Of a stretch of DNA of 37,634 bases, positions 1 to 37,634 are shown piece by piece. Numbering within the stretch: position 1 is the stretch's first letter; each line of letters begins with the position of its first letter. The DNA is taken from positions 1 to 37,634 of the forward strand of contig JAISIF010000195.1 in NCBI GenBank assembly GCA_031262165.1, read 5' to 3'. This DNA comes from Myxococcales bacterium (GTDB lineage: Bacteria > Myxococcota > Myxococcia > Myxococcales > UBA5297). Under the pieces are notes generated by a model, which saw only the letters and a list, made by a program, of their open reading frames with translations, ran no database searches and was not told the DNA's origin. Made by a program: the position numbers and the translations under genes.

Positions 1-86
1 CCACGCACCGCTCGTCCGCGTTCCTGAACAAGACAAGAAAGGGCTTGCTCTCATCGAGACCTCCATGACAGAAGGCACGGCCTTTT

Positions 87-109
87 CGCCTCTTTAAGGG
101 AGAGAGGCG
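87..109. other. Hairpin just upstream of the tRNA
   Basis: A perfect 7-bp inverted repeat, CGCCTCT (87-93) and AGAGGCG (103-109), encloses a 9-base loop and ends four bases before the tRNA acceptor stem. No T-run follows, so it is a weak terminator candidate for whatever lies left of the window. It could also be a processing signal for the tRNA precursor. Nothing else is recognisable in bases 1-113. Confidence 0.35.
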
Positions 110-113
110 GACC

Positions 114-185
114 GGGCCCTTAGCTCAGCGGTAGAGCTGGCGGCTCATAACCGCTTGGTCGCAGGTTCGATCCCTGCAGGGCCCA
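114..185 (+). tRNA. tRNA with CAT anticodon, probably tRNA-Ile2 (lysidine-modified)
   Basis: A complete cloverleaf can be folded by eye. The acceptor stem pairs GGGCCCT (114-120) with AGGGCCC (178-184), followed by discriminator A185. The D stem is GCTC/GAGC. The anticodon arm is GGCGG-CTCATAA-CCGCT with anticodon CAT at 146-148. The T arm is GCAGG-TTCGATC-CCTGC. CCA is not encoded. CAT can be initiator Met, elongator Met or Ile2. The CTTAGCTCAG start, the CTCATAA loop and the TTGGTCGC variable-region context resemble known bacterial tRNA-Ile2 genes more than elongator tRNA-Met, and the fully paired acceptor end argues against initiator Met. The Ile2 assignment would mean the C of the anticodon is converted to lysidine by TilS. 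That step is known for the family and cannot be seen here. Confidence 0.9.
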
Positions 186-296
186 ATGAAGTATTTGGAA
201 GTTCAGAAACATCAATAAACCCTTGAAACTACTAGCACCACAGTTGCGATTGACTTCTATCGCCTGGAAATCCGGAAGAATTCTGAGAACCTGTGT

Positions 297-1055
297 TCAA
301 GCCTTGAACAGCCGTCTTAAGAGGAGCGCGATAGACGAGATTTCCACATAGCTCGCCTCGGAAGTCGTCGTGATTTCACAATCCTTGGATAATCTTCTGT
401 AATTGTTCAGCCAGAGAAATGTTCGTTCGACACGCCAACGCTTGGGTAGCATTTCAAATTTGTGGTTTATTCGCTCAGATATTTCGATCTTCAATCCTAA
501 ACTCTTTACGGCTTTCTCGAATATTTTTCCGATAGCCCGCGTCCGCGCAAATACCCAAAAGGCTCGGTATTCACTCGATGCCTTTTGAAATACTTTGCCA
601 CCCTGCATCGTATCATGGAGATTTGCCGCGTGAACAACCACAGTCAATATATTTCCCAATAGCTCCGTCACAATGTGCCGCTTTCTCCTCTTTATTTTTT
701 TCATCGAACTCCCTCTCTTCGGCGGGCTCCGTCGTTTTGACACTCTGTGAATCAAATGAGGGAGAAGGATGGATCGGCTTTTCTTTTGCGATCGAGTTTG
801 ACTCATACCTTAATGAGCCGCGTCCATAATCCAAATTTCTTGGCTCTTCTATAAAATGACCAAACCGTTTGATGATGAGGAGAATCCTGCGGAATCATTC
901 TCCATTGGCAGCCGATTTTTTGTCAGATAGAGCACCGCATTCATTAAAATTCGCTTGCTCCATTTCGTTCGGTTTCCATGGTTTCCAACTTCTTCTTTAA
1001 AGATGGGTTCAACCGCTTGCCATTGTATGTCCGTCAAATCTGTAGAGTGACTCAA
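297..1055 (-). pseudogene. IS5-family transposase, frameshifted (copy 1)
   Basis: Reading the minus strand, a TTG start at 1055 follows the ribosome site AAGGAGA and gives the family's N-terminal domain (LTDIQWQAVEPIF). The frame then breaks near 850-900. A second segment, best joined from two frames between about 834 and 600, carries the first DDE aspartate motif (DSQSVKT). The final segment, ending at 297, has KRRKRHIVTELLGN and the last catalytic motif RWRVERTF. Where relatives have the second aspartate (a motif like ADGGYRG), this copy reads ARTRAIG, so that aspartate is gone. At least two frameshifts plus this change make an active enzyme very unlikely. The same family is present again at 4171. 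Confidence 0.8.
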
Positions 1056-1140
1056 AATATTCTCCTTGCTCAGGTGTGTTGAAGAGACGCCTATCTATAT
1101 CAGGATGAGAGGGGGCCTAGGTATGAGTATGGCTTCTGAT
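297..1140 (-). mobile_element. IS5-family insertion sequence, decayed copy 1
   Basis: This minus-strand element carries the broken transposase described separately. It matches the second copy (4090-4590, plus strand) through the transposase start and the leader before it, including the shared string CCCCCTCTCATCCTGATATA. Similarity continues to about position 1132 here and 4090 there, so the upstream end lies at or just beyond those points. The downstream end is near 290, just after the transposase stop. Clear terminal inverted repeats and a target duplication could not be identified, so the boundaries are approximate. The element sits directly downstream of a tRNA, a common insertion neighbourhood. 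Confidence 0.7.
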
Positions 1141-1284
1141 TACATGATAAAGTGTGCGTAAAATTATGGACATTCTATAATGCGATGAATTCATTTGTTT
1201 CGACGATATGAAAATATTGGCATGATGGAATTCCAGAACGTTTTGAATCAATTATTTCAATGATCCATCACAATATTCAAATGC

Positions 1285-1406
1285 GTCGTCCTAGCGAGCG
1301 AAGTGAGGTAATCCAAGCTGAGGGGACTTCCTGGAAGAAGTGAGCGATGAAGCAATGAGGCCTGACTTTTCACAATCGAGCGCGGTGATGGGAGAATTTG
1401 AGGACT
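1285..1406. repeat. Divergent relative of the 162-bp palindromic repeat
   Basis: This stretch shares the order of motifs seen in the core of the 162-bp family: CGAGCGAAG, a GGAAG block, GAGCGATGAAGCAATGA, TGACTTTTCAC, and an end reading TTTGAGGAC. It is shorter (about 120 bp) and has lost the clear terminal inverted repeats. It lies between the first IS remnant and the helix-hairpin-helix gene. It could be an old degraded copy or a member of a separate related family; an alignment would decide. Confidence 0.45.
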
Positions 1407-1460
1407 GGCCCCATGGGTACTCCTATTTGGCCAATCCCATTTGAGTTGAAGAGAGTCCCT

Positions 1461-1489
1461 TTGTCCTGAACTGTCTCGATTCAGGACAA
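1461..1489. promoter_or_regulatory. Perfect 10-bp inverted repeat upstream of the HhH gene
   Basis: TTGTCCTGAA (1461-1470) and TTCAGGACAA (1480-1489) are perfect reverse complements around a 9-base loop. A partial third copy, TTCAGGACAAAC, occurs at about 1608-1619, shortly before the gene start at 1661. The arrangement suits either an operator bound by a dimeric regulator or a leader hairpin. No regulator can be named. Confidence 0.4.
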
Positions 1490-1660
1490 TTCGCGAACAG
1501 TATTGTTCCAACACGCGACAATCCAATGCAGACACAGAGTGGCCATCATTCTCCAATGCTACTGGGCACGAGGGGTGCTTTGGGTGATGTCGTCCAGAGG
1601 CAATTGCTTCAGGACAAACAAAACATCCCTCGATCCCCCAAAGCAACAAAGGAGAAATCA

Positions 1661-2077
1661 ATGAAAAAGATCATGTTTGCGACGATGGCAATCTCGATGG
1701 CAGCCCTGTTCTCCGTCACGGCCCTGGCCGAACGGCAATCTTCGGAAAAGGCAGACAGGGGTCTCAGCGGTGTCGTCAACATCAACACGGCGACTGTCCA
1801 GCAGCTGACCCTTCTGCCTGGCATCGGTGAATCCATCGCTCGGCGTATCGTCGATTACAGGTCGCAGAAACCCTTCAAGAAAGCGGAAGAGCTGCGCGGC
1901 GTGAAGGGTATCGGCGAGCAGACCTACCACAAGATCAGTCGCTTCCTGAGCGTCTCAGGTCAGACCACTCTGAGCGCGAGATCTGAAAAGCCAGCCAAAT
2001 CCGCGCAGAAACAGAAGGATGTGCCGCCGAATCCGGTGGTGGCGCCTGCGGCCCTGGACACGATTGCCTACGCCTAA
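1661..2077 (+). CDS. Secreted helix-hairpin-helix (ComEA-like) DNA-binding protein
   Basis: A protein of 138 residues. The start at 1661 is preceded by a good ribosome site (AAAGGAG, about 8 bases upstream). Residues 1-23 form a classic signal peptide (MKK, hydrophobic stretch, ALAE). Residues about 38-95 hold a pair of helix-hairpin-helix motifs, recognisable from VNINTA, LLPGIGESIARRIV, FKKAEEL and VKGIGEQTYHKI. This is the domain of ComEA, which binds incoming double-stranded DNA non-specifically in the periplasm during natural transformation. The tail (about 96-138) is Lys/Pro/Ala-rich and probably unstructured. No other competence gene lies nearby, so a transformation role is inferred from the domain only. 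A signal peptide replaces the N-terminal membrane anchor of Gram-positive ComEA, as is usual in Gram-negative ComEA-type proteins. A strong hairpin follows the gene. Confidence 0.85.
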   Translation: MKKIMFATMAISMAALFSVTALAERQSSEKADRGLSGVVNINTATVQQLTLLPGIGESIARRIVDYRSQKPFKKAEELRGVKGIGEQTYHKISRFLSVSGQTTLSARSEKPAKSAQKQKDVPPNPVVAPAALDTIAYA

Positions 2078-2154
2078 AGGTGTCCGCCAAGAGCTGGAAT
2101 CGCCGCGCTGGCTCGATGATGAACCGCAAAAGCGCTGTTCGGCGGCGAAACGAT

Positions 2155-2187
2155 AAGCCTCTCCAGAACCCCTGTCTGGAGAGGCTT
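2155..2187 (+). terminator. Strong hairpin after the HhH gene
   Basis: AAGCCTCTCCAG (2155-2166) pairs perfectly with CTGGAGAGGCTT (2176-2187) across a 9-base loop, 78 bases past the stop codon. No clean T-run follows, because a 162-bp repeat starts immediately at 2186 and may have replaced it. Confidence 0.65.
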
Positions 2188-2347
2188 AGGCCTTATCCCT
2201 TCATGAGGACCTTTGCAGCGCGAAGAACGGGGAAAGCCAGACGAGGCGCGAGGCGGGAGCTTCCAGACGGAAGTGAAGAGCGAAGCAACGAAGACTGACG
2301 TTTCACTGACAAGTGGGACGACGGGATAATTGAGGAATACGTCCTTA
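2186..2347. repeat. 162-bp MITE-like palindromic repeat, copy 1
   Basis: It starts TTAGGCCTTATCC and ends GGAATACGTCCTTA, which are imperfect inverted repeats of each other. The core has the conserved hairpin CTTCCAGACGGAAG and the string AGAGCGAAGCAACGAAG. Orientation is opposite to copies at 4842, 15187, 26372, 29396 and 34904, and the same as 23526. The first two bases overlap the end of the preceding hairpin stem. It sits in the gap between the convergent HhH gene and kbl. Confidence 0.9.
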
Positions 2348-2664
2348 ATTCTCAGAGGAAGCTTTGGCGTGTTGACCTTAGGGAAGGGCAGGATGGACCG
2401 CAGGGCCATCGAGCTCTCTCGATTCTCTCCGCAATTCCTCCCCCCTGTCGGTGCGGGGCCAGAGGGCCGGTGGCTGGGGGGGGGAAGCGAAGCGAAAAAA
2501 CCAGCCCGAAGAATCAAGGGAGGGGTGGATTCACCTTGGGCTGAAAGCGGCTTCGATCATTTTCCAAAAATAGGTCATGACCACTCCTCATCATCGATGG
2601 CGATGTCGCCGAAACCGACTGATGTGCCGCTGCCTGGAGGCTGTGGCAGGCCTCGGGGCAGACT
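2348..2664. other. Intergenic gap, nothing recognised
   Basis: Between the repeat and the end of kbl. It contains a run of nine G bases near 2477 and the purine-rich stretch GAAGCGAAGCGAAAAAACC just after it. Open frames here have no recognisable protein character and no convincing start. Confidence 0.5.
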
Positions 2665-3852
2665 TCAACCGATGACCCCGAGCTCGCGTCCCACCTTTGC
2701 GAAGGTGTCGATGGCAAACGCGAGCTGCGCTTCGGTGTGGCTCGCCGAAAGCTGAACGCGGATGCGCGCCTGGCCTTTGGGGACGACCGGGTAGCTGAAG
2801 CCCGTCACGTAGATGCCCTCGTCGAACATGCGGCTGGCCATCTGCCCAGCGAGGCGCGCATCACCGAGCATGATGGGTACGATCGGGTGCTCGCCTAGTT
2901 TCAGGTCAAAGCCCGCCTGTGCCATGCGCGCGCGGAACAGGAGCGCATTTTCCATGAGCCGGTCGCGCAGCGCGCTGCTCTCCTCCATGAGTTCGATCAC
3001 CTTGATCGAGGCAGCCACGATCGAAGGCGCTAGGGCGTTCGAGAAGAGGTAGGGCCGCGCGCGCTGGCGGAGCAGGTCGACCACCACCCGTTTGGCCGCG
3101 ATGAAGCCACCCGACGCGCCGCCGAGCGCCTTGCCGAGCGTCGAGGTCAGGATGTCCACCTTGCCCTGCACGCCAAAATGCTCGGACGTGCCCCGGCCCG
3201 ATCGACCCACGAACCCAGAGGCGTGTGAGTCGTCCACCAGCACCATCGCGTCATAGGCCTCGGCCAGCGCGCAGATGCGATCGAGTGGGGCCAGCGTCCC
3301 GTCCATGGAGAACACGCCGTCAGTCGCGATGAGGCGTAGGCGCGCGGACTGTGTCTCCTTCAGCTTGCTTTCCAGATCAGCCATGTCGCCGGTCGCATAG
3401 CGATGGCGCGTGGCCTTGCTCAGACGGATGCCGTCGATGAGTGAGGCGTGATTCAGCGCGTCGGAGATGATGGCGTCCTCGGCCGTCAAGAGTGTCTCGA
3501 AAACGCCCCCGTTCGCGTCGAAGCACGAGCCGAACAGAATGGCGTCTTCATAGCCAAAGAACCGCGCCAGGCGCGCTTCGAGCTCGGCGTGGATGTCCTG
3601 TGTCCCACAGATGAAGCGCACGCTCGACATCCCAAAACCGCGCGCGTCGAGGCCTGCGCGCGCGGCCGCCACCACTGCCGGGTGGCTCGACAGGCCGAGG
3701 TAATTGTTCGCGCAGAAGTTGAGGCAGGTGCGGCCATTCACCACGATCTCAGCGCCCTGGGGGGAGGCAATGGGCCGCTCTGATTTCCAAGTCCCCGCTT
3801 CGCCGATGGCATCGAGCTCGCGCCGATAGATGTCGATGGCCTTGTTATCCAT
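2665..3852 (-). CDS. kbl: Glycine C-acetyltransferase (2-amino-3-ketobutyrate CoA ligase)
   Basis: A protein of 395 residues, close to the 398 of E. coli Kbl and matching it by memory along almost the whole length. It is a PLP enzyme of the alpha-oxoamine synthase group that cleaves 2-amino-3-ketobutyrate with CoA to glycine and acetyl-CoA, the second step of threonine breakdown. Visible signatures are [10 protein letters not shown] (residues 45-54), [13 protein letters not shown] (73-85), [12 protein letters not shown] (130-141), TDGVFSMDG (177-185), VDDSHASGF (206-214) and [13 protein letters not shown] (238-250) with Lys241 as the PLP lysine. The start at 3852 was chosen over an in-frame upstream start because the extra residues are non-homologous. 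Its usual partner tdh (threonine dehydrogenase) is not in the window. Upstream, 3853-4089 is AT-rich and holds no gene. Confidence 0.95.
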
Positions 3853-4089
3853 GAGCAGACTCTCTTTCTTATTTGAAGTGTTGGGACTGCAGGGGATTGG
3901 TGTAGAGATGAAACTATTTGAAATCACGAAAACTCGAGAGTGATCACCGAAAAAGAGGCACAACTTGAAGAAACATGATTTTATCTGGCTATTGTAGAAA
4001 AAGGTCTTCTGGTGTGCGTTTTATGAAAAAATGTCATTCCTCCGAAACTTATAAAAATGGATTTTCCAGAGATAGATGAAGATATAAGA

Positions 4090-4590
4090 GGCCGTATTCA
4101 TGCCAAGACACCCCCTCTCATCCTGATATAGATGAACGTCTCTTCAATACACCTGAGCAAGGAGAACATTTTGAGTTACTCTACAGATTTGACGGATGCA
4201 CAATGGCAAGCGGTTGAACCCATCTTTAAAGAAGAACTTGGGAACCATGGAAACCGAGTGAAATGGAGCAAGCGAACTTTAATGAATGCGGTGCTCTATC
4301 TGACAAAACAGGCTGCCAATGGTGAATGATTCCGAAGGATTTTTCTCCCTATCAAACGGTTTGGTCATTTTATAGAAGAGCCAAAAAATCTGAATTATGG
4401 ACGCGGCTCATGAAGGTATTGATCAAACTTGATCGCGAAAGGCGTGGAAGAAAAGCCGAACCATCCTTCTCGCTCATTGACGCACAGAGTGTTAAAACGA
4501 TGGGGCCCGTCGAAGATCGGGGGTTCGATGGGGGAAAAAGATAAAGGGGAAAAAGCGGCACATTGTGACGGATCTATTGGGAAACATATT
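4090..4590 (+). mobile_element. IS5-family insertion sequence, truncated copy 2
   Basis: A plus-strand copy of the element at 297-1140. It keeps the shared leader (CCCCCTCTCATCCTGATATA) and the first half of the transposase. Recognisable similarity stops after GGGAAACATATT near 4590, so the C-terminal half and the downstream end are missing. The following 250 bases up to the next repeat contain no gene. Confidence 0.7.
4171..4590 (+). pseudogene. IS5-family transposase fragment (copy 2)
   Basis: It begins with TTG at 4171 after the ribosome site AAGGAGAAC, exactly as in copy 1. The first frame reads LTDAQWQAVEPIFKEELGNHGN and stops at 4329 after a small change that joins an AANGE-stop. A second frame resumes with IPKDFSPYQTVWSFYRRAKKSELWTRL, and a third carries the DAQSVKT motif with the first catalytic aspartate and then GFDGGK. 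At least two frameshifts and loss of the second aspartate and the glutamate region leave it inactive. Confidence 0.8.
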
Positions 4591-4841
4591 AGAGAAGGCG
4601 ACCGGCGAACGAACGCTAAAGTAGAAGGCAAGAAAGCCCTTTGCATCCTACTTTATGCACTTGGAAAAAGTTCTTACAAGATGATTGGCCGAAATTTGAA
4701 AAATACATCATTCCCTCGGTTATAGATGGATTCGATCTTCGGGCGAAAAATTATCCGCCCCTGCTATTCCAGAAGATGGCCTGGAGATAGAATTCAATGA
4801 GCAGTGGCGCATCATTGGATCAAAAAATAAACTTTGGTTCA

Positions 4842-5004
4842 TTAAAGACTTATCCCTCAATTATCCCGTCGCTCCATTTGTCCGTGAAACGCCAGCCTTC
4901 GTTGCTTCGATGGTCACTTCCGTCTGGAAGCTCCTGCCTCGCGCCTCGTCTGACATTCCCCGTCCTTCGCGGTGCAAAGGTCCTCATCGAGGGAGAAGTC
5001 CCTA
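4842..5004. repeat. 162-bp MITE-like palindromic repeat, copy 2
   Basis: It begins TTAAAGACTTATCC and ends GGGAGAAGTCCCTA, with the core hairpin CTTCCGTCTGGAAG and the string CAGCCTTCGTTGCTTCG. Its right end overlaps the stop codon (5002-5004) of the minus-strand PilZ gene, so the repeat's terminal sequence supplies that stop. Confidence 0.9.
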
Positions 5005-5424
5005 GTGCAGCACCCGGGAACCAGCGCTCATCAGCGGCGCGGCCAAAGGCGCTGGCTTGGGGAGCGCGGGCGTCGACGTCTGCGCTTGTGCCAGCTCGGG
5101 CATGGCCTCTTCGAATTGGATCGGCTCGATGAAGCGTAGGCCCATGCCGCGCAGCAGGCCCTCGCCCTCTTCGTTCCCATACGAAAGGAAGCACTGGTAG
5201 CGGACGACGGCCCACATCGCGATCTCCACACTCGAGCCCGGCGCCACGAACGTGATCTGGACGCGCGAGCCGATCGGGCAGGGCGCGCTCGTCTCCACGA
5301 ACATGCCCCCCTCCGAGATGTTGCGCGCGATGCCGCGCGAGATGCCATCGTCTCCGGACAGATAGACGTGAAACGCCTTGTCGAATCGGACTGCCGACCG
5401 CCGCTCTTTGGTCTGGACCTTCAT
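5002..5424 (-). CDS. PilZ domain protein (putative c-di-GMP receptor)
   Basis: A protein of 140 residues with a start at 5424 behind a textbook AGGAGG ribosome site. Residues 6-105 form a PilZ domain. The two c-di-GMP signatures are both present: an RxxxR-type motif in RRSAVR (Arg9 and Arg13) and NISEGG (Asn35, Ser37, Gly39-Gly40), and the domain closes with GMGLRFI. No catalytic or output domain is fused, so it would act as a small adaptor responding to cyclic di-GMP. The last 30 residues are Ala/Pro-rich. The final codon and TAG stop lie in the end of a 162-bp repeat, so the present C-terminus may differ from the ancestral one. It is the last of a run of minus-strand genes, 90 bases after the ABC ATPase gene, and its target is unknown. 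Confidence 0.9.
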   Translation of the reverse strand: MKVQTKERRSAVRFDKAFHVYLSGDDGISRGIARNISEGGMFVETSAPCPIGSRVQITFVAPGSSVEIAMWAVVRYQCFLSYGNEEGEGLLRGMGLRFIEPIQFEEAMPELAQAQTSTPALPKPAPLAAPLMSAGSRVLH

Positions 5425-5514
5425 GACGACCTCCTGGGTGAAGTGTGTCTAAGGCATACCTTGCAATGCGATGTAGTCAAAAAAACGACGTGTAGTTTTT
5501 AAGGCGCCAGCAGC

Positions 5515-6285
5515 TCAGCGCTTGCCTCTCCAGGTCGAGAGGAACGTGGCCACCGCCGGATGGGGCGAGGCGCGCATCTGCTCGGGCGTGCCCTCGGCGC
5601 AGATCTGTCCCTGGTGCAGGAAGGCGATGTGGTTGGCGATGTTCATGGCCGATCCGATGTCATGGCTGATGACGACGCTCGTCACGCCGAGCTTCTTCTG
5701 GGCGTCGAGGATCATCTCATCGACGTAGTCGGTGGTGATGGGATCGAGGCCGGTCGTCGGCTCGTCGTAGAGGACGATCTTCGGTTCGAGCGCGATGGCG
5801 CGAGCGAGGCCTACGCGCTTCTTCATGCCGCCCGACAGCTCCGCCGGAAATTTCGCGTCGATGTCGCGCAGGCCGACGATGTCGAGCTTCTCGTGGACGA
5901 TGCGGGCGATCTCGTTCTCGGGCTTGCGCGTGTGCTCGCGCAGGGGAAAGGCCACGTTGTCGAAGACGGTCATGCTGTCGAAGAGCGCTGCGGCCTGGAA
6001 GACCATCCCGAACTTGCGGCGCAGCTCGTTGAGCGCGTGACCACTGATCCGAGCGATCGGCGCGCCCTCGATGAAGATCTCGCCCGAGTCGGGCTGGAGC
6101 AGGCCGATCAGGTGCTTCATCAGCACGGTCTTGCCCGAGCCTGAGCCGCCCAGGATCACGGCCGTCGAGCCTTGGGCCACGCTGAGGTTCACACCGCGCA
6201 GGACCTCGCGGCTCTCGAATGATTTGTGGAGCGCGCGCACCTCGATCATCGGCGGCATTGGCAGGGAGGGAGAAGAGGGGGGCAT
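5515..6285 (-). CDS. MlaF-like ABC transporter ATPase
   Basis: A protein of 256 residues with all ABC ATPase motifs: Walker A GGSGSGKT (46-53), Q-loop Gln97, signature LSGGMKKR (150-157), Walker B IVLYDE (170-175) and switch His208. The ALFDSMTVFDNVAFPLRE stretch and the signature LSGGMKKR rather than LSGGQ are typical of the MlaF/Ttg2A group, which powers phospholipid or other lipid transport between inner and outer membranes with MlaE permease and MlaD MCE protein. Neither partner is in the window, so the complex must be encoded elsewhere or be different. The first 12 residues are extra relative to the family, and the true start may be the Met of MIEVRAL (position 6249); no start has a clear ribosome site. 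It lies in the same direction as the ArsA-like gene, 126 bases downstream of it. Confidence 0.9.
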   Translation of the reverse strand: MPPSSPSLPMPPMIEVRALHKSFESREVLRGVNLSVAQGSTAVILGGSGSGKTVLMKHLIGLLQPDSGEIFIEGAPIARISGHALNELRRKFGMVFQAAALFDSMTVFDNVAFPLREHTRKPENEIARIVHEKLDIVGLRDIDAKFPAELSGGMKKRVGLARAIALEPKIVLYDEPTTGLDPITTDYVDEMILDAQKKLGVTSVVISHDIGSAMNIANHIAFLHQGQICAEGTPEQMRASPHPAVATFLSTWRGKR

Positions 6286-6411
6286 GGCTCAGGACTCTCG
6301 CAGGGGGGCGTCGTGGGAACGGGGTAAGGAGGAATCGGCACCACGGGCGCGAAGCGGGGACGGCAAGCAGAGATCTTCCTCACGCGGCTCGGTCCGAATT
6401 CGAGGACAGCC

Positions 6412-7566
6412 CTATGCGTCCGCCTCGGCTTCGACGAGCGCCTCGGCCTCCAGGAGTCCCTGCGCCAGCAGGGCGAGCCCACACAAATCCTCGATCGAGG
6501 TGCCGAGGTGTGGCGCGGCGATGGCGAACGCCCCTTTGCCCGCCTCGCGGCGCAGGCGGTTCAGGTGCTCTCGATCGCGCAGCGCCTGCCAGCGCTCCAC
6601 CTCGGCCAGCGCGATCAGATCCTCGGTCCTCAGCCCTGAGGCAAGGCAGTCCGCCGGGATGGGCATGGCTTCGGGCGACTGCCGCGCCTGCGGCCCTGCC
6701 AGGCTGCGGTTGAGGATGAATCCACGAAAGGGGAAGCCCATCCGACAGATGCTCTTCCGCAGGAACAGCGCCTCGGAGGTGACCGTCGAGCCCTGTGCCG
6801 TGACGACGAGGAAGGCTGCCGCGTCCGATTCGAGCCGCCGCTTCACGCAGTTCGCGTGGTCACGCATCGCCCCGAACATCCCGGAGAAAGCGTCGATGAA
6901 GTCGAACAGCTCGGCGTGGAAACTCGCGCCAAAGATGCGGGCGAACACGGCGTCGATGAGGCCTCTGGCCTTGCGCGCCAGCACGCCCTGGCGCCGCTCG
7001 CCCTTGGGCAAGAAGATCGAGACGACGCGCTCGTCGAGAAAACCAGCGATGCGGCCTGGCGCGACCAAGAAGTCGAGGGCGTTGCGCGAGGGCGGGGTGT
7101 CGAGCACGACGAGGTCATAATTGCCCGACACGGACAGGCGGTGGACGGCTTCAGCAGCCGTGTATTCCTGCATCCCCGCCGTCATGCGCGAGAGTAGCTG
7201 GTAGATGCGGTTGTCCTGGATGCGGCGGGCCTGCTCCGGCGAGTCGGTCAGCTCCAGGATCATCTGTTCGAAGATGACTTCGGGCAGCAGCATCCACGCG
7301 TGGAGGTTGCCAGGCGCGATGCTCAGGGCTGCGAGCCGATCGGCGCGGACCGGGACTGGCGCGCGGGCGTTCTCGGGGAGGCCCATCGCCTGCGCGAGGC
7401 GCCGTGCAGGATCGATGGTGAGGACGAGCGTCCGGCGCCCCAGGCGCGCCGCGGCCAAACCGAGCGCCGCGGAGATCGTCGTCTTGCCAACGCCACCCGC
7501 GCCACAGCAGACGACGATGCGGCGGTCGGCGAGGAGGCGCTCTAGGGACATGGACGAGGCGATCAT
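6412..7566 (-). CDS. ArsA/GET3-like anion-transporting ATPase family protein
   Basis: A protein of 384 residues. The deviant P-loop is GAGGVGKTT (22-30), the switch I region is TIDPARRLAQ (50-59) and switch II is LDTPPSRNALDFL (155-167), the pattern of the ArsA/GET3 branch of SIMIBI NTPases. There is a single ATPase domain, unlike the duplicated E. coli ArsA, and no ArsB, ArsC or ArsR is nearby. An arsenite pump role is therefore unlikely. Members of this type in the Myxococcota are common and largely uncharacterised; related proteins act in membrane-protein targeting (GET3) or regulation. The start at 7566 gives ATG with only a weak ribosome site, and Met6 (MSLERLL) is an alternative. It follows the acyl-CoA synthetase gene after a 157-base gap containing two hairpins. 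Confidence 0.85.
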   Translation of the reverse strand: MIASSMSLERLLADRRIVVCCGAGGVGKTTISAALGLAAARLGRRTLVLTIDPARRLAQAMGLPENARAPVPVRADRLAALSIAPGNLHAWMLLPEVIFEQMILELTDSPEQARRIQDNRIYQLLSRMTAGMQEYTAAEAVHRLSVSGNYDLVVLDTPPSRNALDFLVAPGRIAGFLDERVVSIFLPKGERRQGVLARKARGLIDAVFARIFGASFHAELFDFIDAFSGMFGAMRDHANCVKRRLESDAAAFLVVTAQGSTVTSEALFLRKSICRMGFPFRGFILNRSLAGPQARQSPEAMPIPADCLASGLRTEDLIALAEVERWQALRDREHLNRLRREAGKGAFAIAAPHLGTSIEDLCGLALLAQGLLEAEALVEAEADA

Positions 7567-7603
7567 TTCCGTTCCCTATCCCGGTCGCTTCGCGTCCGCC
7601 CTT

Positions 7604-7623
7604 TCCCTCTCGTGGGAGAGGGA
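7604..7623. repeat. Short hairpin in the fadD-type/arsA-like gap
   Basis: TCCCTCTC (7604-7611) and GAGAGGGA (7616-7623) pair perfectly over a GTGG loop. A relative with the same preceding bases (GTCGCTTCGC, then CCCTTTCCC) lies at 9930-9954. The two look like members of one small palindromic family. Confidence 0.5.
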
Positions 7624-7670
7624 TGAGATCGAGGCGGCGGCGGCGTCACATCCGATCCAATTCGACTCCC

Positions 7671-7702
7671 AAAACACGCCCTCACCCGCTTGCAGGAGAG
7701 GG
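7671..7702 (-). terminator. Terminator-like hairpin after the acyl-CoA synthetase gene
   Basis: On the minus strand, CCCTCTCCTGC pairs with GCGGGTGAGGG around an AA loop (one mismatch and one G-T pair), then CGTGTTTT follows. It lies 22 bases after the stop codon. The same hairpin sequence recurs at 21401-21426 behind another minus-strand gene, so it belongs to a dispersed palindromic repeat used as a terminator. Confidence 0.6.
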
Positions 7703-7723
7703 CTGGAGAGAGGGGACGGCCCA

Positions 7724-9628
7724 TCAGTCGAAGCGCTCGCCGTCATAGAGCCCGTCGATGAGCTCGCGGTAGCGCTCCAGGACCACGGAGCGCTTCACCT
7801 TGAGCGTGGGCGTGATCGAGCCGTCCTTCTGCGTCCACTCGTGGTCCAGGATCGCGAACCGCTTGACCGTGGCGTAGCTTGGCAGGCGCGCGTTGAGCGC
7901 CTTGACCGCGGCCTCGATCTTCTTGTGGACCTCGGGCCGCCGCGACAGCTCGGCAAAGTCCCGCGAGGGCAGCGACTGCGCATTGGCGAATTCGAGCAGC
8001 GCCTCCTCCGTGAGCGTGATGAGCGCCGACACGAACTTCCGGCGATCGCCGATGATGAGGACATTGCCGATGAGCGGCTCTGTCTTCAGGCCGTTCTCCA
8101 GCTCCTGCGGCGCGATGTATTTACCGCCAGAGGTCTTCAGCAGATCCTTCTTGCGGTCCGTGATGGTCAGGAACCCGCGCGCGTCGACCCGGCCTATGTC
8201 GCCGGTGTGGAACCAGCCCTCGGGATCGATGGCCGCCGCCGTCTCCTCGGGCTGGTTGAAGTAACCCTTCATGACCTGTGGGCCCTTGAGCAGGAGCTCG
8301 CCGTCGTCGGCGATGCGCACCTGCACACCCTTCCACGGCAGGCCGACCGTGCCGATCTGCTTCTTGTCTGGGGAGGGCAGGTTGACGTGCGTCGGCGCGC
8401 ACGTCTCGGTCAGGCCATAGCCTTCGCACATGTGGAAACCGCACAGGTCGAAGAAGAGCGCGATCTTCTTGGAGAGCGGGGCGCCGCCGCTGACGAATTT
8501 CTGCATGGTGCCGCCAAAGCGCGCCTGAATCTTGGCCTCGACCTGCGAGAACACGAGCTTCTTGGCCAGCGTCCACTGCACCGAGCTGTAGTCGCGACCG
8601 GCGACGCGGGCCGCCGCGTATTCCTCGAACTGGGACATGCCCCAGCGGAACATCTGACCTTTGATGCCCGGCTGGGCAGCGCCATCACCCACGACCTTGT
8701 TGAACGCCTTTTCGAGCACGCGCGGCACGAGCGTCATGAGCGTCGAGCGCGTCTCGCCCGCGTTGTTGATGGCCGTCTCGATCGACTCCGCGTAGGCGAT
8801 GGTGATCCCAGACCCGAGGTGTGCCGCTGGGACGATGAGCGCAAAGGCGTGGGCGAGCGGCAGGAAGAGCAGGGCGATCTCGCCGTCGGAGATGAGGCCG
8901 TTCGTCGCCACGCAGCGCGCCTGGGAGGTCCAGTTGGCGTGGGTGAGCATGACGCCCTTGGGCTTGCCGGTCGTGCCCGAGGTGTAGAGCAGGTAGGCCA
9001 GGTCGTCGGGGCTTGTCCGCGCGGCGGCCTGCTCCAAGAGCGAGGCCTCCCCAGGTTCCTGGAGCTTCTGGATCCCGCGCCTCTCCAGCTCACTGAACGA
9101 GAGGGCGTCCGGCATCTCGATGGGCGCGTCGATCAGGACGACGTGGTCGAGCGTAGGGACCTCGGCGCGGATCTGACGCACACGACCAAGGCGGCCGAGC
9201 TGCTTCTGCTTCGCGTCGGGCGTGTCGTGATCGATGACGATGGCACGCGCGCCGCTGTCCTTCAGGATGTAGGCGATGTCAGCGGGCGTGTAGGAGGTGT
9301 AGATGGGGACCGCGACGGCGCCGATGGCATAGAGCCCAAAGTTCACGAGGACCCACTCGTAGCGGGTCTCCGCGAAGATGGCGACGCGATCGCCTGGCTC
9401 GATGCCCAACGCCTTGAAGCCAGCGCCGATCTGCCGGACGCGCTGGAGCTCCTCTCCCCAGGAGACGTCGATCCACTTGCCGTTCTGCTTGTGGCGCGCG
9501 GCCAGCCAGGTCGGGGTGCGGGCGCGGATGAGGAGCAGCTCGACGAGATTGCGCGCCGAGTCGAGGGTCAGATCAGTGGAGATGCCGCGGGGCATTTGGC
9601 GGCGCGCGTCCTGTGAAGTCGTCATCAT
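7724..9628 (-). CDS. Long-chain acyl-CoA synthetase (AMP-forming)
   Basis: A protein of 634 residues from ATG 9628, which follows GAGAGG at suitable distance. An earlier in-frame start exists, but its 23 extra residues lack family character. It is an ANL-superfamily enzyme that activates fatty acids with ATP and CoA. Visible signatures are the phosphate loop YTSGTTGKPKGVMLTH (215-230), the adenine-binding GYGLTET, TGDIGRVDARGFLTITDRKKD, KTSGGKYIAPQE and the C-terminal GSITPTLKVKR with the adenylation lysine. The length and the FKALGIEPGDRVAIFAETRYEW start match the long FadD15/ACSL-type rather than E. coli FadD. No beta-oxidation gene is adjacent. Its position before the ArsA-like and MlaF-like genes could hint at a lipid-handling theme, but that is conjecture. 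Confidence 0.93.
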   Translation of the reverse strand: MMTTSQDARRQMPRGISTDLTLDSARNLVELLLIRARTPTWLAARHKQNGKWIDVSWGEELQRVRQIGAGFKALGIEPGDRVAIFAETRYEWVLVNFGLYAIGAVAVPIYTSYTPADIAYILKDSGARAIVIDHDTPDAKQKQLGRLGRVRQIRAEVPTLDHVVLIDAPIEMPDALSFSELERRGIQKLQEPGEASLLEQAAARTSPDDLAYLLYTSGTTGKPKGVMLTHANWTSQARCVATNGLISDGEIALLFLPLAHAFALIVPAAHLGSGITIAYAESIETAINNAGETRSTLMTLVPRVLEKAFNKVVGDGAAQPGIKGQMFRWGMSQFEEYAAARVAGRDYSSVQWTLAKKLVFSQVEAKIQARFGGTMQKFVSGGAPLSKKIALFFDLCGFHMCEGYGLTETCAPTHVNLPSPDKKQIGTVGLPWKGVQVRIADDGELLLKGPQVMKGYFNQPEETAAAIDPEGWFHTGDIGRVDARGFLTITDRKKDLLKTSGGKYIAPQELENGLKTEPLIGNVLIIGDRRKFVSALITLTEEALLEFANAQSLPSRDFAELSRRPEVHKKIEAAVKALNARLPSYATVKRFAILDHEWTQKDGSITPTLKVKRSVVLERYRELIDGLYDGERFD

Positions 9629-10032
9629 GAGAAACAACACCTCTCGAAAAAGTGCCTGGGAACCCCGTTCCTTCCGGCCAAGAAAGAGTGGCGTCATCGG
9701 CCCTGCCCGCGAGGAGGAGAGGAGGCGAACGGCGTTTTGGAACGCGGCCTTCTTCAGAGGAAGAGGTGGGCCGCTGGGGTCCCCATTTCAGAGGGCGCGC
9801 CTCATGGGACTTCACGTTCGAAAACGCAACCTCTGGGTTGTTTCAAATGAGCGCGCGCGGCGGGTCGCCATGCCGGTGAAGAGGAGGCGATGGTTCATCC
9901 ATCGACGCTCACCCGTCGCTTCGCTTCGGCCCTTTCCCGTCAAGAGGGAGAGGGAAATCCACCGAGGTGGATTCGGGTGTTTTTCGAATGAAACAGACCG
10001 AAAAAGCTCTCGCGTCTGGCGCGTCTGGCGCG
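9629..10032. other. Intergenic gap with a palindrome at 9930-9954
   Basis: No gene is seen between the barrel-protein gene and the acyl-CoA synthetase gene. CCCTTTCCC (9930-9938) and GGGAGAGGG (9946-9954) form a hairpin related to the one at 7604. Next to the barrel-protein stop, 10012-10032 is a 9-bp direct repeat (GCGTCTGGC twice and a part). On the minus strand it is followed by GCTTTTTC, a weak terminator possibility. Confidence 0.5.
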
Positions 10033-11352
10033 TCACAGCCGGAACGCCGCCGACACGTAGCCAAAGGTCGCGCTCTTCACCTCGCTCGTCTGCCGCAGGG
10101 CCTCGCCCGCGATGAAATACGAGATCCCGCCCTCGACTTTGAGCAGGGCGCTGGGCGTCCAAGTGATGATGGCGCTCACCTCTTGCCCGGCGTGGCTCGA
10201 CCCGGACGCGAGGGCTGGTCGCAGGACTTTGCCCGAGGTGTTCACCCAGTCGTCGCCGGTCTCCGCCAACCAGTAGGTGTGGTGTTCGAGGCGCGCACTG
10301 ACCGCCGGGTGGAGCTGGAGGCTCAGGCTGGGCGAGACCTCGATCATGTTCTGCCAGCGGAACAGATCCGCGATGCCATAGGGCTCGTGCGTCGTCCCGT
10401 AGAGGGGGACGAACGTCTGCGCGAGGCCGTCCTCGGCATCTGGATCTCCCGAGGCGTAGTTGACCTCGACGCCCAGGCGCGGCGCGTTGGACAGCGGCAT
10501 GCGCCAGCCAAGGGCACCGTGCAGCGCGGCAGCGTGGATCGTGTCGCTCGCCTTCTGACCGAACTGCAGGGCGAGCTCGAACTCCCAGTCCAGGGCGGGC
10601 GATTCGATGTCGCCCCAGGCGCGGAAGCCCGGCGTGATACGGTGCTCGTCGCCCTTGGCGCCGTCCTCACCGCGAATCGGGTTGCCGGGATCGAGGTCCG
10701 CGGTCCGATACAGCCCGAATACGTAGAGCTCCACGTGGCTTCGGGGCGAGATCTCCATCGACGAAAAGAACCCCCACAGCGTCTCCCCGAAGTCGCTGCG
10801 ATCGAAGTCATCCCGATAGACCTTCACCTCGCTGCCCACGAGCGCCGTGAGCTGGAGCCGCTGGAAGTCCGTGTCGAAGCGTAGCGCGTCCCACGCACGC
10901 GGCCGGTTGCTCCAGCTCGATGTCGAGATGAGGCGCCTCGAACCCAGGTTCATGGCCTGTCGGCCTAGCTTCACACTCAGCGGCAAGCCCAAGGGTCGAC
11001 GAAGGCCGAGGTAGGCCTGCGTGAAGTCGAGCGGCGCGTCGGCACTCGTGGCCTCGTGGACCAGCTCCCTGCCATCGGTGAGGTCCACGAGGGCTTCGAA
11101 GGCGCGGAAGGACAGCCTCATCCCGATCCCTGTTCTCATCAGGAGTCGCCAGCGCTCCTCGTCGGTCGCCGCGTCGAGCGAGAGGTCGTCGCGCAGCTCA
11201 CTGCGCAGGCGGACGTCCACGCGCGGCGTGAGCCTCAGTTCACCCAGTTGGATAGCGTTGTCGGGCACGTCTGCCTGGGCAGACAGGGGACTGGCGAACG
11301 AGAGCGCGGCTATCAGGAAGAGGGAGGAGAGGAGGGCGTGTCTGAACGACAT
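10033..11352 (-). CDS. Outer-membrane beta-barrel protein, alginate-export-like
   Basis: A protein of 439 residues. Residues 1-27 are a signal peptide (MSFRHALLSSLFLIAALSFA, cleavage near SAQA). The mature part reads as a beta-barrel: alternating short amphipathic strands ending in aromatic residues (for example RVDVRLRSELRDD, SVKLGRQAM, HVELYVFGLY, HEPYGIADLFRW) and a C-terminal strand closing in AAFRL. The LGRQ, the GSRRLIS-to-NRPRAWDALRF region and the YGTTHEPYGIADLF stretch are typical of the alginate_exp (AlgE-like) porin family. The substrate cannot be read from the sequence, since the family includes many proteins outside alginate producers, and no alginate genes are present. It starts 44 bases after moxR and is probably the last gene of the 15.06-10.03 kb operon. 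Confidence 0.75.
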   Translation of the reverse strand: MSFRHALLSSLFLIAALSFASPLSAQADVPDNAIQLGELRLTPRVDVRLRSELRDDLSLDAATDEERWRLLMRTGIGMRLSFRAFEALVDLTDGRELVHEATSADAPLDFTQAYLGLRRPLGLPLSVKLGRQAMNLGSRRLISTSSWSNRPRAWDALRFDTDFQRLQLTALVGSEVKVYRDDFDRSDFGETLWGFFSSMEISPRSHVELYVFGLYRTADLDPGNPIRGEDGAKGDEHRITPGFRAWGDIESPALDWEFELALQFGQKASDTIHAAALHGALGWRMPLSNAPRLGVEVNYASGDPDAEDGLAQTFVPLYGTTHEPYGIADLFRWQNMIEVSPSLSLQLHPAVSARLEHHTYWLAETGDDWVNTSGKVLRPALASGSSHAGQEVSAIITWTPSALLKVEGGISYFIAGEALRQTSEVKSATFGYVSAAFRL

Positions 11353-11396
11353 GTCGATACGGTTCTCTTTCGAATGGACGAATCGCTGGGCAGAGA

Positions 11397-12425
11397 TCAC
11401 GCCTCCGCGAGCAGGCGATCGATGAGCGTGCCTGAGTCGATGCCCTCTGATTCGGCGTGGAAGTTCGTGATGACGCGGTGGCGCAGGACAGGGCGGGCCA
11501 ATGCGCGCACATCCTCGACCGTGGCCACGAAGCGGCCATCGAGGAGCGCGCGGGCTTTGGCGCCCAGGACAAGGAACTGGCTCGCCCTGGGACCCGCGCC
11601 CCAGGAGACGGAGCGCTTGATGAAGTCGGGTGCGTCCTTGGCGCCTGGCCGCGTTCGCTGGACGAGCCCGACGGCCGCGCGCACGACCGCGTCACTTGCC
11701 GGGACGCGGGGCACGATGGCCTGGAGTGCCGCGATCTTCTCGGGCGAGAGGATTTTTTGCAGCGGCGCGCTCTGGCCGACCGTGGTCGTGCGCACGATGT
11801 CGAGCTCTTCTTCGAGCGAGGGGTAGCCGACCTCGACGAAGAACATGAAGCGATCGAGCTGCGCCTCGGGCAGCGGATACGTCCCCTCTTGCTCGATGGG
11901 GTTTTGCGTCGCGAACACGAAGAAGGGGTGCGGCAGCGGGTGGGTCCGGCCACCGGCCGTCACACGGCCCTCCTGCATGGCCTGGAGGAGCGCGGCCTGC
12001 GTCTTGGGTGGCGTGCGGTTGATCTCGTCGGCCAGGACCAGGTGGGCGAACAGCGGTCCTTGGACGAAGCGGAACGCGCGGTGGCCAGAGGCGCGGTCCT
12101 CCTCGATGATCTCCGTGCCGGTGATGTCCGAGGGCATCAGATCGGGCGTGAACTGGATGCGGTTGAACGAGAGATCGAGCAACTCGGCCAACGTGGACAC
12201 GAGGAGCGTCTTGGCGAGGCCTGGCACACCGACGAACAGGCAGTGGCCGCGCGCGAAGAGGCTGATGAGCAGGTGATCGATGACCTCGCGCTGGCCCACG
12301 ATACGCTTGCCCAGCTCCTCGGCGATCTGCTGGCGGCATCGAGCAATGGCGGCGACCGAGGCGCGCGCCTCATCCGCGGTCATCTCAGGAATGGGGGCGC
12401 TACTCGCTGGGCTGGGGCTGTCCAA
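11397..12425 (-). CDS. MoxR family AAA+ ATPase
   Basis: A protein of 342 residues. Motifs are Walker A GVPGLAKT (66-73), Walker B LVLADEIN (129-136), sensor 1 ATQNP (172-176) and the EAQLDRFMF stretch (187-195), with the AAA lid domain at the C-terminus. MoxR proteins are chaperone-like ATPases that mature or regulate partner complexes, usually with VWA-domain or DUF58 proteins encoded next to them. Here no such partner follows; instead an outer-membrane barrel gene does. The start appears to be TTG at 12425, with GGAGAGG five bases upstream. A later ATG at 12383 lacks a comparable site. The leader between the TPR gene and this start contains two copies of an 11-bp repeat (12440 and 12462). 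Confidence 0.92.
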
Positions 12426-12439
12426 GAGACCTCTCCATA

Positions 12440-12721
12440 ATTATTAGACGTTTTGCTCAACATTATTAGACGCTGTCGTCTATTCCGGGAGTCCAGGCTC
12501 TGAATCGGGCGTGGACGTCTGTTCGGGCGCGGGCGCTGTCTCTGGCGCTTCATTATTGGACGGCGCCGTCGGATCGACGGCTTCGGCCACGCTCGGCTCG
12601 TCGGAGGCAGCGCTCGATTCATTCTTAGACGGTTCAGCCTCTCGGGCCGTCTGAGAACTCTCGGTCGCCTGCTGTTCGGTCGATCGCGCCGCCTGCTCAC
12701 CTACCGCAGGATTATTAGACG
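12440..12721 (-). repeat. Five copies of an 11-bp motif (CGTCTAATAAT on the minus strand)
   Basis: On the plus strand ATTATTAGACG occurs exactly at 12440-12450, 12462-12472 and 12711-12721, and with one change at 12552-12562 (ATTATTGGACG) and 12621-12631 (ATTCTTAGACG). Three copies lie within the C-terminal coding region of the TPR-like gene, where they encode SNN or SKN. Two lie in the 54-base gap before moxR, close to its ribosome site. Spacings are 22, 90, 69 and 90 bases. The motif is AT-rich in a very GC-rich stretch. Confidence 0.75.
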
Positions 12722-14162
12722 CTTCAGCGGAACGACTGGACACGGCTGCTGGATCGGTCAGCGTCGAGGCGGCCTCGAGCAGGGCTTGCGCGACCTCGTC
12801 GGGGAGCGCGATCCCTGCCCGGGCATGGAAGTCCGCTGCACGATGGAGCTCGCCCATCTCCAAGGTGAGCGCAGCCGCCGACCTCCAGTCGCAGAGCGCC
12901 GTATAGAGCCTGAGCGCCTCCTCTGGCTTTCCGAGGGCGCGCCAGCGCTCGGCCGCCCGCGCCTTGTCGCCGCTGCGCTCCAGCCAGATCGCGCACAGGA
13001 GTCGATCGCCCTGAGCGTCCAACCGGCCCACCATCTCGGCGGCAAAGGCGCGCGCCCGATCGAGCTGCCCAGCCCGTTCGAGCCACTTGAAGGCCAGCTC
13101 TGGCCGCGAGGCCCGCGTCAGCGCGACCGCCTCGTCGAGCAGGCCAAAGCGGCACAGGACATTGCCCGCGCCAGCCAGATCGCCCCGCTGCTCGCGCGCG
13201 GCCGCCTCTTGCCGCGCCAGGCGCTGGACCTCACCCTGCTGCCCAGCCCGGTTGAACGCATCGAGGGCCTTGGTGACATTGCCCGCGCGCTCATAGGCAC
13301 GCGCCGCGTCACCGTGTTGGCCCGCCTGTTCGTAGAGTCGAGCGACCTCACGCCAGTCGCCCATCTCGGCGACGAGCTCCAGGTAGAGATCGGCGAGGCC
13401 GTGCTGGAACAGGAGGGCGCGGACCTCTTTGAAATCGATCGACTTGGCCAACGCACGAATCTCCTCGCGGCGCCCAAGCTCCAACGCGAGCTTCAGGGCG
13501 GAGCGTTGCTCGCCCGCTTGCTGAAAGAGCGCGAACGCCCGCTCTTTGTCGCCGTGCGCCTCGAAGATCTGCGCGGCCTGTTTCAGGTTGCCCGCGCGCG
13601 CGGCCAGCTCGGCCGCCTCTCGCCACTGACCTTCGCGCTCCAGCCGGGCAATCGCGCGATCGGGGCGGCCCGCGGCCTCATAGACCTTGTCCGCTCGAGC
13701 CTCGTCACCCACGGCGAGCCACGTGTCGCCCACGGCAGACAGCATGTCGCGCCGCGCCGCCAACTTGTCCGGGTCGTCCGCTGGAGAGGGGAGGCGCCCA
13801 GCGCGCAGGAGCGCGGTGAGCAGGTGAGTGCGCGCGTCGAAGTCGAGCACGTCGATGCTGGACAGGCGCAGCGGTTCGAGGCGCGCGGCGATCCTCTGGA
13901 AGCCCTGGCCGACCTCGGCGAACTCACCCCGCGTCAGTGGCCGTTCCAGTGCCGAGAGCGCTTCGAGGATGAAGGTCTCCACGCCAGCCATGGTCGGCGG
14001 CGGTGTCGATGACGAGGCAGAGGCGGATGCCTGCTCGCCACGGCGGGAACGCTGGCCACGGCGGCGCTCGAAGTGGCGGCGCTCTGTCCGCTGCTGGTCA
14101 TTTTTCGGGGCGCCCGAATCCTGAGGGCGCGGGGTCGGTGTCCTTTTGTCGCTGTCGGTCAT
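12480..14162 (-). CDS. TPR-like alpha-helical repeat protein
   Basis: A protein of 560 residues from ATG 14162; a GTG three codons earlier is possible and neither has a strong ribosome site. Residues 1-60 are basic and probably disordered (RRHFERRRGQRSRRGE). Residues about 100-455 consist of tandem helical hairpins of TPR type, with recurring AARAYERAGN, ARLYEQAGQ, AELAARAGN and ALDAFNRAGQ patterns, so the protein is likely a scaffold. The last 90 residues are Ser/Glu/Pro/Thr-rich and acidic. No signal peptide or membrane segment is seen, so it should be cytoplasmic. It precedes moxR by 54 bases in an apparent operon, and TPR proteins are common MoxR neighbours, which suggests a functional partnership. 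The tail carries three copies of the 11-bp motif. No specific family name can be given. Confidence 0.8.
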   Translation of the reverse strand: MTDSDKRTPTPRPQDSGAPKNDQQRTERRHFERRRGQRSRRGEQASASASSSTPPPTMAGVETFILEALSALERPLTRGEFAEVGQGFQRIAARLEPLRLSSIDVLDFDARTHLLTALLRAGRLPSPADDPDKLAARRDMLSAVGDTWLAVGDEARADKVYEAAGRPDRAIARLEREGQWREAAELAARAGNLKQAAQIFEAHGDKERAFALFQQAGEQRSALKLALELGRREEIRALAKSIDFKEVRALLFQHGLADLYLELVAEMGDWREVARLYEQAGQHGDAARAYERAGNVTKALDAFNRAGQQGEVQRLARQEAAAREQRGDLAGAGNVLCRFGLLDEAVALTRASRPELAFKWLERAGQLDRARAFAAEMVGRLDAQGDRLLCAIWLERSGDKARAAERWRALGKPEEALRLYTALCDWRSAAALTLEMGELHRAADFHARAGIALPDEVAQALLEAASTLTDPAAVSSRSAEASNNPAVGEQAARSTEQQATESSQTAREAEPSKNESSAASDEPSVAEAVDPTAPSNNEAPETAPAPEQTSTPDSEPGLPE

Positions 14163-14263
14163 GGCAAGCACACGTCACACGTCTGGAAGGGAAGTAGATC
14201 GGATTCGAGGCGAATCGATCTGGGTCGAGCCTTGCGGACCATCGTCCACCGTCATCACGAAGT

Positions 14264-15058
14264 TCAGAAGATGGCGTCGTTCAGGCTTGGATTGGGCAGC
14301 GCCTCGTCGATGGTGAAGGTCCCGATGAGGCGGTCGGCCTGGATGAACTCGATCCTGCGCGGGTGCCAGCGCCCTGCCTCGTTCCAGTCGTAATCGATGA
14401 ACCGGAGCTCCTTGGAGACAGGCGACTGGCGATCGACGAAGCGCAGCGGCTGGAACGTCTCCTTGTTCACCCAGAGGCTCGAGGCGTTCGTCTGCTGCGG
14501 CCTGGCGCCTACCACATAGGCAATCTGCTGCCCTTCGACGCGGCCAAGCGTGACGACGTTGCGCTTCACGCCTGCCGCTCGCATCAGCGCCATCGGTCCC
14601 TCATAGCCGCCGCGGCCATCGAGCAGCGGGCAGGCCATGTCCGTGAACATCTCCAGAACGGTGATGTGCTGCCCGCTCGTATCGAGTGAGCGCTTGCCGC
14701 CGTCGTTCGACGCGGCCAGGCGCGGGCCTGGCACCGTTGGCTTGCGCTGCACTTCGAGCCGACAGCGCCCCGGGAATCCGTAGCTGGCTTTGGCCGGGAC
14801 GAAGATCTCGGGCGACGCTGGATCGAAAGGCAGGCCGAGCGCGCTGGCGGCCGTGCGGGCCTCGTCACCGATGAGGTGCAGCGTGCCGCGCACCGCGAGC
14901 GACGAGAGCTTGGTCTCGCCATGCTGCATGTTGCGCCGGGCCACGCCGACCTTGCGGACGAGTACGTCCGCCGTGAAGAGCCAGGCCTGCGCCGAGAGCG
15001 GCCCCACGAAGAGTCCGAGGGCGACGAGACAGAGAAGAAGTTTGAGCGGGCGCGACAT
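14264..15058 (-). CDS. LolA-like periplasmic protein (outer-membrane lipoprotein-sorting type)
   Basis: A protein of 264 residues with a clear signal peptide (residues 1-25, cleavage after SAQA). The start at 15058 follows GGAGG. The mature protein is beta-rich. Its C-terminal half has the pattern seen in the outer-membrane lipoprotein-sorting/LolA-like superfamily: LWVNKETFQPLRFV, RFIDYDWNEAGRWHPRRIEF and a closing NPSLNDAIF. This fold binds lipids or lipoproteins in the periplasm. It is not a close match to classical LolA, and no LolB or LolCDE is nearby. It is the first gene of the apparent operon with the TPR-like protein, MoxR and outer-membrane barrel, which fits a cell-envelope role. 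Confidence 0.65.
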   Translation of the reverse strand: MSRPLKLLLCLVALGLFVGPLSAQAWLFTADVLVRKVGVARRNMQHGETKLSSLAVRGTLHLIGDEARTAASALGLPFDPASPEIFVPAKASYGFPGRCRLEVQRKPTVPGPRLAASNDGGKRSLDTSGQHITVLEMFTDMACPLLDGRGGYEGPMALMRAAGVKRNVVTLGRVEGQQIAYVVGARPQQTNASSLWVNKETFQPLRFVDRQSPVSKELRFIDYDWNEAGRWHPRRIEFIQADRLIGTFTIDEALPNPSLNDAIF

Positions 15059-15156
15059 GTCCGACGATTCCTCCGAATGAAACGTGGAGCAGCCCTGACG
15101 GGTGCCCTCGACAAAAGCCGCGCAACCTAGTCGCCGAGGTCAGTCGGGTAAAGGTT

Positions 15157-15188
15157 TGCGCCGCCAAATGCAGGGCAATCGAATTCTA
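15157..15188. repeat. Half of a TCGAGTTCTA-type palindrome
   Basis: GCGCCGCCAAATGCAGGGCAATCGAATTCTAA is similar to the right half of the complete palindrome at 23688-23730 (GCGCACCACGCAGGGCGG then TCGAGTTCTA). It directly precedes the 162-bp repeat copy at 15187. The opposite half occurs at 15476-15506. Confidence 0.45.
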
Positions 15189-15348
15189 AGGGGTTATCCA
15201 TCAATTATCCCATCGCCTCCGCTCGTCCGAGAAACGCCAGCCTTCGTTGCTTCGATGGACACTTCCGTCTGGAAGCTCCCGCCTCGCGCCTCGTCTGACA
15301 TTCCCCGTCCTTCGCGCTGCTCGGTCCTCATCGTGGGGATGAGTCCTA
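15187..15348. repeat. 162-bp MITE-like palindromic repeat, copy 3
   Basis: It begins TAAGGGGTTATCC and ends GGGGATGAGTCCTA, with core hairpin CTTCCGTCTGGAAG and the string CAGCCTTCGTTGCTTCG. It lies in the gap between the divergently transcribed LolA-like operon and the HtrA gene. Confidence 0.9.
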
Positions 15349-15770
15349 AAAATGCTTGATGCGATCACGCCATCAAAGCCATGCGCCACCTCCTTCTGAG
15401 GGGGAGGCTCTTGGAGAAGCCCTTCCGCCGAGGGGATGTCGGCGGAGCCGCCAGTGGGAGTTGCGGGCCGGATCGTTAGAACTCGATGGCGCTGCCGCCA
15501 AATGCAGTGTGGCGGGTTCTGGCGACGTCGTCCGAGCATCGAAGCGTTTTCGCGGAGGCTCAGCATGTGGCTCCCTACGATAAACGTATCGAGAATCACG
15601 CCTGTAGAACCCGACTACCCCGCGCCAAATTCAAGACCGCGCTCGATCGACGGCCTGACGAGACAGCGTGCAGAGCGCTGGAATCGCCTGTCCGCTCGGG
15701 CGTTTTAGCTGGCTCGTTTTGTCGTTCTCGTCTTCGATTTCGATCCTGATCCCGAACCGTGAGGTGACCC
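15349..15770. other. HtrA upstream region
   Basis: No gene is seen. A hairpin CCGCCGA/TCGGCGG lies near 15427-15448. At 15476-15506 the sequence TTAGAACTCGATGGCGCTG begins a half-copy of the palindrome family complete at 23688-23730, and the string GCCGCCAAATGCAG occurs here and at 15160. The promoter of the protease gene should be in this stretch, but no convincing -35/-10 pair could be chosen. Confidence 0.45.
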
Positions 15771-17309
15771 ATGGCCTTGAGCAAATCCATCCCGTGGAGA
15801 GTGCTGTTCTCCCTCTCGACCACCGCGATTTTCTTCTTCATCGGCTGCTCGTCGAGCGAGGGCGCGAGCGTGTCCGCGCCACGGCCTCAGGCGGTGCGCC
15901 GCGCTGCCCAGCCTCAGAAACAGAAGCGCCCACCGACCGAAACCACCACGCCGCTGTTCCTGGAGAGTGCGGGCGCGCCGATGCCTGAAGCGGAGATCCC
16001 GCTCAACTCGTTGGCGCCGCTCGTCCGGCGCGTCAAGCCGGGCGTGGTCAACATCTACACGCTCTCGATCGTGCCCTCGCGCGGGAGGCGCGCCCGTCAC
16101 TTCGGCGACTCGATGGACGAGCTGTTCCGCAACTACTTCGATGGAGCAGCGGGCAGTCAGGCACGACAGAGCCTCGGCACGGGCTTCATCCTCAACTCGG
16201 ACGGCCTCGTCCTGACGAACAACCACGTGGTCGAGGGCGCGACCGAGATCCGGATCAAGCTCGACGACGGTCGGGAGTTCTCAGCGCGGCCCATCGGCCT
16301 CGATCGTAAGTCGGACGTCGCGCTCCTCAAGCTCGAAGGCGAGGGCGTGAAGGACTTGCCCGTCGTCGTCCTGGGCGACTCGGACGCGCTCCAGGTCGGG
16401 GACTTCACGCTGGCGGTCGGCAACCCGTTCGGCCTCGACCACTCGGTCAGCCTCGGCATCGTGTCGGCCAAGGAGCGCGTCATCGGCGCGGGCCCCTACG
16501 ACGACTTCATCCAGACCGACACGGCCATCAACCCAGGCAATTCGGGTGGGCCGCTCTTCAACCTGCGCGGCGAGGTCGTGGGCGTGAACACCGCGATCAT
16601 GGCGCAGGGCCAGGGCATCGGCTTCGCGGTGCCCATCAACATGGTCAAGGCGCTCTTGCCGCAGCTCATCAAAGGGCAGGTTCTGCGCGGCTGGCTCGGC
16701 GTCTCGGTCCAGGACATCCCAACCGCCCTGGTGCCCAAGCTCGGGTTGGCGCGGCCCAAGGGCGCACTCGTCGTGGGTGTGATTCGCGAGGGGCCTGCGC
16801 ACAGAGCTGGCATCCTGCCGGGCGACGTCGTCACCGCTGTCGCGGACAAGCCGATCGAGACCTACAACCAGTTCTCGCGGACCGTCGCCGCACTGGAGCC
16901 AGGCAAGCCTGCGCGACTGCGCGTCCTGCGCGAGGGCAAAGCGCTGGAGATCGAGGCGGACGTGGGCCACAGACCAGACGAGCGCCCGCTCATGGCGCTC
17001 CGCAAAGGAGGCGCGCCTGCGCCGAACGAGCGCATCGAGCTCGGACTGTCGCTGCGCGAGCTGCCGCGCGCCCGGCAGAAACGGCTGGGTCTCTCGGGCG
17101 GCGTGGAGATCACGGCGGTCGATCCAGAGAGCCCAATCGGCCGAGGCGGTGCTCAGCCCGGCGACGTGATCATCGAGATGCAGCGCAAGTCGATTCAGGG
17201 GCTGAGCGACTTTGCCGAGATCGCGCAGACCTTGAAGCCCGGGGAGCGCCTGCTGCTCCGGCTCCAACGCGGCGATTCCGCGATCTATGTGGCCGTGCTG
17301 CTGCCGTGA
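15771..17309 (+). CDS. HtrA/DegP-family serine protease, predicted lipoprotein
   Basis: A protein of 512 residues; ATG 15771 follows GAGG. The N-terminus has a lipobox-like FFIGC with Cys26 at the end of the hydrophobic stretch, so the enzyme is probably lipid-anchored in the envelope instead of soluble in the periplasm. Residues 26-75 are a Pro/Ala/Gln-rich linker. The trypsin-like domain (about 80-300) shows the triad His152 (LTNNHVVEG), Asp182 (KSDVALLK) and Ser258 (GNSGGPL). Two PDZ domains follow, about 305-400 (RGWLGVSVQDI, AGILPGDVV) and 420-512 (ELGLSLREL, GAQPGDVI). This architecture is that of DegP/DegQ quality-control proteases and chaperones, which degrade misfolded envelope proteins. 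The gene appears monocistronic. Confidence 0.95.
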   Translation: MALSKSIPWRVLFSLSTTAIFFFIGCSSSEGASVSAPRPQAVRRAAQPQKQKRPPTETTTPLFLESAGAPMPEAEIPLNSLAPLVRRVKPGVVNIYTLSIVPSRGRRARHFGDSMDELFRNYFDGAAGSQARQSLGTGFILNSDGLVLTNNHVVEGATEIRIKLDDGREFSARPIGLDRKSDVALLKLEGEGVKDLPVVVLGDSDALQVGDFTLAVGNPFGLDHSVSLGIVSAKERVIGAGPYDDFIQTDTAINPGNSGGPLFNLRGEVVGVNTAIMAQGQGIGFAVPINMVKALLPQLIKGQVLRGWLGVSVQDIPTALVPKLGLARPKGALVVGVIREGPAHRAGILPGDVVTAVADKPIETYNQFSRTVAALEPGKPARLRVLREGKALEIEADVGHRPDERPLMALRKGGAPAPNERIELGLSLRELPRARQKRLGLSGGVEITAVDPESPIGRGGAQPGDVIIEMQRKSIQGLSDFAEIAQTLKPGERLLLRLQRGDSAIYVAVLLP

Positions 17310-17732
17310 TGCAGCGCTCCATGATTGCGGCCGCTGCTCCCGATGCCCTCCCATCTTCGGAGGCCATTGCGAGACGCGGAAGGCCGAATCAATCCAATGA
17401 CGTTTGAGACAGTCCGATGAGGCGCGAGAGCGGTTTCAGACGAACCTCCTCCTCAAACCGCGCGGAAAGGTCGGCGTCGCCAATACAAGCAGCGTTCTCC
17501 CAAGAGAGAGCCCATCCCGCGAACAGGGAAGATTTCCCTGCCTGATGTCAGGTCAGGGGGGATTTCTTCCCCGGATTGGTGGCCGCGCGCAGCCGGGCCG
17601 GAAACTTCACCTCTCGTCTGGGTGCAAACTAAGGCTGAATCAGACCTAACCATTTGAAATCATTGAATAATTTTTGTGGAATGTCTGATGCATTTTGCCT
17701 CTTCGTCACAGGTTTTCTGCAAGGAGGCAGAC
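17310..17732. other. Long leader of the glycosyltransferase gene
   Basis: 423 bases without a gene. It holds an imperfect palindrome near 17538-17557 (CCTGCCTGATG/TCAGGTCAGG), a GGGAAGA/TCTTCCC pair around it (about 17527-17579), and a G/C-structured stretch at 17580-17650. The length suggests regulation of the downstream polysaccharide synthase, but no known riboswitch class could be matched. Confidence 0.4.
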
Positions 17733-19214
17733 ATGACCCGCCCCAGCGATTCCAAGAATTTCAGCACCAGAAACACCACAGAGAGCACTGCGATGAGCGC
17801 CGAGCGCATCGCTGCCAGCACCATCCGATCGACCCGCCCCGTGGCCCTGATGATCCCAGTCCTGGCGCTGACCATCTTTGGGCAACTCTTGCTGATGTTC
17901 CGCTGCCCGCCCACCGAGCTTGCCGCGCGCCTGAACCTCGACATGGCAGGCACCATCGCGATGAGCACCGGCTTCTGGATTCTGTTCGCGAGTCTGCTCG
18001 TCATGATCTGGAAGATGGTCCTCGTGGCGCGCTACCGTCCCACGCCGTCGCCCTCGGACGCCATGCTCCCGAGCCTCACGGTCATCGTGCCGGCCTACAA
18101 CGAGGGCGCGCAGGTCCTGAAGACGATCGAGAGCATCCTGGCGAGCGATTACCCGGCGCACCTGCTGCAGATCGTCTCCATCGACGATGGCAGCCGCGAC
18201 GACACATGGCACTGGATCCAGCAGGGCTGTGATCTGGATCGTTCGCGCGTCATCGGCGTCCGCTTTCCCAAGAATCGCGGCAAGCGCGAGGGCCTTTACG
18301 AGGGCTTCCGCCGTGCGCGCGGCGAGATCGTCGTCACCATCGACAGCGACTCCGAGATTTTGCCCAACACGTTGCGCAACCTCGTGGCGCCGCTCGTGGC
18401 CGATCCAACAGTGGGTGGCGTGGGGGGCAACGTCCGCGTGCTCAACGAGCGCGGCCTCATCGCCCGGATGCTCGACGTCTGGTACACCTTCTCATTCGAA
18501 TTCATGCGCGCCAGCGAGAGTCAGGTAGGCTCCGTGGCCTGCACCCCTGGCGCCCTCGCCGCCTACCGCCGCTCCCTCGTCGATTCCTTCCGCGATGAAT
18601 GGGTCAGCCAGACGTTCATGGGCCAGAGCGCGGCCATCGGCGAAGACCGTGCCCTCACCAACCTGGTGTTGCGGCGTGGCTACAAGGTCCTGTTCCAGTC
18701 GAACGCCATCGTTCTGACAGAGGTTCCGGCGGGCTATGTCCAGCTCTGCAAGATGCTCCTGCGCTGGGCGCGCAGCGACGTGCGCGAGTCCATCGTCATG
18801 GCGCGCTGGCTCTTCACACCGTTCCGAAAAGGATCGCTCCTCGGCACGCGCATCAACTTCTTCTGGTCGATCTTGCAGCTCGTCCTGGCCTCGCTCTTCT
18901 TCATCCCGGCCATCACCATGCCCTTCACCAACCCGTCGGCCATCCCGATCGTTTTGGTGAGCCTCGTGGCTGGCGCTGTGCTGCCCGGTGGGCTCTACGT
19001 GGCGCTGCGCCGTTCGGCCAAGGCCCTCTTCGCACTGCCCTACGTGGTGCTTGCGGTGTTCGGCATCTCGTGGATTGCGCCCTACGCCATCCTGACACCG
19101 CACAAGTCGTCCTGGCTCACACGCGCTTTGCCCGCCAGTAAGGTCATCCCCATGTCGGCTCAACCCTCCTTGTCCTCGGCCCTCCCGGAAGAGGAGCCAC
19201 GTCTCGCCGCCTGA
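17733..19214 (+). CDS. Membrane-bound family 2 glycosyltransferase (processive polysaccharide synthase type)
   Basis: A protein of 493 residues; ATG 17733 was chosen because AAGGAGG lies just upstream. Two membrane segments (about 36-56 and 77-98) precede a cytoplasmic GT2 domain with PAYNE (120-124), DDG (151-153), DSD (204-206), GED (303-305) and LLRWARSD (342-349). Several membrane segments follow (about 372-470). This layout is that of hyaluronan, chitin or NodC-type synthases, which polymerise a sugar from its UDP donor while exporting the chain. The acceptor motif normally written QxxRW appears here as MLLRW, with the Gln replaced. The product sugar cannot be deduced. No other polysaccharide gene is adjacent, and a good terminator follows, so it is transcribed alone. 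Confidence 0.88.
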   Translation: MTRPSDSKNFSTRNTTESTAMSAERIAASTIRSTRPVALMIPVLALTIFGQLLLMFRCPPTELAARLNLDMAGTIAMSTGFWILFASLLVMIWKMVLVARYRPTPSPSDAMLPSLTVIVPAYNEGAQVLKTIESILASDYPAHLLQIVSIDDGSRDDTWHWIQQGCDLDRSRVIGVRFPKNRGKREGLYEGFRRARGEIVVTIDSDSEILPNTLRNLVAPLVADPTVGGVGGNVRVLNERGLIARMLDVWYTFSFEFMRASESQVGSVACTPGALAAYRRSLVDSFRDEWVSQTFMGQSAAIGEDRALTNLVLRRGYKVLFQSNAIVLTEVPAGYVQLCKMLLRWARSDVRESIVMARWLFTPFRKGSLLGTRINFFWSILQLVLASLFFIPAITMPFTNPSAIPIVLVSLVAGAVLPGGLYVALRRSAKALFALPYVVLAVFGISWIAPYAILTPHKSSWLTRALPASKVIPMSAQPSLSSALPEEEPRLAA

Positions 19215-19254
19215 GCCCCTGTCACCAGGTCGAGCCGATCCCGAAACGTCCTTC

Positions 19255-19287
19255 CCCCGCGCTTCCGAAATGGAGCGCGGGGTTTTT
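19255..19287 (+). terminator. Rho-independent terminator after the glycosyltransferase gene
   Basis: CCCCGCGCT (19255-19263) pairs with AGCGCGGGG (19274-19282), a perfect 9-bp stem, followed directly by TTTTT (19283-19287). It lies 41 bases past the stop codon. Confidence 0.9.
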
Positions 19288-19473
19288 CGTGTCCGCGACT
19301 CAGATCGAAAGGCTTGAAGGATTGGTTGTCGTGGCTGGAGACTCGCGTTCCCGCTCAAAATCCGACCGTCGGGATGGCCCGAGCGATCCAGCGGGTTCTC
19401 TCAGGCGAAATGCCTTTGTGGCGCGCATCACCCGTTCTGCTATGGAGCGCGCCCTTTACCTCTGGAGGCCCTG

Positions 19474-20229
19474 GTGGACGCGCCACAAACCCCATCCCTG
19501 GAACAGCTCGAACCGCAGCGCTCCGCGACCTTCAGGCGCGCGCGCTGGTTGCTCCTGGCCGTGATGGTGCTGGCCTTCTTGGGCGGGAGCTGCGCGCTGC
19601 AGGAGGTCATGCCTGCCTCGACGTCCATGACGTCGATCCCGACCAAGGCCGAATATCTCCGGCGCCTCAACGACACCCAGATGTTCGACACGCAGCAGGT
19701 CTCGCCCGAGCAACTCGACGCGATGGCCGAGGCGTCGGTCACCTTTCTGAAAGGGCAGCAGGCAGTTCGAAAGCGCTTCTCGACGCCGCTCTCCATCTTC
19801 AGCCTGTTCCTCGTGGGTGCCTACATGGCGCTCTTCTTCTTGGCCTCGCGAACATGGCGCTTTGGAAACCAGAACGTCGTGCGGCTCTCCCAAGCGGCGC
19901 TCGTGGCCCTGGTCGCGCGCGTGGGCTGCGCCGCCGTGGAGTTGGCAGGGGTCGTCCAGCTGCGCCCCTTGCTCGAAGCGTTCATTCGCGAGCTCTCCTT
20001 CCAAGGAGCGAGTAGCGCGCCCGTCACGGGCGACACGCTCCTGGAGATGGGCAGCCTGCTGGGCAATGGCGCAGGCACGGCCTACCTCGTCCTCTTCTGG
20101 GTGAAGACCATCGCCGTCGCCCTGCTGCTCTACGCCGCGCATAGCTACTTCGCGCGGCCAGACGTCCAGGCGTTCTTCGTCCGCGAGGATCCCCAGGCGC
20201 TGGACCGCGACGACAACGACGACGACTGA
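19474..20229 (+). CDS. Unknown four-pass membrane protein
   Basis: A protein of 251 residues, starting at GTG 19474 behind GGAGG. Hydrophobic segments are at about 22-44, 107-125, 137-158 and 205-226. A 60-residue mostly polar stretch between the first two (about 45-105) would be outside the cytoplasm, and the tail is strongly acidic (DRDDNDDD). I do not recognise the family. It lies 36 bases upstream of mltG in the same direction and is probably co-transcribed, so a cell-envelope role is plausible but unproven. Confidence 0.75.
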   Translation: MDAPQTPSLEQLEPQRSATFRRARWLLLAVMVLAFLGGSCALQEVMPASTSMTSIPTKAEYLRRLNDTQMFDTQQVSPEQLDAMAEASVTFLKGQQAVRKRFSTPLSIFSLFLVGAYMALFFLASRTWRFGNQNVVRLSQAALVALVARVGCAAVELAGVVQLRPLLEAFIRELSFQGASSAPVTGDTLLEMGSLLGNGAGTAYLVLFWVKTIAVALLLYAAHSYFARPDVQAFFVREDPQALDRDDNDDD

Positions 20230-20265
20230 ATCACCCGCTCCAGCTCCGATTCCTGAGACATCGCC

Positions 20266-21321
20266 ATGATCAAACGCATCGCCCTCGCCTTCGCGATCCT
20301 TCTGATGGTCGCCGCTGCCGCGGCCTTCGTCGCCTGGAATCACTGGAACGCATCCATCGAGCGGTTCGCGACCACGCCGTTTGGCAGCGAGGACGGCACG
20401 GAGCGGCTCGTCGACATCCCGCGCGGCGCGGGGATGAGGCGGGTCGCCCGCCTTCTCATCGAAGCGGGCGTCACGGCCAATGACGAGCGTCGGTTGCTCG
20501 CCGTGGCCAAGTCGCGGGGCTTCGATCGCCGCGTCAAGGCGGGTGAGTTCGCCTTCAAGGGCGCCCTCTCGCCCGAGGCAGTGCTCGACCAGATCGCGAA
20601 GGGCCGGGTGAAGCTCTACACATGCACCATCTCCGAGGGACTGCGCACGGACGAGATTGCGGCGCTCCTCGACAAGTGTGGCTACGCCGCCCGCGCCGAG
20701 ATCGATCGCGCGCTGAAGGACACGGCGCTGCTCGCCAGGGCCAAGCTCACGGCGCAGGGCAGCTTCGAGGGCTACCTCTATCCAGACACGTATGCGTTCC
20801 CCAAGGGCGCGAAGATCGAGGCGATCCTGCTCAAGATGGTCGAGCGCGTCCGCGCGGAATACGCGCGCGCCGACGCCCAACGGCAGAACGGCGTCACCTT
20901 GAATGAACACGAGGTCGCGACGCTGGCCTCCATCATCGAGAAGGAGACGGGCGACGCGCGCGAGCGACCCCGCATCGCGTGCGTGTTCCACAACCGCCTG
21001 CGCAAAAAAATGATGCTCCAGACCGATCCGACGGTCATCTACGCCAAGCTGCTGCGCTACGGCTTCTTCGACGGGAACATCCGGCGGGCCGATCTCGAGT
21101 TCGCGCACCCCTACAACACATACACGGTGAAGGGCCTGCCGCCTGGCCCCATCGCGAGCGCCGGACGCGCCGCGCTCCAGGCCGCGCTCAACCCGATGCC
21201 CTGCGACGACCTCTTCTTCGTCGCGTGCGGCGGTGGCACCCACAAGTTCTGCCCGGATTACGAGTGCCACAAGGACTGGGTGGACGTGTGCCAGCTCGGG
21301 AAGTCGCAGAAGAAGAAGTAG
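20266..21321 (+). CDS. mltG: Endolytic murein transglycosylase MltG (YceG-like)
   Basis: A protein of 351 residues with one N-terminal membrane anchor (about 4-24) and a periplasmic domain. The family signatures are present: a LysM-like subdomain (about 47-115, IPRGAGMRRVARLL and FKGALSPEAVLDQI), GSFEGYLYPDTY (165-176), ASIIEKETGDARERP with the catalytic glutamate Glu225, VFHNRLRKKMMLQTDPTVIYA and YNTYTVKGLPPGPIASAG. MltG cleaves nascent glycan strands and so terminates peptidoglycan chains. The C-terminal tail is unusual in having several cysteines (CGGGTHKFCPDYECHKDW) and a poly-Lys end. The start has only a weak ribosome site, consistent with coupling to the preceding gene. Confidence 0.95.
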   Translation: MIKRIALAFAILLMVAAAAAFVAWNHWNASIERFATTPFGSEDGTERLVDIPRGAGMRRVARLLIEAGVTANDERRLLAVAKSRGFDRRVKAGEFAFKGALSPEAVLDQIAKGRVKLYTCTISEGLRTDEIAALLDKCGYAARAEIDRALKDTALLARAKLTAQGSFEGYLYPDTYAFPKGAKIEAILLKMVERVRAEYARADAQRQNGVTLNEHEVATLASIIEKETGDARERPRIACVFHNRLRKKMMLQTDPTVIYAKLLRYGFFDGNIRRADLEFAHPYNTYTVKGLPPGPIASAGRAALQAALNPMPCDDLFFVACGGGTHKFCPDYECHKDWVDVCQLGKSQKKK

Positions 21322-21394
21322 TAGTAGGGCGCTCCTGCGCATCGCCCGTCGTTGCGGATGATTCGAGAGGGCTTTTTTCGAACGACATCGATCC

Positions 21395-21426
21395 AAAAAA
21401 TCCCTCGCCCGCTTGCGGGAGAGGGA
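21395..21426 (-). terminator. Terminator of the DUF3467 gene
   Basis: TCCCTCGCCCGC (21401-21412) and GCGGGAGAGGGA (21415-21426) form a 12-bp stem with one mismatch and a two-base loop. Read on the minus strand it is followed by TTTTTT (21400-21395). The hairpin sequence is shared with 7679-7702. Confidence 0.8.
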
Positions 21427-21480
21427 TCGAGGCAGAGCGCTCGGTTTGTTCTGTCTATTCGATTCACCTTCAATTCATGT

Positions 21481-21798
21481 TCAATTCATGATCGATGGCT
21501 TCGGTGGCTCGGGCAACTTGTCCACGTCGATCACGCCGAAGTTCTTTTCGTAGCGCGCCAGGTTTTCTTGCATGGCCGCGATCAGGCGCTTGAAGTGGAG
21601 CGGGCTCGTGATGACGCGCGAGCGGATCTTTCCCTTGGGCTGCTGAGGCTGCATGAAGATGAAGTCGAGGACGAACTCGGTGGGCGAGTGGTTCACGATC
21701 GCGAGGTTCGAGTAGGCGCCTTGCGCGGTTTGCTCGTCGATCTCGATGCGGAATTGAATCTCTTGGGACTGGGGCGTTGGTTTGGTGGGTTCGCTCAT
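21481..21798 (-). CDS. DUF3467 family protein
   Basis: A protein of 105 residues; ATG 21798 follows CAGGAGA at proper distance. The EIQFRIEIDEQTAQGAYSNLAIVNHSPTEFVLDF start, the RVITSPLHFKRLI stretch and the compact length are typical of DUF3467, small widespread proteins of unknown function. The conserved middle region (YSNLAIVNHSPTEFVLDF) is present. No partner is evident: the neighbouring genes face the other way, and a dedicated terminator follows. A short direct repeat (TTCAATTCATG twice, about 21469-21490) covers the stop codon. Confidence 0.85.
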   Translation of the reverse strand: MSEPTKPTPQSQEIQFRIEIDEQTAQGAYSNLAIVNHSPTEFVLDFIFMQPQQPKGKIRSRVITSPLHFKRLIAAMQENLARYEKNFGVIDVDKLPEPPKPSIMN

Positions 21799-22083
21799 GT
21801 CGGTCTCCTGTCTCCTCAGGATGGATGGGGCCTGTCGAGGGCCGGAAAAGGCGCGGCCTATAGCGGCTTCGCCCGGGGCCTGTCCGCAACTTCTCCCGCT
21901 GCCGCGCGCGTCAGGAAGCGAGCGTTCGCCTCTCATCGCGGGACGCGATCCGAAGCTGAGAGAGGCCGCTGTTCTGGGCACGCCGAACGGGCGAACTTTC
22001 GATGCGGATTTTTCGAGGAAGAGCGCTAGAGGCACGCCCGTTTTTCTGTTCCCTCACTTCGTTCGAATCGCTGGAGGCATGTC

Positions 22084-23115
22084 ATGGCGCGCGCTCTCGT
22101 CCTCTCTTTTCTGCTCACGGCAGCTCCGACGCCTCCTCCTCCGACACCCCCCTCGACGCCCGTCATCGAAGCCGTGGCAACGCCTGCCGCGCCTCTCGCC
22201 CGGCTCGAAGATCTGCGCGCGCTCGCTGCGAACAAGTCCTGGGACGAGCTCTACCTATCCGTGGCCGCGGCAGATCCAGCGCGCTTCGACTCAGCGGTGC
22301 GCGGCGAGCTCGCGCGGCTGCTGCTGACGGGCGCGCACGCCGATGACCTGGATCGCATCCTCGCCCTGTCGCTCGCCGAGCGCTCGCTCCAATTCGAGGA
22401 GAGTGACGCGGGACTCTTGCGGGCCTCGGATCTGGCCCTGGCCATCGGCGATCAGCCTTCCGCAATCCGCTCGCTGGAGCGGGCCATGGCACGCCGACCC
22501 ACGGATGATCGGCTGCGGCTGCGGCGGGCGCAGATCGCGCGTGCCCAGCGCGATTGGGACAAGGCGGAGGCGCTCTATTCCGCCGTTGCTGCGGCGAGCG
22601 ACTCGTTCGCGGCAGCGCAACAGGGCCTCACGCAGCTCAAGGCAGAGCGGGAGCAGGACGAGGCCATGGGTGCCGAAGCTGCCCAGCGCGATCTGATGCG
22701 TCGCCGCGAGCGCGCCGAGAAAATGATCGAGGCGCTGCCCGTCACGAACTTCGAGCTCTGCCGCGCGCACACCATCGCCGCGTGCGAGGCCATCGCGACG
22801 TGCAAGAAGCTCACGGCGAACTGCTCGCTCCTACTCGACTCGTGCCCTGACTCACGCGCCGAGAGCGGGCTGGCGCGCAAGGAGCTGCCGATCTGCGCCA
22901 ACACGCTCGCGACGATCGAATGCGACGCCCGGGAGATGGTGATCGGCCGCCTTTCGGGCAATGTCTGCCGGGGGTTGAGCCTGCGCACCGAACGCCGCCT
23001 CTTGCCCGAGGATTCGCAGAAGACGCCCGTGACCGATGACTCGAAAGGCGAGAAGGGCCAGACGCAGGGCGAGATCCAGCGGCTGATTCAGCAGGTGGGC
23101 GGCAACGGGGTCTGA
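22084..23115 (+). CDS. Exported TPR-like protein with a cysteine-rich C-terminal domain
   Basis: A protein of 343 residues. The N-terminus (1-14) is a short hydrophobic signal-like stretch followed by a Pro/Thr-rich linker (15-38). Residues about 75-190 are helical repeats of TPR type (AIGDQPSAIRSLERAMARRPTDD, AQIARAQRDWDKAEALYSAVAA). A charged helical stretch (about 187-215) leads to a domain with eight cysteines at 226, 234, 240, 247, 254, 271, 280 and 295, suited to four disulfides outside the cytoplasm. The tail is polar. I do not recognise the Cys-rich domain. The gene stands alone, with an IS remnant directly downstream. Confidence 0.75.
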   Translation: MARALVLSFLLTAAPTPPPPTPPSTPVIEAVATPAAPLARLEDLRALAANKSWDELYLSVAAADPARFDSAVRGELARLLLTGAHADDLDRILALSLAERSLQFEESDAGLLRASDLALAIGDQPSAIRSLERAMARRPTDDRLRLRRAQIARAQRDWDKAEALYSAVAAASDSFAAAQQGLTQLKAEREQDEAMGAEAAQRDLMRRRERAEKMIEALPVTNFELCRAHTIAACEAIATCKKLTANCSLLLDSCPDSRAESGLARKELPICANTLATIECDAREMVIGRLSGNVCRGLSLRTERRLLPEDSQKTPVTDDSKGEKGQTQGEIQRLIQQVGGNGV

Positions 23116-23120
23116 CATCC

Positions 23121-23525
23121 TCTCCCTCCCAAATTGAGCTCGAAGAGTGCGCGCGTGACACAGGCGCGCTCACCCGCAAGCGCAATGTTCGGTCAGCGAC
23201 GGCTCTGCTTCGCTTGGTGTTTGCCTATGGCGTGTGAGGCATGTCTCTGCGCTCGACGGCGGCATGGGCCCAGACAACCGACTTGGCGCGATATCTCTGA
23301 TGTCGCGCTGCTCAAGCGCCTGCGTGCCAGTGCTTTTTTGGCGCTCGCTGCTGGTCGGCCAAAAGCTGGCTGCGACAGATCAGCCCATCCCTGACTCGGC
23401 ACGCGCACACAGGATTTGCCTGGTCGACGCGACCTGCATCCGCGCGCCACGAGGAGGCTCTGGAATGGGCTGGAGGCGCCATCTGCGCTTCGATCTGTTT
23501 CGCCAGAGCATCCTTTCTGCCGAAG
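23121..23525 (+). pseudogene. IS4-family transposase N-terminal remnant, cut off by a 162-bp repeat
   Basis: Reading through changes of frame gives IELEECARDTGALTRKR, then NVRSATALLRLVFAYGV, an in-frame TGA at 23235, GMSLRSTAAWAQTTDLARYL, then after a frameshift SDVALLKRLRAS, and after another LVGQKLA, RICLVDATCIRAP and WRRHLRFDLF. This order matches the first half of IS4-group DDE transposases: the LLRL..AYG and SDVALLKRL helices, and the LVDAT strand with the first catalytic Asp, then WR.H. Everything stops at 23525, exactly where a 162-bp repeat begins. With one stop and at least two frameshifts, the fragment is dead. The family call rests on remembered motifs. Confidence 0.75.
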
Positions 23526-23686
23526 TTAGGACTTATCCCGTCATTAGGACCGAGCGACGCGACGGACGGGGAAAGCCAGAAGAGGGGCGAGGCGGGATCT
23601 TCCAGACGGAAGTGAAGAGCGAAGCGACGAAGACTGGCGTTTCACGGGCGAGTGGGGCGACGGGATCATCGATGGGTGAGTCCTTA
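23526..23686. repeat. 162-bp MITE-like palindromic repeat, copy 4
   Basis: It begins TTAGGACTTATCC and ends GGGTGAGTCCTTA, the cleanest pair of terminal inverted repeats in the window. The core hairpin is CTTCCAGACGGAAG, with AGAGCGAAGCGACGAAG next to it. It joins an IS4-type remnant on its left and a long palindrome on its right. Confidence 0.92.
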
Positions 23687-23738
23687 GAACTCGACCGCTC
23701 TGGCGCACCACGCAGGGCGGTCGAGTTCTATTTTTTTG
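23686..23738 (+). terminator. Long perfect hairpin with T-run (complete palindrome of a second repeat family)
   Basis: AGAACTCGACCGC and GCGGTCGAGTTCT are perfect reverse complements (13 bp) enclosing TCTGGCGCACCACGCAGG, and TTTTTTT follows at about 23732-23738. It has full terminator form although no intact gene ends just upstream. The left arm plus GCTCTGGCGCACCACGC recurs at 23862, and divergent halves lie at 15157 and 15476. Confidence 0.7.
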
Positions 23739-23756
23739 ATCTCGAATCGGGATGTG

Positions 23757-23830
23757 TAGGGGCGTTGCGTGCAACGCCCGTCGTGTTTTTGTCGAATGAC
23801 GACCGCAGGGCCTTGCACGCAACGCCCCTA
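23757..23830. repeat. REP-like inverted repeat TAGGGGCGTTGCGTGCAA
   Basis: TAGGGGCGTTGCGTGCAA (23757-23774) and its exact reverse complement (23813-23830) are separated by 38 bases, which themselves contain a GTCGT/ACGAC pair. GTAGGGGC...GCCCCTAC palindromes are a common dispersed repeat type in bacteria. A related palindrome follows nadB at 31814. Confidence 0.75.
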
Positions 23831-23861
23831 CGAAGACACGCCTCGTTCTTGGTCGAAATCC

Positions 23862-23888
23862 AGAACTCGACCACTCTGGCGCACCACG
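23862..23888. repeat. Left half of the AGAACTCGACC palindrome, second occurrence
   Basis: The sequence AGAACTCGACCACTCTGGCG and the bases after it repeat 23687-23713 with one change. The right arm is missing here, so no hairpin forms. The IR at 23757-23830 lies between the two occurrences. Confidence 0.55.
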
Positions 23889-23964
23889 CCTCCTGCCTTG
23901 CGATGCCTCGGGGCTTGTGCTAGGGCGCGCCGCCTTTTTTGGTCTTGCCCCCCCCTTCGCCCTT

Positions 23965-24003
23965 GCCTTTTCGGGCCAAACGCCAAGGCCAAAAGGGCTT
24001 TTT
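23965..24003 (+). terminator. Terminator-like hairpin upstream of rpsB
   Basis: GCCTTTT plus GGCC (23965-23977) pair with GGCC plus AAAAGGGC (23987-23998), with small bulges, and TTTTT follows (23999-24003). It lies 127 bases before rpsB. It could end upstream transcription or act as an attenuator in the rpsB leader. Confidence 0.6.
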
Positions 24004-24129
24004 CACGTAGCAATCCAGTCAGCCACATGCGGCATGTCGCCGCAAACACACACGCTTCCCGATTGGCTCAGCAAGGTTCGGCGTTCGCCGCGGCTGATCA
24101 AAGTGACGGAAGCGGAGGAGCAAACCAAC

Positions 24130-25149
24130 ATGAGTGAAGAGCAGATTCAGGCCGAGGCGCAGCCTCAGGTCGCCGCCCCCGCAGAGATTCCCCAGGTCCC
24201 TTCCACGGCGCCCATCACCATTTCGATCCAGCAGCTGCTCGAAGCTGGCGTCCACTTCGGCCACCAGACGCAGCGCTGGAACCCGAAGATGAAGCCCTAC
24301 ATCTTTGGCGCCCGCAACGGCATCTACATCATCGACCTCCAGAAGACCGCCGTGCTCTTCCGCCGCGCTTGCGCGTTCGTCTCGGAGATCGTCGCCCGTG
24401 GTGGCAGCGTGCTCTTCATCGGCACCAAGAAGCAGGCGCAGGACACGATCGCTGAGGAGGCGCTGCGTGCCGGTCAGTATTTCGTGAACAGCCGTTGGCT
24501 CGGTGGCACGCTCACCAACTTCCGCACGATCAAGCAGGGCATCGACCGCTTCCGCGCGCTCGAGAAGATGCAGCAGGACGGCACCTACGATCGCCTGCCC
24601 AAGAAGGAGGTCGCCCTGCTCGAGCGCGAGCGCGAGAAGCTGGAGCAGAACCTGGGCGGCATCAAGGACATGGGCCGCCTGCCCGGCGTGCTGTTCGTGA
24701 TCGATCCGCGCAAGGAGAAGATCGCAATCCACGAGGCCAACCGCCTGGGCATTCCGGTCGTGGCCATCGTCGATACCAACTGCTCGCCCGAGGGCGTGGA
24801 CTACGTGATCCCGGGCAACGACGATGCGATCCGCGCCATCCGCCTCATCACCGGCAAGATCGCCGACGCCTGCATCGAGGGCAGCGCCCGCCGTCGTGTC
24901 TTTGGTGGCGCGGACAAGGGTGACGAACGCGGTGCCGTCGAGGAGCAGCGCAGCGCCCGCGGTGATCGCCGCGATCGCAAGGTCGGTGAGCGCCGTGGCC
25001 GCGGTGCTGGTTCCGACCGTGGCGAGCGCAAGGGTCCGCAGGTCCAGGTGGTCCGCAAGGCCGCCGTCGTCGAGGCCAAGCCGCCCGCGACCGAAGCCGA
25101 GGCCGCCGCTGACATCAGCAGCGAAGCCGTTGCCGAGAGCGCAGAGTGA
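24130..25149 (+). CDS. rpsB: 30S ribosomal protein S2
   Basis: A protein of 339 residues; ATG 24130 follows GGAGGAG. The conserved core (about 30-260) is unmistakable: [100 protein letters not shown] and [12 protein letters not shown]. Relative to E. coli S2 (241 residues) it has about 30 extra N-terminal residues (Pro/Ala/Gln-rich) and an 80-residue C-terminal extension rich in Arg, Asp and Gly ([19 protein letters not shown]), ending in an acidic Ala/Glu stretch. S2 binds the 30S neck and recruits S1. As in most bacteria it is followed by tsf, but here two hairpins with T-runs stand between them. Confidence 0.98.
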
Positions 25150-25151
25150 CA

Positions 25152-25197
25152 GACGCGCGCCCCCCTCGATTCGTGGGGCGTCGTCTCTTTTTTTCTT
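25152..25197 (+). terminator. Terminator after rpsB
   Basis: GACG plus CGCCCC (25152-25163) pair with GGGGCG plus CGTC (25175-25185), and TCTTTTTTTCTT follows at once. It begins three bases past the stop codon. It would end rpsB transcripts or let only part of the polymerases read into tsf. Confidence 0.8.
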
Positions 25198-25221
25198 CAG
25201 GAAATTCCAAAGTCCCAAGCA

Positions 25222-25252
25222 GGGCGTCGGCGAGCCGTCGGCGCCCGTTTTT
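25222..25252 (+). terminator. Second hairpin with T-run in the rpsB-tsf gap
   Basis: GGGCG (25222-25226) pairs with CGCCC (25242-25246) around a TCGGCGAGCCGTCGG loop, followed by GTTTTT. The short stem makes it weaker than the one at 25152, but together they form a double terminator or attenuator before tsf. Confidence 0.5.
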
Positions 25253-25348
25253 GGGTCATCACCCTCCGAAATGGTGGCGCCTGCCCTTGACAGGTCTCGG
25301 TGAGAGGCCATGCGCGAGGCACGAAGCGCCCGAAAGGATGTTCGACAG

Positions 25349-25999
25349 ATGGCAACAGTGACAGCAGGCGCTGTGAAGGAATTGCGCGAGAAGACCGGCG
25401 CCGGAATGATGGATTGCAAGAAAGCCCTGGCTGAGACCGATGGCGTCATGGAGAAGGCCACCGAGTGGCTGCGTCAGAAAGGTCTCTCGAAGGCTGGCGC
25501 CAAGACGGGCCGCGTGACGGCCGAGGGCGCTGTGGGCAGCTACATCCACATGGGCGGCAAGCTCGGTGTGCTTGTCGAACTGAACTGCGAGACCGACTTC
25601 GTGGCACGCACCGATGACTTCCAGGAGCTCGTCAAGGACGTGGCCATGCAGATCGCCGCGCTGAACCCCAAATATGTGCGCCGCGAAGAAGTCCCCGAGG
25701 ACGAGAGCTCCAAGGAGCGCGCTCTCTATCTCGACCAGGTCAAGGCGTCGGGTAAGCCCCAGGCCGCGTGGGACAAGATCGTCGAAGGCAAGATGGACAA
25801 GTTTTTTTCCGAGATTTGCCTGCTCGATCAGCCGTTCGCCAAGGACCAGTCCATGAGCGTCAAGCAAATGATCGACGCGAAAATCGCGAAGACCGGCGAG
25901 AACATCCAGGTCCGCCGCTTTGCGCGCTTCCTGCTGGGAGAGGGCCTCGAGAAGAAAAAGTCCGATCTCGCCGCTGAGATCGCCGAAATGACCAAGTGA
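25349..25999 (+). CDS. tsf: Elongation factor Ts
   Basis: A protein of 216 residues; ATG 25349 follows AAGGA. EF-Ts recharges EF-Tu by releasing GDP. The N-terminal UBA-like domain reads VKELREKTGAGMMDCKKALAE (9-29), the hallmark TDFVAR motif is within ELNCETDFVARTDDFQELVKD, and the C-terminal part has SVKQMIDAKIAKTGENIQVRRFARFLLGEG. It is much shorter than E. coli EF-Ts (283 residues) because one core subdomain is reduced and the coiled-coil is missing, as in many delta-lineage and thermophile factors. It is followed by a strong terminator and preceded by two hairpins, so a separate promoter near 25260-25340 is possible. Confidence 0.97.
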   Translation: MATVTAGAVKELREKTGAGMMDCKKALAETDGVMEKATEWLRQKGLSKAGAKTGRVTAEGAVGSYIHMGGKLGVLVELNCETDFVARTDDFQELVKDVAMQIAALNPKYVRREEVPEDESSKERALYLDQVKASGKPQAAWDKIVEGKMDKFFSEICLLDQPFAKDQSMSVKQMIDAKIAKTGENIQVRRFARFLLGEGLEKKKSDLAAEIAEMTK

Positions 26000-26030
26000 T
26001 CCATCTCGACGGCTTGAGCTGACAAAACGA

Positions 26031-26068
26031 CGGGCGCCTCTCAGCAATGGAGGGCGCCCGTTTTGTTT
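26031..26068 (+). terminator. Rho-independent terminator after tsf
   Basis: CGGGCGCC (26031-26038) pairs with GGCGCCCG (26053-26060), followed by TTTTGTTT. AAAACGA precedes the stem, so it could also work weakly on the other strand. Confidence 0.9.
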
Positions 26069-26371
26069 GGCCATTCCGTGATTGCTTTGATTCAAGCAGA
26101 GAAATGGATTCTGCTGGGATATTTGTCAGGAAAAACGAATGCCATCGATTCCCATCGAGCATCCCCTCGCCGACATCCCCATTGGAGAATGCAGTAGCAA
26201 CGATCTGTTCTTTTTCGAAAATGGTCGACGCCACATTTCTGTCCCAAGCGAATCGCCCTCTCTCATGATTCTGTGTGCTGGGTTCTCGCTCCGCTTCGAT
26301 CCAGCCTACAGAGACGATGGATGGGAGTAATCGTTTCAAATCAATTGGGAACAAAGGGCACTTTGGGGCAC
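26069..26371. other. Intergenic gap, nothing recognised
   Basis: About 300 bases of mixed composition between the tsf terminator and the next repeat. Short open frames have no recognisable protein features. Confidence 0.5.
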
Positions 26372-26532
26372 TAGGATTTATCCATCGATTATCCCGTCGC
26401 CCCGCTTGTCCGTGAAACGTCAGCTTTCGTTGATTCGATCTTCACTTCAGTCTGGAAGATCCGGCCTCGCGCCAACGTCTGACATTCCCCGTCCTTCGCG
26501 TTGCTCGGTCCTAATGGAGGGATAAATCCTTA
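26372..26532. repeat. 162-bp MITE-like palindromic repeat, copy 5
   Basis: It begins TAGGATTTATCC and ends GGATAAATCCTTA. The core hairpin is CTTCAGTCTGGAAG, with the first arm altered. Its right end shares the TTA at 26530-26532 with the terminus of an IS5-type transposase remnant. Confidence 0.9.
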
Positions 26533-26782
26533 GGGCTTACCCATGAATAGTGATGACCTTATTGAAAGAAATCATCGCTGCCGTCAATTCACATAAAGAA
26601 ATATATGATGCGTCCGTCTTTTCATAACGAGGAGTCAATTTCCGAAAACAGTTGAACCATGAATGACAAGCCTCAACCACCCATCGACTTGCTATAAAGT
26701 CTGGATTTTTCTCTATCAGCTTCTTCTCTTCTCCTCCCGCAGATTCAACTTTCCTCTGAAATACCCCACGTTGATCTTTCAT
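26530..26782 (-). pseudogene. IS5-type transposase C-terminal fragment with its IS terminus
   Basis: The minus strand from 26782 to 26537 encodes 81 residues containing RWVVEACHSWFNCFRKLTPRYEKTDAS and ending SFNKVITIHG. This matches the end of IS5-family transposases of the RWVVERTHSWFNRFRKLLVRYEK type, including the last catalytic glutamate, and is a different subgroup from the copies at 297 and 4171. The stop codon lies inside TTAGGGCTTACCC (26530-26542), the likely IS end. The rest of the element is missing. This IS end resembles the ends of the 162-bp repeats (11 of 13 bases the same as copy 4). Confidence 0.7.
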
Positions 26783-26829
26783 ATTTCCACAGAGGGAGGA
26801 GGTGGCATTTGTCTCTGAGAGTCGAAGTG

Positions 26830-26892
26830 TTTCACCTCTGTATCGGAGGGTTTCACTTTCATATGGATGTGCCTCACGCCAGTATCGAAACC
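26830..26892. repeat. Three 21-bp repeats resembling an IS21-family end
   Basis: Three adjacent 21-bp units start at 26830 (TTTCACCTCTGTATCGGAGG), 26851 (TTTCACTTTCATATGGATGT) and 26872 (CCTCACGCCAGTATCGAAAC). Multiple repeats with TTTCAC and TATCGG are what I recall of IS21-family terminal regions. No istA or istB gene is present, so this would be an orphan end. The family call is tentative; the triple repeat itself is seen directly. Confidence 0.5.
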
Positions 26893-26957
26893 ATTTCTTG
26901 GATCTGACAGATGGTTATTGGGTGTGAACTTATGAAACCTTACAAATTCTTTTCAAT

Positions 26958-27407
26958 TCAATGGCGAATCTTGATGACTGCTTTTTTGACCTTCGTGAAA
27001 CTCTCCGAAAGCAGGGCTGGTCTGTGCGCCTCTCCGACAAAGAAGATGGCGAAATGCTGCTCGTCGAGAACGCCGCCGCATTGGATCGGCGCAGCGCCAA
27101 AGGCAGCATCCCTGTCGGCATCATAGGCTTGTGTCGGGAGAAAATCGCCACAGGCGACCTCGAAGCGCTCCTGCCCGTCGAGCACGAGCTGGAGATCGTC
27201 ATAGAGCGAATGGATCTCGAACTCGGCATCTTCGGGCGCCCGGGAATCTGACAGAAAGACGTTCACGAAGACATCGTCGCCGCCGATGTCTGTCCGGCCC
27301 AAGGGCAATGCCTCGAGATTGGATTGAAGGAGCCATTGGATGGCCGTGTCTAGGCGCGGAGAGAGGCCTGAATAGAGGGACAGGTGGTCGAGGTGGTCAT
27401 AGATCAT
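26958..27407 (-). CDS. YhcH/YjgK/YiaL family protein (DUF386)
   Basis: A protein of 149 residues from ATG 27407, chosen because GGAG lies just upstream and the MIYDHLDHL start fits the family; an upstream ATG at 27425 overlaps the previous stop codon. The cupin-like family pattern is visible: LEALPLGRTDIGGDDVFVNV (31-50), EFEIHSLYDDLQLVLDGQE (62-80), YDADRDAAFG and FAIFFVGEAHRPAL (119-132), with His66 and His128 as likely metal or substrate ligands. The usual E.HR.Y.DIQ is here EIHSLYDDLQ. Members include the sialic-acid anomerase NanQ and proteins linked to sugar catabolism. No sugar genes are nearby; instead it follows an NTPase-membrane fusion gene 14 bases upstream and is surely co-transcribed with it. 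Confidence 0.85.
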   Translation of the reverse strand: MIYDHLDHLSLYSGLSPRLDTAIQWLLQSNLEALPLGRTDIGGDDVFVNVFLSDSRAPEDAEFEIHSLYDDLQLVLDGQERFEVACGDFLPTQAYDADRDAAFGAAPIQCGGVLDEQHFAIFFVGEAHRPALLSESFTKVKKAVIKIRH

Positions 27408-27421
27408 GGCTTCTCCATCAT

Positions 27422-28936
27422 TCATTCGTGGTCACGGTTCGCCTCGTCTTGGGTGCGGGGCTGTTCAGAGGCGTCTGGGGGCTGGTTCATCAGGGCATCG
27501 AGCGCGACGGGCAGGCTCTTGCCCAGGCCAAGACCTGCTTTTTTGTCCAGCCAAATTCCGAATTGATGGAAGTCAATTCGGCGCAGGGCAAGGAAGCCGA
27601 CGTAGGAGATGCAGATAGCCCGGAGCAGGACGGCAGCGACATCCGCTGTCGATAGATTCGCAAAAAACAGGATGAGCAGCGCTGAGATGAAAAAAAAGAG
27701 CGCGTATTTCCAATTGAGGATGTCGCGCAGTGCGCCGAATGCGGACTTGCCCAGAGAGGGCTTGGGGGCAGCCTCACTCAAGGCGACATTCAAATCCTGG
27801 CGCGGCGCCAGGGTCCATTTGGGGCGCCTTTTCAACCGTTGAACGAGCGGTTGCATGTTTCCAAAATAAGCGCTGGCAGCGACGATCACCGCCAGAAATG
27901 ATTTCAGAATGAAAGCGGCGGCGATCACACTCCAGAGAGAGAACCCCTGAATCTGGGCCCATTCATTCAGCTTGTCGAGGGCATTGGCATAGGCATCAAA
28001 AAAAGCCATTCCAAAGACGAGGTAATTCAGCAGCAGCTTCATCGTCAGCGTGAGCCAGGCCATCAGAATAGAGCCGAAGAGGACGCTCAAAAAACGAAAG
28101 CCAAATAAAAAGATCGGGAGCGTGAAGATCGAACCCTGCAAAAAGATATACAGCATGGGCCGAATTCTATCGCCGATTGGCGAGAATGCTTTGAGCATGG
28201 CGCAGATGAAGGTGATCCGAAACAATCCACGGCCATGCAGCGCTTTTCCAAAGGTGATGAGCAGGATGTTTTGCAGATAGGCCAAGAAATGGCCTTTGAG
28301 CGGGACCTTCAGGGCGCGAAGCATCGAGCCGAGGCCGACCTCGACGAGCCCATTGATGCCAGCAAAGGCGCCGATGCGTTCGGCGTCCATGGCCTCGATC
28401 GTTGATTTCAATTCGGAGAGGGCCTGGCGAGAACCCATCTCGTCGAGGTCGAGGACGATCGCGCTCTCCAGATGAAAGTGCTCGATGATCTCGGCACGCG
28501 CCTTCTTTTTGATTGCGACGATGACGATGGGGCAATCACTGCGCAGCGCTTCGAGCAATAGGTTTGAAAAACCTTCACCTTTTAATTCGAGGCGGCCAAT
28601 TTCATCGATGATGAGAATTTCGGGTTTATTCTCCGAACGATTCAATCGTTCCTGGATGAGGTTTTCAGCCACGCGTCGCGTCTCATCATTGAAGACACAC
28701 GTCTCGCCATCCTCGCGGACGGCCCAGCAATACGAGGGGCCATCCTTCGCTTCGATGGGCACCAGATCGTATCGATGGGCAGCGCCCAGCAACGCAGGCC
28801 GTCGGTCCATCCCTCGCGTGACGAAACCACCCAGGGAATGTCTCCCGCGCAGCGCTTGGGCGAGCCGGGCGAGCAGTTGGCTTTTTCCGCTGCCCGCTTT
28901 TCCCGTTATCAACAGGACCGTCTTGTTGGTTGACAT
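27422..28936 (-). CDS. THEP1-type NTPase fused to a multi-pass membrane domain
   Basis: A protein of 504 residues. Residues 1-180 are a P-loop NTPase of the THEP1 (COG1618) type: Walker A GKAGSGKS (12-19), GGFVTRG (36-42) and Walker B ILIIDEIGRLEL (107-118). Residues about 186-455 are hydrophobic, with some seven or eight membrane spans (near 190-205, 217-230, 240-255, 262-278, 282-312, 335-358, 410-428 and 433-450), and a hydrophilic stretch (365-405) between the last groups. The GINGLVEVGLGSMLRALK and MLKAFSPIGDRIRPMLYIFLQG stretches look conserved and faintly recall small-molecule (ECF S-component-like) membrane proteins, a low-confidence guess. ATG 28936 follows AAAAGG. It is divergent from a ModE-like regulator 52 bases away and co-oriented with the YhcH-family gene. 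Substrate and function are unknown. Base composition is less GC-rich than in the housekeeping genes. Confidence 0.8.
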   Translation of the reverse strand: MSTNKTVLLITGKAGSGKSQLLARLAQALRGRHSLGGFVTRGMDRRPALLGAAHRYDLVPIEAKDGPSYCWAVREDGETCVFNDETRRVAENLIQERLNRSENKPEILIIDEIGRLELKGEGFSNLLLEALRSDCPIVIVAIKKKARAEIIEHFHLESAIVLDLDEMGSRQALSELKSTIEAMDAERIGAFAGINGLVEVGLGSMLRALKVPLKGHFLAYLQNILLITFGKALHGRGLFRITFICAMLKAFSPIGDRIRPMLYIFLQGSIFTLPIFLFGFRFLSVLFGSILMAWLTLTMKLLLNYLVFGMAFFDAYANALDKLNEWAQIQGFSLWSVIAAAFILKSFLAVIVAASAYFGNMQPLVQRLKRRPKWTLAPRQDLNVALSEAAPKPSLGKSAFGALRDILNWKYALFFFISALLILFFANLSTADVAAVLLRAICISYVGFLALRRIDFHQFGIWLDKKAGLGLGKSLPVALDALMNQPPDASEQPRTQDEANRDHE

Positions 28937-28988
28937 CTCAAAACCTTTTCAGCGACAGAGCGCGGCTTTTGATCCGAAATCAGGAAGC
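28937..28988. promoter_or_regulatory. 52-bp divergent promoter region
   Basis: This short gap separates the start codons of the NTPase fusion (minus) and the ModE-like regulator (plus), so both promoters must overlap here or extend into the genes. It is the natural place for the regulator's operator. No perfect palindrome is visible; ribosome sites AAAAGG (minus) and AGGAAG (plus) occupy its ends. Confidence 0.5.
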
Positions 28989-29399
28989 ATGAATCCGGAG
29001 AATCATTCAATGCAATCTATCGACATCGATGTGCGCGTCATGCTCAAGGACGAGGAAGGCGAGCCATTCATGGGTATCGGGGTGATATGGCTATTGACGG
29101 GCATCGAAAAGCACCATTCGATCAGCCAGGCCGCCCGAGAGATGGAGCTCTCCTATCCAAAGGCGCTGCACATGATCCAATCGCTGGAGGACACGCTGCA
29201 GATGGGCATCGTCCGGCGATACAAGGGCGGGCATCTGCGGGGCGGCGCGGAGCTGACGGCAGCGGGAAAGGATTTCATAGAGCGCTATCTGGCGATGCTT
29301 TCGGAGATCAAAAAGAATTCGGTCGAAATATTTGAAAAGAGATTTCAAGATTTTTTCTCGCGGGACAGGGAAGCGGACGATGAGGACTCAGAGGATTGA
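28989..29399 (+). CDS. ModE-like winged-helix regulator without a ligand domain
   Basis: A protein of 136 residues from ATG 28989 (AGGAAG upstream); ATG 29010 is an alternative with its own CGGAGA site. Residues 15-105 match the N-terminal LysR-like domain of molybdate regulator ModE: GEPFMGIGVIWLLTGIEKHHSISQAAREMELSYPKAL with the helix-turn-helix at 44-67, MIQSLE, then RYKGGHLRGGAELTAAGKDFIERY as the wing. The C-terminal molybdate-binding MOP domains of full ModE are absent; there is a short charged tail. One-domain ModE-like proteins are common in bacteria and not all sense molybdate. Its divergence from the NTPase-membrane gene suggests it controls that operon. Its TGA stop lies in the end of a 162-bp repeat. 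Confidence 0.85.
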   Translation: MNPENHSMQSIDIDVRVMLKDEEGEPFMGIGVIWLLTGIEKHHSISQAAREMELSYPKALHMIQSLEDTLQMGIVRRYKGGHLRGGAELTAAGKDFIERYLAMLSEIKKNSVEIFEKRFQDFFSRDREADDEDSED

Positions 29400-29557
29400 G
29401 GACGTATCCCTTCATTATCCCGTCGCCCCACTTGTCCGTGAAACGCCAGACTTCGTTGCTTCGCTCTTCACTTCCGTCTGGAAGCTCAAAGCCTCGCGCC
29501 TCGTCTGACATTCCCCGTCCTTCGCGTTGCTCGGTCCTCATGAAGGGATACGTCCTG
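29396..29557. repeat. 162-bp MITE-like palindromic repeat, copy 6
   Basis: It begins TTGAGGACGTATCC and ends GGGATACGTCCTGA, with core hairpin CTTCCGTCTGGAAG. The first bases are the last codon and TGA stop of the ModE-like gene. It has the same orientation as copy 5 at 26372, about 2.9 kb away. Confidence 0.9.
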
Positions 29558-30182
29558 AGTCTTGTCTGGATGTTTTGTTGAGTTTATATCGGATGTGCTA
29601 TCTGACCGCCCGAATGTCCAAAGTCAAGAGAGTCTTTGATGGATGAAGCTTCATTCATTATAAAAATTCGAATTGACATCAATGGCCACCCGACCGGACG
29701 CCACTGCAATTCGATTCGGACACGTCACATGGAATCGTAGGAGTGCGGCATGTTGCGCCCCTAGATAAAATTGTTAATCCCGATTCAAATTGCTATGGCT
29801 CTCCACTCAGACAAGAGGATCTATCCCCTCGTCATATTCGACCAGAGAGGCCACATCCGTGAGAATGAATTCCCTTGTTTGTAAAAACAATCAAGGTGTC
29901 GTCGGGTTTTCAAGAAGGTCTCCTCAAGAGAATCAAAATATAGCCGTATAAAGAAGAAACGCTAAAAGGGAACTCCCAACAACACCGAGGTCAGTCATGC
30001 TTTACTCACGAAAAGACATGGGCAAATTTCAAGAGGTGGCCGCGTGATAATGTTTTACGATAGAAATCACTGGAGTCGGCCATCTATGAATACCCAAGAT
30101 GTCAGTGATGCTTTTTTATACGACTATATCTCTCTCTTTGTTTTCCCTTGTTGGTCAGTGACACTCGAAAGGGCTGCGTTTC
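29558..30182. other. AT-rich gap before nadB, no gene seen
   Basis: 625 bases clearly richer in A+T than the flanking genes. It holds the palindrome ATGAAGCTTCAT (29643-29654) but no open frame with protein character. The nadB promoter should be in its right part. It may be decayed mobile DNA. Confidence 0.5.
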
Positions 30183-31787
30183 ATGAGTGAACAATTCGAT
30201 TTTCTGGTGCTCGGCGGTGGCATTGCCGGGCTTTTCTTTGCTCTCGAAGCCTCCAAGCATGGGCAGGTCGCTGTCCTGACCAAGCGCGCGCGCGTCGAAG
30301 GCGCCACACGCTATGCCCAGGGTGGCATTGCCGCAGTGCAGGCCGACGACGACTCCTTCGACGCTCACGCCACCGACACGATGAACGCGGGCGTTGGGCT
30401 GTGTCGCAGAAAAGCCGTCGAGGTCTGTGTGCGCGAAGGGCCAGAGCGCCTGCGCGAGTTGCTCGACTGCGGAGTCCAGTTCTCGCGGCGCGCGGACGGT
30501 GCGCTCGACTTGACACGCGAGGGAGGTCACACGAAGCGCCGCGTTGCCCATGCTGCGGATCTGACGGGTGGCGAGATCGAGCGAGCGCTGCTCGCAGCCT
30601 GCGACGAGCGTCAGAACATTACCTTCTTCCCCGACTCCACGGCCGTGGAGCTCATCACGCTGGAGAAGGTCGCGCGCGCGTCGGGCAGCCGCGCGAACCG
30701 CTGCCTGGGGGCCTACGTGTTGCGGCCATCGGGCGAGATCGAGACGTTCCTCTCCAAGGTGACGGTCCTGGCAACGGGCGGCGCGGGCAAGGTCTATCTC
30801 TACACGTCCAACCCGGACACGGCCACGGGCGATGGGGTGGCGATGGCCTACCGGGCCGGTGCGCGCGTCGCGAACATGGAGTTCTACCAGTTCCATCCGA
30901 CCTGCCTGTTTCACCCGCACGCCAAGAGCTTTCTCATCAGCGAATCGCTGCGCGGCGAGGGTGGCATCCTCAGGCTCGTGAACGGCGAGACGTTCATGGA
31001 GCGCTACCACCCGATGGGCGCGCTGGCGCCGCGCGACGTGGTGGCCCGCGCCATCGATGGCGAGCTGAAGCGCTCGGGCGACGACTGCGTGCTGCTCGAC
31101 ATGACGCACCTGCCCTCGGACTACCTCGTCGGCCGCTTCCCCAACATCTACGCGACCTGCAAGTCGTTCGGCATCGACATGACGCGCGCGCCCATCCCCG
31201 TGGTGCCAGCGGCGCACTACCAGTGCGGCGGTGTGGACGTGGATCTCCACGGGCAGACGAGCATCCCGAACCTTCTCGCCATCGGCGAGTGCGCATGCAG
31301 CGGGCTCCACGGCGCCAACCGCCTCGCCTCCAACTCGCTGCTCGAAGGCGTCGTGTTCGGCCACCGGGCCGCGCTGCGCGCCGCGAGCCTGCTGAGCACG
31401 CCCTTGGACACTGCGGCCCCGAGCTGGGATCCAGGCGACGCAGTGCCGTCGGACGAGAGCGTGCTCGTGTCTCACAACTGGGACGAGATCCGCCGCCTCA
31501 TGTGGAACTACGTGGGCATCGTGCGCACGAACAAGCGCCTGCACCGTGCCCATCGCCGCCTCGACATGCTCCGGAGCGAGATCCGCGACTACTACTGGCG
31601 CTTCAACGTGACGCGAGACGTGATCGAACTGCGCAACATCGCCGACGTGGCCATGCTCATCGTCGATTCGGCCCTGCGGCGCCGGGAGAGCCGCGGCCTG
31701 CACACCACGCTCGACTACCCTGAGCGCGACGAGGCCATGTGTCACGACACCATCGTCACGCGCGGCGAGCTCGAACGGCCTGTGTGA
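30183..31787 (+). CDS. nadB: L-aspartate oxidase
   Basis: A protein of 534 residues, close to E. coli NadB (540). It is the flavoenzyme that oxidises L-aspartate to iminoaspartate, first step of de novo NAD synthesis. Seen are the FAD-binding VLGGGIAGLFFA (9-20), ATRYAQGGIAAV (41-52), HTKRRVAHAADLTGGEI (116-132), ATGGAGKVY (197-205), FHPT (237-240), SLRGEGG with Arg257 (255-261), APRDVVARAI with catalytic Arg284, HYQCGGV with His345, and GLHGANRLASNSLLEG (374-389). Succinate dehydrogenase flavoproteins share the fold, but the SNSLLEGVVFG and HYQCGGV motifs fit NadB. nadA and nadC are not in the window. A REP-like palindrome follows the stop by 26 bases. Confidence 0.96.
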   Translation: MSEQFDFLVLGGGIAGLFFALEASKHGQVAVLTKRARVEGATRYAQGGIAAVQADDDSFDAHATDTMNAGVGLCRRKAVEVCVREGPERLRELLDCGVQFSRRADGALDLTREGGHTKRRVAHAADLTGGEIERALLAACDERQNITFFPDSTAVELITLEKVARASGSRANRCLGAYVLRPSGEIETFLSKVTVLATGGAGKVYLYTSNPDTATGDGVAMAYRAGARVANMEFYQFHPTCLFHPHAKSFLISESLRGEGGILRLVNGETFMERYHPMGALAPRDVVARAIDGELKRSGDDCVLLDMTHLPSDYLVGRFPNIYATCKSFGIDMTRAPIPVVPAAHYQCGGVDVDLHGQTSIPNLLAIGECACSGLHGANRLASNSLLEGVVFGHRAALRAASLLSTPLDTAAPSWDPGDAVPSDESVLVSHNWDEIRRLMWNYVGIVRTNKRLHRAHRRLDMLRSEIRDYYWRFNVTRDVIELRNIADVAMLIVDSALRRRESRGLHTTLDYPERDEAMCHDTIVTRGELERPV

Positions 31788-31813
31788 TCCTCGTCCTGCC
31801 TGTGCGCGTTTTC

Positions 31814-31843
31814 TGTAGAGGCACGGCGCGCCGTGGCCCTACA
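31814..31843. repeat. REP-like palindrome after nadB
   Basis: TGTAGAGGCACGGCG and CGCCGTGGCCCTACA form a 15-bp stem with two mismatches and no loop between the arms. It is of the same general GTAGGGGC/GCCCCTAC type as 23757-23830. It may act as a transcript end for nadB. Between it and mgtE (31844-32149) there is AT-rich DNA without a gene. Confidence 0.6.
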
Positions 31844-32035
31844 TCGCCCTCGAAGGCATCGAGATATGGATTTGTAAAAAAAGAATTCGCGGTCATTTGC
31901 GAGAACAAACAAAACAATGATTTAGACGAATACATGAGTCTCGAAAAGAATGGTGGACGCACGTCGATTTCCTCGCCTGAAAAATGTTTCAAAATTCGGA
32001 TCCGAGGGTGTTTTCCTCCTTGCTCTCGCCCCGAA

Positions 32036-32063
32036 CGCTTCGCGTAAAAGCGCGCGTTTTTTT
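32036..32063 (+). terminator. Possible terminator before mgtE
   Basis: CGCTT (32036-32040) pairs with AAGCG (32048-32052); CGCG and then TTTTTTT (32057-32063) follow. The stem is short, so this is a weak call. It would stop read-through from nadB. Confidence 0.35.
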
Positions 32064-32149
32064 GTTTGAAAAATTTAATTCATGGCCGCGGTCACCGGCG
32101 CATCTCAGAAATGCCCGTGGCCTCGGTGAGATGCTGAAGGGTCGTGACC

Positions 32150-33520
32150 ATGCATGTGAGTGAGCTGTTTCTTCCCGAGGTCCGCGAGGCACTGCAGAGC
32201 GATCCCGCCGCGATTCGGGAGTTGGTCGAAGAGCTCCACCCCGTCGATGCGGCGGAGATCTTCCTCGGCCTCAAAGAGGACGAGCAGCTCATCTTCCTCA
32301 AGGCACTCCTCATCACCGAGCAGGTCGAGATCCTCGAAGAACTCGATGACGATCTCAGGGCCGACCTCTTCGAGAAGCTCGCGCCGGACATGGCCGCCCG
32401 CCTGGTCGCGGAGATGAGCGCGGACGAGCGCGCCGACCTGTTCCGCGAGCTGCCCACGCCGCTGGCGGCCAAGATCCTCGCCAAGCTCTCGAAGGAGGAC
32501 GCCAAGGATCTGCGCTCGCTCCTCGCCTGGCCAGAGGGCACGGCCGGCGCGCTGATGACGACCGACTACGTCGAGCTCGACGCCGAGATGACCGTGGCCC
32601 AGGCCATCGAGCGTATCCGCGAGGTCGCCGAGGACGTGGAGACGATTTACTACGCCTACGCCATCTCGCCCGAGGGCTCGCTGCGCGGCGTCGTGTCCCT
32701 GCGCTCGCTCGTCCTCTCCAAGCCGGACCGCAGCATCGCTGACCTGATGGACACCGAGCACCTCGTCACGGTGCACGGCAGTGACGATCAGGCCGAGGTG
32801 ACGCAGGTCATCGCGAAATACGACCTGCTCGCCCTGCCCGTCGTGGACGACGCAGGCCGCCTGCTCGGCATCATCACCGTCGATGACACCCTCGACGTGG
32901 CCGAAGAGGAGGCGACCGAGGAGGTCCAGCGCCTCTCAGGTATGGAGCCCCTGGAGGACTCCTATCTCAAGACCACCTTCTTTCAGATGATCCGCTCGCG
33001 TGCTGGCTGGCTCATCCTGCTCTTCGTCGGCGAGATGTTCACGGGCAACGCGCTGCGACACTTCGAGGAGTCACTCCAAGAGGCCATCACCCTCGTCTTC
33101 TTCATCCCGCTCCTCATCTCGGCGGGCGGCAACACGGGCAGCCAGTCGGCGGGTTTGCTCATCCGCGCGCTCGCGATCGGCGAGGTCGTCCCCAAACAGA
33201 CGTGGAGCGTGCTCAAGCGCGAGCTGACGTGCGGCCTGATGCTCAGCCTCATCCTGGCGGTGATTGGCGCGGTGCGGGCGCTCCTCTGGTCTGGCATTGG
33301 CTGGCAGATCGCGCTCATCGTCGCGCTCGCGCTCATCTGCATCGTCACGATGGCGTCGGTCGTGGGCGGCCTGATGCCCATCCTCGTCAAGAGGGTCGGG
33401 ATGGATCCGGCAGTGGCCTCGGCGCCACTCGTCGCCACGATCGTCGATATCGTCGGGATCGTGCTCTACTTCAGCATCGCCCAGGCAGTGCTCACGCGCT
33501 GGAGCGTCGAGGGGGGATGA
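32150..33520 (+). CDS. mgtE: Magnesium transporter MgtE
   Basis: A protein of 456 residues; ATG 32150 has GAAGGG at the right distance, while a GTG six bases earlier is too close to it. The order is typical: an N-domain of helical repeats (about 1-130, LHPVDAAEIFLGL, LFEKLAPDMAARLV), two CBS domains (about 135-255, AGALMTTDYVELD, LPVVDDAGRLLGIITVDD), the plug helix, and five membrane segments (about 285-455) with PLLISAGGNTGSQSAGL near residue 320 and DPAVASAPLVATIVDIVGIVLYF near the end. MgtE is a homodimeric magnesium channel gated by magnesium bound to the N and CBS domains. No magnesium riboswitch could be recognised upstream. The gene converges with the FHA gene without a clear terminator between. 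Confidence 0.96.
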   Translation: MHVSELFLPEVREALQSDPAAIRELVEELHPVDAAEIFLGLKEDEQLIFLKALLITEQVEILEELDDDLRADLFEKLAPDMAARLVAEMSADERADLFRELPTPLAAKILAKLSKEDAKDLRSLLAWPEGTAGALMTTDYVELDAEMTVAQAIERIREVAEDVETIYYAYAISPEGSLRGVVSLRSLVLSKPDRSIADLMDTEHLVTVHGSDDQAEVTQVIAKYDLLALPVVDDAGRLLGIITVDDTLDVAEEEATEEVQRLSGMEPLEDSYLKTTFFQMIRSRAGWLILLFVGEMFTGNALRHFEESLQEAITLVFFIPLLISAGGNTGSQSAGLLIRALAIGEVVPKQTWSVLKRELTCGLMLSLILAVIGAVRALLWSGIGWQIALIVALALICIVTMASVVGGLMPILVKRVGMDPAVASAPLVATIVDIVGIVLYFSIAQAVLTRWSVEGG

Positions 33521-33599
33521 GCGCCTTCAGCTGTCGGCTCCTCGCACCATCACCGCGTCGCTTCGAATCGTGATCCGCCACTCCTGAAAGAGGGCCGAT

Positions 33600-34838
33600 T
33601 CACCGCGCCTCCGCGCGGACCTTCTGCAAAGTCTTTCGGGCCCGCGCGTTGGTCTGGTCGTAGTCGAGCGCGCGTTCCAGAAACGTCTCGGCCTTGTCCA
33701 GGTCCTTCTTGCTCAGAAAGACCTCGCCCGCCTGGAGGTAGAGGTTGGAGAGCGCCTTGGCCACACGGCGACCTGGCACGCTGGCCGCGTCGAGATCGTC
33801 GAGCGCGCGGAGCTCTTCGTCGAGGGCGAACGCCTCCTCGTAGTATTGAATCGCCTCTGTGCCCTTCTTGAACGTGAACGCGGCCCGGGCCGCGCCCTCG
33901 GCTTTCTCGAAGCTCTTGAGCTGGTTCACGAGCCCGGTTGCGCCGGTCGCGCGGGCCGCGGCGATGGCCTTGCCGATCTCTCCCTGGCGGTAGAGATCGA
34001 TGGCGCGGCGCTCGTCACGCGAACGGCTGCGCTTGGCGCGGGGCGTCGATCGGGGCGACGCGCGGCCAGCCATCCGAGTCTCCCGTTGATCAGAGAGCTC
34101 TGAAGCAGCGGGCGCGGGTGGTGGTGGTGGTGCCGAAAGAGGCGTGGGCAAGGCCATGGCAGGAACAGCGATTGGCTCGTTCGAGAGGGCAGGCATCGAG
34201 GGGCGCGGCGCGGACACTTCGGGCGCTGAGGGGGGCGGGGAGGGGACGGCGGTCGAAGGCAGAGACGATGAGGCCGCCACCACTGGATCTGCCGCCTCTG
34301 CCCGCGTCCCCGTCGTTGGCATGGGCGCCACGGCCCCCAGCCATGGCAGGAGAAACGCGAACAGCAGCGTCCCCGCGAGGATGGCCAGCGCAAAGACCGC
34401 CACGTTGCGCCACATCGTCGAGGCGCGCTCGTCGGCCTTGTCAGGGGCAGGGGGCATGGCCACTGGAGGATCCTGCCTTCGCTCCCGCTGGCCATCGACG
34501 ATCAGGCAGAAGACCGTGTCGCCGATGTGGATGCGGTCGCCCGCCGACAGCGCGGTGTCCTCGTCGACTCTGACCTCATTGACGAACGTTCCGTTGTGGC
34601 TGTCCTCGTCGCGCAGCACGACCACGTTGCCCTCGCGGAACAGCGTGGCGTGGTGGCGGCTGGCCGAATCGCAGTCGATCCGCCAGTCCGCCGTGCTGGC
34701 ACGCCCCAGGTGAAGCTGCCCTTCGAAGAGCTCTCGTCGCTCGCCTTTGCCTGGCCCGCACTCGATCTCCAAGAAGACGCGGGCCTTCTTGGACGGACCC
34801 GTCGAGGCGGTTCGGCCTATCTTTCGAGGAAAAGCCAT
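33600..34838 (-). CDS. FHA domain, one membrane segment, Pro-rich linker and TPR-like C-terminus
   Basis: A protein of 412 residues. The forkhead-associated domain (about 20-115) has the phosphothreonine-binding residues: LGR (44-46), SRHHA (60-64) and SHNGTFVN (80-87). A single membrane segment (about 145-169, VAVFALAILAGTLLFAFLLPWLG) puts the FHA domain in the cytoplasm and the rest outside. A Pro/Ala/Ser linker (170-265) and a basic stretch (RASPRSTPRAKRSRSRDERR) lead to TPR-like helices (about 285-412, AIDLYRQGEIGKAIAAA, LYLQAGEVFLSKKDLDKAETFLERALDYDQ). FHA proteins read Ser/Thr kinase signalling, common in Myxococcota, but no kinase is encoded here. FHA domains with TPR-like domains also occur in secretion systems, and no secretion genes are adjacent. 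Confidence 0.85.
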   Translation of the reverse strand: MAFPRKIGRTASTGPSKKARVFLEIECGPGKGERRELFEGQLHLGRASTADWRIDCDSASRHHATLFREGNVVVLRDEDSHNGTFVNEVRVDEDTALSAGDRIHIGDTVFCLIVDGQRERRQDPPVAMPPAPDKADERASTMWRNVAVFALAILAGTLLFAFLLPWLGAVAPMPTTGTRAEAADPVVAASSSLPSTAVPSPPPSAPEVSAPRPSMPALSNEPIAVPAMALPTPLSAPPPPPAPAASELSDQRETRMAGRASPRSTPRAKRSRSRDERRAIDLYRQGEIGKAIAAARATGATGLVNQLKSFEKAEGAARAAFTFKKGTEAIQYYEEAFALDEELRALDDLDAASVPGRRVAKALSNLYLQAGEVFLSKKDLDKAETFLERALDYDQTNARARKTLQKVRAEAR

Positions 34839-34903
34839 CGGTGACTCGGTGGTGTCTCCGCGCGGGAGCGTGTGGTCAGGGGTGGTTCAGCAAAGGAGCG
34901 AAG

Positions 34904-35066
34904 TTAGGACTCATCTCTCGATTATCCCATCACCCCGCTCGTCCGTGAAACGCCAGTCTTCGTTGCTTCGTTGGTCACTTCCGTCTGGAAGCTCCCGCCT
35001 CGCGCCTCGACTGACATTCCCCGTCCTGCGGGGTGCAAAGGTCCTAATGAAGGGATAAGTCCTTGA
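34904..35066. repeat. 162-bp MITE-like palindromic repeat, copy 7
   Basis: It begins TTAGGACTCATCTC and ends GGGATAAGTCCTTGA, with core hairpin CTTCCGTCTGGAAG. It lies between the end of the Crp/Fnr gene and the start of the FHA gene, both minus strand, so it may separate two transcripts. Confidence 0.9.
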
Positions 35067-35083
35067 GCAGCGTCGGTCGCGCC

Positions 35084-35111
35084 ATCAATCGATCAATCAA
35101 TCGATCAATCG
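35084..35111. repeat. 12-bp tandem repeat at the Crp/Fnr stop codon
   Basis: ATCAATCGATCA occurs twice in tandem plus ATCG. It covers the stop codon (35105-35107) of the Crp/Fnr gene. Every second phase of the repeat offers TGA on the minus strand, so slippage here would change the C-terminus by a few residues at most. Confidence 0.8.
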
Positions 35112-35863
35112 AGAGAGTCGGGCACGGCCATACCCGCGAGCTCATAAAGGCGCCGTCGGCTCGGGATGTAAATGGTCCGACCCACGGTCGTGATGATCCC
35201 CGCGCGCCGCATGTCGCAGGTCAGCCGCGAGACGAGGTTGCGGACCACGCCGATGTATTCGGCCAGATCGGCCTGCGAGATTCCCTGGAGCGACCACTCT
35301 CCGGTGACGTGGCTGGGCGAGCCAAAGCGCTCCGCCATGTCGATGAACGCCAGGATGAGGCGGAACGGCGCGTTTCGCGTCGTGATCCAGAAGAGGCGGT
35401 GCTGCTGGTGGCGCAGCCTGTCGTTCTGGGCCTGTATGAACTCCTGGGCGAACAGCGGCCTGACTGCGAGCAGCCTACGAAAGTCAGTGGCATCGATCGA
35501 CCAGATCTCCGATCCCTGCGCTGGAATGGCTGACTCCCGCATCCGGGCAGCGGGTTCGGCGCTCAGGTTGCCGCAGAAGTCACCGGGGCCGAGCATATCG
35601 ACGAGGGTTTCGGTCTGCGCATCGACGACGATGCGCTTGAGTCGGACGCAGCCCGAAGCGATGAAATAGACGCTCTGACAGGAAGAACCCTCGCGATAGA
35701 GGGTGGATGCTTTTTCTTCATGGCATTTGATTTTGAAATAATCCTCCAACCCCAAAGTAATGGGTCTGATGGCGCGAAGTTTTTTTTCGGTTCGACTCAG
35801 TGGCTCCTCTTGGGGGAGCTCTTCGGAGGAGACGGCCTGGAGCGATTTCCATTGGGAAGGCAT
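35105..35863 (-). CDS. Crp/Fnr family transcription regulator
   Basis: A protein of 252 residues; ATG 35863 follows AGGAG. Residues about 45-125 form a cyclic-nucleotide-binding-type jelly roll (LYREGSSCQSVYFIASGCVRLKR, LGPGDFCGNLS). Residues about 130-155 are the dimer helix, and 190-245 an HTH_Crp domain with recognition helix in ISQADLAEYIGVVRNLVSRLTCDMRRAGII. The FNR iron-sulfur cysteine cluster is absent, and the Crp cAMP-binding signature is not preserved, so the effector is unknown. The first 40 residues are extra. A perfect odd palindrome lies about 120 bases upstream. Target genes are unknown. Confidence 0.9.
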   Translation of the reverse strand: MPSQWKSLQAVSSEELPQEEPLSRTEKKLRAIRPITLGLEDYFKIKCHEEKASTLYREGSSCQSVYFIASGCVRLKRIVVDAQTETLVDMLGPGDFCGNLSAEPAARMRESAIPAQGSEIWSIDATDFRRLLAVRPLFAQEFIQAQNDRLRHQQHRLFWITTRNAPFRLILAFIDMAERFGSPSHVTGEWSLQGISQADLAEYIGVVRNLVSRLTCDMRRAGIITTVGRTIYIPSRRRLYELAGMAVPDSLD

Positions 35864-35979
35864 GGGGAAGATCTCCTAAACTGTTGGGGTGAAGTGCATC
35901 CGATACGAGGGCGACTCGATAGATCCCGATTTTGATTTTTTAGATCTCAATTCGAATTTCCGGCGCGTCGTTCGGGACG

Positions 35980-35994
35980 GGAATTCAGAATTCC
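35980..35994. promoter_or_regulatory. Palindrome upstream of the Crp/Fnr gene
   Basis: GGAATTC-A-GAATTCC is a perfect inverted repeat with a one-base centre. It lies 5 bases after the stop of the next upstream gene and 117 bases before the Crp/Fnr start, inside an AT-rich gap. It could be an operator, for instance for autoregulation; nothing shows which protein binds. Confidence 0.35.
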
Positions 35995-35998
35995 AGAA

Positions 35999-36634
35999 TT
36001 ATTTTCTGGAAAAATTATAGATCTGTTCGGCCGCGATGTTTCGAGAGCGCTCGAATTTGAGGCGCATCCGCGACAAGACGCATATGAAGTCGCGCGTGTC
36101 GAAGCTTGGCGCCTGTTTTTTGAGCCGCTTGATCTCTGCCAGGATCGACTTGCGCGCCGCGCTCGGATGGAAGGCGGAGCCTCGCATGAACACGAATTTG
36201 TCGCCCATGGGGGCGAGCCGCGCTTCCATCAGATCGCCCTTGGTCAGGCCGATGAGCTGGCGCCGTTCGAACACCTCCACGTCGCGGTCGGTGAACAGGT
36301 CGCGCAGCCGCACGCTGGCTTTGCCCAGTTTGCGCACCTCCCAGAGCGACAGCCACGTCTCGAGGAAGCTCTCGAAGATGGGCGCGTCGTCCGGTGTGGC
36401 AAAGCGGCCATCTCTCCAAAAGCGCTCCGCCGGGGTGAGCTGATCGCCGTCGAGCTTCCAGTCGAAGAGGTAGAAGTTGATGAAGGCTGCCATCTGCTGC
36501 TCGAAGAAGGCGTCGTCCTCGAAGACCTCGCCTGTGGCACTGAAATAGGCCGACTTGGCTTTGAGCAGCTCAGGCATGAACACGGCGTCGCTCGCGAAGG
36601 CGATCAACTCTTCGAATTGGGGTTGGAAAAGCAC
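35999..36634 (-). CDS. Conserved-looking protein of unknown function
   Basis: A protein of 211 residues from GTG 36634, chosen because AAGGA lies just upstream; an earlier in-frame GTG at 36685 would add 17 residues. It is soluble with no signal peptide. Features are an acidic, aromatic-rich first half (FINFYLFDWKLDGDQLTPAERFW), a middle of helices (FESFLETWLSLWEVRKLG), and a beta-rich segment (ASVRLRDLFTDRDVEVFERRQLIGLTKGDLMEARLAPMGDKFVFM) followed by a basic C-terminal helix. The second half reminds me of unnamed bacterial proteins that combine an FDW-type helical region with a RDLLTG-like small beta domain, but I cannot assign a family or function. Codon use looks like that of the housekeeping neighbours. 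Confidence 0.75.
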   Translation of the reverse strand: MLFQPQFEELIAFASDAVFMPELLKAKSAYFSATGEVFEDDAFFEQQMAAFINFYLFDWKLDGDQLTPAERFWRDGRFATPDDAPIFESFLETWLSLWEVRKLGKASVRLRDLFTDRDVEVFERRQLIGLTKGDLMEARLAPMGDKFVFMRGSAFHPSAARKSILAEIKRLKKQAPSFDTRDFICVLSRMRLKFERSRNIAAEQIYNFSRK

Positions 36635-36944
36635 GGGGTTCCTTTTTTGGGGACTCCAAACGTGGGGGGCGATGTTTTTGCCCACGTCGAAAAGGCGAAA
36701 GTTTTAGCGCCTTGGCCAGGAGGGCGCACCCCATTTTGGGGGAGCTGTTTGAGGCAATCGATCCCTATCGATTCGCATCGTCACTTCCCCCTCCTGTCGG
36801 CGAAGCCTCCCGCTCGGAGGGCCTCAGAGAGTGGTCGTGTCAAATCCATCGAGGACAAAGGCCTGGCAGCGATCGCTTCGAGGAGGTGCTGAGGGCATGT
36901 GGCCGATGGGTGCGTGGCGCCTGGCGCGTGACGCGCGGCGTCCG

Positions 36945-37595
36945 TCACACGCGCAACGAGGCGATCGCTGCGGCATAGTCGCTCTGCCCAAAGACGTAAG
37001 AGCCGGCCACGAGCACGTTGGCGCCTGCCTCGATGAGCGCGCGGGCATTCTGATCGCTCACGCCACCATCGACCTCGATGTCGAGCGCGCGATGTCCGTG
37101 CGTATCGCCCAGCGCGCGCAGGCGGCGGATCTTGTCGAGCGCGCCAGGGATGAACTTCTGGCCGCCGAAGCCGGGGTTCACGCTCATCACGAGCACCATG
37201 CCCACGTCGCCCAGGATCTCCTCGACCATATGCAGCGACGTCGAAGGGTTGATGGCAACGGCGGGCATGGCGCCAGCGCGGGCTATCTGCTGGAGCGTGC
37301 GGTGGAGGTGTGGGCACGTCTCGACATGGACCGAGATGCGGTGCGCGCCCGCCTCGGCAAAGGCGTCGATGTGGCGCTCGGGTTCGACAATCATGAGATG
37401 CACGTCGAGTGGCAGCGCGGTGGCGCGCCGCATGGCCGCGACGATGGCTGGACCAAAGGTGATGTTCGGGACGAATCGGCCATCCATCACGTCGAGGTGG
37501 GCCAGGTCAGCGCCGGCACGTTCGATGGCGGCGACCTCGTCGGCGAGGCGCCCGAAGTCAGCCGAGAGCAGAGAGGGGGCGATGAGGGGCTTCAT
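36945..37595 (-). CDS. rpe: Ribulose-phosphate 3-epimerase
   Basis: A protein of 216 residues from ATG 37595, which has AAGGA at the right distance; an ATG two codons upstream overlaps that site. It is the TIM-barrel enzyme that interconverts ribulose-5-phosphate and xylulose-5-phosphate in the pentose phosphate pathway. Seen are IAPSLLSADF (5-14), HLDVMDGRFVPNITFG with His33 and Asp35 as metal ligands, LDVHLMIVEP with His66, MSVNPGFGGQKFIP (137-150) for phosphate binding, and IEVDGGVS with catalytic Asp176. The nearest downstream gene on this strand is 310 bases away. The gap (36635-36944) has no gene, only a GTGACG/CGTCAC hairpin near the rpe stop. Confidence 0.97.
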   Translation of the reverse strand: MKPLIAPSLLSADFGRLADEVAAIERAGADLAHLDVMDGRFVPNITFGPAIVAAMRRATALPLDVHLMIVEPERHIDAFAEAGAHRISVHVETCPHLHRTLQQIARAGAMPAVAINPSTSLHMVEEILGDVGMVLVMSVNPGFGGQKFIPGALDKIRRLRALGDTHGHRALDIEVDGGVSDQNARALIEAGANVLVAGSYVFGQSDYAAAIASLRV

Positions 37596-37634
37596 GCACA
37601 TCCTTTCGATGTCGATTCGCGTTCTGATGGGAGC

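Follow-up and report, generated by a model that had tools for sequence, protein, structure and literature searches.

A gene on the minus strand of a 37,634-nucleotide stretch of a Myxococcales genome (hereafter the window) encodes a 504-residue protein in which a THEP1 NTPase is followed by an S-component-like membrane core and a C-terminal membrane segment. The gene lies at positions 27422..28936. Our preferred reading, which we hold with slightly better than even confidence, is that this protein is an ECF-like inner-membrane importer with THEP1 in place of EcfA/EcfA'. The original prediction had proposed energised or gated transport, or nucleotide sensing at the membrane, from the fusion of an ATPase to a carrier-like domain. 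Energised transport stands as the best-supported reading, though on different grounds: the S-like core, the EcfT-like domain joined to THEP1 in sister loci, and the lipoprotein and TonB-dependent receptor genes found beside many of these. Nucleotide sensing at the membrane may be a role of the fusion protein.

The fusion gene and its surroundings

The open reading frame begins with ATG and is read through all 504 codons without an internal stop. Its architecture, as read from the sequence, is THEP1, S-like core and C-terminal membrane segment, which we call type A. The proposed union of THEP1 with a membrane domain is borne out, as a PF03266 match and a hydrophobic remainder share one open frame. 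The THEP1 domain covers residues 8-157 (28466..28915, minus strand) and scores 62.2 bits (E 6.9e-17), passing the curated threshold of 23.9. Walker A (GKAGSGKS, residues 12-19; 28880-28903, minus strand) and the DEIGRLEL stretch (residues 111-118; 28583-28606, minus strand), which contains Walker B with its catalytic glutamate (DEIG, 111-114), lie exactly where they were first placed. None of the 16 THEP1 domains of the relatives has lost Walker A or DE[ILM]G, and this includes a G004 copy whose gene start is lost at a contig end. A second candidate THEP1 in G000 (C12) was discarded, as the P-loop region alone aligned (25 bits, 47 positions).

The domain match, Walker A and the Walker B catalytic glutamate are shared with THEP1/NTPase_1 proteins such as Aquifex aq_1292 and human NTPCR (PF03266). 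Those THEP1 proteins that have been solved or studied each consist of one soluble domain of about 180 residues, whereas that of the window is fused to membrane parts. The biology of THEP1 proteins had been described as unclear, and the literature reports their in vivo function as unknown (PMC1079890, PMC2700126).

The window comes from a draft assembly in 214 contigs, in which a frameshift or assembly error might have fused two genes. However, the same open fusion is conserved in four other myxococcal genomes, namely G001 and G002 of the same genus (63% and 66% identity), G004 (47%) and G194. A local frameshift or a faulty assembly join is thereby excluded, and we reject that explanation as having a negligible chance of being correct.

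The membrane part had been described as a single carrier-like domain of about 270 residues. Its membrane nature holds, but hydropathy and the AlphaFold model divide it into two blocks: a core from residue 186 to about 365 and, after a basic linker (KRRPKW, residues 369-374), two C-terminal helices. When the membrane region was searched alone, no Pfam family matched, and an NCBIfam search of the fusion protein gave no match outside the NTPase part. The membrane part matched no known NTPase-containing family.

Two genes adjoin the fusion. On the same strand, a YhcH/YjgK/YiaL (DUF386) gene (26958..27425; PF04074, E 3.4e-33) has a start that overlaps the stop of the fusion gene. As it is not kept in the G001 neighbourhood, its position is probably incidental, and we reject it as a functional partner. 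On the plus strand, a divergent ModE-type DNA-binding protein is encoded at 29010..29399 (TIGR00637, 62.6 bits, below the cut-off of 98.5). This candidate regulator has no separate molybdate-binding domain. Its gene is kept beside the fusion in G001 and G002, as judged by reading, and in G194, as judged by HMM.

The module at 26958-29399 has a G+C content of 0.554, compared with 0.619 in the whole window, and may have been acquired from elsewhere. A MITE-like element of about 161 bp with inverted terminal repeats (AGGACGTATCCCTTCAT...ATGAAGGGATACGTCCT) occurs at 29399-29559 and 26373-26533 on the plus strand and at 2185-2345 on the minus strand. At least 43 matches to it are present in the draft genome, most of them 87-95% identical. 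Two copies in direct orientation flank the stretch of ModE, fusion and YhcH genes. One copy adjoins an open reading frame (26537-26782, minus strand) that, judged by eye, resembles the final part of a transposase.

Membrane domains and their relatives

The core (residues 186-365; 27842..28381, minus strand) is recognised by a family profile, by Foldseek and by a motif in its first helix. A profile built from type C cores and the type B core, both described below, recovered every type A core, with E-values between 4e-20 and 3e-13, which places them in one S family. The next of the 1,925 open reading frames searched had E 0.7, and the reverse search agrees. In a fold comparison, the highest-probability match of the core model was TmRibU, an ECF S-component (probability 0.94, TM 0.53 by target length), yet the Foldseek E-values for the core and T were all above 0.1 and the AlphaFold models had mean pLDDT values of 55 and 60. 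PanT, 5edl, a second RibU entry and chain S of 4huq were also among the top 30 of 350,542 chains. A sequence search of the PDB with the S core gave no match.

In helix 1, small residues are spaced four apart, as AXXXA in most type B and C cores and as GXXXG in the window and the other type A proteins; the pattern left the G040 core unmatched. The AXXXA motif of ECF S-components contacts EcfT and is lost in their receptor relatives (PMC11109136). Together, these models and motifs lend weak support to the core being an ECF S-component-like domain.

The core family occurs in 15 of the 195 Myxococcota genomes within which its distribution was counted, and genome-wide statements here are based on family searches. 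In 11 of these 15, the core is the neighbour or fusion partner of another membrane domain, here called T, which itself bears THEP1. Ten genomes have type C loci, in which the core is a separate gene of about 200 residues followed by a membrane protein with a C-terminal THEP1; in G040, G044 and G051, where a simple gene picker gave wrong or overlong frames, this call was made from profile matches. G004 encodes, besides its type A protein, one protein ordered core, T, THEP1 (type B). Among the 195 genomes, a search for T at E 0.001 found it in each of the 11 that have a type B or C core, always adjacent to that core, and in no other genome, so that the linkage of S, T and THEP1 in these genomes is established at the level of sequence. 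The three parts are either neighbours or fused, with two orders among the fusions, and we argue from this and from their constant adjacency that they work as one machine. The relatives with a name are MAGs that carry a myxococcal label, and one comes from sheep colon. A contig scan with a single peptide pattern found seven loci, each in a MAG whose title calls it myxococcal or proteobacterial; the plasmid collection yielded no S relative and one match with THEP1 alone.

The nature of T was assessed by several comparisons. When a profile of eight T sequences was searched against all PDB chains, the best match was EcfT of an ECF folate transporter (E 0.028), with the stretches S-x-x-GL-x-x-G...R and A-x-x-x-x-P-x-L in register. 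CbiQ is the sole Pfam match of one T protein (E 0.0075), and hhalign of T against locally gathered CbiQ proteins gave P 0.0044 and a probability of 8%. The top three Foldseek matches of the weak T model are EcfT chains (probability 0.51-0.75). The T tails were inspected for the arginine motifs of the EcfT coupling helices; Gly-Arg stretches are frequent and a clear Ala-Arg-Gly is absent. The profile, CbiQ and fold matches weakly support an EcfT-like scaffold in the sister loci.

Given Foldseek E-values above 0.1 and poor models, the S and T fold assignments depend on agreement between tests instead of a single strong score. It could be argued that the membrane parts have a new fold unrelated to ECF, with a resemblance generic to helical membrane proteins, and the low-confidence models, weak scores and failure of S to match any PDB sequence would suit such a case. 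We consider this very unlikely, because EcfT ranks first for T by both PDB sequence and fold, CbiQ is the one Pfam family to match a T, and five ECF S-components fall within the top 30 chains for the core.

The window protein differs from these loci in its last part. Its C-terminal membrane segment (residues about 400-490; 27467..27739, minus strand) occupies the place of EcfT. It has two further strongly hydrophobic helices, at 409-426 and 430-451, and then an amphipathic tail. The T profile search did not match this segment, hhalign against T gave P 0.4, and family searches found no T protein and no CbiQ-type scaffold or homologue in the window genus. The window form thus has no recognisable EcfT, and we do not support reading its C-terminus as one; the segment may be a scaffold in reduced form or a different kind of element.

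Proposed mechanism and comparison with known systems

We infer transport, its energy coupling, its inward direction and its ligand as follows. A single chain would follow the ECF plan, with the RecA-fold THEP1 NTPase replacing two ABC ATPases. The S-like core would bind a micronutrient in short supply that has been brought into the periplasm. Binding and hydrolysis of NTP by THEP1 would be relayed via helices at the membrane surface, and this relay would reorient or reset the core and release the ligand inside. In sister loci the parts are encoded separately: an S gene comes first, then one for an EcfT-like scaffold fused to THEP1, often with genes for a TonB-dependent receptor and a secreted lipoprotein after it. 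When ATP binds to an ECF transporter, the coupling helices of EcfT move and thereby expel the S-component (PMC10368641). The T tail of type C proteins continues straight into the P-loop domain of THEP1, and we propose that an analogous coupling would be possible there.

The unit resembles group I ECF transporters, which have a dedicated S-component, in its S-like core, its cytoplasmic NTPase and its dedicated partners encoded together. Further likenesses are the EcfT-like scaffold of the sister loci and the small-residue motif in helix 1. In contrast to the two ABC ATPases of ECF, there is one covalently attached RecA-fold THEP1; the window form contains no recognisable EcfT, and the fold likeness is weak. 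THEP1 also has no ABC signature and no known coupling role, which counts against an ECF-like reading. Among the neighbouring genes of the units examined, read by eye, no EcfA/EcfA' ABC ATPases were recognised. As these family-defining ATPases were not found with it, the unit should not be filed as an ECF member; as far as the evidence goes, it functions like an ECF importer.

Alternatively, THEP1 might sit on an S-like importer as an enzyme that handles the ligand, comparable to MobB or cobalamin adenosyltransferase, and trap or modify the ligand on its arrival. Solitary S-components of the BioY type can function without an ECF module, and type A proteins have no recognisable T. MobB, itself a P-loop protein, adjoins the core in G042 and, by reading, in G044. 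In structure, moreover, A. aeolicus THEP1 stands nearest to cob(I)alamin adenosyltransferase (PMC1079890). We regard such an enzyme as unlikely, given that in 11 genomes THEP1 is joined to the EcfT-like scaffold, where the ATPases would be, and not to the core alone.

Histidine kinase receptors of the 5TMR class also have the S-component fold (PMC11109136). The window protein may share a membrane fold with these receptors, together with direct fusion to a nucleotide-using domain, with THEP1 replacing the kinase or GGDEF domain. It could accordingly be imagined as a transceptor-like membrane receptor, in which the ligand state of an S-fold sensor gates THEP1 activity; in favour of this, type A has no detectable scaffold and adjoins a divergent regulator gene. 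However, the receptor relatives have large residues at AXXXA (PMC11109136), whereas small ones are retained here at this scaffold-contact motif, and genes for a TonB receptor and a lipoprotein lie beside the sister copies, an arrangement consistent with uptake. A receptor is therefore quite improbable in our judgement, and we retain the THEP1-driven importer as the working interpretation.

Ligand and possible link to molybdenum

Many type C genes are followed by genes for a lipoprotein and a TonB-dependent receptor. The nearest models of the receptor are those for B12, haem and siderophores, all matched far below cut-off. The lipoprotein (L037 6339-7148, L041 6239-7660, L043 62-1180, L044 2743-3921) carries one to three copies of a repeat of about 110 residues with invariant DF....DGF.P, G and L.W. 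This repeat is an uncharacterised domain: it had no match in Pfam or the PDB, and a molybdopterin-binding domain, suspected by eye, was accordingly set aside.

Most carriers of the core use molybdenum cofactor (Moco). In G042 and G044, the gene order is MoaA, MoaC, MOSC, MobB, core, T-THEP1, lipoprotein and TonB receptor; for G042, MoaA and MobB were confirmed by Pfam and the remaining Moco genes were identified by reading translations. ModB exceeds its cut-off in 137 of the 195 genomes overall, compared with 2 of the 15 carriers (Fisher p 3e-6, uncorrected for phylogeny, with WtpB and TupB outside the test). The Moco and ModE-type neighbours, combined with the rarity of ModB, suggest molybdate, tungstate or a related cofactor for carriers that make Moco, where the ligand is likely to be molybdate, tungstate or a chelate. 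The unit shares with ModABC, WtpABC and TupABC a setting of ModE-type regulator and, in some carriers, nearby Moco genes, but it contains no binding-protein-dependent ABC permease or ATPase.

This substrate falls away for the window genus, which differs from the setting of those transporters in having neither ModB nor a Moco pathway: family searches found no MoaA, MoeA, ModB or molybdopterin oxidoreductases there. The 86% complete G193 has no MoeA, a weak MoaA match and a fragmentary oxidoreductase match. On this basis, the view that molybdate is the single substrate in every carrier is untenable. It would follow from the comparison that either different branches have different ligands, a variation also seen in ECF S-components, or the substrate is wider than molybdenum. 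B12 is neither supported nor excluded; the window genus has B12-binding proteins, which are uninformative because a FecCD-type permease in the genus could serve them.

Other neighbours were recorded in the sister loci. The S gene of G040 lies after genes for a ZnuA-like binding protein and for an ABC-3-type permease, both identified by reading, and for a Fur-family regulator detected by HMM (L042 1903-6092); a similar ABC-3-type permease lies nearby in G047 (L039 3529-4887). These neighbours hint at a wider trace-metal theme. In the G022 genus, the neighbouring regulator is an HTH-PBP_like protein, in contrast to the ModE-type domain of type A loci. TrmO-type genes (PF01980/TIGR00104) recur beside importer genes (L035 8919-9737, L040 9918-10721, L038 3675-4517, L046 9158-10123), two recognised by HMM and two by reading.

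The literature names ABC ATPases as the motor of ECF transporters (PMC10368641). No link between THEP1 and ECF was found in the open-access literature searched, a coverage outside which most subscription papers fall. A more tentative proposal, possible but short of probable, is that of a distinct class of micronutrient importer with an S-component and an EcfT-like scaffold, driven by a RecA-fold THEP1 in lieu of ABC ATPases and equipped with its own TonB receptor and lipoprotein, that would take up molybdenum or tungsten in Moco-makers without ModABC. A 2018 survey counted 278 molybdenum-using bacteria without a known molybdenum transporter (PMC6147048), and this gap becomes testable with a candidate that is linked to Moco and has parts in both the outer and the inner membrane. 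If true, an S/T importer with THEP1 as its motor would alter current pictures of both THEP1 and ECF transporters, and THEP1 would gain a defined cellular role.
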